A stretch of DNA of 64,000 nt from Phyto melanocephala (taxonomy: Eukaryota; Arthropoda; Insecta; Diptera; Rhinophoridae), in assembly GCA_941918925.1 (NCBI GenBank), contig OW799237.1, positions 88,323,015-88,387,014 on the forward strand. Reading direction: 5' to 3'. Positions 1 to 64,000 of the stretch are shown piece after piece; the stretch's first letter is position 1, and each line of letters begins with the position of its first letter. Under the pieces are notes generated by a model. The model had not been told where the DNA came from, did not search any database, and was given only the letters and a program-made list of their open reading frames with translations. The position numbers and the translations under genes are program-made.

Positions 1-150
1 AATTTTTCTATAGAAAAAATCATCAAAAATTTTTTAATAGAAGAAAAAATCTTAAAAATTTTTCTATAGAAGAAAAAATCATCAAAATTTTTCAATAGAA
101 GAAAAAATCTTAAAAATTTTTCTATAGAAGAAAAAATCTTACAAATTTTT
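1..150. repeat. 29-bp AT-rich tandem repeat, about five copies
   Basis: The pattern TATAGAAGAAAAAATC followed by a T-rich run recurs with TAGAA at 11, 38, 67, 96 and 125, a period of about 29 bases. The array is cut by the window edge, so its full length is unknown. No coding content is seen. Confidence 0.7.
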
Positions 151-3100
151 TCTTAAAAACAGAAATTTATTTAAATTTTTGAGACAAAATTTTTTTTGTG
201 GAAAAAAAATAAAAATTTATATCATAGAAAACTTAAAAAAATCTACACAAAAAAAATTGTTAAACATTTCCTAGCAAAAAAATCAAAAAACTCTAAAAGT
301 TTTTTTTAAATTTTCTTATTACATTTTTTTTAATTGTAAAATATTTGTTATATTTTTTTTTAATTGTAATTTAAAAAAATCTATAAAATTCTCTATAGTA
401 AGAAAATTTATTAAAAATTTTTAAAGATAAACATAATCAAATAAAAATAATTTATTGAAAATTTTCTTTATTAAGAAAAGGTTTTCGAAATAATATTTTC
501 TATCTTTAAATTTATATTTTTTTATTTTGATGAACTTGAAGTCACTTTTTGTGTTTTATAAATATATTCCTAATTAACACCAATATATCGCTACCACATT
601 GCAAATTTTATGAAAATTATTAAAAAGACAGCAGTTTTAGGTAGTATTAAGAAAATCTGAATTTGTCAACGAATCAGCAAATAACTTGATAATCGTCTTA
701 TCACATCACGGTTTTATTTCATTGAATATCAAAATGGGCCAAGGTGATTTTAGTGGCTTGCCACAGAGTGTCTTAATAATGTCAATTGGGCCCATTTTAT
801 GATAACACTGTGTAAAGGTGACAGACTGTTCGCCCTTGTATTTTTAGTAGTAACAAACCCTGCCACTACAGAACTTGTCAAAAGAATACTTTTGCTCTTT
901 AAGTTTTAACGAATTTGATTTTATGCTACATGTTGTACACACATACATGTGTATGTCTCATTAATATATAAAATATGAATGCATGTGGGAAGGTAATTAC
1001 ATCAATGCTTTGATGTGATCAAAACAAAAATTAAAAACATAAAAAATTATAAAACACTTATAAAACGTGTGTATGTATCTGCCTGCAATAGGGTATTTCA
1101 ACAAAAAAAAAATATTTTCTATTATTAAATTTAAAATAAATTCCTAAATTTCAAGAAAAATAGTAATTCAGAAATAACAATTTCGTAACTTTTTGTACAC
1201 AATTCTATTTCTCTGAAACCTATGAGTCTGTTCTAAAAAGTAGTAACAAAGCTTGAAATCAAATATGTGTAACAAGTAGGAAGATTTGAGTCTTCTTCCG
1301 TTCTTCCCTAGGAAAACTTACGCTGAATTTAAAAGTCTTGGTCCAGGAAGACTTCAATTGTCATAGAAATATCTTCTACTTTTCGCTTTTGATGAAACAC
1401 TCTAATGTACATGTATGTGAAGGTATGCAAGTGTGTAGGTAACTACTAGTCATGTTAAACAAATAAACATATTTGTATGTCTGTATAATAAAAAATTTTT
1501 GAAACTAGTAAGTTTATCTTTGAGTCGAATGTAAACCAGAATGATGAATAGAACTCAAGAACCGTTAAGCGCAGAAGTAAACAATAATTTATCACATCAA
1601 AAGAATGAACAAAAGCACAAAACTAAAGCAAAAATGTATGTAGAACATCTTTATTCATTATACTTAAGATTTAATTGTATTTACATATGAAATACCTTTA
1701 TGCCACAATGTACTTCTACACAGACAGACACACACTCGCCATCTAAACGAACACGTACACACATCTTTATAAAGAAAATACATGGTGGAGTTACAAACTT
1801 GTAATTACCAACTTTATTACCTGTTCAACTATGGTGTTTAATGTTATTGGCAAAATATGATTTAATGTGGCACATACTTAAGCTGTCTTTACACTATTTG
1901 AGTTCTTATCTAAGTTTCACAATGGATATTCCAACAAAAATGATGTCTGATGAGTATATCACAAAGAAATTAAAAATATTAAATATTAAATTTTTGAATA
2001 TTTTTAAGGTTTGAGATTTTGTATAGTACAAGTTAGATCAGAAAAAAGATCGTGTAAATGCAGCTTTAGAAATTTTCTTTCATTAAGTTCTCTAAGTCTT
2101 TTTTCACATCTAATGAGGAAATTAATTATCATTTAGTACATCTGGCAAATGTCTTAAGCGAAATAATTTGATAAGAAAAGCAATCATATAATCTTTGGAG
2201 AAGTAATAAACACCCACAGCAAAATCTTACAACCTTTCCACTGAAATATGTTACATTGGAAACAACATAGAAGAGGTTAGAGGTCATTTTGATACAAAAC
2301 TTATCTTCTATTTTTTTATAAATCTAAAAAAAAATAATTGAATATTTTATAAATAAAAATTAAACAAATATTTTTAATCAATGTTTAATATTGTTTTTTT
2401 ATAAAAAAAAATAAAACTGTTGCATGACCTTAGGCTCGAATAATTAAATACAAAAATTGAAAAAAGAGGTCAAATAAAGTATAGAATTATTGTCAAATAT
2501 TTTTTCTGTAAAAGGAAATTTATTGAAAATTTTGAATTGATAATAAAAAAAGGAATTTTGTAACGACAAATATTTATTGATGGGGTTAAGAAACTAGTTG
2601 TGATATGATCAACTGGAAATGGTTTAACTTCCCATTCTTAAAGATTTTACTTCTTGTCGTTTTTTTTGTAATGCCAGGAATGTACAGAAAAAGCTTTGCG
2701 TGTATAAAAGTTTAGTATGAGTTGTTGTAATTATTACTATATATTTAATGAGCGCTATATGTTGTTGTACTCATTACACACAATGTATATAGTTGTTGTC
2801 TTAATGTGCAGATGACACGATAAATTTGAGGAAAAATTTATAACGGATCATCCGTTAATTTGTTTATGTGTGTATATAGTAGTATATGTGAATAAATATT
2901 ATGACAAGTGCGTGTGTGTGTGTGCTGTTAAAAATTCACATATAAATTATAAATGTTGTTTCTTAATTATCTATTGCTAGTTGTTTGATTTGTTACAAGT
3001 AGTATTTCTTACCTTAATTTATTTACAACAAATTTTAATTTTAATGAGCTGATTTTATACATATTTGTATGTCATGCATTAATGTTGTTTTACAGGTCAC

Positions 3101-3765
3101 TGACTATGCATTTTCTTTTGCTTCTTTTTAAATTCTGCACAAAAGAACACGCAATATTTTGAACTTTAATATTTGTATTTTTTTTTCAGATTGATGGCAT
3201 GTGATATTGAAAGAAATTCTCATGAGCGAAAAAAAAATAAATAAAACATTAGAAATACTCTACTAGAATTTGTTTAAAATTTATAAAATTTCTAAGCAGA
3301 AGTATTGAAGGAAGTGTTTTAACTAAAGTTTGTAACAAAAACATAGTATTATTTTTTACATATAAATTTTTCGTTCTATATGTACAGCAAGAAATATTTT
3401 TTTAATTCCAAATAAAACATTATTAGTGCTTGTCAAGCACGGTGGCAAGGGGAGATAAAGAAAAAGATTTAAAAAAACTACCGTTTTTCTTTTGATAAGT
3501 AGTATTTAGTTTTGGCACCTACATACATATATCTATTAATATTTTATTTAAAAATTACCCCTCCCCCAAAAAAACAATGTGTAAGCTGGACTCGCGCTTA
3601 AGTTTGAAGTAAGATCGAAAAAATCTTAACTCACGTTTTGCCTCTTTAATCTTTTCGAAAACCATTAAATATGGTTTTTTTTTTGATATAGTTTTCTTTG
3701 AAAAATATGTCAGTTATTACCTTTAATGTCAACCATGTTGATTTGTTCTTTGTTCGATTAAAATT
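151..3765. other. AT-rich non-coding stretch (probable intron)
   Basis: I see no credible coding region, RNA gene or element with ends here. There are simple A/T runs, a short GT run near 2908, and a small inverted pair (AAAATGGGCC near 733 and GGGCCCATTTT near 788) too short to call. It is most likely intron or intergenic DNA. Confidence 0.5.
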
Positions 3766-3769
3766 AATG

Positions 3770-4660
3770 ACGAAAAGAGGTACATGCTCAAATTATTAAA
3801 AAATTTAAAAAAAAAATCTAAATTGGTCCTACAAAAAGTTGACCCAAGAATTTTAGGTTTGGCATTAAACTATTTCCAATGTTATTAAACAGTATCAGGA
3901 GAATTTAAGTACTACAAGGACACCAGGTTCGGAAAGGAAAAAAATTTCTACATGATATTGAGGAAGACCAAAAAAATTTAAACCGTATTAAAAAGAACTC
4001 TAAATATATCAAGTAGAAAATAAACCAGGCAAGTTCAATGCCAATGCCGGCTTGAAAACATAAAAAAAATCAAAAAAGTTCTGAACCTGAAAATTGTGCA
4101 AGGAAATTCAATTTAAATTTCTTACAAAAATACTCATGTTGTTTAATGAACGACGAAACGTTTGTACTGGCAGAATTTTGGCAGCTTCCGGGTCACAACT
4201 TTTACAAATTTACAAATAAGTTTAGGACCCAAAACCAAACAAAATTTCCTAAAAACTCTTGGTATGGCAACCTTTATGCAGTTGCGGCAAAAGAAGTTTG
4301 TTACAGTGGGCTATAAAAATACTGAAATAAGTACACACAAGAGAAATTTTGCAAAAAAAAGTCTTTCAGCTCTTATAAGAGAGGAATTTATAGCCTGGTT
4401 TGGCATTAGGTCGCAGTGGTTAAAAAGCTCTCGGGAGATTCTAAACCAATAATACAATTTTTGTACGAAGAGAGGCCAATCCTCTTAATTGTTCGGAGCT
4501 AGGATGTTCGGAAGATTGATGTTGGGCTCTTGTGAAGATTTTAAAAAGAGTTTTTTCAACTGGTAAAAAAAGTAGAAAAACCTGTCTCACCGCTAATGGA
4601 AGGATTGCCAAAAAAGGCTTCCGAAATATGTCAAATTTTTTTTTTTGATTTCGCTCCTTA
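3770..4660 (+). pseudogene. Decayed Tc1/mariner-superfamily transposase
   Basis: This is a dead DDE transposase copy in several frames. An N-terminal helix-turn-helix remnant lies near 3840-3950 (reading VIKQYQENLSTTRTPGSERKK). A core follows at 4147-4315, with MNDETFVLAEFWQLPG, then KFRTQNQTKFPKNSWYGNL. The D of NDETF is the expected first catalytic aspartate. A C-terminal remnant near 4470-4520 reads NPLNCSELGCSED..CWALVK, the usual NPPNCPELRPIE..WALVK block of this family that carries the third acidic residue. The middle catalytic block is unrecognisable, and several stops and frameshifts separate the pieces. I found no terminal inverted repeats. Transposition is no longer possible from this copy. 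The family assignment is from recognised motif order, without a database search. Confidence 0.72.
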
Positions 4661-6057
4661 ATTAGGCTATCTCGAGACTCTGAAAAGCGTTCTCACGTCC
4701 AAAATATTTCAATGAATTAAAAAATCAACTCAACTTTCGTGACATGAGACTGGGAATAGGTCGATTGTAGGGTCTTGGCTCTTTTTGGTATTTGTTTGTT
4801 ATCCTCTTCTTTACCATTGCCTTTCTTCTTTCTTTATTCCATTCTCTTTTATTCGTATTCTAATTCTTATTGTGATCTCTATTTTTTAATTTTAAGGCGT
4901 CACAATGGGCCGTATTGGTCTCTGGGTGAGGGTGTGAGGGTTACTTCACACCGGCCTTACTTACCTACCTACCTACCTTGGTTAGTATTAAAAATCATTT
5001 TTATCAATAACAAAGTAGAAAAAATAAATTTTTAAACAGGATGTCAAAAATACTACATAAAACTTAACAATGATGAAAAATTTCCTGAGAGTCATTTTAC
5101 TTAAATAATTGTTTAATGGTTGTTTTTCTTGCTTAACATTAATATTTAAACATTTTATAAATTATTTTTATAAAACGATCATTACCAATTAACCAAAATT
5201 TAAAAACAAAGATTTTTAGGATTTTTTTTTTTTAATATTTTTATAAAAAAAAATTTCCAAAAATTTTTTTTATTAAAAAATTTCCCAAGAATTTTTTTAT
5301 TAAAAAATTTTCCAAGAATTTTTTTATTAAAAAATTTTCCAAAAATTTGTTTATTAAAAATTTTCCAAAAAAGTTTTTTTATCAAGAATTTTTATTATAA
5401 CCTAAAATGCTATTAAAAACGTATTTGGCTAATAAAGTATACATGACTAGCAAACTTGAGATTTAAAATATTCTTACAAATAAAAATATCAAAGATGCCA
5501 CGCCCACTTTACCAAGCTCACATATATTTTGTTCAACTTTATTAGCAATAAAGTTCAAAAATCCGCTCATATGATGTAGTTTTATTAATAATGATAATAA
5601 AAATATTTCTGCAAATATCTTTGCTAGTAATTAATCCTTGGATCAAAATTTCTTATAAAGGTACTTTAGGGTATATATTAAAAGGTTATATGAGAGCTGC
5701 CGGTAGTACTTAGTGATCGTCAATCGCGAAAGATTTTAATAAACACACGAACGGATGAAGAGTCTAACTCAACTCATTTACCTAAAAGCATTCGTAATGA
5801 ATATACCATTGGATCACGTACGAATATTGTGAAAATTAAAAATTAAAATAGAAACTTATACACCCCCACTACATCACAATAAAGTGTATAACAATATATA
5901 GGTTAACCAACAAATAAATAATAAAACAATTATATTAGGATTAGTCAACTACGTACCCTTACGGGGTATTTAAAATTGCTTTGTTTTAATATTAAAAAAG
6001 CTTCTATTATTATAAATCTTCCTAGGTAAACTTTTCATTGCAAAAAACTCTAATAAA
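4661..6057. other. AT-rich non-coding stretch with one short tandem array
   Basis: Apart from the 27-bp array listed separately, nothing codes here. A stretch near 5690-5790 contains an AATAAA and looks vaguely LTR-like, but no paired ends were found. Confidence 0.45.
5255..5392. repeat. 27-bp AT-rich tandem repeat, four to five copies
   Basis: The unit TTATTAAAAAATTTTCCAAG recurs with TATTAAAA starting near 5271, 5298, 5325 and 5352, a period of 27. Because 27 is divisible by 3, it produces a spurious open frame of repeated Phe/Lys/Asn on the minus strand. I do not regard that frame as a gene. Confidence 0.75.
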
Positions 6058-6060
6058 TAA

Positions 6061-6828
6061 AACAAGTAAGAGTGCTATATGCGGCCGTGCCGAATCTTAT
6101 ATACCCTTCACAACGTGTAGTCATGCAATAACAATTGTTTGTAAATATTACCTTTTTATCTTATGAATATGAAATACGTACATGCATATAAGAAACATAC
6201 ATATATGTTATATACATATACATACATATATGTATGTATATAAAAACATCCCATTGGAAAATTATAAATTGAGTTTATGTATGTATGTTAAAAAAAAAAA
6301 TAAATAAATAAAAAAAGAATTAAAAAAAATAAAATAAAAAATAAATAAATAAAAAAAAATAAAAATATAAAAATAAAAAAATAACAAAAAAAAATTAATT
6401 ATAAATAAAAGTAGTAATAAAAATATAAAAAATTTTTTTTTTTTATCAGCTGAGATTTGATGCCACGTTCACTCTGATCAGTATACCCAGTTTGTATGTA
6501 TGTGTTGTATGTTGTTGTTTAAAAAAAAACGATATGGTCGTGGTTTTTTTCTCATATCTCAGTTGTTTATGTACCGATTTCTAAGATCTGCTCCCGAATA
6601 TTCCTAATATTTAAACACCATACGCTGGTCCAGGCGATGTCGGAGGACATCAAAAAGTTGACAGACGGTCAGGCGGACAGACTGACAACGCTTAATAGCC
6701 TCCTCTATTTATAAGCTCTCAGAAAATATATACTTTATAGGGTCGGAAATGAATATTGTAGAAATTTCACACGGAATGACAAACCTATATAGTGTACCCT
6801 TTTTCACTTTTGCGTGAAGCGTATAAAA
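6061..6828 (-). mobile_element. DINE-1-like (Helentron-derived) element, full length
   Basis: The copy reads from its 3' end on the plus strand. It opens with AACAAGTAAGAGTGCTATA, a hairpin variant (GCGGCCGTGCCGAA) and TATATACCCTTCAC, followed by an AT-rich middle. Next come the block with CTCATATCTCAGTTG, the GGTCAGGCGGACAGACTGAC tract, and GGGTCGGAAATGAA near the 5' end. This order (5' subterminal repeat, GTCY microsatellite, 3' hairpin) is the DINE-1/INE-1 arrangement. The element is non-autonomous and encodes nothing. Confidence 0.85.
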
Positions 6829-7785
6829 AAAACTTTATTACACGTGCTCACACACTTTTCTATTGCTTAAATTATACTTTGATCAATCAAATGAATCATT
6901 TTGAACACATTAACATGTGTTTTTTTACGATTACAAAAGTGTTTAGTAAGCGCCGCAGATTGTTAGCAAGTGCATGTACACATGTCAGTGTGTGTATTGC
7001 ACTTGGCATCAAAGTGCAATAAGTTGTTGAGTATGAGAGTTAATACAAAGAATTAATAATAACAACAACAATAATAGAAAACCTATTCAGAAAGAATAAA
7101 TAAACTTCGTATAGCAAAATACACATAACAAGAGGAGAGAGGCAACATGTAACTGACCATCGACATTATCACGTTAACATTTACGAGAGTGAACGTTACG
7201 CATCGTTAAGTGTTCGGTACTAAAATAAAGCATACAAGCTCACACAGAAAGGTGTGCAGTTATACATACTTATCCCATACATGGACATAAAATGTATTAT
7301 ATGATGTCGGTCAGGGAATGAATGAATGAATGAATGGTTTTATGAACATTGTGCACTCAATAATCAAACATCAGCACAATGGACGTATTTATACCAACAA
7401 ATGTTGGTTTCTGTCGGATTCAGTGTAGCAGGAACCTAACAATAACATGGTAGTGTTACACTTCAGTTAACCTCAAGAGCAAACAAAAACAACATACACA
7501 CATATACATAACTTCAATAGCTGCAAATGCATAATAAAAATCTAAAAAAAAAGAAACGAAAAGTTTGTTGCTGAAAATCATTGAAAATCACCATAAATGA
7601 CCATCGGCTCGAACACTGGCCAAGAACAAGTGTCTAGTACTAGTAACAAGCACCACATTTAAACAATGATATGTGAAACAGCTATCAAAAATGTGGTAGC
7701 ATATGTGTTTGTAGCCGTTTGTAATAAGTACTTAACTCAGTTACCAAATAACTAAATTGTTATACCATTTTCCCATTATACGCTT
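6829..7785. other. Non-coding stretch between DINE copies
   Basis: No gene or bounded element is seen. A short (AATG)n run occurs at 7316-7337. The open frame that starts near 6792 lies partly in the DINE 5' end and has no recognisable product. Confidence 0.5.
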
Positions 7786-8503
7786 TTTATTCCCTTCACC
7801 AGTGGTGCACAAGGGAATATATAGCTTTGTCATATCGTTTGTAATTTCTACAATTTTCATTTCCGACCCCATAAAGTATATATTTTCTGAAAGCTTATGA
7901 ATAGAGGAGTCGATTAAGACCTGACCGTCTGTCCGTCTGCCCGTCTGTCCGTGTGTTGGTTGTAATCAACTTTTAGAAGCAACTATATGTTCCTCAGATC
8001 TGTGTATGGTATCAATCTCTTGGAAATATCCAGGAATGAATCGCTATTGAAATTCAGCACAATCGCCCCATAACTTTCTGAGATATTAGCAAAAAACCAC
8101 GACCACCTCGCTTTTTTTCACAATTACAACAACAACATACATACATACATACATACATGTAAAAAACATACCAAACAAAAAAAATTACAAAAAAAAAAAA
8201 TATTAAAAATAAGAAAAAAATAATAAAAAAAACTACAAAAAAAAAATTTTAAAAAAATTTAAAAAAAAATTTAAAAAAATTTTTAAAAAAATTTAAAAAA
8301 AATATAAAAAAAATAATAAAATATAAATAATATATTAAATAAAATAAAATTTTTTTGGCTCAGCTGGGATTCGATGCCACATTTATTCTAACGGTTACGT
8401 ATGCACGTATTTTATATGGGATGAACAACAATTGTTATTGCATGACTACACGTTGTGAAGGGTATATAAAATTCGGCACGGCCGAATATAGCGCTCTTAC
8501 TTG
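7786..8503 (+). mobile_element. DINE-1-like element, full length
   Basis: The 5' end is TATTCCCTTCACCAGTGGTG. It is followed by the conserved CATTTCCGACCCCATAAAG block, a GTCCGTCTGCCCGTCTGTCC tract, a block ending TTTCTGAGATATTAGC, a CATACATACATA run and an A-rich middle. The 3' end is AAGGGTATATAAAATTCGG, then the hairpin TTCGGCACGGCCGAA, then TATAGCGCTCTTACTTG. It is immediately followed by a second partial copy. Confidence 0.88.
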
Positions 8504-8510
8504 TTTTTTT

Positions 8511-8880
8511 TACAATTAAAACAACAACATACATATACACTGGTTAGAGTAAACGTGACATGAATCCCAGCTGAGCCAAAAAAAAATTTTTTTTATTTTT
8601 TTTATATTATTTATATTTTTATTATCTTTTTTATATTTTTTTTTAATGTTTTTAAAAATTTTTTTTTGTAATTTGTTTTTTTTAATAAATTTTTTTTTTT
8701 TTTTTGGAAACAGATGTACATTTGTAAACCCAATTTATAATTCTGTAATAGGATGTTTTGCATATGTATGTACGTATTTTATATGAGATGAATGGTGATA
8801 CAAACAATTGTTATTGCATGACTGCACGTTGTGAAGGGTATATAAGATTCGGCACGGCCGAATATAGCACCTTTACTTGT
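8511..8880 (+). mobile_element. DINE-1-like element, 3' half, in tandem with the previous copy
   Basis: The copy starts at the internal ACAACAACATACATA block that precedes the AT-rich middle of complete copies. It ends with the hairpin TTCGGCACGGCCGAA and CACCTTTACTTGT. The 5' half is missing. Its junction with the preceding 3' end looks like a head-to-tail partial dimer. Confidence 0.8.
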
Positions 8881-9039
8881 TAAAATTACTATCAAATAAA
8901 ACCATTTAAGCCTGCCTATTTCTGGTTAAATTACTTGTTAGGTTATTTGTGATAAAACAATTTTTTAATAAAAGAAATTAATCTGTAATTTTTGTATAAC
9001 AAAATGTTTAATTAGTTCACTGAGAAAAAAAGTGCGCTT

Positions 9040-9800
9040 TAAAATTAAATGGGAACACTTTCAAATTTTATTTAAAGTGCCTCAGTCTATAGGTTCTTAT
9101 GGGGAGCACAAAAAAAATATTTTTTAAAAGTGATAATTTTAAGTTTTTAAAGTGTTCACTCTTAATTTAAAAGTAAAAATTTTTGTTTTTAATGTAAAAT
9201 TCTTTAATTTAAAAATGTTGACTTTATTTTATAACGAAAAACTTTATATTTTAAAGTAAAATATATTATTTATAAAGTAATCACTTTTAAAATTGCATTA
9301 AAAGTGAATACATATAATTTAAAATTTGTAAAAATTAAAAAAAAAAATTAAAACGTTTATTTTCAAAGTGTTAACTTTAGAATGTAAAGTGATCAATTTG
9401 CAAAAAAGTGTTAACGTTTACATTTAAAGTGTTCACTTTATAAATCAAAGTATAGTTTTTTTAATTTAAAGTGTCACTTTCTAATTTAAAGTGTTCACTT
9501 TAATATTGAAAGTTTTAGTTTTGAGTTAAAAGTGTTAACTTTAATTTTAAAGTTTTCACTTTAATATATAAAGCGTCAGTTTATTACTAAAAGTGTTCAC
9601 TTTGACATTTAAAGTGTACATTTTGTATTAAAAGTGTTAACTTTTAAACTCAAAGTGTCCTTGTTGGAACTAAACGTGAACACTTTAAAACGTAACGTAA
9701 AAATTTTTATTTTCAAAGTGTTTAAGTTTATTTTAAAAGTTCCACTTTAAATTGTACCGTAAGCGGCATTTGTGTGATTTCGTTATAGTAAAGTGAGTTT
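9040..9800. repeat. Left subterminal array of AAAGTG/CACTTT iterons
   Basis: More than a dozen AAAGTG hexamers occur here, many as near-palindromes with CACTTT or AACTTT across a TT spacer (for example 9425-9440, 9487-9502, 9529-9544, 9590-9604). Spacing is irregular, usually 20-60 bases. Such arrays are typically transposase-binding or promoter elements, which is inference here. Confidence 0.85.
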
Positions 9801-9823
9801 AGAAGTGTGAACAAGATACAAGA

Positions 9824-11626
9824 ATGACCAGTCAGGGTAAAATAATACAAGAAAGTGACTTGCTGCGAATTCTTGGAAACGATATCCAAATTAATGAGCA
9901 CGGTGATTTAACGTACACGTGTGTTGAGGAAGATACGGATCTCCTTAATCTGCTAAAAGAGTTTGACCTGGAAACACTTTTTCTTGACCTAAAAAGTAAG
10001 TAAAAATTCTTAGGCAATATTAACACTTATGCAATGTTGTTGATGTTCCTTAGATGCTGAAATAACTTTTCGAAGCTTAAAATTTGTATCAAAAGAAGAC
10101 ATTGCGGAGGCAGTAAGAAATATTGGTCTTCGAGCGGAGTTTAGAGAAAAATTGTTTTTCTGGCGCAAGTCAAAGGTAAATATAATATTAATTTTGAAGC
10201 TTATTTGCAATGTTTAGCAAGCTTATTTTTTCAGTTTGAAATAGAAGACGAAACTTTGAGCCAGACTTCGAAAGTTGTTGGGTGGCTAGAAAAAAACCGT
10301 CACAAAGATTCACCTTGTTCTTCAAATAATTCAATAAGAAACGAATTTGGATCACAGGTAAAATAATATACAGTGAAAATTTTTGTATTAAATGTAATGA
10401 TGCACTGCATTGTAACCCCCTTCAACATTTTTAAAGAATAACTCAGCCGGAAAACAACTTATTCAATATTATGAGGAAAGGAAATGTTTTACGAATAAGC
10501 AACGCGATGACCTCATTAAAATAATTTTAGAAGATGTCATGTTAACAAAGGCAAAACTTAGACCGGAACACTTTGCTAGTATTTTGGAAGAAATAATTGG
10601 TTAATTTTCCAAAGGAAAAAAGTCCCAGGTATTATTAAAAACGATATATTAAAAAGAACATTTTGTAAACTGATTTCTTTCAGGATTATTACTACATTCC
10701 TGGTCAAAGAAAAAAAAACCCATCAGGCAAGCTCTATTCCAAATATTTTAACTTAAAGACAAAGATTAGAAAAAGTAGTCCACCTGCGAAAAGATCTCTT
10801 TCAAGTGATTTACGTGATCCATTAGTGGAAGAAAATTTTGAAGTTGACGAAACGCTGTCGTTGTGTTTAAAAACTTCGCTTCAAAAAGATTCCAGTAATT
10901 GGGATGAGGTTATTGACAAATGGCAAAAAAAATTTACATTTCGGAAGAAGGATTTGGCAAAGCGCTCAAATTCTGATTTTTTGCTGGAGTGGCCAAAGAC
11001 TCCAGAGCACCATTTCTGGTATTTAAAAAGAACTTTAACACAAAACTCAAGGATATACAAATTTTTATATTTTTTTCAGATTAATCTAGATTTCAATTTG
11101 ATTTGTCCACAAAAAGAGAATCTTTTAAAAACAAAGTGGAAAAATTTTAAAACCAAGATATTGAACTACTACGATGTCAACATATGGAATCAGCAATCAA
11201 TAGGTCTTCTGAACCAAGCAAAAACGACGAAAAAAATTGGTGAGTAACAATAATGAGCTTTTTGTTAAATTTATAAAATAACAATAAACATTTTTTTCAG
11301 ATTGTCAAGACTACATTGTTACAATTCTTCTCAATTCAGTTCTGCTGCCTTCAGCAAGACTAAGTGCAAATGGAAATACAAAAAAAAGAAAGCCACCATT
11401 AAAGATGCTAATGAAAGCTTCGTATTGCAGTTAACAACAATTAGCGATTACTCAAGACAAATAAAAGAACTTATCGGTAAATACTATTATAGTAAACTGA
11501 CTATACATTGTTTCGACTATAATACATTATAAAGGAATCGAATATAAACAAAATAATTTTTTAGCATTACTGAATGAAATAAATTGTTGTATCTATAAAA
11601 TCAAACTTTTTATTTATGAAAATTAA
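9824..11626 (+). pseudogene. Decayed seven-exon gene for a SAM-like (SAMD3-like) protein
   Basis: Exons inferred from GT/AG sites are 9824-9995, 10054-10175, 10235-10357, 10437-10628, 10684-11239, 11301-11476 and 11565-11626. The start is the ATG at 9824. Exon 2 reads FRSLKFVSKEDIAEAV, then IGLRAEFREKLFFWRKSK, a sterile-alpha-motif-like pattern. Exons 4-5 give QLIQYYEERKCF, then YYYIPGQRKKNPSGKLYSKY, then WPKTPEHHF and DFNLICP. Exon 6 contains KDANESFVLQL. That block order recalls uncharacterised animal proteins annotated as SAM-domain-protein-3-like; this is recollection, not a search. The defects are an in-frame TAA at 10602-10604, a frameshift in the A-run near 11375-11395, and an ambiguous intron at about 11026-11081. 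The gene lies wholly inside the TIR element, so it is probably its cargo or its own mobility gene. Confidence 0.65.
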
Positions 11627-11754
11627 ATTATTTACGTTCTATGTTATCCTATTGAAATTAATAAATTTGATGTACATTTTCAATCTTACGAGACTGGTAT
11701 AAAACAAAATTGCCTAAAACTGATTAACATTTCACATATCACAAGCCTGCCTTT

Positions 11755-12090
11755 TAAGTTGCATTTAAAAGTTTTCACTCTTAAAATAAAAGCTAACGCT
11801 TTTAATTTGAGATTGAATGTGTTAACTTTTAATTTAAATACAAACATTTTTAAATTGGGTTAAAAGTGTGAACTTTAAAATCAAAAGTGTTTAAATTGAA
11901 TTCGAGAATGCGCATGTTAAAATTTAAAGTTTTCACTTTAATATTCAAAGTGTTAACGTTAATAATTTACATTTTAAAGTGAAAACTTTAAAATTAAATA
12001 TTTTTCAATACGGCTGGTTTTCATACATGAAAATTTTTAATTTTAAAGTCCTTTGTACTGGATTTAAAGTGAGTTTAAAGTGTTTCTTTT
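11755..12090. repeat. Right subterminal array of AAAGTG/CACTTT iterons
   Basis: This mirrors the left array: AAAAGTGTGAACTTTA near 11862, AAAGTTTTCACTTTA near 11931, CAAAGTGTTAACG near 11956, TAAAGTGAAAACTTTA near 11983, and TAAAGTG at two sites just inside the right end. Confidence 0.8.
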
Positions 12091-12201
12091 CTGAGTGTTG
12101 AAATAATAAAACTGTATAAAAAAATATGAGAAATATTGAAGATTTTGTATTTTAAAGTATTACATTTGAACTCTTTTTAATTTGTATTATATTTTTATAT
12201 T

Positions 12202-12375
12202 AGGCTATAAGTTCTATGTGATAATGACAGAATATCTAGGAAAAGTTAGTTATCCGATACTAGCTGAGTGGAATGCATTTTCGAAACCAGCTACGGTTTC
12301 ATCATCAGCACTCTTTTGATCAGAACTACAAATGTTGTGTGTAAATATCAACTATTTAACTCAGTATTTATTGAA
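12202..12375 (+). repeat. Dispersed repeat, copy 1 of an opposite-strand pair
   Basis: The core GAGTGGAATGCATTTTCGAA, then GGTTTCATCATCAGCACTCT, is matched on the opposite strand by 22075-22205, and similarity extends to TATTTAACTCA. No coding frame or inverted ends are evident. It is an old interspersed family member. Confidence 0.7.
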
Positions 12376-12769
12376 AATTGAAACATAGAAATATTTGTTC
12401 TAATTTATTCATGTCTTTTATATAACATTTAAGATTTTATTTGGACAGTGTCAATTTTGCCAAACTACAGCTGTTTTTATATTGCAACAGAAGGCTCAAT
12501 AATGCATTTTTCTTTATCATACACATTTTGCATCGTTTCGCATTACCTTAATGTCCATTGACTCGTTTTGTATATAAATATATATTATATATTGTAACCC
12601 TAAAGCTAGAAGAAAAGACCTTTTTTCAAGTGAAAACTCTTAAATTTTTTTATGTTTATTCCGATTACGAAAAATTGTGCTCTTTACGAAAGAACAAAGC
12701 GTTATAATTGTGAAAACTTTTTAAAAAAATTTTTAGTATCTGTTTGCTGAAACTTGAAGGAATTTTAAA
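12376..12769. other. Non-coding stretch
   Basis: I see nothing here that I can name. Confidence 0.5.
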
Positions 12770-12774
12770 TCGAG

Positions 12775-13560
12775 AAAGTGCATCTAATATGTCAACCATT
12801 AGAAAAGTTGTCAAACGAATATGAAAAAACTGCATCGATTATGCATAGTTAGACCCCTGTTCATTATCGTTCCTATCGGTCTCTTAAAAACATTGTTGTT
12901 GTGAGCGAGAGTATATCCGAAAATCTGTACAAAATTCAGTCTCAACCAGCAGACCATGGAAAGCGCCGGCAATTCGTTCAATGGTTAATGGAGCAAAGTG
13001 AAGTCAATGCCAATTTAAAAAATATCATATTTTTCGATTAAGCACATTTTCATCTAAATGCCTTTGTTAATACATTAAATGAGAAATCCATGAAAAACAA
13101 GTGCATCCACAATTGTCAATTTTGTTCAGACGAAGTAATTAAGTCTTACTTTTTTTAAGATTAGTGACTATAAATGGCATTCGTTACAGAAAGATGATCA
13201 CAGTGTTTTTGTGACCTCAACTGGCCGATATATAGTTTCCCGCCATACCACGCATAAAGCAATCCATTTATGGCACAACTATTGTCAAAACAAATTTTTC
13301 AAGAAATTCTGATGTCAATCCGTCACCAAGAACATGTGATTTAACATCATGCGTTTTTTTTCCTTTTGGGGTTTTGTGAAATCTCGGGCTTATGTTAATA
13401 TATTAGAAAGCAATTCTTGAGCTTAAAACCTAGATTTAATGTGAGTTATTGCCACATCTTTGTATAGAAGTCATAAACAATATCATGAAGAGATCATTGG
13501 CCTGTCATCAGGTCTGTAAGGATAATTTATCATATATTTTATTCCATACTTAGTCAGAAC
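12775..13560 (+). pseudogene. Mariner-like (IS630-type) transposase remnant
   Basis: This is a heavily decayed copy of the same transposase type as at 30977 and 56987. Recognisable pieces in order are STIRKVVKRI near 12795, KIQSQPADHGKRRQFVQWLM near 12930-12985, and NIIFFD.AHFHLNAFVN near 13023-13070. The last carries the first catalytic aspartate and the family's AHF motif, with a stop where E would be. Further downstream, pieces such as FFPFG near 13350 correspond to the C-terminal third. Stops and frameshifts are frequent, and I could not define TIRs. The protein would normally cut and join element ends at TA sites, and this copy cannot. Confidence 0.65.
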
Positions 13561-13719
13561 ATGTCTTCTTCAAAATCCAAAAAATAAAAATATGAACTAT
13601 TTAAAAAAAAATAATTGTTTTGGCTTCAAAATTAAAAAGTGCATTCTTACTGAGACGTTATATCAAATATATTTTTAAGGACATTTTTTTAAATAATTAA
13701 GTTTATAAGTTTGGCTTTA

Positions 13720-14191
13720 CCCCCCGACCACACGAGCAATATGTTTGGCAATTATTGCCACAGCAATTGTCAAATTCTATTGGCAACACAAGATATTAAC
13801 GTGTGGATCCCATGAATATGTATTAGAACACATATTCAGCAATAAATGTTAGAATATATTGCTGAACAATAACCTTTTAACACAAGCTGTCAAATTCAAT
13901 TGCAAACAAATAAAATATAACAACACTAATGCATAAGAGAACGTCGCAGAAAAAAAGAAAACAAAATATTAAAATTAACATTGTTATAAAAAAATTTAAG
14001 TCTTTTAATTATATATAAATATAATATGGCAAAAGAATCATTTTAATCAAGTGCCTTTAGTGAATTTTTTTTTTCGTATATTTTTTGTAAAATTTTTAAT
14101 TATAGATCAAAATTTTTAATTTTATGTTTTATAAATATTTACGTGTTCACCACCTAGAGATATAAGCTTGAACATTGGTTGTGGTCGGGGC
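13720..14191. mobile_element. MITE with CCCCGACCAC inverted ends and TTA duplication
   Basis: The left end, CCCCCCGACCACACGAGC, is inverted at the right end as GTTGTGGTCGGGGC. TTA lies immediately outside on both sides (13717-13719 and 14192-14194), as expected for PIF/Harbinger-derived MITEs. The interior is AT-rich without coding capacity. It appears to sit inside an older DINE-like copy that resumes at 14192. Confidence 0.6.
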
Positions 14192-14576
14192 TTAAGTTTG
14201 TAATTTTCGACCCTATAAAACATATAAAAAATATGTCCGTACATATGTATGTATACTTAATGCTCTTAAAAGCAGGAGTCGATTAGATTATGTGTATGTT
14301 TGAATCATGTTCTTGAAGCCTAAAGATGTTCTGCGGAATAACAAGTAATTAAAACATCAAATATATTTGAAAGAAATTTGCTATTAAAAATCACAACTAA
14401 TTGTCCAATAACCACTCTTAACTATTTCTGTTTTTGTATACGTAAATTATTCACACAAATATATATTGCGAGATCACGTTGAATATAACATATTCAAAAA
14501 ATACACTTATAACTGAATTCCTCCATAATAATATAGAGTGTATAAGATTCGGCACAACCAAACAAACTCCTGTTTG
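14192..14576 (+). mobile_element. Degenerate DINE-1-like copy
   Basis: The conserved landmarks remain but are mutated: GTTTGTAATTTTCGACCCTA, then GGAGTCGATTAGAT, then a 3' end GTGTATAAGATTCGGCACAA with a broken hairpin. Confidence 0.6.
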
Positions 14577-15055
14577 TTTATTTTGTGTTGATTATGTGTA
14601 TGATAAATAAGAAAGAAATTTTAATGGCATTTTGACAACAAACTTGAATAACAAGGATCATCGCTAAATATTATCAACACAATAATAATAATTTTGCTTG
14701 CACACACACACACACTGATTTAAGTAAATATTTTTATTAAAATTTTTTTTAAATTATGCAAGCATAATTTAAACCGACACGCCGATGTGCTTAAAAATCC
14801 CGTTTGTATGTTTGTGTCTTTTTAACATTCACCCGCCCAAAGAACATTACATACGCAAGTGCCCGAAGGACACCTAGATGTGTTTCGGGCCATGAGGCAA
14901 ATAAAGTAAAACTGTGATGTGTTTCTAACACTTTCTGGTATAAATAAAAAAATAATCACTGATAATTATGATGACGATTATTGATAAATAAAATTCAGAA
15001 ATCCAACCGGGTTTTTAAAGTTTCTCTATAAGTTACGCACAAATTCCTAAAACCC
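14577..15055. other. Non-coding stretch with a short CA run
   Basis: A (CA)n run is at 14700-14715. Nothing else is recognisable before the LINE fragment. Confidence 0.45.
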
Positions 15056-15217
15056 AAATACTGATATCATTGCATTTATCAGGTCGTAATCAATCCGTAT
15101 TTGCTTCAAAATTTTTGCCCGTCATAAAAGGAGTACCGCAGGGGTCAATACTAGGTCCTTTGCTTTTTACCATATGTATATGTTAACGACTTTCCAGAAC
15201 AACTAGAGTATTGTAAT

Positions 15218-16474
15218 TAGGGTTTAGGAACCGGGAATTCCCGGGAATGAACCACTTAGTATTCCCGGAAAAATTTTGCTCTTATTCCCGGGAAAACGGG
15301 AAATAAAAAATATGTAGTATATTAGGCAATATATTTAATTTTATTTTTAATTTCTTATCTGTTTTGGTAAATTTAAAGAATATTTGAATAAAAAGTAAGG
15401 TTTTTAATTTATTAGCATTTTTTGTTTGTTAAGTATTTACAACTTTTCTCAAATACGACTATGTAAAAGAAAAACAAACATCATCGGTCAAAAATATTTC
15501 ACGCCAAAGTTAACGACTTTCTGGAATTATTTTTAATTAGTGCTTATAAATTTCAAGTGAATTAATTATATACATACATACATACACAAATAATTGTTTT
15601 CTTGTATAAAAATGTTTTTTATAACAACCGTAAAACCAGCAGTAGTTTCCGTGGTTCATTTTTATAAATATAATCGTATGTACAAATTGTTTTTAAAAGT
15701 GGTCACAGAATTTGTAAGTATAATTTTTTTCATTTATGATTGAATTTTTCTAATAATACTTTTTTTAAAATTCACTTTGTTTAGAAGCAAAATGTCTACT
15801 ATTTTCAAAAAGTAGACAACGCAGCACAATGTAATATTTTCCCGAAAAGGTTAATATTTAAGGGCGGTAGTACTAGTGGCCTCATACGGAACCTTCTTTT
15901 GGTCCATAAAATAAAATTTCAAAACGATTCTTCAACACTTGCACCAAATAAAAAAATAATTCCACCATTAAAAGTTTTTTAGACATCAAACATTACCAGA
16001 AATTGTTTCAAAATTGGCAGCAGTCGATGGAATATCTGTTCGAACAATTACACAAAGTTCTTTTATTCGTCAAAGTTTTTTCAGTAAAAATATGACGTTA
16101 CCAACGCCGTTAAAAATACGATGGTGAAAACAATATCGAGTCAAATTTGCGCCAATTTGAGGTTTGCTCTTGTATAAGACGAGTGGAGTAGTGTTGCCCA
16201 AAAAAGATATCTGCTACATGGCAATAATTATTTTTATAATTTGGGTTAAGTTTATATTTCCGGAAGATGTAATACTGACACAATAAGGACTCTAATGGAA
16301 AATAAACTACTACTAAAACAATGAATTATTAACCAAATCGTGATGTTAAAGTTCACAAACATTATTTATTTTAAAAGAAATATTATTTTCGGGAATCCCG
16401 GGAATTCCCGGGAAGACGATTTTTTAATTCCCGTTTCCCGGGAATATAAACAGACCGGGAAATCCCAAACCCTA
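15218..16474 (+). mobile_element. hAT-family element inserted in a LINE
   Basis: Terminal inverted repeats TAGGGTTTAGGA (left) and TAGGGTTTGGGA (right, other strand) are flanked by a perfect 8-bp duplication, ATTGTAAT (15210-15217 and 16475-16482). Just inside each end are clusters of CCCGGGAATTCCCGGG-type palindromes. The interior carries a decayed BED finger and part of a transposase. The 8-bp duplication plus BED finger makes hAT secure. Confidence 0.92.
15800..16140 (+). pseudogene. hAT transposase remnant with BED zinc finger
   Basis: From 15806 the frame reads FQKVDNAAQCNIFPKRLIFK, then GGSTSGLIRNLLLVHKIK. This is a BED-type finger in which the second cysteine of CxxC is now phenylalanine. 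A second segment from about 15985 reads LPEIVSKLAAVDGISVRTIT, then FIRQSFFSKN and LPTP, the region that follows the BED finger in hAT transposases. The RNase H-like catalytic and dimerisation domains are missing, as expected for a 1.26-kb deletion derivative. It is non-functional. Confidence 0.8.
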
Positions 16475-17554
16475 ATTGTAATGTTCATATGTATGCTGAT
16501 TATGTACAACTTTATATCAGTAGTAACTTTAATGATTTAAACAGAAGCATTGAGAAATTAAATATGGACCTAGCACGAATCTCTAACTGGGCAAAGTGGT
16601 TAATAATTTAAAACAAAACAAGTATATTATCCCATGAACCGATAATAATGCGTGGTGGTAAAAGAATCGATATTGTAAAAACAGCAAAGAATCTAGGAAA
16701 AATTTTTAATCGTTTCCTTACTTGGTCAGATCACATAAACGTTGTTACAGATAAAACGTATTCAGTGTTACGAGCATTATGGAATACAATAAATATTACT
16801 CCACTCAAAATTCGTATCTTACTTGCAAAAACATATCTATTACCAACTTTACTTAATGGATGTGAAATATATGCAAACTGTAATTCTTGTTGTAGTTGTA
16901 GAAGGCTTATATACACTTTCAACTCTATATTGAGATATGTATTCAATCTGGGAAAGTATGATCATATTTCTCAGTACTCGAGAAGACTCTATGGCGTAAC
17001 TCTAGTGAAACTTTTAAAAATCAGAACATTGATTTTTTTACATAAAATCATTAACACATGTCATCCAACGTATTTATTTGAGCGAATCTCGTTTATACTC
17101 TCTGAGAGAAGAAATTATATTGTCAAAATTACAATTTTATGTTCATGCAGTCTGTCTTTGGTATTCACTTCCCTCAAATATTAAATTTATAGGCAACGCT
17201 TAGCAGTTTAAGAAAGAAATTTTTAAATTTTATTCTACGAGTATAATTTAATTTTTCATTTGCCTCATTATCACTATATTGTTTGTATTTGATTTTTAAC
17301 TATTGTTATTAACTTTAATTTAAAAATTTTTTTTTAATTTTTTTATTTTGTTTTTAATTTTTATTTTTGAATTGTTTTCTTTTTAAATTGAATTATATAT
17401 TTATACATTTTAAAAATCCATTACTTTAATTATAAGATTTTTAATCTTGTTGTTTTGAAAGGCAAACAAATATAAATAAATAAAATAAAATATAAAATAT
17501 TAATTTCAAATAGTGGTATTAAAAATTAATAAATTTCTACTTATTCTGTACTAA

Positions 17555-17867
17555 AGGCCATGACTGACTATCCTACAAAGTCGTGCGATTAAGTCAAATA
17601 AAAATCTGATAGTTTTCTGTCCTACATGAAAAAATCGCAACAAAATGTGTTATTGGATGCCACACTGTCATACTTGCTTAGAAAAAGCAACGCTGATCGC
17701 ACAGAAACTATTATTTTATGAAAATTTCCAAAAGATTATCAAATCGGACACACTTGCCAAAAAATCTGTCACACATGTGCACTTTGTGTCCACACTATCA
17801 CACTTTCTGAACACACATAAAATTTTTGAAATATCGAACGACTAAATCTGATAGTCAGTCATGGCCT
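17555..17867. mobile_element. 313-bp MITE with AGGCCATGACTGACTATC ends
   Basis: The first 18 bases, AGGCCATGACTGACTATC, are perfectly inverted at the right end, and imperfect complementarity continues to about 35 bases. TAA flanks both sides (17552-17554 and 17868-17870), pointing to a PIF/Harbinger-type target. The open frame inside is chance. Confidence 0.85.
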
Positions 17868-20551
17868 TAAGTAATATCTAAGCGAAGTAACACTAAATAG
17901 AGTTACTAATGCCAATATAAAGAGAAACAATGCTTGTTCTTAGCAATATTCAAAATTGCGCGCTGTACCAATTTGAATCTAATATTGTAGCTTCCTTTAT
18001 TGTAATGTAGGCCTAGTGAATAAAGCTGATATGTTCTTATACATACATATTTTTTAAGATATGGAATAGAATCAAAAAATCCAGATTGTTATAATTAAGG
18101 ACTAAAAAATTTTCATGTCTTATACCTAGTGGTGACTATACTCGGCACACCATAATAACTAAAGCTTAAGTATCCTCGAGAGTATTTATTTTGCTCATTA
18201 TTAATTTAATTATTAAAAAATACTAATAAAAAATTGTATCTGTGGTAGAAACTAATTTATAATCTCATGCCGAACAGCGTCTAAAAATATGACTTCGTTA
18301 CATAAATATTAAGAGAAACAGGTATTTTGTTTTTATGACAAAAGCCAAAATGAAAAGCAAACCAGTGCATTGAAACCATAGTTTTGAGTACATTTTTTCA
18401 CAAAACCCAGCTAAAAACAGTAACAAGAAAAATAATTTGAAAAAAAACTTATTAAATAATGCATTGCATGTCTAACTATATTGTCATCTCGAACTAGTGG
18501 AAAATACAGCAATGGGAATAATTTTTACTTAAATGTATCTACGCTAACAGTGTGACTTAAAAAGTATATTTTTTTTTGTCTTTTTTTTTGAGCTGCCATG
18601 CAACGCTGGCTTCACAGATAATTTCAGTGCCAAAACCAACTTAAACAAGTGCGGCCGTAACATATAACTTAAAGGCGCTTTAAGTAACAAATTTTACTAA
18701 AAAAAGTTAGAAAAAAACACACAAAAATTAATTAACAAAGTGCGTTTTTAGTTAATAATTTTTTTTATATTTTTTTCTAAAGCTGTCCCAAACCACCTAT
18801 TAAAATAAATTGGACAATTAGATGCGAAAAGAAAATAGAAATAGTAATTAATTGGTTTGTCCACTACTCAAATATTCATTGTTATTAGTTCACACTTGTA
18901 CACAAAACTGTGTTTGAACAAAAAATAAATAAAAAAACTAATAAAAAAGGTGGTAAAATAAATTTACTTTAACTAAACATCAAAAAAGCGCTGCTAATTA
19001 ATAAACAATTTAACACTTTTCTTTTATACAACTTATTGTTGTTTTTACATGTTTAATGTTGTAAAGTTTTATACCATTTAGTGTTTTCATTTGTTGCTTT
19101 TATATATTTAATTTTTATCTGAAATTTCTCTTGAAATTTAAATCGTTTTGTTATGTGCTTAAAAACCAGTATTAAATGCCGGCAATAAAAGTGTTTTGTT
19201 TTAACTTGAAATTTTAACTACAACTATACTTTCAAATCAAGTTATATAATACATACGTATATATTCCAAAGTGTTAAAAATAATGTTTTAAATGGAATTT
19301 TGTTTTGGAAAGAGGAATTGATATCATAAAATTTTTTAGTTAAATTTAGATTATTCAGAATTACTAATTTAACTGATTGGCATTAATTTATGATGTGCTA
19401 GCATAAATTTTTCAATTTCGAACTTATTAATTACTAATAAAAGATGTAAAAAAACTTGTTTAATATAAAAACATCAAAAGTACTTCAATTTTAACAATGT
19501 TCGAAAATTCGAACTTATGTTCGAAAATTTTCGAATTAGTACAATAAATAATTTTTAAAATATTAACATAACTACTGAATTTTTAAGCCCAAAATTTTTA
19601 AGAAATATTTGTTTAGTCAAAAATTTTGCACTATTTTCTTATTAGAAACTCTAAAAAAAATAAAAAAAATTCCTCATTCATTTAAACTGACTAATTTAAA
19701 TTTCCATACAAAGATTTTTTAGTAAAAGAAATAAATGAAAAATTAAAAGCACAATAACCAATTCTAAATAGTAGTTTTAGATAAATATATTTATTTATTA
19801 TGAGTATAAAAGCTTTTTCAAACATGTTATCAAATACATACATTTATTGAAGAATCAATAAAAATCATCTGAACCGACATTTTAGCAATTCGAAAATTAA
19901 AAAAATTTTAAATTTTACAAAGTTGGTGAATAAACTTTAAATCTTTTTTATATGTTCGAAAAATCGAACTTAAGCTAAACTTAGACAAGCCGTAACCTAT
20001 AGTCAAATACATTGTTGCCCATAAGTTTGGTTCCAACAGCTGTTTTGTATGGTTATGTCAAGTCATTAGATTTGAAAACATAATTTCTGGATTTTTTTAG
20101 TTAAAGCTTAGAAAAAAAAAACAAATTATTTAACACTAATTTTATAAATTATGTAAAACATATCGAATTCCGAACATTGAAAACATATAACGAATTTTTA
20201 TTAGGCAAATGAAAACACTACCTAAACTATTAAACAGCAAAAATTTTAATTTAAATGCATGGTAAAAGCAATCAAATTTTATTACATTTTTATATTTCCA
20301 AAAAATACGTGCTCTTTACATTCCCATTAAATTTGACCAATTTTATTTTTGTTATAAAAAAAAATAACCAAAAAAGTTATTATTGCAAAAAACAAACAAC
20401 AAGAAATAAATTTATTTGAATCATAAAAAATCATTACAATATTTATGTATTTTGCAAAACAAAAAACAAAAACAAATTACTACTAAAACTGTAAATAATG
20501 AAAGAAAAAACTTAAATGATTTTTTTGGTCACTGACAGTTTTATTTTGGTA
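17868..20551. other. AT-rich probable intron
   Basis: No gene or bounded element is visible in this 2.7 kb. Short repeats of TTCGAAAATTCGAACTTA occur near 19500 and 19955 but have no boundaries. Confidence 0.5.
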
Positions 20552-20715
20552 TAGTGGTTCCCAACCTCCAGTTCGATTTGTGATAAACTTTTAATTCATA
20601 CAAAATTTTCGATTGATTTGTAATATTCGATTTATAAAAAACCATTTAAAAAGTTTTTCTTTCTTTAAAACCTTAAAAATAAATAATTTTCAGTGAAAAA
20701 GTTTGGGAAGTACTG
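20552..20715. mobile_element. Small hAT-like MITE
   Basis: The ends TAGTGGTTCCCAACC and (other strand) CAGTACTTCCCAAACT form a short inverted repeat of the common CAGTGGTTCCCAA hAT-MITE type. An 8-bp duplication is not recognisable, so the insertion is old or the ends are misplaced by a few bases. Confidence 0.55.
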
Positions 20716-22074
20716 TATCAAATATTTATATTTCTATATACGTTTTCTTTTATTTATTTGAACGCTATAATGTTTATTATTTATTAGCAGTGGCCAATCT
20801 TATTTATTTAAAGTTTATTTATTTATTTATTTTGCTTGTAAACTTTATTGTGTGTACGAACACAACGTCGGTACCATATCAATACTTGTCATACACCAAA
20901 AGTTTAATATTTAATACCGGTATATGCTGTATTACAAGCAGATATTTTAAAACACAAAATCACACCAGTGCTCGTTACGCGTAACACTGTGCAACTTTGT
21001 GCTATTGTAACAAGTTGTATTTCATTTCACACTATGTACAGTATCATGCAATTTTAATGCTGCAAACATTTTGAGTTGAAACTTTAATAAAAAAAATTGA
21101 AGACTTTTTTGTAAACTTACTTTTTGATGTGTTATAGCTTGATATCTTTATCGCAATTACATTTAAATTTAAGAATGCATATTATGATTTAACTATTGTT
21201 TCAAAACAATATTTAAATTACTACCTTTGACGTTTCCAAAATTACTTTTGAAGTATTTAAAATCAATTGACTTATTAAAAAATCATAAAAAAAAAATTGA
21301 AAAAATCTTAATGTAACTTGTATTAGAAATACATAGTGGTCTCAATTTTTACATATGCATACATACATAATTCTTAGCACAAAACACTTACTTAAACCCT
21401 CATCATGATTATTTTCTGCTTCTCATTCACGAAACTCAATTTTGTGACATTTTTAATAAATTTAATATAATACCGAATGCTTTTTTGTTAAGATTGTAGT
21501 CTGTTTCATTCAAAATTTACACAACTTTTAATTTTCTAAAGTTTTTCATTTATTTATTGCAATTTAGTTTCTTGCAATGAGAATAATTTAGTGAAAAAAA
21601 CAAAATGCTAAAATATATACTCTTAACTCCGAAAGTTTAAACAAAAAAAAGTTTTTACAACAAAAATTCACACAATCGTTGTTATGTGTATACGTAGGTT
21701 TATTGCAATTAAATAGATATTGCGATTATAAAACTTACAGGTTAAAGCACAGATTGATTACACAAAATATTTACTCTTTATTGCTGCCGGCTGAGAAATA
21801 TGTCACTGCAACGACTACTTTGTGCTTTCTGACTAAACAAAAACATGTATGATTAAAAAAAGTTGTGAGTATCACAACCAACAAAAGCTTTCATTACCAT
21901 CAGACTGATGGTTTAAAGCAACACTATAAAAATGTGATAATTACAAGAATAACAAAAAGGGGAAAAGCTCAAGTTTGGTAAATTTTGTTCTCAATCATTA
22001 CATCAAAAAAATATGAATTTGTATGTGAAGTTTAATTTACAAAATCAATTTTCACATAAACTTGTGAGTTAAAT
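20716..22074. other. Non-coding stretch
   Basis: I see nothing here that I can name. The open frame near 20703-20984 is low-complexity and without recognisable domains. Confidence 0.45.
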
Positions 22075-22205
22075 AGATTCAACACTAAGACATTCCGATC
22101 AAAGAGTGCTGATGATGAAACCATTGCTGAATTCGAAAATGTATTCCACTCGGCTGGTGTCGGGACTAAAACTTACTTTTCCAGTATATTCTTTCATTAT
22201 CACAG
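22075..22205 (-). repeat. Dispersed repeat, copy 2 (inverse of 12202-12375)
   Basis: The plus strand reads AGAGTGCTGATGATGAAACC, then TTCGAAAATGTATTCCACTC, the reverse complement of the core at 12202-12375 with scattered mismatches. Confidence 0.7.
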
Positions 22206-22734
22206 ATAAAAAAATGTATTTAATCATATTTTGTTAATCAGCACTTCATTTCTTGAGCACTAAACAAAACAAGTAAAAATCTTATTACGATAACTACAAT
22301 TGCAATTAAGACGAACGTGTTAATAAAGCATATATTTCAATAACCTTTTTCATGTTAAAAAGATTACAAATATGAAGGATAATATTTAACACAATTTCTA
22401 ATTTCTTTTAATTTTCCTTACGTTACAAAATGTAACAAAAAAAACTAACTACAATCTCTAACCGATAAATGTTAATACTTCAAAATAAGTCACTACTAAA
22501 AGTTTAAAAAATAATAATAAAAATACAACCGCTAAAAGTTTTAATTCAAAAACAATTTATTATTAAACATGTTAGTGCAATGATATTAAATTGCTCGGTA
22601 CTGTACATACAAACAGACTTATGTGCTATACAATTGTTTTATTAAATGTAAAGTCATCTGGTTGCACATACAAACAAATATACGTACACATGTTAGCTGC
22701 TGCTGCACTGCTGTTTAGTTATTGAAATTCAAAC

Positions 22735-22791
22735 ATGTTATCACGTCGCGGCTTATATGATGTGGAGCAATCAACTCGTCGTTATGCAAAG
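22735..22791 (+). CDS. Candidate short first exon (possibly of the Epac gene)
   Basis: An ATG is followed by 19 codons (MLSRRGLYDVEQSTRRYAK) ending exactly at a GTAACA donor in phase 0. The only confident downstream exon on this strand, at 36090, begins in phase 0, so the two could be joined. No other coding sequence is seen near it. Against it: a second frame through the same stretch is also open, GTAACA is a weak donor, and I know no homologue of this peptide. If real, it would give an isoform that starts within or just before the first cyclic-nucleotide domain. The link to Epac is inference. Confidence 0.3.
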
Positions 22792-23365
22792 GTAACAACA
22801 ACAACAACAACAATAGAAATAAAACAATAATCAACAAACAATTTCATTATAGCATATATTTTTACTTTTCCTACAGTAAAACAATTACTTTTTTTAAACA
22901 AATTTTCTTTTCATCCAGAGTACAAGTGTGTGTGTGTGTTTGCACAAAAATGTATTGTCATTAAAATATTAAAATTAATTGCAAAAACTGTTATTTATTA
23001 TAAAAGAAAGCACACACACACACTCACAATTCGTTATACTATTAGGGAAATTGTATGGTTTTAATAATGATCAATTTAAAATTATCACAATGAAAAGATT
23101 ATTTAATTATGAAAACATATTTACACTTAAATAAATTAATGTTCATGGTTTGTTAATAGAAAATGTGTCAAATTTGTAAAAATAAATAATATAAATTGGT
23201 CGTACATTTTAATTTGATATTTTTCCAGATTTTCATTAATTTTTGCTTATAATAAATTTTTAAAAGTATTATTTGAAATATCTTTTCAAAATTAGGAATA
23301 TAAAATTTTTTAGCTCCTAAAAACCGGCAACATTCTTCAAAATTATTTATTACAGTATGTTTATA
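22792..23365. other. Non-coding stretch with simple repeats
   Basis: A (CAA)n run at 22796-22813, GT and CA runs near 22927 and 23013, otherwise AT-rich sequence with no gene. Confidence 0.5.
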
Positions 23366-23367
23366 TG

Positions 23368-23720
23368 GTAGGTGTTTTTTTAAACGAACAGATCTTTAAA
23401 TTAACTACATTGTTCTCTGTGACAGTTATCAGTTCTCGGTTGATTGAGGTTAGTTTGGTTAGTTAATTTATCATGAATAGACTAACGCAAATTGTATTTT
23501 TTTTTTTAAATTGCTATAAAAATCACCCGATAAAGTACACATTTAGTTAAATGTTTATAAGAATTGATATATTTGACGGATTGATTATCATTAAGCAATT
23601 GTCAGAACAACATTCTATCCGAAAAAACTCACTGTTTTGTGCACTTTTAGGGCCAGTGGAATTATAGTGGCTAATAACGACATTCAACCATAATCGAAAT
23701 CGTACTTGAATGCCTTCACT
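23368..23720 (+). mobile_element. Possible mariner-like 5' remnant
   Basis: GTAGGTGTTTTTTTAAACG near 23368, followed about 100 bases later by ATGAATAGACTAACGCAAAT, resembles the 5' end and transposase start of IS630/mariner-type fly elements. The downstream frame is broken at once. This is weak and rests on recollection of the 5' leader and start-codon region only. Confidence 0.3.
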
Positions 23721-24149
23721 ATCTAGTGATTTCCGGTTCTCCTACTGATATTGAATAATAACTTGCTTCGCTGAGTATCTAGACTGTGAACCTTCCTCAA
23801 CATGAAGTCTTTCTTAATCGTCAGCGTTTTTCCTAGACTCCAGGGGGAGGAAAATGTATATTTAATAGCATATTTTTTTCTTTTTAAAACTAAGTGTTCG
23901 CAGCCATAAAACAATTCATATACTCTCCCCCCAAGCGTAAGCTGAATCTGCGACTATCTCCGACTAAAGTCGCCATAATGGCTTTATACTGCAACGACGG
24001 GAATATATCATATCGTCGGCTTTATAAGCAAACCTTCTAAATCCACCTATATTTTTGGTTTTCCTCTCAAGCTACAAATATGAAATATAAGAAGTTTTTT
24101 GTCTCTCCTGTAAAATTTGCTTAAACGGAGTTAGCAGGGCTAATCCTGC

Positions 24150-25580
24150 GTTACGGACGTTACATTCGCACGCAAATTTGCTTGTTCAGATTGACACAGC
24201 TGGCGTTCACATTGAAATATTTTCATGAAATTTTTTGCAAAATGCAGTTGTTTGGGAGTTCTTCAAAACTTGTTTTAAACTTAAAGGTTAACTGTTTTTG
24301 AAAAAAAGTTATGGTAGCTTAAAGTTCCGTTACGGACGTTACACAAAATGGAAGTCGATTTTGAGGCTTATGTGCATTTACACATTTTTTAGCGAATTTT
24401 GCATAATAAACAAAAAAATTCCATACACAAAAAATTAACTGGATTATATGACGATATAAATCCTGCTTAGAAAAGAAGTCTTAGTAGTCCCGTTAAGCAA
24501 AAATCTTAATTTTTGTCTGTTACGGACGTTACACTGTTTCCATTAAACCAAATTGTGTATATATAAAAAAAATTCATAAATTTCAAAATCTTTTTAACCT
24601 TGTAATTATTAATTTATTAGGTACAAAAAAATTATAGAATATTTCATTACTCTTATATTAGCTTACATTTATTTATTTATTTGTTTATTTGACTGTTTAA
24701 CATTGTATCTTATGCTTAATAGACCCAGCTGTTCGAGCTACTTTTATAGTATTGCCATTAGGAAAGCCTGTAAAATAATGATATGATTTAAGAGCTAGAA
24801 TATTTTATACATTTACCCATGTTTTTGATATTTCGTCAGATAAAGTTTTGACATAATTTTTACCAACGTAAATTAAGAAAACGCCATTTACATTTTTTTT
24901 TTTTGTGCTAATTTGTGAAAATGTCGAGCTTTTTTTAAGATGAGATTTTGGGCTTTTACTAGTTGCCAAACTTTTCGCTTAACAACAGCACCAACACCGT
25001 CCACCGCTCCTTTTCCATGCGAAGTAGTTAAAAAAAATTCCTAATTTCTAACGGAAAATCCAGTACTTAAACAGTGCATGCATGAGCGTACCGCCAAATA
25101 TTTCAAGGGGGACATCGGAGTTGCGTTTTACAACACGGTTATAAATTACTAATTATTGATTTTTAAGAATTATTTTAGGTTTTAGGAGAATTTGAAATTA
25201 TTCTCAATTTAAGTTACAGATTGGGGGATCGCTTGTTAATTAAACACATTTTTTGTTACTTTGAGGTTAAGTTTTTCGGGTTCTCGGCAACCTAGAGCAA
25301 TTTAAAGCCCAGATTAAGATTCAGCAGGTGAAACCACATTATAAATACTTACTTCCACCTCATAATATTAAAATAAAATTTTTGGGTATTTTCATGCCGT
25401 TAAGGACGTTACACACTTTGTCATTTATATTTAAAAAAAGTGTAATAAAGGTATTTATTTTTTTCGATCAGATTAAAGTGCATAAAAAACTCTGTTTATA
25501 AAGCTAGTTTGGAAAACAAAATTATTAAAATTCATTCTGGTAAATTAAAAAAACCCTATTTTCCATTACGGACGTTACAC
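24150..25580 (-). repeat. Five spaced copies of the motif TTACGGACGTTACAC
   Basis: Copies are at 24151-24165 (last base T), 24330-24344, 24520-24534, 25400-25414 (one mismatch) and 25566-25580, all in the same orientation. Where neighbouring, they are about 165-190 bases apart. On the minus strand the motif reads GTGTAACGTCCGTAA. The sequences between copies are not similar to one another, so this is not an ordinary tandem array. Confidence 0.75.
24695..25045 (-). pseudogene. Decayed spliced reading frame with an HGKGAVDGVG motif
   Basis: Reading on the minus strand, 25027 to about 24886 gives TTSHGKGAVDGVGAVVKRKV, then WQLVKAQNLILKKARHFHKL. A second segment at about 24870-24805 gives VGKNYVKTLSDEISKTWVN. 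After a TTTTACAG acceptor, 24767 to about 24700 gives FPNGNTIKVARTAGSIKHKI. The ordered blocks, acceptor and donor-like position suggest a former spliced gene. The first block recalls uncharacterised multi-copy proteins of insects and cnidarians with ATSHGKGxxDGxGG, a memory I cannot verify. Stops interrupt it on both sides. The surrounding TTACGGACGTTACAC motifs may belong to the same element. Confidence 0.4.
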
Positions 25581-25599
25581 ACTGTGTACCAATTTTTAG

Positions 25600-28150
25600 T
25601 TCAAATTGTTTATATATATTAGATAATTTACAAAAATGATTTTTATCTTAAATAAAAGAAAATTAAACAAATTAAAGTTTTGCTAAACGCTAAATACTGA
25701 AACGACTGTTTTGTCAACTTTTTTGACCATTAAAAATACCCTTTTCTTACAAAAATAATTGAAAGCAAGAGGTACGTTTACGTTAGCCTCTGCCAAACAA
25801 AACACCGTAAAACCTTATTGTTTATATATTTTGAAGCCTGAATGTGTATCATATTATTCCATTAACAAACATTTGGAATTTGGGCAACTTTAAATTTTTG
25901 CTTCTGGTTTAAAAATTTTCGGATTAGCCCATATACATAATGCCAATATGGCACCACACATCTTAGTTTCCTTCAGGCACATTGTAAAATCGATAAAACT
26001 CCGCGATTAATCAAATGATATTGAAAACTTATTTGTCCTTTAATCAACTCGGTACTCCTATAACTTCACCTTAACTACCCTTCTCTCATTGAGTATCATA
26101 GTGATCTGCCTACGCAACTTGTTTAAAGTTTGCAGAGTTCACCCACTGAAGAACTTTAGGCCACATAAACCTATTTCTAGATTAGCTCTAGGCTCTACAA
26201 TACACAAATTTACGAATTATCCTCTTAACTTATTTTATATATCCACAGAAGTACACCTATAAAGATATCGACAGTTCAGAGTTCACTTTCATTTGCTTCT
26301 GTTATAGTTGATTGTTTTTCAAGTACAATACAAATTTTCTGAAGCTTCACTCAATAAACCAACCTATTCGATAACTATTATCAGTTTACATACTGATGTC
26401 ATTCTCTGTATACTCATTGTGTATGAAGCTATCCGCGATAAGAGCGTGAAATAGTCTTTCGACTACTTTATTTCACCCTACACATTCGAGTTTTTTATTT
26501 ATACATAATTTCATTTATACCTTTTTTCTTTAATACTAAAATTCTTAATTATAGTTTTACTAACAATAAAAAACAAAAGGAGGGAATTTTAAATTCCACA
26601 TGAAATCCGGGATTTAAAAACAAGAAGAGGGACCTTTGCAACACTCATTTTATTTGTTTTTATCCACAATTTTTATACTTTTCATATGAAAACAATTTAT
26701 TTTAATAATTTCAGAATAATTTAAAAGTTTACGACTTCATAAAATATTACTGTTAAGTAAATTATTATTTAACTTAATAACGAGTACATAATTTTTTTAA
26801 TAAAAATTTTTTAAAGCCCATTATCACATTTTTATACAAAATACATAATTTATTAGACAAGTTATAAGGCAAGTTGTTATACAATATTTAATGCAAAATT
26901 GTTAAATAATGTTTTAAAGAATAATAACCAACAACAACAAAAAATAAGTTTAAAGCCCATAAAAAAAATACTTGAAACACGACATGAGGAAATAACAAAG
27001 AATAATAAAAGTAATAAACCAAAACTACAAATTTCGACCACAAAAAAATGGAAAACTAAACAAAAAAGTATGTAGATTCGTGGCCGGTAGATGGGCTGGT
27101 TTAAATTTAAATCCACAATAGTAAGGGTATTAACGATGTCAATTACTTAAGTTACATAAACTAAATTTAAGAGCATTTAATAGATGCAGCTTATACCTAT
27201 GTATGGTTTTTTAATAGAAAATTTATTTAGTTTGTTTTACCCCTTTTATGTTTCACCTGAATGCCCCTAATGTGGTCAGCTTGTAATTTTCAACTGTATG
27301 ACTAATACGTTTTACAATGTTCATTTATTGCAACTTATTTTTGTCTGGTTGGCCATAAACACACAACAACAAAAAAAAAAAAAGAATAAATGACACAAAA
27401 GAAATAACTTAACAAACGAATTTGTTTGGTTTTATTGCACCTTTTTTTTTTTTGTTGTTGGTTCTCTTGGCAAAAATGTACTCCTTGTCATATGCTAGCT
27501 ACGGTCTTAAACAAATATTGTAATGAATTTTGTTTTTGACTTTTTTTTTAATTGGTTTATTGTTGTTGCATTTTAAATGTGTTTATTTAATTCCGAAATT
27601 ATAACTTCCAGTTAAAATGAAGTTCAGGAAAAAGTTTCACTATTTCAATTTTACAAGCGGATGTTGTAGTAAATTTAAGATTTTTTAGAAACGCTAACGC
27701 AGTAAAATAAGAATCCCGGTTTTACATACTCATAAAAAAAAGAAAAATAATTAATTCAAAGTGCAAAATAAATAAGATGCACGCAAGTTTTAGTTAAATT
27801 ACGCTGGTGCATGTATTTGTTGTTTATCTTTAAATTAGGTCAAACGTGAGTTTATTTTAGTTTTTTCTGCGACATTTCAGTTCAACAATCTGTTGAAATA
27901 TTTTATTTTTGCGTGATTTATATTAACTTTATGGTGCAATTGATTTAATGCTATTTTTTATATTAAATATTTTTTTATTATAAAAGTTTATAGGGCACAG
28001 TAGCTTAAAAAGTCAACACGCTTAACTGCTACGCATGTGATGTTTATAGGTACATCTTTGAAGTTAGGCAATAAGGTCTTAAGTCAGAAACTGCAGTTTT
28101 TGTATTATTATTGCAATTGCAAGCTAGTTGTGCTAGGCTTAAGTTATTGG
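25600..28150. other. Non-coding stretch
   Basis: No gene is seen. Open frames here (for example on the minus strand near 26877-27116) are low-complexity translations of AT-rich DNA. Confidence 0.45.
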
Positions 28151-28247
28151 TATCAAATGAAAGAACAAAAAAATAAAGTAAAACCCAAGGCATATTTATT
28201 CATCAGGTACTCTTGATTCGTCAGATGATTATTTTTTTCATCACTTA

Positions 28248-29088
28248 AGGTGAATTCACCCATTTGTTCTGAACAAAATTTTTTCCGGAGAATAACATTT
28301 TTTACTGAGAGTTTTCTGCAGAACGATTGACCCATTTAAGAAAATTTGTCCGAAAAAACAAAGCTGCCATATAATATAAAAATGCAAACAGTTGTACAAA
28401 GTGGCAGCACCGCTGGCAAACTTTGTAAATAAATACAAACGTAAATTATTTCATTAAAATATATGTGAAGAAAATGTCGGATTATTATTATTATTTTTAA
28501 TTGAAGTGCATAAAGTCAATCTGTTATAAAAAAAATCGAAAATAAAAAGAGTCGCAGTGAGAAAAAACTTAAAAGAAGGAAGATCACACGGTTTATTTTA
28601 CGGTTTATGACCCTATGGCTAGGTTTTTGTAAATAAATGAATGTATAAATTAACTAAAATGTACTTACGACCGATTCCAGTGGCGGCTCCTATTTCATTC
28701 AATAAACCCTGTTTTAAATAATTATTTTTGTATGCACTATTGCTCATGTCATACAAACATTCTCTTCCTGGTTTTTTTAATTCTTCTATTAATTTTTGAG
28801 TAATATTTTCATTAAATTCCACTCTAATTGTAAATTTTCGACAGAAAAAATTTTTGTATAATAAATGTACTGACACTGTGTGATGTGGCAACCAAATTCA
28901 ACTTTCATGTAAACATTGAATAAAAAATGGCATCCCAATTCAGTTTCTTCTGAACAAGAATTAAAGTTAAACCTATTAAAGAAAAAACTTTCTGAACAAA
29001 ATAATCTCTCTCTCTCTCAAAAGTAAAACGTCAAACTGAATATAAAAAAAATTTGTTCTGAACTAAAATTTTATGGGTGAATCCAGCT
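28248..29088. mobile_element. PIF/Harbinger-like element with a MADF exon
   Basis: The left end AGGTGAATTCACCCAT and the right end (other strand) AGCTGGATTCACCCAT are inverted, and further matches occur inside (GTTCTGAACAAA / GTTCAGAACAAA). TTA flanks both sides (28245-28247 and 29089-29091), the usual PIF/Harbinger target. Such elements often encode a Myb/MADF-type DNA-binding protein beside the transposase. Here only the MADF piece remains. Confidence 0.7.
28669..28891 (-). pseudogene. MADF-domain exon fragment
   Basis: The minus-strand frame contains LIEELKKPGRECLYDMSNSA, then YKNNYLKQGLLNEIGAATGI, followed by a GTAAGT donor at 28668-28663. The pattern LIxxVKxxPxLYDxxxxxYKN...xxIxxxxG is that of the MADF domain, a Myb-related DNA-binding fold. 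The tryptophan usually found before the EI pair is replaced by leucine. No following exon is left inside the 841-bp element, so this is a remnant of the accessory DNA-binding protein rather than a host gene. Confidence 0.6.
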
Positions 29089-29098
29089 TTATTTTAAA

Positions 29099-29959
29099 CT
29101 AGCCAAACCCGGCGCGCGTTGCTACGCCCCTTCATGAATTTTAATCGCATTCTAAATTTTAATCGAATATCAAGTGAAAGGCTAAAAACTTCTTCTTTAT
29201 GAGCGCGGCAATGCCCACTTTTCTAATTACGAAACTGTATAGTCATGACAGCTCAATAAGTGTGCAAAGTTGCAGAAAAATCGGTCCAGTGTAAGTACCT
29301 CAAAATGATACCTTTTTTTTTATGGGCGTGGCACTGCCCACTTTTCTAAATGCGAAATTGTATAGTCATGACAACTCAATATGTGTGCAAAGTTTCAAAA
29401 AAATCGGTCCAGTGAAAGTACCTCAAAATGATACCTGTTTTTTAATGGGCGTGGCACTGCCCACTTTTCTAATGACGAAAGTGTAAAGTCATGACAGCTC
29501 AGTATGTTTGCAAAGTTTCAGAAAATTCGGTCCAGTGCAAGTAGCCAAATCTGATAACTAATTTTTTATGGGCGTGGTCCCGCCCACTTTTTCAATCACG
29601 AAATTATAAAGTCATGACAGCTCAATATGTGTGCAAAGTTTCAGAAAAATCGGTCCAGTGCAAGTACCTCAAAATTAAAACTTTTTTAGGGGCGTGGCCC
29701 CGCCCACTTTTCTTATCACGAAATTATTTAGTCATGACAGCTCGATATGTGTGCAAAGTTTCAGAAAAATCGGTCAAGTGCAAGTAGCTAAAACTGATAA
29801 GTAATTTTTTATGGGCGTGGCCCCGCCCACTTTTTTTCATCCATAAACACTCCCCGGTATGTGTACAACAACTTACCAAAGTTTGAGCCCGATCGGTTTT
29901 ACAGTTTCAGAGTCTATAGCTAACACACACACACAGAGTTTCACTTTTATATATATAGA
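29099..29959 (-). mobile_element. Non-autonomous Helitron with internal tandem repeats
   Basis: On the minus strand it begins TCTATATATATAAAAGTG (after A at 29960) and ends with a GC-rich tail GCGCGCCGGGTTTGGCTAG followed by T at 29098. These are the Helitron 5'-TC, CTAG-3' and A/T insertion rules. The interior is filled by a 123-bp tandem array. No protein is encoded. Confidence 0.85.
29205..29845. repeat. 123-bp tandem repeat inside the Helitron
   Basis: The landmark GGGCGTGGCxxxGCCCACTT recurs with GCCCAC at 29213, 29336, 29459, 29582, 29702 and 29825, spacings of 123, 123, 123, 120 and 123. Each unit also contains GTCATGACAGCTC and AATCGGTCCAGTG. Units are clearly diverged from each other. 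Confidence 0.9.
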
Positions 29960-30970
29960 TTTCAGCTGTCAAAATTAATAAATAAAAACAATTTTCTCTC
30001 TTTTCTAATTAATTTTTAATGTCAAATTTCATATATAAAAAATATAAACAAAAAAATTCTCTCCGAACTGCAATTACCTGATGAATAAATATGCCTTGGT
30101 AAAATCCAATCGAAAACTTAAAATCCATTTTTGGGACTTAAGACTTTTTTGCCTCAAAAATATATATCAGATGCTGCCAATAAAAAAAATAGTTTTACTC
30201 GTATTTATTGCAGTCTTTTCTTCGGCGATATACAAAGACCAAAAATATAACTTTAATATGATGGTTAGCCAGGAAATTTCACGTAAATCGGACAAAACAA
30301 AAAAAAATTTTTTTAATTCGACTTAATGTACTCTATTGATGCCAAAATATGTTTCAAACATTTTGTTAAAAGTTCATAGGTCTGTCGACCTGTCAGACAC
30401 CCAAATCATATTTCAATATTAATTTCCACTTTTCTGTCTTACGCTGGCAGTACCAAAAAGGATACAAATAAAGCACGTCACCAGATGTCCGCTCTCTAAA
30501 AAAAATTTTTTCATAAAAGTACGTGTATCGTGGCAGTGCAGCGCCCAATTAAATTTTATAAAAAAAAATTTGATTTTTTACAAAAAAAAATTAATACAGA
30601 GACAAAATATCTCTATAATAAAAGAGCCTAGTGGTATCGCCAAAACAAGAAATTTTTCTGCAGATTTATTTCTCTAGGAAAATCTTTGCCTTCTGTTGCC
30701 GTCCTGCTAAAACCTACGATCTCTGATTTACCACAGAATGTACATTTTCAAGAATAGAATTTTTTCCAGTATTTTTTATAAATTTTATGTGCCTATCTGT
30801 ATAGCGGCCATGTATGTCACACTACGGCCACTACTAACTAATGGTATGTGTTGCCTTATTATCAACTATAGTACCGTTATTTTTGCCAAAAAAAATTATT
30901 TTTTCGGATGATTGGTGGGTATTTTATAAAGCAAAATTGTCATATTTGAGGCTCAGAAAATCCAAACGTG
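29960..30970. other. Non-coding stretch
   Basis: I see nothing recognisable between the Helitron and the mariner fragment. Confidence 0.45.
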
Positions 30971-30976
30971 GTTTTA

Positions 30977-31485
30977 CAGAAGCCAATGCAACCAGTACGA
31001 GTGACTGTTTGGTGCGGTTTGTGTAGCAGAGACATTATTGGCCCATATTTCTTTGAAAATGAGGACGGCGCAACCATAACGGTCAATGGAGACACCTATC
31101 GCACCATCATAACCGATTTTTTTGTTCCCGCTCTTTAGTGTATTGATGTGATTAATGTTGGGTTTCAACAGAATGGTGCAACTTGTCACACATCTTATGC
31201 CGCAATCGATTTATTGCAGACAAGGTTTGATGGTCGCTATATTAGCTGAAATGCTGATGTCAATTGACCGTAAAAAAGTTGCGATTTAACACCGTTGAAC
31301 TATTTTCAGTGGTGTGTCTTTAAAGATAAGTATTTAAAGACAAACCAGAGACAATTTTGCATTAAAAAGTCACCATTATTGATGCCATTGTCGAGATACA
31401 CTCGAAAAAATGCTCAAAAATTGGTCCGATCGAAAGGGGTACTGTGTGGCCAGCCCCGCCAGCCATATAAATGAAAGAATATTTT
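30977..31485 (+). pseudogene. Mariner-like (IS630-type) transposase fragment, C-terminal half
   Basis: One frame reads MQPVRVTVWCGLCSRDIIGP, YFFENEDGATITVNG, then FQQNGATCHTSYAAIDLLQT and KSCDLTPLNYFQW. In related copies the third block is QQDGATCHT, so the second catalytic aspartate is asparagine here. Four or more in-frame stops are present. The N-terminal half is absent. Matching blocks occur at 57090-57640, so the two are paralogous copies of related elements. It is inactive. Confidence 0.8.
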
Positions 31486-31489
31486 ATTT

Positions 31490-32770
31490 CTAACCGAAAC
31501 AATTGTACTTCGAAACAAAAAAGATAATTTTAGCCAAATTTCAAACCGTTTTTTTATTTTTTGCGTTCTTTAAATTTAAACTTTTAAATTGCACAATGGG
31601 TAACTTTATTTTTAACAAAGTCACTTCTAATTAAAACAATTAGCCCTTTAAAATATTTGTATTTATAAAACATTATTTAAAATTTTTTTAATTTTATTTA
31701 TTTATTTTTTTTTTTGCTCATTAAGTAAATTACGAACGCTTGCGTTATTCTTATAAGAGGAAAGAAAATAATTTTATAAAAGAAATTATTAAAGTATGAA
31801 CGCAAAAAAATAACTTCAAAAGTAATATTGTACCATAAAGTATATTAGGACTGCATATTAAATTGTTTTTCGCACATTCATGTAAAAGGGGATCTAAAGA
31901 GAATTTTTAATTTGAGAAAGTAAAAAAGAATGGATACTTAATGAACGGTGTTAAGTATTCAATTGTGTGTGTAACTATTTAAATACATAGCATGACGTTA
32001 TGGTAAGCAGGTTAAAAGTTCTTTAAAATTCTTCTGGTTTTTCTTTTCAAAATTGAAAAATAAAGAAATTACTGAAGCAGAATTTTCCCATGTAGACTAA
32101 AGTATGATATCAAGTTCGAAAATAATAAAATAAAAATTGCCAAAAGAAAACTTGCTCGGTGTAAATACTTTAATCTGCTCAAATTGTTATAAATAGCAGA
32201 AAACTGATAAAGAAAAATTTATGATAATTGTGTTTATTCATTAAAAATATATTGAAAATTTTAATTAAAATTTTTTTTTATCCTTTTAACAAAATTAAAA
32301 AAAATTGGTAATATAACGAAAATCTACGAAATAGTGTCTCTAAGATTTCCTTTGTAATTTTATAAATTGAGATTATATTAAAAAATATATTGAAAATTTT
32401 AACAATAATTATTTCAGCTTGAGGTCTTTTTTATAATATATATAACATATCGAAAAAAAAAATTCAAAATTGATTAATTGAAAAAAATTCTAAATCGTAA
32501 ATATTACACGTATTCTATATACAAGCAAAAAGTATTGCTTGACTGGAAGGAATATATAAGGGGAAGGATATGGCAGTGAACTGCTCGGAAACTATTAGTT
32601 CTTTACCTTACTCTGTTGATACCATAATATATGGTGCATGATATCGACAAATGTCTGCCACGACCATGCTCGAATCCTAAAGGTTTAATTCACAGTAGAT
32701 CTGACGCGTAGATTCGCCTTAGTTTCTACCCATGGCCTCATTTATTTGTATAAATTGAAAACTTTAAACT
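31490..32770. other. AT-rich non-coding stretch
   Basis: I see nothing recognisable here. Confidence 0.45.
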
Positions 32771-32773
32771 TTA

Positions 32774-33214
32774 AACAAGTAAGAGTGCTATATTCGGCCG
32801 TGCCGAATCTTATATACCCTTCACAACGTGTAGTCATGCAAAAACAATTTTTGTATCACCATTCAATTCATATAAAATACGTACATACATATAAAAAACA
32901 TAAATATATAAAAACATCCCATTGTACAATTATAAATTGAGTTGACGTACATATGAACATATGTAAAAAAAAAATTAAAAAAAAACAATAAAAATATAAA
33001 TATTATTATATAAAATAAAAAATAAAAAAAAAAAATTTTTTTGGCTCAGCTCAGTATACCACGTTTGTATGTATGTATGTATGTATGTATGTATGTATGT
33101 ATGTATGTATGTATGTATGTATGTATGTATGTATGTATGTATGTATGTATGTATGTATGTATGTATGTATGTATGTATGTATGTATGTGTTGTATGTTGT
33201 TATTGTTATGAAAA
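32774..33214 (-). mobile_element. DINE-1-like element, 3' half
   Basis: The plus strand starts AACAAGTAAGAGTGCTATA, then the hairpin TTCGGCCGTGCCGAA and TATATACCCTTCAC, then the AT-rich middle and TTGGCTCAGCT. It ends after a long TATG array where the next copy begins. The 5' half is missing. Confidence 0.82.
33066..33188. repeat. (TATG)n microsatellite, about 30 units
   Basis: An uninterrupted TATG tetranucleotide array sits at the spot where complete DINE copies carry a short TATG or CATA run, so it is an expansion of the element's own microsatellite. The Met-Tyr-Val-Cys and Tyr-Ile-His-Thr open frames on both strands come from this array and are not genes. Confidence 0.97.
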
Positions 33215-34018
33215 AACAAGTAAGAGTGCTATATTCGGCCATGCCGAATCTTATATACCCTTCACAACGTGTACTCATGCAATAACAGTTGCTTGTATCA
33301 CCATTCATCCCATATGAAATACGTACACGTATTTATGTTAAAAAAACGAAAAAAAAAAAAATTTTAAAAAAAAATTTAAAAAAAAAATTTAAAAAAAAAT
33401 TTAAAAAAAAAATTAAAAAAAAAAATTATTATATATATAATATACATATATAAAACAAAAAAATAAAATAAAAAAAAAAATAAAAAAAAAAATTAAAAAA
33501 AAAATAATAAAAATATAAATAATATATTAAATAAAAAATAAAAAAAAATAAAAAAAAAATTTAAAAAAATTTAAAAAAAAAATTAAAAAAAATTTTTTTT
33601 TGGCTCAGTTGGGATTCGATGCCACGTTTTCTCTAACCAGTATACACGTTTGTATGTATGTATGTTGTTGTTGTAATGTTGTTTTTGTGAAAAAAAAATC
33701 GAGGTGGTCGTGGGTGTTTGCTCATATCTCAGTTGTGTATGTACCGATGTTTCTGATTTTCAATACCGATCTACTCCCGAATATTTCTGATATTTTAATA
33801 CCTTACCCGGGTCCAACCTATGTCGGGGGGCTTCAAAAAGTTGATTTCAACATACACACGGACAGACGGACAGACTGACAGGGCTTAATCAACTTCCCTA
33901 TTCATAAGCTTTCAGAAAATATATACTTTATGGGGTCGGAAATGAAAATTGTAGAAATTTTACACGGAATGACAAATATACCCTTTATACCCTTTTTCAC
34001 TGTGTGAAGGGTATAAAA
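33215..34018 (-). mobile_element. DINE-1-like element, full length
   Basis: It runs from AACAAGTAAGAGTGCTATAT and the hairpin TTCGGCCATGCCGAA, through a long A-rich middle, CTCATATCTCAGTTGTG, the CGGACAGACGGACAGACTG tract and GGGGTCGGAAATGAAAATTG, to GTGAAGGGTATAAAAAA. It is a complete copy in minus orientation. Confidence 0.88.
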
Positions 34019-34338
34019 AACGAGGTGGTCGTGGTTTTTTGCTCAAATCTCAGTTGTTTACATACCGATGTTTCTGATTTTCAAAACCGATCTACTCCCG
34101 AATATTTCTGATGTTTTAAAGCCTCACCCGGGTCCAGGCGATGTCAGGGGGCTTCAAAAAGTTGATTTCAACATACACACGGACAGACGGTCAGAAGGAC
34201 AGACAGACAGAGCTTAGTCGACTCCCCTGTTCATAAGTTTTCAGAAAATATATACTTTATGGGGTCGGAAATGAAAATTGTAGAAATTTCACACGGAATG
34301 ACAAAGCTCTTGTGCACCACTGGTGAAGGGTATAAAAA
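34019..34338 (-). mobile_element. DINE-1-like element, 5' half, in tandem
   Basis: It starts at the internal CGAGGTGGTCGTGG block directly after the previous copy's end and runs to CCACTGGTGAAGGGTATAAA. The 3' half and hairpin are missing. Together with its neighbour it forms a partial dimer complementary to the one at 7786-8880. Confidence 0.85.
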
Positions 34339-34466
34339 ATAGAGCGGTTGCTATCGCACGTTAATAATAGTTAATTAAAACTATACCCTGAAATCGTTCC
34401 TGTAAACAGTTAATTGTAGCATCACCCAAATTACATGGAGCACCGCTCTGCTAAAACAGTGTGTTA

Positions 34467-35185
34467 TGCTAGGCGCCCAATTGCGACGAACGACGCATTT
34501 CGACCAATACGACGAATTCGTCAGTAAAAATACGCTGTAAAATTCGTCATACGAAGCACAATAACAACGAAAAAGTAACATCTTTTAAAGTTGATAAAAT
34601 TGTTAACTGTTTGTGCAAAGAGAGAACAAAAATAATCAAAGAATTTAAATTGTTGTGAAAATCAGCAAAATATGTAATAAATATAATCACTGTCATAGTA
34701 AAAGCTTTTTTACGTATAAGTAAACGTTTAAAAAGAATGTGCTGGATACGTGCAGTAAACAATAATAACAATTTGATTTTTGCATAACAGCTAATAGTGT
34801 GACCATATAAAAAAAATCACTATAAAAATTCAAACATTTACAAAAACCCAAAATAAAAACAATTTTTGCAGTTAACTTGTTTATAAATATTTTAAATGTT
34901 TTAAAATAAAATATAAAATAATTATTAAAGTAAAAACTAAGTTTATTTTGTAAAAAAGTTAAAAAGTAAAACCAAATTTAATATAAATGTTCACCTTGTA
35001 CCAATATGTTCGTCGTTCGCCGTCGTAAAAAATAGAAAATAATCTATTGCAGAGTTCGCCGCGTACAGCGAATTTCGACCGACGCCATAATTGTACGCAT
35101 TCTCATATACACAAATGTGTTTTATTTTTGTCAACGACTGTTCGCGGTGAAAAATTCGTCGTTCGTCGCAATTGTGCGACTAGCA
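34467..35185. mobile_element. 719-bp MITE with CGACGAACGACG-rich ends
   Basis: The left end, TGCTAGGCGCCCAATTGCGA, and the right end (other strand), TGCTAGTCGCACAATTGCGA, are inverted, both followed by CGAACGACG. TA lies outside on both sides (34465-34466 and 35186-35187). Further CGACGAA or TTCGTCG copies occur inside near both ends. There is no coding capacity. The TA duplication suggests Tc1/mariner-type mobilisation. Confidence 0.8.
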
Positions 35186-36089
35186 TATTCTTATATTCAT
35201 ATTCTTATCGTTTAACTCAGCTCAAAGGAACTACTTTTAATTATTCTAAGCCAGAGCTGAAAACGAATTAAAAAAAATATATTGTCAGATCGAAAGAGTA
35301 TCCAAACATTTTTTTGAATCGATCATATTTAATAAATCAACATTTTTTTGAAATATTAAAGTTTTTCCAAAACAAAACAAAAATAAAAAAAAATTATAAA
35401 AAGAAAAAGTTTTCCTATAAAACAAGAATTTATTCAAAATATTTCAAAAACTTGCCTAAAATTGTATTTAATAAAAAAAAAAACAAAATATGCACATTTT
35501 TTTTTATATTTTTTTTTTTTTTTTACAAAAAATTTACAAGAAAAATTATATAAGAGAGTTCTAAAAATCTTTAAGAAGGAAAATTTAGAACATCGGTGTT
35601 AGTCTAGTTTTAATTAATTTTTCTTTTAGGTAAGAAAGAGTAACTTTCTAAACCCTTAAAATATTTTCCACTTCTACATAAAAAACTTTAATACGTATTA
35701 AGGAATAAAGTTTTTTCTTAATTAAAAATTAAATCGTTAAATCGCTAGAACTAGCTGACTATTACTCAAAAATACACCTGTGTAATTAACTTTTTCGAAA
35801 AGTATATTTACGATTATTATCTATGCTGCTGCCAACGTTTTCAATAAACGTCTAACAGAATCATTGGCTTTTAGGGGAAATAAACACAAAAGAGGAAAAC
35901 TTTTTGATTTAGACAAGCTAAAAGCAGTAAAAAAAACAGATAAAAGTAAAATATGAAGTTGGCTAAAAGCATTAAAATAAACACAACCCCAAATTTAAAA
36001 CGGAAATTTCTCTTCTGTTTAATGAAACGTGCTTTACGTTAATAGTAATTTTGTGTTTGTTTTTTATATCTTTTTCTTTTTCTCAACAG
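35186..36089. other. Intron sequence upstream of the Epac exon
   Basis: AT-rich without other signals until the polypyrimidine tract and TTTTTCTCAACAG acceptor at about 36070-36089. Confidence 0.6.
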
Positions 36090-36236
36090 TCACCAGTAAC
36101 TTTGTGTAATTTGGGTGTAGGAGCAACATTTGGAGAATCCATTTTACATGATTTACCACGTGATAGTACTGTGGTTACAAAGACAACCTGTGAGCTGTTG
36201 CGTGTGGAACAACAGGATTTTCGTTTGATCTGGGAG
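36090..36236 (+). CDS. Epac: Internal exon of Epac: cyclic-nucleotide-binding domain
   Basis: The 147-bp exon lies between an acceptor (CTTTTTCTCAACAG) and a strong donor (GTAAGT), phase 0 at both ends, 49 codons. It reads SPVTLCNLGVGATFGESILH, then DLPRDSTVVTKTTCELLRVE, then QQDFRLIWE. FGES plus PRDST is the phosphate-binding cassette of cNMP domains: the glutamate of FGES contacts the ribose and the arginine of PR the cyclic phosphate. The closest family pattern I know is the first (A) cNMP domain of Epac2/RapGEF4, which has VTICTLG, FGESIL, ELLRIEQ and WEKY at these places. Epac is a cAMP-gated guanine-nucleotide exchange factor for Rap GTPases at membranes. PKA regulatory subunits and PDZ-GEF fit less well. 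The other exons are outside the window or too short to see. Confidence 0.85.
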
Positions 36237-37484
36237 GTAAGTTATCATTGCACCTACACTATAAAACATTTGCCGCAAATAATTAAAATAACTTGTCCAT
36301 TTATCGCTAAAATTTTGAGAGTTATTTTTGGACGTTTCTTTTTGCAATACATTTGATTTTAAAATAAAATTTTAACATAAAATTTTGTTCTAATATCTAA
36401 TTTTATTTTTATTTTATTCTAATTTTATTTTTCATTTTGTTAAATGGACAAGTTATTTTCCATCTCTATACACAACAAAGTAAAAACAATTTCAAACCAC
36501 TTAGCACACACTCAATATTGTTTATACTCTTTTGTTGCTTATTTACAAGAAATACTCCTGTTAATGAAAATTATTTTAGGCACCACTACACTAACACATG
36601 TACTCACAAAATTTTCTAATAAACACTCACACACGCATACAAACGTTAACTGTTTGTATACATGTTTAATGTACCTTCTTACACTCTGTTCAACAGCAAA
36701 CACAACACATCTCCTCTGTTGAGTTTTAATATCCGCCTGTATTTTACCACTTTATAGCGCCTTGTCACAGATTTATGTTTATTTGTGTGGCACATAATTT
36801 CTTTTTTTTTTTTTTTTTAAGAAAAGTTTTTGTTTTTTTTTGTTGATAAAACTTTTTATTCAAATTAGTTGAGGGTTAGGTGGGGTGTTTGGGGGTTGGT
36901 TTGTTTTGACAACATTGTCCAGATAGAAGTTAATTAATATAATGTTTTTATACAAAGCAGCGTACTTAGCTTTTATGTTCTATCTTTTTGACAAAATTTT
37001 TATTTCTAGTTCCATAAACTCCTACATATTTTGAAGTTTAGGCATTTTTGTTCACTTTTTATCTTTAAATTATGGAATTTAATTAATTTCTGTTGGCCAT
37101 AAAGATCTTCTTAAGATAGTAACAAGTTTTAAAATAAAAGAGATGTGTTTTTTTGAAACAGAAGACTTTCAAAAACAAAAACAAAAAGAAAAATGTTCTT
37201 TTGAGCTACTTATTTATGTTTGAAAAGTTTGTAATTTATTAGCTTTAAACAATCAATGCAGTCTTCAGCAAATTACTGTATAAAGACTTGTGAGCTCTTA
37301 TTATAAAGGTATAACGAATTTAAAGATTAGTGCTGATAGTATAATATATTTTTACTTAACTCTTGTTAGCATATTTTTAATTTCCATTCCACACTTAATT
37401 TAGAGTATAGACAACACTGGGCATTGTAATGACACCCATATACCTACATGTGTGAGGTTATGTTGAAGGTTTTCTCAAAGTCAA
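36237..37484. other. Intron sequence downstream of the Epac exon
   Basis: AT-rich with long T runs near 36795-36845. No further exon or bounded element was recognised. Confidence 0.55.
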
Positions 37485-38609
37485 TCTTCTATATATATAA
37501 AATAGGATGTATGTATGTAACGTATGAACTCCAAGATGGCTGGACCGATTTTGATGAAATTTTCAGGGAATCTTAGGCGGGTGACACTGTGAAGTCTGAT
37601 TTTTGATTTTCGGTCCACGGGCGGAGGGGCGTAGCAAAATCCAATTTTCATATTGCACCACCAATGTCATATACATATATTTATTTTGTTTGCTTTTTTT
37701 ATTCCCTTTTAAAGCCGTTGTCATTATTTTCCATAACGAGATGTCAAACTTTTAAATCGGTTATGTAGTTCCGAAGACATTCACAAAAAACCTATGTTAA
37801 TAATGATTCAATAGCAAAATTTATAAAACTTTCGAAATGTTGCATTCAAAATACCGAGTTACGGTTTATTTACAAAAAATATTTACAGCTCAATGAGCTA
37901 ATTAAATTGAAACTGCCCGGCAAATTAATCTAACAGTAATGGATGAAGAGCAAGCCGTCAATTATCCCACTGAATTTTTTAATTCATTGGGACCACCCGG
38001 AATGCCACCGCATGTACTAACATTAAAGGCTGGATCACCGGTAATTCTTATTCGCAACTTAAACGAACCAAATTTATGCAACGGAATCAGATTGACCACC
38101 CAAAACTGTTCATCAATTTTAATCGAGGCAACAATCATCGGTGGCAGATTAAAAGGCGATGACGTACTTTTTACACAAATTCCGATGACTTCCAACAATT
38201 TACCATTCCAATACAAGCAGCTCCAATTTCCTTTGCGTCTGGCCTTTGCTATTACCATCAATAAAGCACAAAGTCAATTCATTTCTTTTTTACACGGCCA
38301 GTTATATGTGGCTTGCTGCCAAGTTGGAACGCCAAAAAATTTATACGTTTTTACACCAAATAAAAAAACAAAAAAACATTGTCCCTCTGCTAGCCTTAAG
38401 ATGAAGTAATAAATAAATATAATTTCCAATTTGCCTTAAATACATGCGTTTCTTTTTAGATTGAGCCCATACCTACACCATATGTAAGTTATTCTGTAAA
38501 AAAAACTTTATTTAAAGACCGTAAATTTCGTTAAAAGCTCAATTTAAATCGTGTGGTAAAACAATACTAATGTTTGTTTACGGCCAGCAACTCGGACCGG
38601 GTGAGCTAG
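37485..38609 (+). mobile_element. Helitron with helicase remnant
   Basis: The 5' end TCTTCTATATATATAAAATA follows an A at 37484. The 3' end is a GC-rich tail, CTCGGACCGGGTGAGCTAG, followed by T at 38610. These ends fit the Helitron rules, and the helicase fragment inside is in the matching orientation. The 5' end could alternatively be 37488. Confidence 0.82.
37939..38409 (+). pseudogene. C-terminal part of Helitron Rep/helicase
   Basis: The 156-codon frame matches the end of the Pif1-like helicase domain of Helitron RepHel proteins. In order: NYPTEFFNSLGPPGMPPHVL, LKAGSPVILIRNLN, LCNGIRL, FPLRLAFAITINKAQSQ (helicase motif V region) and HGQLYVACCQVG (motif VI region). In motif VI the usual arginine of CSR is glutamine, and the segment between KAQSQ and HGQLYV is shortened. 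The Rep nuclease and the first helicase motifs are absent. A full protein is well over 1000 residues, so this is a truncated, inactive copy. Confidence 0.85.
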
Positions 38610-39427
38610 TATAAAATATATGAGGACTATAAAACCATTGCTCTAATTGTTCAATAATAATTCCAACACTGTTTGAGTGATTAACACAGAATCATCCTCT
38701 TTTCTTTTTCTTCTTCAACGAACGGCAGAGCCATGTAGATAGTTTCATATAAAAATAATTTGAAATGATATTAAACAACAGGTTAGTACTTAAAGTTATT
38801 TCGCTTCAATTTTGGTGCTTAAGTAGTAAGATGATCTTATCTCTAATATTTTTGTAATGCTGCCAATTTTTCAGTCTGCTAATAAGTATTACGGTCCAGA
38901 TTCGAATCTAATTAGTAAAGCTAATCTTTCTATATATAAATTGAATAAAAAAATAAACGATTTTTGATAAATAAACTAACCCTTTAAGTTTGTGAATTTA
39001 TAAGAGGAAAAATTAAATTTAATTAAATTAAATATACGTAAACCAAACTAATACTCGTAATGTGTAGCTGGAGTTGGATTAATATGAAAGAATTGGAATA
39101 TTATAAAATGAAATAAGAAAAAAAAATCAAGCAAGATTTAAAAAAATAAAAGCCTATAGTACACGAAATATAAAATGCCACTTGCAAATGTGGGTCTGAC
39201 GTCACTAAAATGTTCAGCACTTTGGTAACATTTTTTGAAATAGTCGTAGTGGCTGCATGCGGTATGATTTTGATATTACACGAAATGTGTTTTAGTTCAA
39301 AAATGCAAGTGCAGCACATGTGGCCGAAGCGGATGCCTTTATGCTTAATGATGACGTCAATATTACGTCACAGCCACATGCGTATGTGATTTTTTACATT
39401 TCAAGTTCTACAGGATTAGGTTTTTTG
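38610..39427. other. Non-coding stretch
   Basis: I see nothing recognisable here. Confidence 0.45.
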
Positions 39428-40480
39428 ATTTTATATATTTATTTTGTCATTCCGTTTGTAACACATCAAAATATCCATTTTAGACCCCATAAAGTAAATA
39501 GATACTTTCTGAATCGGGGTTTCATTTTATGACGATCTAGCTACGTCCGTCCGTCTGTCCGTCTGTTTAAAGCACGACAGAGGTCGGACCAAAAAAGCTA
39601 GGGGGCTAAAATTTTGCCAGAATCTTTCTTATAGACAAGGTTTGTTTGGTATTGAAAATGGGCTAAATCGGAATATTAGAAACAGAGGTTTAGCTCGTAA
39701 TGCAAGAGTAGGTCAATAAAACCGTGTCCTTCCAACATCGAAAAAAATTGAATTGTTTCCAAATGCATTAACGTAGAGTCATGAAACTTAGAATGAATAT
39801 TTCCTGAGTAAATTTTTCCACAAAAATTACCAAAAATCTATAAATTAGGAAAGGAGTTATAGATCAAAACGTACGAAAATTTATACCATGCAGTGTATTT
39901 TTCGGCATATTTAAAATTTAAAACCTTATAAAACTGACAAAACTAGATGTACGATTATGAAATTTTGCAGCTATTGCTTTTTGGTCAAAGGGTTTGTACT
40001 AACCGTCATACCTAAACAAGAGCGTTGGAGTTTTACTTGTGTTTTGTTTTTGTTACAATAACAAAACACATGAAAAACTCCAACGCTTAACGCTCAACGC
40101 TCTTGTTTAGGTATGAGGGTAAGGAAAAATAAATGTGACACGCCTACTTTCACGCCCACCTCTCATATAACGCTTTATCTCAAATTCATAAAATTCCTCT
40201 ATGAATAGATGAATATTGAAATGTCTAAGTTGTATTTTTTAGCAGAACCTTTTTTAATACCCCAATTTCACATCCACTTGCTTTGAACGACTAAATTTAC
40301 GAAAACCTTTTACTAGCATATCAAAGTTATACACAGAAAGTGATACATATTTTAGTATAAAGAGATATTCCATAGCGATTCCTGTTAATAACAAAATAAT
40401 AAATTTTGTGCTTTAAAAGTACATAAAATTGGTGGTGTATATAAAAAATTCGGCACAGCCGAATATAGTGCTCTTACTTG
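39428..40480 (+). mobile_element. Long DINE-1-like variant
   Basis: The 5' block GTCATTCCGTTTGTAA, TTTTAGACCCCATAAAGTAA and CGTCCGTCCGTCTGTCCGTC is followed by about 700 bases unlike the short copies. The usual 3' end closes it: TATATAAAAAATTCGG, hairpin TTCGGCACAGCCGAA, then GTGCTCTTACTTG. It contains a foldback at 40006-40116. Confidence 0.78.
40006..40116. repeat. Foldback (inverted repeat) inside the DINE variant
   Basis: The left arm, TCATACCTAAACAAGAGCGT, then TGGAGTTTT and TGTGTTTTGT, pairs with the right arm that ends at 40116. The right arm carries an extra block of about 15 bases (AACGCTTAACGCTC) relative to the left. Confidence 0.85.
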
Positions 40481-41189
40481 TTTATAGTATATAGTTATTA
40501 TATAGAATCTACGTAGAAATACAGCTCGATACCAAAACTTAATGCAATATCATTAAAAACAACAATTTAAAATAGCAATTTTACAAAAGAAATTACATTG
40601 TGATTACACTGCTTCTATTACTGTTTTTCCTTTTCCTTTAAAGTTACAATTATTTGAGTTAGGGCCTTTCTATCTGTGACCAACGATATATAATAATCAA
40701 AAAATATTCAAAATGTGTATTCAAAATATTTGAAAAAAAAAATAAAACTATTTAGTTCATGTCATAACGAGGTTGTTTTGTTTTTGTTTTCAATGAACTA
40801 TGGATTGTTGTTTTTTTTCGATAGCGGTACTATCGTTGAAAAAATGTGTTAACAAATTTCCAAAACCTGATAAAGTGGCGGCGGCTGCTATATATTTAGC
40901 AATGATGTCTAATCTTCGGTCGTTAATTAATGGGCCTTATAGAAACCAATAACGAAAATGCTGATAAAGGTAGCGAAAACGGCGAGTTTGATCTGAAACC
41001 GGAAAAAGGCACGCCAAAGTAATTCTGAGATTAAGAATTTTTTTAAAAAAATAAAAAGCAAAATTTTGGTTGTATGCAAAAATATACCACATTGCCCACC
41101 TAAAACGTGGCCATCCTTCTTATAACCAACTGCCGAAACATTCAAACACAATAGTTTGTTTTAAAAAAAATCTGAAACCTACGAAGCCG
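40481..41189. other. Non-coding stretch
   Basis: It contains a small palindrome (CGATAGCGGTACTATCG near 40819). Nothing else is recognisable. Confidence 0.45.
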
Positions 41190-41910
41190 CGGAACAGATT
41201 CAGTATCATGGAATATCTAGCAGGGATACTAGGACCCTGGAGAGTGTGTACAGCACATCGAAAATTGCACGGGAATGCCGGGTGTCTCTTGAGGTCATAG
41301 CGAGACATTCGACAGTTACCCTTGTATGGATTCCAGGACATGGGGATATTGATGGTAATAATATAGCTGATGCACTTGCAAAAGCCGGTACCACCTTAGA
41401 TTCGGTTGAATCCAGTTGTGCCTTAGGTATTCCCTTATCGAAGGGTAAGCAGCTAATCTCGCATCGATTCTATCTAGATGCCAGGGTAAGATGGGTGAGA
41501 GAACCCACTTGCTTAGAAACCAGAAAGATCTGACATGGATGCGCATATGATGCTAATCCACTCTAGGACCCTCATAGCGGTCATTACCGGACATTGGCCT
41601 ATAGCTACACATGCGAAAAGGTTAAGCATCCCTTACAACGACTTCTGCAGAAGTTGTGACAACGAGGAAGAGGAGGAGACAACTGAACATCTTTTCTGTA
41701 ATAGCCATATATTCGGGGACCTGAGACACCAGATTCTAGGTCAGCGAATACTTGTTATTTTAAACTTGTTTTTCCACATGTGATCTGAGGAAGATCCACA
41801 CCTTTATAAACAGGACAGGATGACTGGGGAAAGACAGCCTGGGGACGAAGACGAACGTACAGTGTCACAACGGCACCCTCGGAGGACCCAAAGGAACTAT
41901 GCCTTACATA
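41190..41910 (+). pseudogene. LINE fragment: RNase H and C-terminal region (I/R1-type)
   Basis: A frame at 41238-41531 reads LESVYSTSKIARECRVSLEV, then STVTLVWIPGHGDIDGNNIA and DALAKAGTT. This is the second half of a LINE-type RNase H, with WIPGHxDIxGNxxAD as the conserved active-site region. After a frameshift, 41535-41783 reads SRTLIAVITGHWPIATHAKR, then CRSCDNEEEEETTEHLFC, the zinc-binding tail found after RNase H in I/R1-group LINEs. A third piece near 41820 carries VSQRHPRRTQRNYAL. Endonuclease and reverse transcriptase are missing, as in a 5'-truncated copy. Confidence 0.82.
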
Positions 41911-43410
41911 TTTACAACCATTCAGTATATTTAGTAGAGGTTTTCATAAATTTGTCAAATTCTTTGATCCGAGCGACGTTTTGCCTTCAATTGATTTCAA
42001 AACAAGTTTGTAAGAAATGAATTATACATGTTTTTTGTTATTTTTAATTTCTTATCATTTGAATTGTTGTTTCTGTTGTCTAAATTTTTTTTCATAAGCT
42101 TTAAGCTTTACTAAGATCGTTACACATATTAGTTTCCTTTTGCTAAAAGTACATGTAACTTAATACATATGAATTGAAAAGTAAATTACTAAGTGAATTC
42201 AATACCATCGATAGTTTTCCAACAAACTATTGAAAATATCTAATGCCGTAACTATCATAAGTTTGTCAGCTCTACTGCATGTTTGAAAGTTATCACACAA
42301 CTGAAATAAATATAAGTTTCTTACACTCTCCGTAGTGAGTTTTGTTAACAGTCGTATTATATATGTAAAAATTACAAAAACTGCTCTTAAATATTTGGTG
42401 TAGAAGATCTTGTTTCTATAATTAAGAAACTTTAAAAATTTCCTTCACTTGACTTAAGATGTTCTGTCAAAAGTCCACTGAATTTAAATTCACCAAAAAA
42501 AGATTAAGGCTTTAATATTTAAAAGGTGTATTTTAAATATGTCCACTTTTCGTAACAAATAGGAAAATATTACAAATTTTGTTTTCCACTTTTTGTGCGT
42601 AAAACCATTTCTCTTCTTATGTGTTGAACGTGTTAAAGATAATGATAATAAATCAAAAATTTTTAAGTCATGCTTGTTTGCAAGAAAACAACAATACAGT
42701 AGTCATCTGTATTCAGAGTAAAAATTCTTTAAACATTTCCTCTACTCTTTCGGAAAAAATTTGTTATCTTCAATCAAAAACAAAACACTTGTTTGCCCGA
42801 AGAAAATAAATAAATTTTTAATTATTCTGCTCTTCTTAAACGCCTACATTATTTATAGTAAAAGAAAATGGAATTTATTTTCTACATAGTCTGCATCAAA
42901 TATAGAAGTTTTAAATCTCTATGAAATTAATTTTTAATGAAGATTTAATTTTATTAATTTTTGATGGACTTAAAGAAATTTTTCATAAATAAGAATAGAA
43001 ATGCAAAAAATTAATAAAAATTTATTTTAAAGGATTTACTAGTTACTTTTTCTTGTATATGGACATTTCCATCAATATGTCAACCAGGACTGTAAAAATA
43101 ATAACTCTTGAAGGTTTTTCAATATAAATTTATTGATAAAAGCACTCAAATTTTACTATGCGCAGGTTTTAAAAGCTTATTAAATTACTTTAAGAGCAAT
43201 AATAAGAGTTTAATCTGATTATCTCTTTGACTTATTTTAAAGAGTTGCAATCAACTATTTTTTTTAGCGACTAAATTGTAAAAATAAATTGTAATTGTAA
43301 ATATACTTTAAAATTAAGGTTACAACAACAATTAACAAGATCCATAAGAAAAAAGAAAATATAGAGTTTAATTAGCGCTAGTTTTTTTGGATTTCTCTTG
43401 GATGTTATTT
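41911..43410. other. Non-coding stretch
   Basis: No gene or element with ends is visible. Open frames here are short and low-complexity. Confidence 0.45.
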
Positions 43411-43413
43411 TAA

Positions 43414-43936
43414 TGTCACGTACGTAGTGCAAAAACATTATTTGTCTCCGTCATTCGTATTTGAACAGTCGCAAGAGCACCTAATTTAGAATTTAACTTT
43501 TTTTCTCAACATAATATTAATTTCATTACCTAAGAATACTATTAGAGAAAAATCGGTCACGTACGTTGTGTCATGAACGATATTAAATTGAATTTATTAT
43601 AAAATCATTTAAAGATTGTTTTCAATTAAGTATGATGGATTTAAAATGAAAAATATTTGGTTTAGTATAAGAAATTACAAAAAAAAAATACCTCCCAAGA
43701 TTCGCAGATTTCTTTTTATATTTCCATATTTACCTCAAAATCACTTCTGCTTTATGTCACGTACGATATATTCTTATTTTTTTGGATATTTTAGACAACA
43801 ATGATTCGAATATAATTATTTTTTTTTTTTTTAATAAAGTACCCTTTGAATGGAACATAAATAACTAATTTTGTTTCAGTTACTTTTACTTTTGAAACAA
43901 TTACTCCACTTTAAAGGAGTACAAATGTCACGTGCG
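43414..43936 (+). repeat. Four spaced copies of TGTCACGTACG
   Basis: Copies are at 43414-43424, 43556-43565 (GTCACGTACG), 43755-43765 and 43926-43936 (TGTCACGTGCG), about 140-200 bases apart and in the same orientation. The intervening sequence does not repeat. The motif resembles the reverse complement of the 24.1-25.6 kb motif (TGTAACGTCCG). Confidence 0.7.
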
Positions 43937-44911
43937 ATGACATTGAAATGCCCATATGTGGTATTATTTATGGCTCGTTTATGGTGGTACTTTCCCCCTG
44001 CACCGATCTTAACCATTTAAAGCCTGAACAATTGCACTTTTTACACTGTTTAACAAAAATTAATTTGTTTTATCTTATATCGAAAATTCGCTACGACCAT
44101 TAATCTACAGACCGTATGTAGTAAAACTGTGTACCCAGTTTTAAGCTTTTGGATCCTGTGTCCTTTTTACAGGTCTTTTAATTTTTAAAGGATACCAAAT
44201 ATCTAATATATTTTTTTAATATAAATGTTTAATATTTTATAATTGAAAGATTTAAAAAAAAATATCTTTTTTTTAATATGTCAAGACTAAAAAATGTCCT
44301 TTGCAAAATGTTTCTTGACATATGCTTAAAAAATTTTAAAAAATTATAGATGTAAAATCTTATGTATGGTTATATATTTTTAACACTTTTAAACAATTTC
44401 AAAAATATGGTCCTTCAAAATTTTTCAAAGGACATTTTTCTTGTTTTGTCCTGGCGAATTAAAAAAAATTTGTTCCATTGAAAGGCTTATTTGCTGTCAT
44501 GACACTAATTTTAATAAAAACATTCTTAAAATGTTTCATATTTATATAAGAAATATATTTAATAATTTTTATCTTTTAAAAATTTTTCAAGCCTTTTAAA
44601 AAGAACAAAAGATCAGCAAAAGTATAACTGAGTACGTAGTTACACAAGACTTTGATACACGTTTCAAGTGCTTTATAAATGCATGCATTACGAATTGCCA
44701 TACTCTGATCCTCTAAATGAAATACATATTTATATTGCATTGACATCATATGACTTACAAACAAGTGTGTGTGTCTGTACAATTATAGCCCAATAAAACA
44801 CCGGAAAGATTTTAATATTTTCATGTGAATAATAAAAATAAACGACAAATTCACATTTGTTATATCTCCTTACACAAACCATGATCTTTAATAATATTAA
44901 TATTAAGTTTT
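43937..44911. other. Non-coding stretch before the Jockey element
   Basis: AT-rich. No gene seen. Confidence 0.45.
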
Positions 44912-44924
44912 ATGTTGCCCCAAA
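44912..44924. repeat. Left target-site duplication of the Jockey element
   Basis: ATGTTGCCCCAAA is repeated exactly at 49459-49471. The perfect 13-bp match points to recent insertion. Confidence 0.93.
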
Positions 44925-45254
44925 TCAGTCGTTATCAAAAAACGAAAGCGATTAGACGTGCGATATCTTATGTTGACGGAGTGTTCAAAACAAAATTGTG
45001 TATTATAGAAAACAATAATCATATCAGTATAGCTTATATACAAAAAAAACCAACAAATAAACTTTGTGCATTGTTAAATGCAATTGCATTAAACAACAAA
45101 ACACTTACATCTCTTATTGCAAATGCATTAAGCAAAAACAAAAACAAAATAAAAATAAAAAAAAACCGTAAAGTAAAAATTCCAAACCTATTATTTTGAA
45201 AAAAAAAAAAAAAACAAATAAAAACAAAAAAAACAACAAAATAGTGTAGCTAGC

Positions 45255-46415
45255 ATGACTACTGCTAGTATATCTAGCATTGATGATGCCAGCGAAGAAA
45301 GTGAATGTGAATGGCAAACAATCAATAATACAAATAAACGTCGCCAATTAAACCCACCAGGAGCCTTTATAAGTAAACGTAAAGCAATAACAAATGATAT
45401 ACCAACTTGTTCAACAAACAGATTTGCTGTTCTAGATGATGAAAATACTGAAATTAATGCAGAGCATTATGCGATTGAACCTAGACCTCCCCCATTATAC
45501 ATACCTAAAGTTACTAACGTGAAAGACATGAATCAACGCTTTGCCAGTGTTATATCTCCCACACATTACTCTTACAAAGCACTCGGAGACGGCCAAATCA
45601 GGGTAATGGTTAAAACCATTGACTCTTATAGAAAACTTGTTTCCTATCTTAAATCTAAAAATATAAGTTTCCATACTTTTCAACTCAAAAATGATAGGGC
45701 TTATAGAGTAGTTGTAAAGAATTTACATTATTCAACAAACACTAATGACATTAAGACATTTATTGAAAAATTTGGTCATAAAGTACGTAATATATCTAAT
45801 ATAAAAAGTTATCTAACAAAAGAGTCACTTTCAATGTTCTTTGTTGATCTCGAACCTAAAGACAACAACAAAGAAATCTATAATCTAACACATATTAACA
45901 ATGCGATTGTTAATATAGAACTGCCACGTAAGACAAACAACATCCCCCAATGTCACCGCTGCCAACAATACGGGCACACAAAATCCTACTGTCATAAACC
46001 TTATAAATGCGTTAAATGCGGAGGAAATCATATTACTGCTGAGTGTATAAAAAACCAAACTTCACCACCTAAATGTGCCAACTGCCAAGAGTCTCATCCT
46101 GCTAGTTATAGAGGTTGTATAGTCCATCAAGAACTAAAAAGAAAAATGCAAAACAAATTAACTAATTATCACCGTGGACAACCAATTCCAAACTCACAAA
46201 ATGAAGATATATCCCATAAATATACAGATAATTTAAATCCACAAATGTCCCATAATATGTCTTACTCTGATGCTATAAAAGGCAATATTAAATCAAATAA
46301 TACCAGTGAAAGTTCCATTTTACAAAAAATTGAAACGCTCCTTACTAAACAAATGGAGATGACAAACACATTACTAAATATGATGTCTTTAATATGTAGT
46401 AAACTATGCCAATAG
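45255..46415 (+). CDS. Jockey ORF1: gag-like RNA-binding protein
   Basis: The 386-residue protein has an N-terminal variable region. A PRE_C2HC-like segment around residues 130-230 follows (RVVVKNLHYSTNTNDIKTFI, FFVDLEPK). Three zinc knuckles come next: CHRCQQYGHTKSYC from residue 233, CVKCGGNHITAEC from residue 252, and CANCQESHPASYRGC from about residue 274. ORF1 proteins of this type coat the LINE RNA and help carry it to chromosomal targets. The start is the ATG at 45255, the first in frame that leaves the zinc knuckles intact and follows the leader. The stop overlaps the ORF2 start by 10 bases, so ORF2 is probably made by reinitiation or termination-coupled translation (inference). Length is normal for the family. 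Confidence 0.94.
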   Translation: MTTASISSIDDASEESECEWQTINNTNKRRQLNPPGAFISKRKAITNDIPTCSTNRFAVLDDENTEINAEHYAIEPRPPPLYIPKVTNVKDMNQRFASVISPTHYSYKALGDGQIRVMVKTIDSYRKLVSYLKSKNISFHTFQLKNDRAYRVVVKNLHYSTNTNDIKTFIEKFGHKVRNISNIKSYLTKESLSMFFVDLEPKDNNKEIYNLTHINNAIVNIELPRKTNNIPQCHRCQQYGHTKSYCHKPYKCVKCGGNHITAECIKNQTSPPKCANCQESHPASYRGCIVHQELKRKMQNKLTNYHRGQPIPNSQNEDISHKYTDNLNPQMSHNMSYSDAIKGNIKSNNTSESSILQKIETLLTKQMEMTNTLLNMMSLICSKLCQ

Positions 46416-49096
46416 ATTTAAGGGTAGCAACATGGAACGCTAACGGACTTATTAACCACATACAGGAAGTGGAAATATTTTTGAAAACAAATTTTATAGA
46501 TATTTTACTAATCTCAGAAACTCACTTTACAAAGAAATCATTTTGCAAAATAAAAAACTTTGATTTAATTACCGCTAACCATCCAAACGAAAGAGCCCAC
46601 GGAGGTTCAGCTATCCTAATAAAATCAAATATTAAATACTCAACAGAAGAACATATAACCACAGAATACGTACAAGCTACTTTTATTAAAATAATATGTA
46701 ACAATTCATTGGTCTCTATTTGCGCTGTTTATTTCCCCCCCCGCCACAACGTAAAATGCTTAGATTACGAAAATTTGTTTAATAAACTCGGTCCACGTTT
46801 TATAGTCGGTGGCGATTTTAACGCTAAACACCCTTGGTGGGGTTCACGTCTAATTAACCCAAAAGGGAGAGAACTACACAAATGCCTAATGAAGAACAAT
46901 TTTTCTACTCTGTCTACAGGAAAACCAACATACTGGCCCACTGACCCGAGAAAAATCCCTGACCTATTAGACTTTTTTATTTATTTTGGAATACCAAGTA
47001 ATATGTTTGAGATCAAAGATAACTACGAATTAAGTTCTGACCATTCGCCAATAATACTCTCATACAATACTTATATCAAACAATTGCCAAAAATTTCAAA
47101 ACTTATTACAAATAAAACTGATATAGAATCTTTTTCGTACTGGGTAGATGCAAATATTAATCTAAACATTCCTATAGAAAACGGTTTTGAGTTGGATAAT
47201 GCGGTGGAAAAATTCACAAACTTAATACACGAAGCTGCTTTAAGGTCAACGCCAGTAAAAAACTGTGGAAATAACCAATGTAATTTTAAAGTATCAATGG
47301 AAACACGTGAACTTATAAGACACAAAAGGCGACTAAGAAAAAATTGGCAAACAACAAGAAATCCGAACGACAAACGGTTACTTAACCAAGCAACAAAATT
47401 ACTAAAACTTCATTTAGTTGAACTAAAAAATAAAACAATTAGTGAATTTTTTGATTCTCTAAATAACAATATTGATAATGATCACAAACTATGGAAAGTA
47501 ACGAAATGTTTAAAACACCCAACAAAAAGACATCCACCTTTTAAAGATCTGAATGGTACATGGTGCAGATCAGACTCAAGCAAAGCTGATGCTTTTGCAA
47601 ATTATCTTTACAATGTATTTAATATACAGCCGCACGAAAATGTCCAACAAGATGATGATGTGTTACAATATCTCGAAGTTGCATGCCAAATGAGTTTGCC
47701 TGTTAGGCCGATCTCAACCTCAGAAATAAAGGATGAAATAAAGATGTTAAATGTTAAAAAATCTCCTGGGTATGATAATATAGATGCAAAGGTATTGAAA
47801 AACCTTACAAAAAAAGCAGTAGTTCATCTCGCAAATATCTTTAATACCATACTAAGAATAAATCACTTCCCATCCCAATGGAAATGTGCCGAGATAATAA
47901 TGATTAGAAAACACAATAAGCCTGAAAATGAAATCTCATCATACAGACCAATTAGCTTGCTTAGCATTTTTTCAAAAATATTTGAAAAATTATTTTTAAA
48001 ACGTTTATCCCCAATTTTAGAAAGATTAAAAATCGTACCCGATTACCAATTCGGTTTCAGGAAAAAACATGGAACAATAGAACAAATTCATCGAGTTGTA
48101 AATACAATTAGAACATCTTTTGAAGAAAAAAAATACTGCTCAGCAGTTTTCCTAGATATAGAAAAAGCTTTTGACAGAGTCTGGCATAATGGTTTATTAT
48201 ATAAAATAAAAACTCTTCTTCCATCTAGCTTCTATCATATCATCAAATCATACCTGCAAGATCGAACATTCTATGTAAAAATTAATGACGAAAAATCAGA
48301 CATTACTGATATCAGAGCGGGAGTTCCGCAAGGTAGTGTATTAAGTCCCATTCTTTTTTCTATATATACATCTGACATGCCAATACTTGATGAAATACAA
48401 GTGTCAACGTATGCTGATGACACTGCAATACTGGCATCAAATGAATCTCCAATTATAGCTGCAAATCTAGTGCAAAATCAACTAATTATGATAAATACAT
48501 GGTCAAAAAAATGGAAAATTACGGTTAACGTAGACAAATCAGCCCATGTTTTATTTACCTTAAGAAAAGGAGACTGCCCACCGTTGATGTTAAATAACAT
48601 ACCAATCCCTAACAAAGACTGCATTAAGTATCTTGGTATACATTTAGATCGTCGATTAACATGGAAACAACACATAAAGTCTAAAAGACAACAATTAAAC
48701 ATTAAAAATAGAACCCTATACTGGTTACTAGGTGGTAAATCAAAACTAAGCATTGAAAACAAACTGAAGTTATATAAAGCTATTTTAAAACCTGTCTGGA
48801 CATACGGAATTGAACTCTGGGGAACTGCAAGTAATTCCAACCTCGAAATACTTCAAAGATACCAATCAAAAACTCTGAGACTAATTGCTCAAGCACCATG
48901 GTACATAACCAACGAATCAATTCATATCGACCTTCAAACACCCACAATAAAGGAGGTTATAAGAACATTCAGTGACAGATATTTATCTAGATTGGACAAC
49001 CACGTCAATACGTTAGCTATTTGTTTATTAGATGACACAGACAAAATAAAAAGACTTAAGAGACACGATGTCTTAGACCTACCATTTCGAAGATAA
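46406..49096 (+). CDS. Jockey ORF2: endonuclease-reverse transcriptase
   Basis: The 896-residue protein begins with an APE-type endonuclease: WNANGL (10-15), SETHF with E38, GGDFNAKH with D137 and N139, and SSDHSP with D212/H213. It nicks target DNA. The reverse transcriptase follows: SPGYDNID near 450, SYRPISLLS, FLDIEKAFD with D584, GVPQGSVLSP from 639, and STYADD with D671/D672, the catalytic aspartates. The C-terminal part (KYLGIHLDRRLTWKQHI, then WTYGIELWG) is usual for Jockey-clade LINEs, and there is no RNase H. All key residues are present and the length matches the roughly 900 residues of Jockey. It would copy its RNA at the nick (target-primed reverse transcription). The start ATG lies inside the end of ORF1. 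Confidence 0.96.
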   Translation: MPIDLRVATWNANGLINHIQEVEIFLKTNFIDILLISETHFTKKSFCKIKNFDLITANHPNERAHGGSAILIKSNIKYSTEEHITTEYVQATFIKIICNNSLVSICAVYFPPRHNVKCLDYENLFNKLGPRFIVGGDFNAKHPWWGSRLINPKGRELHKCLMKNNFSTLSTGKPTYWPTDPRKIPDLLDFFIYFGIPSNMFEIKDNYELSSDHSPIILSYNTYIKQLPKISKLITNKTDIESFSYWVDANINLNIPIENGFELDNAVEKFTNLIHEAALRSTPVKNCGNNQCNFKVSMETRELIRHKRRLRKNWQTTRNPNDKRLLNQATKLLKLHLVELKNKTISEFFDSLNNNIDNDHKLWKVTKCLKHPTKRHPPFKDLNGTWCRSDSSKADAFANYLYNVFNIQPHENVQQDDDVLQYLEVACQMSLPVRPISTSEIKDEIKMLNVKKSPGYDNIDAKVLKNLTKKAVVHLANIFNTILRINHFPSQWKCAEIIMIRKHNKPENEISSYRPISLLSIFSKIFEKLFLKRLSPILERLKIVPDYQFGFRKKHGTIEQIHRVVNTIRTSFEEKKYCSAVFLDIEKAFDRVWHNGLLYKIKTLLPSSFYHIIKSYLQDRTFYVKINDEKSDITDIRAGVPQGSVLSPILFSIYTSDMPILDEIQVSTYADDTAILASNESPIIAANLVQNQLIMINTWSKKWKITVNVDKSAHVLFTLRKGDCPPLMLNNIPIPNKDCIKYLGIHLDRRLTWKQHIKSKRQQLNIKNRTLYWLLGGKSKLSIENKLKLYKAILKPVWTYGIELWGTASNSNLEILQRYQSKTLRLIAQAPWYITNESIHIDLQTPTIKEVIRTFSDRYLSRLDNHVNTLAICLLDDTDKIKRLKRHDVLDLPFRR

Positions 49097-49458
49097 CGAC
49101 TTACTTTTTAATTATTTATACATGTGTATGTGTTTTAAATATATGTATATATGAATTTGTTTACCATATTACTATGTAAATATTACTAATAATATTTTCA
49201 AAATATTAATAATAAATATTTCATCTAATTAATGTTATGTAAATATGTATGTAAATAATTGAAATATTATAAATCTGTTATTATGTTTGTATTTCTGATA
49301 TTATATTGTTATTTATTTACTGTGAAACAAAAGATGATTCTGAACTTATATTTGTACTTATAAGAGTACATCTATTAATGTCAATTTATATATTTCTTCA
49401 AAATTGCTTATTATCTTAGGATAGATTGTAATTTAAATAAATGCAAAATAAAAAAAAA

Positions 49459-49471
49459 ATGTTGCCCCAAA
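49459..49471. repeat. Right target-site duplication of the Jockey element
   Basis: ATGTTGCCCCAAA, identical to 44912-44924, directly after the A-rich 3' end. Confidence 0.93.
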
Positions 49472-50414
49472 AGCCTCAGATTTATCATTATTAACTAAAG
49501 GTTTCTTTTTTGTTTTTCATATTAATTAGTTGAAAAATTGCAAGAAAATTTACAAAAACGCAAATCTTTAAAAGCAAACTTTTTCGTAGAAAAAAAAAAC
49601 GATTTGTCATTTTGCTTAAATTAAGCAGGGATATGTTTGGTTGCATGAGTATGGATGGATGTGGCACACCGAAAAGTATACTTAATATTATTTAAATTGT
49701 AAAGATTTTCATTACTCATACGTTGAGGTATTCCTAGAATTGAGGAAAGAATGAAACCAAAAAAACAACTACGCAATTTATCATTTTGTTAAAATCCCTT
49801 TGTGTTGCATGTCGAAAAAGTTAAAGTTCTTTTTTTATTGTCTTCTTTTGTTACATTGAAACTTTGTGAGAGAAACAAACTTTTCATTTCCATCTCGAGA
49901 AAAAAAAACAACAAAAAGATAAAAATTAAAAAACCAAAATAACATGAAAAGTGAATTTTGGCATTTCATATTTCGGGCTGAAATTCTTAAACAAAATAAA
50001 AATAAAAAACTTTAGTTTTACACACAGACACACAAACACTCATACACGACTTTGTATGGTTTTGTGCGGGTTTAAGTTGAAATCTTAGTACCCACAACAA
50101 CATCAGTGATAAGGGTTTCTATAGTTGCTTACAAAGTCTTTAATTGTTCTACTTCTGAAGAATTACTTTTTGGTAAAAATTTTAGGTAAATGCAATATTT
50201 TTGTAAAACAAATTTCCCATAAGAATATTTTTTTTTCCAAAAATCATTTTTTAACAACAAATAATTAAAACATATTTTTATTCAGAAGCGCTATACTGAT
50301 TCTATATTTGGGGTAATGCTGTCTTCATATATGTTTACTAGTCGCCCATAAATAAATTTTTGAATTGACTAAGTGATATTAATCGCTCTATCTGTAAAAA
50401 ATCATTTTTTTTTT
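49472..50414. other. Non-coding stretch
   Basis: I see nothing recognisable here. Confidence 0.45.
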
Positions 50415-51286
50415 TTGTATACACTGTGTGAAGAAGGGTATATATGGGTTTGTCATTCCGTGTGAAATTTCTACAATTTTTAATTCCGACCCCATAAAGT
50501 ATATATTTTCTAAAAGCTTATGAATAGGGGAGTTGATTAAGCTCTGTCAGTCTGTCCGTGTGTATGTTGAAATCAACTTTTTGACTGGACTCGTGTAAGG
50601 TACCAATATATCAGAAATATTCGGGAGTAGATCGGTATTGAAAATCAGAAGCATCGGCACATAAACAACTGAGATATAAGCAAAAACCCACAGCCACCTC
50701 GTTTTTTTAACACAAAAACAACATACAACAACAACATACAAACGTGATTTACTGGTTAGAGTAAACGTGGCATTGTACCCCAGCTGAGCCCAGAAAAAAT
50801 TTTTAATTTTTTATTTTATATATTATTTATATTATTATTATTTTTTTAATTTTTTTTTAACATTTGTTTTTATATTTTTTATTTTTTTTTTATTTTTTTC
50901 CTTTTTTTTATATATTTTAAAAATTTTTTTAAATTTTTTTTTTAATTTTTTTTCTTAAATTTTTTTTAATTTTTTTCATTTTGTATTTTATATTTATTAT
51001 TTATATTTTTATAATTTTTTTTTAATTTTTTTTATATCTTTTTTTATTTATTTATTTTTTTCTGTTTTATTATTATTTTTTTTAATTGTTTATTTTTATT
51101 TTTTTTTTAACACACATACGTAAATTTATAATTTTACAATGGAATGTTTTTATATATGTATGTTTTATATATGTATGTACGTATTTCATATGCGATAAAT
51201 GGTGATATAAACAATTGTTATTGCATGACTACACGTTGTGAAGTGTATATAAGATTCGGCACGGCGGAATATAGCACTCTTACTTC
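50415..51286 (+). mobile_element. DINE-1-like element, full length
   Basis: The 5' end is GTGTGAAGAAGGGTATATAT, then TTTGTCATTCCGTG and CCGACCCCATAAAGTATAT, and a short GTCAGTCTGTCCGTGTG tract. A very T-rich middle of about 350 bases follows. The 3' end is GTGTATATAAGATTCGG with a hairpin variant TTCGGCACGGCGGAA and CACTCTTACTTC. One hairpin base is changed (GCGGAA for GCCGAA). Confidence 0.87.
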
Positions 51287-51889
51287 TTTAAAACAAATTT
51301 CTTTTTGACATCATCAACATTATGACATATTGACTGGCATAAAAAATTGTAAAACGTTTTTTACTTTCTGATATTGAAATCTTTTTTGAAACTCTGTTAC
51401 ATTTTAAAGGATACAAAATATAAATATTTTATACGGGCGAATTCCAGAAACAATCCACCAACGAAAAATTTTTAAAATCAATCTAAATTAGTTTTTTTAG
51501 GGGAATATTAGACAAGATTTAAAATTTTACAAAAAAAAATATTCAAAAATATACACAAAAAAGTATTTAATATAAAAATTATAACCAAATCCTGTTATTT
51601 CTCTGATCGATTAAAGTTATACAACAAATTAATATTTTTCAGGTGTTTATAACATGACTTAAGTGTTAATCTAAATGCGCCGATCGAAAGTCATGTTATT
51701 ACTCATTTAATTCTAATTTCTTTGGTTTTCTATTTTAGAAAGAGGTAAATTAGGTATGATGTCCAAGTTTTGTAGCGTGCGTCACAAAAGTTAAGTCTTT
51801 TTTGTATTAAGAGTTAAATAACCTTTCTTGTCGTCTTTTATTTTAAATAAATTATTATTTAAAAAAATATGAAAGCCCCTACATGTTGC
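51287..51889. other. Non-coding stretch
   Basis: I see nothing recognisable here. Confidence 0.45.
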
Positions 51890-53560
51890 ACAGATCTGAC
51901 TGTGTCATCAATCTTATGTAAATACTTGAATTCGTATTGAAAATCAGCGAGATTCTCCGCGAATTTCTGAGATATTATTAAACAAACACGACTGCCTCGG
52001 TTCTTTCTTATATTTAAAACAAAAACTTAGCATTTTCTAACAATCCTGAAAGGAATCTTCTTCAAAAATTTTCCAACGGAAATGCAGTGGCAACCCTCTT
52101 AGAGACTTTCAAAAGCAAGATTTTCAGATACTTTCTTGAAAATCATGTCATGGAATAAACATATATAGATTGGCAAGGCATACGTGATATCAGGCTCATA
52201 TTGCAACTTACTAGTCGAGATCGGAAGGATATCTGGAGGTTGCTGGTGGTATTGACGAGTTATTGGTCGACTCAGATTTAATTCGAATGATTACTGTCGC
52301 AGCTGTTTGGATTTGAAAGCGAAGAATCAGTTTTTCACCTTCTCTGCGAATTTTTTGTCCTGGCTGTCCAAAGACATAGAAACCTGGGCTATAACTGGAT
52401 AACATCTGTGAGATATCTGAGGTCAAACTGTATGATCTGCTGATGTACCTTACTTCAACGTATTTTATACTATTTGCAGATATGACACAAAAATATCGGT
52501 TTGAAACTAACTGAGATATAAGCATCAAAAAAGAACTGCTATGGAGGTTTTTTTTTTATAGGTACGGTTTTGTCAAATTAGTTGAAAAACATACTTTTTT
52601 AATACATCAAATTTCGAATCTGCTAATATATTATTGAATAAGCAAAAGAAATCACATTGCAAGCCATAAAATTATACCTGAAGACACTAAGATATCGGTT
52701 TAAAACTAACTGAGATACTAAAATCAAAATAAAACTACTTCGGAGTTTTTCTTTAAATTAAATTTTTTGCTTCTACACAACCGATAATACGGTTGCTCAA
52801 TAAAAGGTCCTGAATAGCAGAACATCACACTAGGTTAGGCACTAAAAGTCCAAACCCACGACAGGTATACACTTATGCCCAATTGGCATGTTGTGCGCTC
52901 CCTATAAATAGAATGATAGAATAAAAAGATAATAGAAGAGAAAGAGAAGCAGAACATTCCAGAGTATCTGGCGGAAAAATCCAATCCGCATTCCCCAAAC
53001 TAGCAGACCAGCACACTACTGACTAGCCCACCGGGGCACATCACACTATAATAAATTTGAAATCCATCCCAGCCGCCACTACAAAATGGCGGTTAATCAA
53101 TTTATAAATGAGTCTTATCTAATACCCGCCAATATTAGTAACCTCCTCCGTTTTATTTAAGGAAAGAGCTTAGCCAGCAGAATAATAAACTATGAAAAGC
53201 TTAGAATCCAAAATGGTGTACTAAAAAATATGGCGGATATATAGAAAAAATATAGCAATTACGGCTTTGTCCCGTAATTTCAATATTTTACCTCCTTAAT
53301 ATTGGTAAAAATTAAAGGACTTGACAAGTTAAATATTTACAGTAAACTATGACATTCAAAACAAAATGGCGGTTAATTTGTACTCTTAACCCAATTAATA
53401 TAAAATGAAAATGCTTGACTCGCAGAATACAGTTAAATATGTTAAAATTAAAATCAATGAAAGCGTCGAAAATAATAATGTCAAATAGCGTATAACATTA
53501 AAAGTGAATTCAGGCTATGCTACAATGTGGTCGTTAAGCCTGAAGTGTAAAGGTTATTAA
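51890..53560 (+). mobile_element. Degenerate long DINE-type repeat (fragmented)
   Basis: The stretch shares landmarks with the long copy at 55630-56579: TTCTGAGATATTATTAAACA, ACACGACTGCCTCGG near 51975, and blocks such as AAAATGGCGGTTAAT and CTTGACAAGTTAAATA near 53085-53370. It has no clean ends. A block at about 52800-53045 (GGCATGTTGTGCGCTCCC, CCCACCGGGGCACA) looks like a different repeat that I cannot name. Confidence 0.35.
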
Positions 53561-53670
53561 CAGAATATTGCACTCCTAATTGTTTTTGGTTGTAATAGAT
53601 TTATGATTTCAATTGTCCTCACACCACAAATAATTTTCACATAAACACTCATCCATCTACCAGTTAACTT

Positions 53671-53965
53671 TTACCGCAAAACAGCTACATAAATGCGACG
53701 CTTCTCACCTCGGCTGTCAGAAATTGTGATTGTGGTCCGACCATTATGAATTTTACAACGTAGCTTCTCTGCTTCCATTTTGGTGATGGCAGATTTAGCA
53801 GCAGTGGGGTCAATCAGCGCCCGAGTATAACAAGCCTCACTAGCAAGACGAGTTTGCACTCAAACGACTGCCTTCAGTTGCAAACCAAATCCGATCAGTG
53901 GGCACAGGGTGCAGCCAGGTAATATGATCCTGCTTGCATCGATGACAGCGATCAAGCGAAATAAT
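53671..53965 (-). pseudogene. BEL/Pao-type retrotransposon remnant (Gag knuckle and protease)
   Basis: On the minus strand, one frame near 53950-53910 carries CHRCKQDHITWLH, which fits the CxxCxxxHxxxLH knuckle preceding the protease in BEL/Pao elements. Another frame, 53859-53671, carries TRALIDPTAAKSAITKMEAE, then IHNGRTTITISDS and YVAVLR. There ALIDP..AKS.I matches the start of a retropepsin-like aspartic protease, with ALIDP in place of the usual ALxDxGS active-site loop. A frameshift and stops separate the two. No LTRs were found. The assignment rests on motif order only. Confidence 0.5.
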
Positions 53966-55300
53966 TAAAAATATATTACAGCTTTTATTGCCAAGTATTT
54001 AATCTAAAAAAAAAAACGCAAACAATTTTATGCTTTTAATGTCCTAGAGTGAAACATGAACGACTTAGACCCCGTAAAACGTTCCGTCCGAATTTTTTTG
54101 TTTTGTTTTTTTAAGATGAGTAATGCTTTTGTAAAGCAGTATGATGAAAATGTATCATTTGCTTGTTGCCACAATATAATCAAGAAGCTTTTACTTTAAA
54201 TCAGCTTTTTTTTCCGGTCAATGCATTTCTTTTGAAATTTTAATCCAAACAAAAACGTAGTCTTGATTCTAAATTATTTAAAATTCAATACAATAGCTTT
54301 TTGTTTGTTTTTGTAATATGTAACCTGTTAATAGTTAATAATACAGGGAAACTTACACATCCATACATATTTTACATCCTTAACACACTCATACATTCAT
54401 ACAGAACAGAATACGTACATATTTGTTTTATATTTTATTTATTTATAAAGATTTTATTGGGTTCCACTTGTTGGTTCTTCGTTTTTATTCTATAAACCAT
54501 TTACCATTTTGGTCATTTTTATGTTTCTTGTTGCTCGTGTTGTTGTTTTCTATAGGAAATTGTTATTTTATATAGGAAGTTGATACTTACACCTTAGAGA
54601 ATTTAAATATGTTCGTTTGTGTGTACATGTATATACCCAAATGCAAACATATTTATTGTTTACACTCGCACACATATAAAAGTTTTTTTCTATGGGAATA
54701 GGAAAATGTATGTACTGTGTAGTAGTACGAAGCTTAACCAACATATACACTTACATATAGATTTGTTAATGCTTAAATTGCCATTTACAACAACTATTTA
54801 ATTATTTATTATTATTGTTACACTCAACAAAAAATCATGAACAGAAATTGTGATCATAAATTATGTGCTGATACTTAAAAAGTGTGTTTGAACGTCCTTC
54901 TAGAACATGGTTTTAGTATTAGAAAACTATGACCTCAATAGTGCAATAAATTGTCAACAACAAGTATTTAGGTTATTAACCAAAGTCTAAAGATGTTTAT
55001 TTTTTGTTTTATAGGATTCTAAGTGCTATAAAGCTTTTTAGTAAAACTGAAATACAGTAATATACATACATATACACACATGTCAGTATGTAGTTAGAGT
55101 TTTGAATTTTTAAGCAGACTTGATTAGATTTTTCAATATGAAAAATTAATAAATTATATGTAGTCTGCAGCTTTTTGTAGACACATAAATATTTTGGTCT
55201 ATTAAGTATAAAAAATTATTATTTTTATGATACTGATATGATTAGGACTGCCACTTGGTATTGATTTTTAAGGCTATAAAGGCATAAAAAAATTAAGAAA
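53966..55300. other. Non-coding stretch
   Basis: No recognisable gene or element. Confidence 0.45.
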
Positions 55301-55629
55301 GTTACAGTTTTTTTAAACCGGCAGAGCAATAGCTTTTATTATATTTTATTTTTATTTAAAGAAAAAGTTGTTTTATGAGACTCTGGAAATAATTATGAAC
55401 CGATTTTTACTAAACTCAGTGGGGCAATACTAATTTTCATTTATTCTGATTTCAGTACATTTTATATCACTCAGCACAGTCGCCCCATAACTTTCTGATT
55501 TTCAGCCCTAGGATAATTTATAGACACCTTAATGACTATATATTGTTGTGCCTCTAAAGATATTCGTAAACAAATTTTGAACAAATCAGTTACTAATCAG
55601 CAAAAATGATTTGGAAAAATTTTTTTTTT

Positions 55630-56579
55630 ATACCCATCACCTGTGGTGCAGAAGGGTATATATAACTTTGTCATTCCGTTTGTAATTTCTACAATTTTCA
55701 TTTCCGACCCCATAAAGTATCTATTTTCTGAAAGCTTATGAATAGAGGAGTTGATTAAGCCCTGACCGTCTGTCCGTGTGTTGGTTGAAATCAACTTTTA
55801 AAAGCAACCATATGTTCCTGAGATTTGTTTATGGTATCAATCTTTTGGAAATATCCGGGAATGAATTCCTAGTGAAACTTAGCAAAATCTCCCCATAACT
55901 TTCTGAGATATAAGCAAATAAACACGACTGCCTCTGTTTTTTCCTATATTTTTACCACAAAAATTAAAATAAATCATAGAATAATTTATAGGTACATTTG
56001 CTACTACTTGTAGATATAAATGCCTCTGGAGATATTCGTGAAAAATTGTATATAAAGCGGGCTCTAATCGATAAAGTTATAGGCAAAAAAATTTATATAT
56101 TCCAAAAATTTACAAGCGAAAATCAATTTCTTTCAGCTTCTACACAACCCAGAGAGTCAATATTGCATTATCTGAAATAACTTGACTAGCGCAATATATG
56201 CACTATTAAAATTCATGTTGGCCACCACTACACTACTGGCGGACAATAAATTTTTATATAAGCCAAATCTGGTATTTTAAAATGTAACTTCTTGAATCCC
56301 CTCAATATTGATATCAAATAAAAGGGCTTGACGAGTAGAATACAGCAAATTATTTCAAAATGTAAAATCCAAGATGGCATCTAAAACAAAATGGCGGATC
56401 AAATTTTTTTAACCCCATCAATATGCGTATCAAATTAAAGGGTTAAGTAGTAGAATACAGTTAACAACGTAAAAATTCAAAATCAAGGATGGCGTCGAAA
56501 ATAATAAGGAAAAATGGCGTATAACGTAAAATATAGGTTAAGCTATGACCGCACGGCGAATATAGCACTCTTACTTGTT
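55630..56579 (+). mobile_element. Long DINE-1-like variant
   Basis: The 5' half is typical: TATACCCATCACCTGTGGTG, TTTGTCATTCCGTTTGTAAT, CCGACCCCATAAAGTATCT, CTGACCGTCTGTCCGTG. The middle is the long type with AAAATGGCGGATCAAATTTT and CTTGACGAGTAGAATACAG. The 3' tail GCACGGCGAATATAGCACTC, then TTACTTG, is at 56549-56579. The hairpin has lost several bases. Confidence 0.65.
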
Positions 56580-56871
56580 TTTAAATCAAATCAAATTTTT
56601 CACTTTCCTAAATAATTTTTGGACACTGTGACAAACGTTTATTTAGGAAATCGATTATTTGAACTTTTAATTGACATTATTAATACAAAAAAATTTTTTT
56701 CGCCGATATCTTTGTCGGTATTGACCCATTGAAACAAAATTTTTTGTAACTGCTGCCTAAACAACATGCCTTATATATACGTAACAAGTGTTTCAAGACG
56801 TACCATATGAGCTGCAAAATCTGATTTTCTTAGGGAAAAAAAAAACAGACGCAATTGTGTTTTTCCCCTTA

Positions 56872-57746
56872 TATCGGATGTCCCAACTATTTTTAAATTT
56901 GGCGCCATTCGAAGTGTCATTGTTTGACATTTGAACAATTGTTATTGTTTGCTAGTAGAAGGTACGAGGTTAGTAAAAATGGAGCGCTACACGAATGAAC
57001 AACGCATTCTCATTGTTCGCCAATTGCGATCATCCCATTTCCATCTTGATGGCTTCGTCAATAGGCAGAATTGTCGCATTTGGGGTGAGGAAAATCCTCG
57101 AGTGATATACGAGAAGCAAATGCATCCTCGACGTGTCACTGTGTGGTGTGGTTTTTGGGCTGGAGGAATCATTGGACCTTTTTTTATGAAAATGAGGCAG
57201 GTCAAGCGCAAACAGTCAATGGTGTTCGGTATCGTGAAATAATAACCAGTTTTTTATTGCCTAGAATTGAAGAAATGAATGTGGAGGGCATGTGGTTTCA
57301 ACAAGATGGCGCCACATGTCATACAGCCGTAGAAACAATTCAATTGCTGCATCAGTCATTTCCCGGTCGTGTTATTTCGAGTTTTGGAGACCAGAATTGG
57401 CCGCCTAGATCGTGTGACTCAACACCTTTAGATTTTGTTCTTTAAGGTTTTTTGCAGTCGATGGTTTACGCGAATAAGCCGACGACGACTCAATCCTTAA
57501 AAGAGGAAATTGGACGCTGCATTAATGAAATACCGCAGCATTTATGCAAAAAGGTCATTGAAAATTTCATAAAAAGATCGCGTGTGTGCCAGCAAAGCCG
57601 CGGCGGCCATCTGCACGATATATTGTTCCATACATAACCTCATTCTGTCTACTTTACGATATAATAAAGTTTCATGATTTTTTTTTTTTTAATATCTGTG
57701 TTTTATTTAAAATTTAAAAATTGCGTTCTAGTTGGGACACCCGATA
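56872..57746 (+). mobile_element. Internally deleted mariner-like element with TIRs
   Basis: The ends TATCGGATGTCCCAACTA and (other strand) TATCGGGTGTCCCAACTA are inverted, and TA lies outside on each side (56870-56871, 57747-57748). The 875-bp length is shorter than a full element of about 1.3 kb because the first third of the transposase is deleted. Confidence 0.88.
56979..57637 (+). pseudogene. Mariner-like (IS630-type) transposase, deleted and frameshifted
   Basis: The ATG at 56979 gives MERYTNEQRILIVRQLRSSH, then jumps to FHLDGFVNRQNCRIWGEENP, showing that most of the DNA-binding part and the first catalytic block are gone. The frame continues VTVWCGFWAGGIIGPFF. It then shifts by one base in the T-run at 57179-57185 and resumes with YENEAGQAQTVNGVRYREII, MWFQQDGATCHT (second catalytic D), WPPRSCDSTPLDF (third D, with 36 residues between the two) and a stop at 57443-57445 where the family has tryptophan. 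SRGGHLHDILFHT ends the protein. It is inactive, but its TIRs could be mobilised by a related enzyme. Confidence 0.88.
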
Positions 57747-57748
57747 TA

Positions 57749-57990
57749 TCAGCTTGTCATATGCCCATATAACGAAATATTCGAAAACATATTTGATAAA
57801 TTTATACAACATATTTGGCGACTTTAAAAATTTGATTTCAACATACACACGGACAGAAGAAAAGAAAGACAGATGGACAGACTGTCAAACGAATTTAGCT
57901 AAATAGGGTCTAAAATGAAATTACAAACTTAACGAGAAACTTATATATACACTTTAACATAAAAAGTTACCCTCTGTTCACTTTAATTAG
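57749..57990 (-). mobile_element. Degenerate DINE-1-like 5' half
   Basis: Landmarks in minus orientation are GATTTCAACATACACACGGA, then GACAGATGGACAGACTG, then AATAGGGTCTAAAATGAAAT. The mariner element ends immediately to its left. Confidence 0.5.
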
Positions 57991-58718
57991 GGTTTCAATT
58001 AAGCAACTTATACACGGCATGTTTTTCATCTGAATTGTTAAATTTCTCACTGCTAAATACGTACATGTCGTGTCTTATCATTAAAACAGTGGTTCTGTTA
58101 AATACATCATATTTTAATTAGATCGTTAAAGAACAATTTTAACAGACATTAAGAATTACCAAGTTAGAAGTTAAAAAAACAGGACGTCTTTTTATTGCTT
58201 TAGTAAGGCTTGAATAGTACAATAAACTAAACAATAAAGACCTCAAAATCTGAGATATAAGATATATCTGTAAATAAATATTACAAGAATTAACAAGTAT
58301 GAATACGTTATTCGGCCTTGCAGAATCTGAAAATACCCTTCACCATAATGTTCATAGGTACAGCGTAGCTTAGCTAATTTTTCAGATTTAATGTTCAATG
58401 TCAATTTTTTGTTATTTCTGATGCCATTTTTTGATTATGAATTTTTTTTTAATTTACTATGTTCTACCATTCAAGTCCTTTCATTTGATACCCACATTGA
58501 GGGGGTTGAAGTGGTTACATTTTTAATTACTTGATTTGACCCATTTATAAATTTATTGTACGTCATTTTGTAATGGCGACCATTATGGATTTTTAAGTTT
58601 TCTTAGCGTCTTACATTTTGCTAGTGAAGCCCTTGTTTGGATACTTATATCACTTTTCTCTGTTGTTTAGAAGTTGATGAAAATCGATTTTCGTTTGTAA
58701 ACCTTAGGAAAAACACCA

Positions 58719-58842
58719 GGGGCCATATTACGGCATTCGATCACGATCGAAATTTTACTCGAACGATCGAGTTCGCTGTGTATAGAGATTCTTATAAGAA
58801 TTTTCAAATTTCGATCACGTTCGAATGCCGTAATTTGCCCCC
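58719..58842. mobile_element. 124-bp MITE with ATTACGGCATTCGA inverted ends
   Basis: The left arm, GGGGCCATATTACGGCATTC, then GATCACGATCGAAATTT, is inverted at the right arm with few mismatches, leaving a loop of about 45 bases. The target duplication is not clear. Confidence 0.78.
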
Positions 58843-59335
58843 GGAGTTGTATTTCTGTGCTTATATCTCGGTTAGTTTCCTACTAATTTCTATGTTTTTT
58901 CTCAGAAAAAATTTTTGTGACTGCGGTTTGCATCTTGTTGTATGTAGAGTATCTAAAAATGTTAATAGCTTAGTAAATTGTGGTATTAAAAATCATGTAT
59001 TTTTTTACAAATAGTTTTGCCTATAACTTTGCCGATTAGTGACCGATTAATCCAAAATTTTAAGAAGGCATAGTAGCAAACATGTCTATAAATTTTTCTA
59101 GGACTGAAAAATTTTAATTTTAAGGGTGAAAATATGAGAAAACAGAGCCAGTCGAATTTATTAGCTAATATCTAAAAAAAATTATAGAACGACTATACTG
59201 GTCTTCAGTAGCTTTTTATTCACAGATACTTCAAAAAGATTAATACCACTTGCATCTTAAAACAACACACGGACAGATGGACAATAACAATCAACTCGCC
59301 TAGGCATAAGCTTTCATAAAATATATGCTTTCGGA

Positions 59336-60041
59336 CAAGGCATATTCATAAGGTATATGCATCGCGGCAAGAAACACAACAATTAAAAAACATATGTCGG
59401 CATATGTCACACAATTTTTTTTATTTTCTCCTTTAATTTTAATAATTTTTAAAAAACTTTAAAGCGAAAAGTTTTTATTAATGGTTTTGTATTTTTTAAA
59501 ACGTTTTAAACCAACTGAAACTGCGAATTATTTATTGTATAATAAAATTAAAAAAATAAAGTTTGACAAATGCAGGCAGACTTTTAAAAAAATTTAGTAA
59601 CGCTCAAGGCGAATTCATGCAGGTAAAATTATCAGCACATAATGATGGGGAAACACAATGTCTAAATTTGTTGAATTCTCCTTGATTGCATTTATTAATG
59701 CAGGAATGGAAATTTAGATTTTGGATTCCGAATTGAACATTCAACTCAATTGTGCTTTGTTGATGATAAATTTACCAACTTTATGTATATTTGTTATTCT
59801 TGCACCATTTATAATGTGCTTCACAAATACATATCCTTTTTTAATAAAATTTTATTGAATTAAACATATAAAAACAACTTTTCCATCCCTGTTATACAAA
59901 TTGGCCTTGACAGAAAAAATCCCCTAAAAAATTGTTTTGTTGTATCAATTCACCGTTGCATATACCTTATAAAATGTATATAAAATGTATATAAAAAAAC
60001 AGTCAGCTGATTGGATACGAGTACCTTATGGATATGCCTTG
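59336..60041. mobile_element. 706-bp CAAGGC-TIR element with 8-bp duplication
   Basis: The ends CAAGGCATATTCATAAGGTA and (other strand) CAAGGCATATCCATAAGGTA are inverted. CTTTCGGA is duplicated exactly at 59328-59335 and 60042-60049. A second CAAGGCGAATTCATGCAGGT lies inside at about 59608, perhaps an older nested end. No protein is encoded. The 8-bp duplication fits hAT or P superfamilies, and which one is unresolved. Confidence 0.85.
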
Positions 60042-60122
60042 CTTTCGGAAATTTCTGAAATAAATTTTGTAGATATTACCAACGGAATGACAAAGCATTG
60101 GCACCATAGCTAAAGGGTATAC

Positions 60123-60334
60123 AAATGAATACCCTTCAACCTTCTCAATATTAATATCAAATGAAAGATCTTAACTATTCCAAACAAATAAATCGAAAGT
60201 GTCATGCAGAATAATATATCCCATAATTTTTTCTTAGTTCCGTCAATATGTGTACTCAAAATACTAGATTAAGTCCGAAATAAAATGGTGGATATTTTAT
60301 TTTTTTTACGAATATCAATAGTAAAAGCTTTTTG
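60123..60334. other. Repeat-derived non-coding stretch
   Basis: It contains ACCCTTCAACCTTCTCAATA and AAAATGGTGGATATTT, reminiscent of the middle of long DINE variants. No gene. Confidence 0.35.
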
Positions 60335-61317
60335 CAATGCGAATTCAATAAGGTGAACTCGTCGCTAAAACAACTACAAAGTGAAAAAAAACAACGTGTA
60401 TTTTGTTAGTGTAAACTAACTTGAACTGTCAAACAGTTGTTTACGAAATCAAAAATAAAAAACACGTTTGTTTACATATACATAATAATTTGTATAAAAT
60501 AAAATATTAAAAAGGTGCAATTAAATAAAAATTACAAGAACCAGATGATGAACCATGATACTTGGCAACAGGATAAGTACGAGATTGAAGGCAAGAAACT
60601 AGAGCATCATCTGATGTTCCGTGAGGACACTTGCAGACAGCCAAATGAGCTTTTGGCTCACATTCGGCTCCGGAACCACATTTAGCTATGCATGGATTAA
60701 TACATTGGTAATTAATAAAAGCCTTATTATCTTGACATTCACCATTGCTAAGGCATTCACCCTAAAAACCATAGAAACAAGCTAGTCTACCAGCTGGACA
60801 ATCCGAATCACCATAACATTCTGGATGACATTCAGTATATGGACTACCAATGTAACCCTTAGGACATTCACAAACGTCACTGTGTTGCATGTAGCTCCAG
60901 TACCACACTGTTGACAAGAAATTCACTCCACAAATTTCGCTCCACCTATTTCTGGTGGCTTGATCTCTGGGCACATGGATTGCCCTTCAAATATTTCTTT
61001 TTGCACAAAGAGCACACACGCATTATTCACAAATAAAAATACTCTGTTTTATTTAATTTAATTTTTTTAACATTTTATTAAATTTTTCACAATTCACAAT
61101 TTTTTTTATTTCTTTTTTTTTACAATTTTTAAGAGAATTTGCACAATTTTTCACAATTTTAAAAATTTTTTAACTAATGGCGCCCACAAATGTAAACAAT
61201 AAAAAAGTAGAAGCACACATAAAAACACAAACAAATTTTGACATTTCAATATTAAAAAGAGTGCTCAGCTGATAAACAGCTGCTTTAATAACTTCACCTG
61301 ATAATGAATTCGCCTTG
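60335..61317. mobile_element. 983-bp CAAGGC-TIR element carrying a captured EGF-gene fragment
   Basis: The ends CAATGCGAATTCAATAAGGT and (other strand) CAAGGCGAATTCATTATCAG are inverted. GCTTTTTG is duplicated exactly at 60327-60334 and 61318-61325. The interior holds a cysteine-rich coding fragment on the minus strand that resembles a host gene and not a transposase. It is the same family as 59336-60041 by its ends and 8-bp duplication. Confidence 0.85.
60535..60985 (-). pseudogene. Captured EGF-repeat (dumpy-like) gene fragment
   Basis: Minus-strand blocks in order are MCPEIKPPEIGGAKFVE, CQQCGTGATCNTVT, then after a frameshift VCECPKGYIGSPYTECHPEC, YGDSDCPAGRLACFYG, a stop at 60762-60764, then GECLSNGECQDNKAFINYQC, KCGSGAECEPKAHLAVCKCP and HGTSDDALVSC. 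The cysteine spacing and phrases such as CECPKGYIGSP, PECYGDSDCP and CGSGAEC are those of alternating EGF and DPY-type modules. These occur in the giant fly cuticle-anchoring protein dumpy and relatives, secreted matrix proteins. Two stops and a frameshift show it is dead. It is bounded by the ends of a transposon, so I interpret it as a host fragment carried by the element. Which EGF gene is the donor cannot be told from here. Confidence 0.7.
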
Positions 61318-63260
61318 GCTTTTTGTAAACAAACCAATCTAATGTCTTACAAATAAATTTTAAAAAAAATTGCTGTTTCTTAAATGACATATTCCATGAC
61401 AGAAATCATTTTTCCTTCTAATATTTTTTCAAATCTTAACACATTGTCGCTTATTTATTTTTTGTTTTGAAAAAAAATATTCAAAGAGCTATTTGAATGT
61501 ATATATGCTTTAAAATATAGTCACTTTTCAAATCTTTACGACCTAAAAATACAAAAATATGATTTAAAAATAATAATTTATAGTCGAATTTCGAATTAAG
61601 GTTTTACCAAATAAAAACTCTTAACAGACATAAATTAAATATTACCAAAAACTCGATAATTTCACAAAACAAAAGCCTACTAAATTAAATTAATATTAAA
61701 TTGAGCCGCATCTGCAACTGTTGCATTGGAAGGCTTAACTTTTAAAATGTTTGTCATAAAACAAAGTACCGTAACTAAAATATAAGTAAAATTATGCAAA
61801 ACCAAATATTTTAAATATTTTGAAAATACAAAAAGATATCATCTTTCCACTACCAACGTATAATAAATTCAATTAGTTTTTTTTTTCATGAATTTTCAAA
61901 AATTATTTACAAAACCCACTTATACAAACTAATGAAAAAAAATTTCGTCGCATCATCGAACAACCATTGATTTTAAGCGCTGATTTATCTAAATGTTAAC
62001 ATGAACAATGCATGTTTAACCGAAGAAAAAAAACCAGTTCATTAGGCATCAGTTGTTTTTGCTGGGTACGGTCAATTATAGGCCGGACATAATGAAATTT
62101 GGTTTTACGATTTTGCTTGTAAAAAACTGTTCGAACTTTGTTTGATTAAGTATTTAAATTTAAACAACATTTTGTAGGCATAGCAGAGTGAGTAAAAGCT
62201 GCTGTTAGTTATTAAGTGATTATCATAAAATTCATTTTTTATACTTAATATTTTCACTTGCATAAAATGTTAAAATTTCTTAGCTTATCGTCAATACTTA
62301 TACGAAAAAATGTGTTTTACAAACATTTTTCGTTCACAGAGAGTCTACCTACCAATTGACCAGTTAAGTGTTAATAACAAATAAAATTTGTTTGAGTTAG
62401 TTATTGACCTTCGTAGCTTAATTTTTATTAATAAATTATATGGTCTTAAGAGCGAGCATTTTTGTTTTTTTGTTAAACATTTTGTAATATTGAATTATTT
62501 ATGTTTGTCTTTTTATTTATGCCCCCTCTTCTAGCCACAGCTTGTTGCTAGCTGAATGTTCAATAATTACACAGTGTCAATGCATAATTTATTGATTCCT
62601 AAAAATTATACAGTTTGAAGTTGTTGTTGGCATGTTAACTTTTGTATTTGTTATATCATTAACAACATCACAGCTCCTCATTTGAAAATTTAATTTTTTC
62701 CCCCTTTGTTTTACTGTTTAACTGTTTATCACATTTATAAAAAATAATGTGTATCTGATTAATGTTTACTTATACTCAAACTTTGTACTCAAACCCGTTT
62801 AACCTCATTTTGTATCCTTAATACTATAATTTGAAAAAAATATCTGTTAAATGTTGGATAATGTATCCGTTAAAGCAAATAAGTTCGTCCAACAACATGT
62901 CAATCTTGTGTGGTCATGTCTTTTTAATCTATAAATATTGTTTTAACCGTTTCTGCTCCCCCTCCTTAGCAGTTGCTTGTTCTCGTTTAAAACTAAGGTG
63001 TCAGTCAACATGATTAAAGAAAAACAAGCATGCTGAATTGTTCGTGGATGCATATGGACCACAACAACTATTAACCCATTAAATGTGACCAGTACCAGAC
63101 CAGTGGCATGTGGTTATTATTAGTCAGCTAATGAAAGTATTAAAATCTAAATTAAATCTTTTCAGGCCCCTAAATATCATTATAACTGTCATTTTGAAAT
63201 ACATTCTCCTCAACACTGCATGGTGAGTGGATTTTTCTATAAACAAACCAAATTTTTTTA
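61318..63260. other. Non-coding stretch
   Basis: AT-rich. No gene or bounded element recognised in this 1.9 kb. Confidence 0.45.
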
Positions 63261-63263
63261 TTC

Positions 63264-64000
63264 TTATACCCTTCACCTGTGCATAAGGGTATACATAGCT
63301 TTTTTTTTGTTTTTTTTTTTGTCATTCCGTTTGTAATTTCTACAATTTTCATTTTCCATTAAGTATATATTTTCTGAAAGCTTTTGAATAGAGGAATCGA
63401 TTAAGCCCTGACCGTCTGCCAGACTGTCCGTGTGGTGGTTGAAATCAACTCTTAGAAGCAACTATATGTTCCTCAGATCTGTGTATGGTATCAATCTTTT
63501 GGAAATATTCGGAAATGATTCGCTATTGAAATTCAGTACAATCGCAACATAACTTTCTGAGATATGAGCAAAAAACCACGACCACCTCGTTTTTTTCACA
63601 ATTACAACAACAACATACATACATACTGGTTAGATTAAACGTACATCGAATCCCAGCTGAGCCAAAAAAAAAATTTTAATTTATTTCTTTATTTTATATA
63701 TTATTTATATTTTTTTTTTTTTTTTATATTTTTAAAAAAAATTTTTAATTTTTTTTAATTTTTTTTTTGTATTTTTCATTGTTTTTTTTTTTTTGTTTTT
63801 AAAAAAAAATTTTTTTATTTTTTTTTTTTTAATATTTTTTTTTTTGAGACATACTAAAACTCAAAACGTAAACGTAAAAACATACGTAAACTCAATTTAT
63901 AATCCTACAATGTATGTACGTATTTCATATGAGATGAATGGTGATACAAACAATTGTTATTGCACACGTTGTGAAGGGTATAAAGATTCGGCACGGCCGA
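63264..64000 (+). mobile_element. DINE-1-like element, cut by the window end
   Basis: The 5' end is TATACCCTTCACCTGTGCAT, then GTCATTCCGTTTGTAATTTC, CTGACCGTCTGCCAGACTGT, TTTCTGAGATATGAGC, a CATACATACATA run and a T-rich middle. The 3' end AAGGGTATAAAGATTCGG with TTCGGCACGGCCGA breaks off at the window edge. The CCGACCCCATAAAG block is partly deleted. Confidence 0.87.

What the first reader, a model, noticed from the sequence alone, without database searches (positions are those of the whole stretch)
9018..12097. TIR element whose only gene encodes a SAM-like protein, with no transposase
Inverted CACT(G/C)AGAAAA ends with TT on both sides enclose exactly one spliced gene (exons at 9824-11626). 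The protein has a SAM-like segment and blocks typical of uncharacterised SAMD3-like animal proteins. No known DDE, HUH, tyrosine or PiggyBac-type transposase is visible. Either this gene is the mobility protein of an undescribed superfamily, or a host gene has become regular cargo of a non-autonomous element. The copy is only lightly damaged (one stop, one frameshift), so the capture or the element is not ancient.
Basis: partly seen in the sequence, partly recalled or inferred. Interest (0 to 1): 0.8.

Follow-up and report, generated by a model that had tools for sequence, protein, structure and literature searches.

The report
Deleted CACTA-type transposon with SAM-domain gene
This is a crippled copy of a fly "jumping gene" of the CACTA kind whose more complete relatives in the same genome carry two genes side by side, a cutting enzyme that looks built like the antibody-gene recombinase RAG1 and a SAM-like partner protein; this copy lost nearly all of the enzyme gene and kept most of the partner gene.

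The parts
9018..12097 (+). whole element, 3,080 bp, internally deleted non-autonomous copy
   Evidence: ends, 2-bp duplication and 11 other both-ended copies
9016..9017 (.). left copy of the 2-bp target-site duplication (TT)
12098..12099 (.). right copy of the 2-bp target-site duplication (TT)
9018..9028 (+). left terminal inverted repeat CACTGAGAAAA
12087..12097 (-). right terminal inverted repeat CACTCAGAAAA
9027..9748 (.). left subterminal array: 22 matches to AAAGTGNNCACTTT (9 or more of 12 positions); 18 of 21 spacings are 19-22, 41-42 or 62 bp
11768..12090 (.). right subterminal array: 9 matches of the same motif; 4 of 8 spacings are 21 or 42 bp
9824..9995 (+). SAM-like gene, exon 1
   Evidence: frame and splice signals; homology
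10054..10175 (+). SAM-like gene, exon 2
10235..10357 (+). SAM-like gene, exon 3
10437..10628 (+). SAM-like gene, exon 4, with one in-frame stop
10684..11018 (+). SAM-like gene, exon 5, with a net -7 indel relative to L009; its 3' end is inferred by eye from relatives
11080..11239 (+). SAM-like gene, exon 6 (intron before it inferred from relatives)
11301..11507 (+). SAM-like gene, exon 7, with a net +2 indel relative to L009, cut short by the internal deletion
11507..11509 (.). deletion junction (one extra T): 2,421 bp present in L009 are missing here
11508..11764 (+). remnant of the transposase gene: C-terminal (BAH-like) part, with stops
   Evidence: P0016 308-372 at 11510-11704, 94%, E=1e-33; P0019 703-793 at genome 88334509-88334778; fold of residues 676-803

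Best explanation
The window holds a non-autonomous deletion derivative of a two-gene CACTA-type (EnSpm; CMCT clade) DNA transposon. Fuller members encode (1) a transposase with N-terminal C2H2-type fingers, a RAG1-like DDE core and a C-terminal BAH-like domain, and (2) just upstream on the same strand, a SAM-like protein. The transposase most likely binds and cuts the CACT..AGTG ends and inserts the element with a 2-bp stagger, usually at TA. The SAM protein most likely plays the part of plant TNPA: it binds the phased palindromes that fill both ends and, by SAM self-association along one face of the DNA, coats, compacts and pairs the two ends for the transposase. Since the two coding regions lie close together (about 30 bp in L009), they probably share a transcript. 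The window copy lost 2.4 kb (the end of the SAM gene and most of the transposase gene), keeps both ends and arrays, and was moved in trans. Shown: ends, duplications, empty sites of L009, deletion, shared junction in other copies, two-gene order, transposase motif layout and modelled fold. Inferred: catalysis, binding partners, SAM polymerisation, shared transcript, mobilisation in trans.
Against: SAM identity rests on weak scores (best E 0.0008 in a single member, 0.06 by profile; the model, pLDDT 73.9, gave no Foldseek hit at E<=0.001). Nothing shows that the SAM protein binds DNA; the transposase's own fingers could bind the arrays. 22 of 49 transposase loci showed no SAM match within 6 kb, and 42 of 69 SAM loci no transposase match (both lists hold top candidates only). 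In one search three more fetched loci with SAM matches (L021, L022, L024) had no transposase match, so 8 of 11. The most complete copy, L009, has a frame break in its transposase. Ends and arrays were worked out for one family only; scans of others gave no clear ends or arrays.
Confidence: 0.9

Rival explanations
1. The SAM-like protein is itself the only mobility protein of an undescribed superfamily (first reader, option 1).
For: It is the only sizeable gene that can be read in the window copy.
Against: L009 carries a transposase of RAG1-like modelled fold directly downstream; its tail is still present in the window copy; the SAM-protein model gave no confident fold match of any kind, which neither shows nor excludes a nuclease.
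Confidence: 0.02
2. A host SAMD3-like gene was captured and became cargo of a non-autonomous element (first reader, option 2).
For: Many predicted proteins of the family stand alone in the databases, and P0002 is joined to PF07776; 42 of 69 SAM loci had no listed transposase within 6 kb.
Against: Where both are found, gene order and strand are fixed across divergent families in one genome (27 of 27) and the two are joined in gene models of three flies and a beetle, as expected of an old element gene, not of recent cargo.
Confidence: 0.03
3. Two-gene CACTA-type element, but the SAM protein is not an end-binding partner: it regulates the element (repressor, anti-silencing or protein-interaction factor), and the phased palindromes are bound by the transposase's C2H2-type fingers.
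For: The transposase has conserved N-terminal C2H2-type fingers; no DNA-binding domain is recognised in the SAM protein.
Against: In plant CACTA elements the subterminal repeats are bound by the second protein (PMC2613891, passages read); a SAM domain of the best-matching kind (Tankyrase) polymerises (title of PMC4980433 in the listing), which would fit 21-bp phasing.
Confidence: 0.3

Closest known systems
CACTA/EnSpm elements of plants (maize En/Spm, soybean Tgmt)
   Same: CACT.. ends, arrays of subterminal motifs, conserved transposase plus a second, poorly conserved protein, internally deleted copies moved in trans (PMC2613891, abstract and passages).
   Different: 2-bp (mostly TA) instead of 3-bp duplications; the second gene lies upstream of the transposase gene and encodes a SAM-like protein; palindromes in 21-bp phase; BAH-like C-terminus on the transposase (not compared with plant transposases here).
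TRC/CACTA elements of animals (SmTRC1; Spongebob)
   Same: 2-bp duplications, Transposase_21-related transposase, animal hosts including insects (PMC1636069 abstract and passages; PMC4298943 passages).
   Different: Their ends begin CCC, not CACT; the TNPA-like products of SmTRC1 showed no relatives in other animal or fungal elements, whereas the SAM protein here has relatives in flies and a beetle.
[quoted passage not shown]
   Same: C(2)C and H(3-4)H between second D and last E; CA..TG ends; 2-5 bp duplications (PMC12730594, passages).
   Different: Placement inside the clade was not tested by a tree; no SAM partner is mentioned in the passages read.
RAG1 / ProtoRAG / Transib
   Different: About 10% identity; C2H2-type fingers and a BAH-like domain; a SAM-like partner instead of RAG2 (RAG2 recalled, not compared).

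Membership tests
[quoted passage not shown]
   D293, D384, C404-x2-C407, H607-x3-H611, E631 in 56 of 56 aligned members, chosen as fuller-length from 117 hits; catalytic roles inferred from fold and motif layout
CMCT clade (CACTA/EnSpm-Mirage-Chapaev-Transib) | 5'-CA..TG-3' ends in most cases | tested here: met
   CACT..AGTG at the ends of the window copy and of 11 others; those 11 were picked by this pattern, so for them it holds by construction, but their 2-bp duplications place the ends independently
CMCT clade (CACTA/EnSpm-Mirage-Chapaev-Transib) | 2-5 bp target-site duplication | tested here: met
   2 bp in 12 of 12
CACTA/EnSpm proper | Transposase_21 (tnp2) and DUF4218 domains | tested here: inconclusive
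   Transposase_21 in 5 of 56 (best E 0.0011), DUF4218 in 13 of 56 (best E 0.0038)
CACTA/EnSpm proper | arrays of subterminal repeats inside the ends | tested here: met
   15 of 15 window matches with at most 1 mismatch lie inside the element; 15 in the two end regions of L009; other families unclear
CACTA/EnSpm proper | second element-encoded protein beside the transposase | tested here: met
   its homology to plant TNPA was not tested
CACTA/EnSpm of plants | 3-bp target-site duplication | tested here: not met
   0 of 12 copies have a 3-bp match
CACTA/EnSpm proper | alternatively spliced single transcript giving both proteins | not testable with these tools
   no transcripts at hand; the short gap between genes and joined gene models are only suggestive
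Animal TRC elements (SmTRC1 type) | CCC at the start of the terminal repeat | tested here: not met
   window ends begin CACT
RAG1/Transib fold | RAG1-like DDE core | tested here: met
SAM domain | SAM fold/sequence at the N-terminus of the second protein | tested here: inconclusive
   weak but consistent:

The most novel reading that the evidence does not exclude
An old lineage of animal CACTA-type transposons uses a two-protein system in which a SAM-domain protein polymerises on helically phased palindromes to pair the ends, while a RAG1-fold transposase with a chromatin-reading BAH-like domain cuts and chooses the target: a metazoan counterpart of TNPA/TNPD, and a design parallel to RAG1 with a separate partner.
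Probability: 0.45. Interest if true: 0.75.

Novelty: new variant of a known kind. Interest (0 to 1): 0.6.

Why it matters
DeMarco et al. 2006 (PMC1636069, abstract and passages read) assigned a TNPA-like role to products of SmTRC1 but found no relatives of them in other animal or fungal elements. Here a candidate turns up that is found in flies and a beetle and sits beside the transposase. It explains a set of unnamed insect proteins as transposon genes and offers a RAG1-fold transposase with an extra BAH-like domain, useful for the question how RAG-type recombinases and their partners arose. I found no description in the library searched: (CACTA, transposon, SAM domain, insect; CACTA, sterile alpha motif) gave 0 papers; (SAMD3, transposon) 6, unrelated by title; (two of EnSpm, sterile alpha motif, SAM domain) 655, of which the 10 listed look unrelated by title and none was opened; (three of transposase, BAH domain, RAG1, Transib, CACTA) 128, and none of the 12 listed holds 'BAH domain'. 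Repbase and most subscription papers are not in that library.

Tried and rejected
Chance ends: the 11-bp ends with one mismatch occur as often as expected, so I relied on the arrays, copies and duplications instead. Viral contigs were scanned for the SAM protein and for the transposase: pattern matches (23 and 77), none confirmed. Pfam on the SAM protein gave only a below-cut-off WbmS-like hit; PDB sequence search gave one hit at E=2.8. DUF4769 matches 11 of 24 SAM-family members (best E 1.2e-7) but has no known function. Foldseek with the SAM model gave nothing at E<=0.001. A profile search of the PDB with the transposase showed zinc-finger proteins in the 60 rows printed (of 172), so the RAG1 link rests on the fold and the motif layout, not on sequence. 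Ends of other families: a pair of loci (L027, L028) is alike beyond the element, so its ends could not be set; autocorrelation and inverted-repeat scans of two other families gave no clear ends or arrays; for a third family only the right end ...TTTTGAGTG followed by CA, CA or TA was reached. Two kinds of spanning rows were not counted as empty sites: L010's own left flank running into its element (also seen in L008, the same place), and a 71% match of the L009 flanks in L010 that has a gap at the site. Of 18 places fetched, 7 lack one or both exact ends and were left out of the duplication count: L018 and L021-L026. A2 used 56 of the 117 transposase hits; A4 used 24 of the 40 SAM-family proteins listed.

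Full report
What was claimed. A 3,080-bp TIR element at 9018-12097 with one SAM-like gene and no transposase.

The element is real. The 11-bp ends match exactly and sit between two TT dinucleotides. By themselves such ends are not beyond chance (one mismatch: 4 matches, 3.7 expected). The decisive feature is what lies inside them: imperfect palindromes AAAGTGNNCACTTT. All 15 window matches with at most one mismatch, and 22 of 28 with at most two, lie in the element, in blocks 9027-9748 and 11768-12090. On the left 18 of 21 spacings are 19-22, 41-42 or 62 bp, on the right 4 of 8 are 21 or 42 bp; base autocorrelation peaks at lag 21 in both blocks (0.487 and 0.460; highest value in 300 first-order simulations 0.415 and 0.423). 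About 21 bp is two turns of DNA, so such sites face one side of the helix.

It is one of a family. The window's own genome (739.75 Mb, 9 contigs) gave 96 matches to the element. I fetched 18 places. Eleven of them have both exact ends; 7 have one or none. With the window that makes 12 copies; all 12 have a 2-bp duplication and none a 3-bp one: TA in 10, CA in one, TT in the window. L009 sits in a dispersed repeat; its joined flanks, with one TA kept, run straight through the site without a gap in five other places (L020 98%, L037 96%, L026 95%, L017 94%, window 8211-8507 88%), so the insertion was precise.

It is a deletion copy. L009 (5,741 bp) matches the window element from base 1 to 2490 and again from 2492, with 2,421 bp more between. 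The window joins L009's 3458 to 5880, with one extra T. The junction 20-mer is present in 6 of the 7 other copies tested: L011, L012, L013, L014, L015, L019; in L020 the exact 20-mer is missing though the alignment runs through. Three further copies (L016, L017, L018) share another deletion (1617/2549). Two classes of deletion copies at different sites, the both-ended ones with their own 2-bp duplications, indicate that such copies moved with proteins supplied from elsewhere (inference). Over the shared left part, window and L009 differ at 79 of 2,483 aligned bases (3.2%).

What was deleted. L009 encodes the C-terminus of the SAM-like protein and, about 30 bp further on, a protein 93% and 92% identical to the two parts of P0019, an 807-residue predicted protein; L009's own copy has a frame break between the parts. 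The window keeps about the last 100 codons (P0016 308-372 at 11510-11704, 94%; P0019 703-793).

What the SAM-like gene is. The conceptual protein has 18 relatives at E<=0.001; 16 are named and all of those are flies, the closest in Zeugodacus (79% over 68%, 83% over 41% of the query). A profile search listed 28. SAM identity is weak but consistent: SAM_1 in 4 and SAM_2 in 3 of 24 members; five PDB profile hits up to E=10, two named as SAM-domain proteins and the others (Tankyrase-1 twice, USH1G) SAM domains by recall; the model (pLDDT 73.9) has SAM structures among weak hits only. P0014 (Eurosta), P0016 (Zeugodacus), P0030 (Haematobia) and P0120 (beetle Exocentrus) are gene models with a stretch of the SAM protein followed by a stretch of the transposase (blastp; in P0120 the SAM-family match is distant, 24% identity, E=5e-19). 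In Haematobia, LOC142242535 and ...536 (SAM parts) and ...537 (transposase part) bear consecutive numbers and each is listed from a contig of 76,722 bases.

Linkage test. Eight loci were returned for the best SAM matches; seven have the N-terminal part of the transposase just downstream on the same strand and one only its C-terminal end (14 transposases and 7 SAM proteins were the queries; one of the eight is the L009 locus). In the same call three other fetched loci with SAM matches (L021, L022, L024) had no transposase match, so 8 of 11. Merging the two genome tables (98 SAM matches, 69 loci; 58 transposase matches, 49 loci), 27 transposase loci have a SAM match within 6 kb, all 27 on the same strand and upstream; 1,000 random placements of the SAM loci gave at most 2. 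Ten of the 27, the window included, belong to the window's family by their places. Of 13 transposase loci spanning more than 2 kb, 10 have it. 22 transposase loci and 42 SAM loci lack a partner in these lists; both searches score only top candidates, and decayed copies are expected.

How it most likely works. By analogy with plant CACTA elements, in which a second, unconserved protein binds the subterminal repeats, both proteins are needed, and deletion copies move in trans (PMC2613891, passages), the SAM protein is the likely array binder. Palindromes call for a dimer; phasing and a SAM domain suggest growth of a filament along one face of the DNA, which would bring the ends together. The fingers of the transposase are a rival for the arrays. 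The BAH-like domain may steer insertion by chromatin (inference only).

Verdict. A known kind (CACTA-type transposon, CMCT clade), in an animal variant whose SAM-like partner, phased arrays and BAH-ended RAG1-fold transposase I did not find described in the searches named under Why it matters. The window copy itself is an ordinary deletion derivative; its interest lies in exposing the partner gene.

Noticed in passing
window 45222-49096 (+): Two slightly overlapping long open frames: 397 aa with PRE_C2HC and 897 aa with endonuclease and reverse transcriptase; a non-LTR retrotransposon with both frames open.
   Followed up: partly
window 37906-38409 (+): Fragment with the Pif1 helicase 2B domain, probably from a Helitron (origin recalled).
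   Followed up: partly
window 57089-57445 (+): Open frame that looks like a mariner-type transposase fragment by eye (recalled motif); no Pfam hit at E<=0.001.
   Followed up: no
window 8211-8507, 8763-8881, 32773-32891, 33213-33327: Copies or parts of a dispersed repeat that also hosts the L009 insertion; the first is an empty site for it.
   Followed up: partly
G000 C3:13626186-13628609, C1:133869712-133872135, C3:115638609-115641032: Second family of the same kind: three copies with uninterrupted frames of 849 aa (34% to P0019), SAM match about 200 bp upstream, right ends 97-99.6% alike; may have been active recently.
   Followed up: partly
P0002 (Zeugodacus cucurbitae); SAM-family alignment A4: P0002 joins PF07776 (zf-AD by recall) to the SAM-family protein; 11 of 24 family members match DUF4769, so that domain of unknown function may come from this transposon gene.
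   Followed up: no
L016, L017, L018: A second class of deletion copies sharing the junction 1617/2549, which removes part of the SAM gene and most of the transposase gene.
   Followed up: partly
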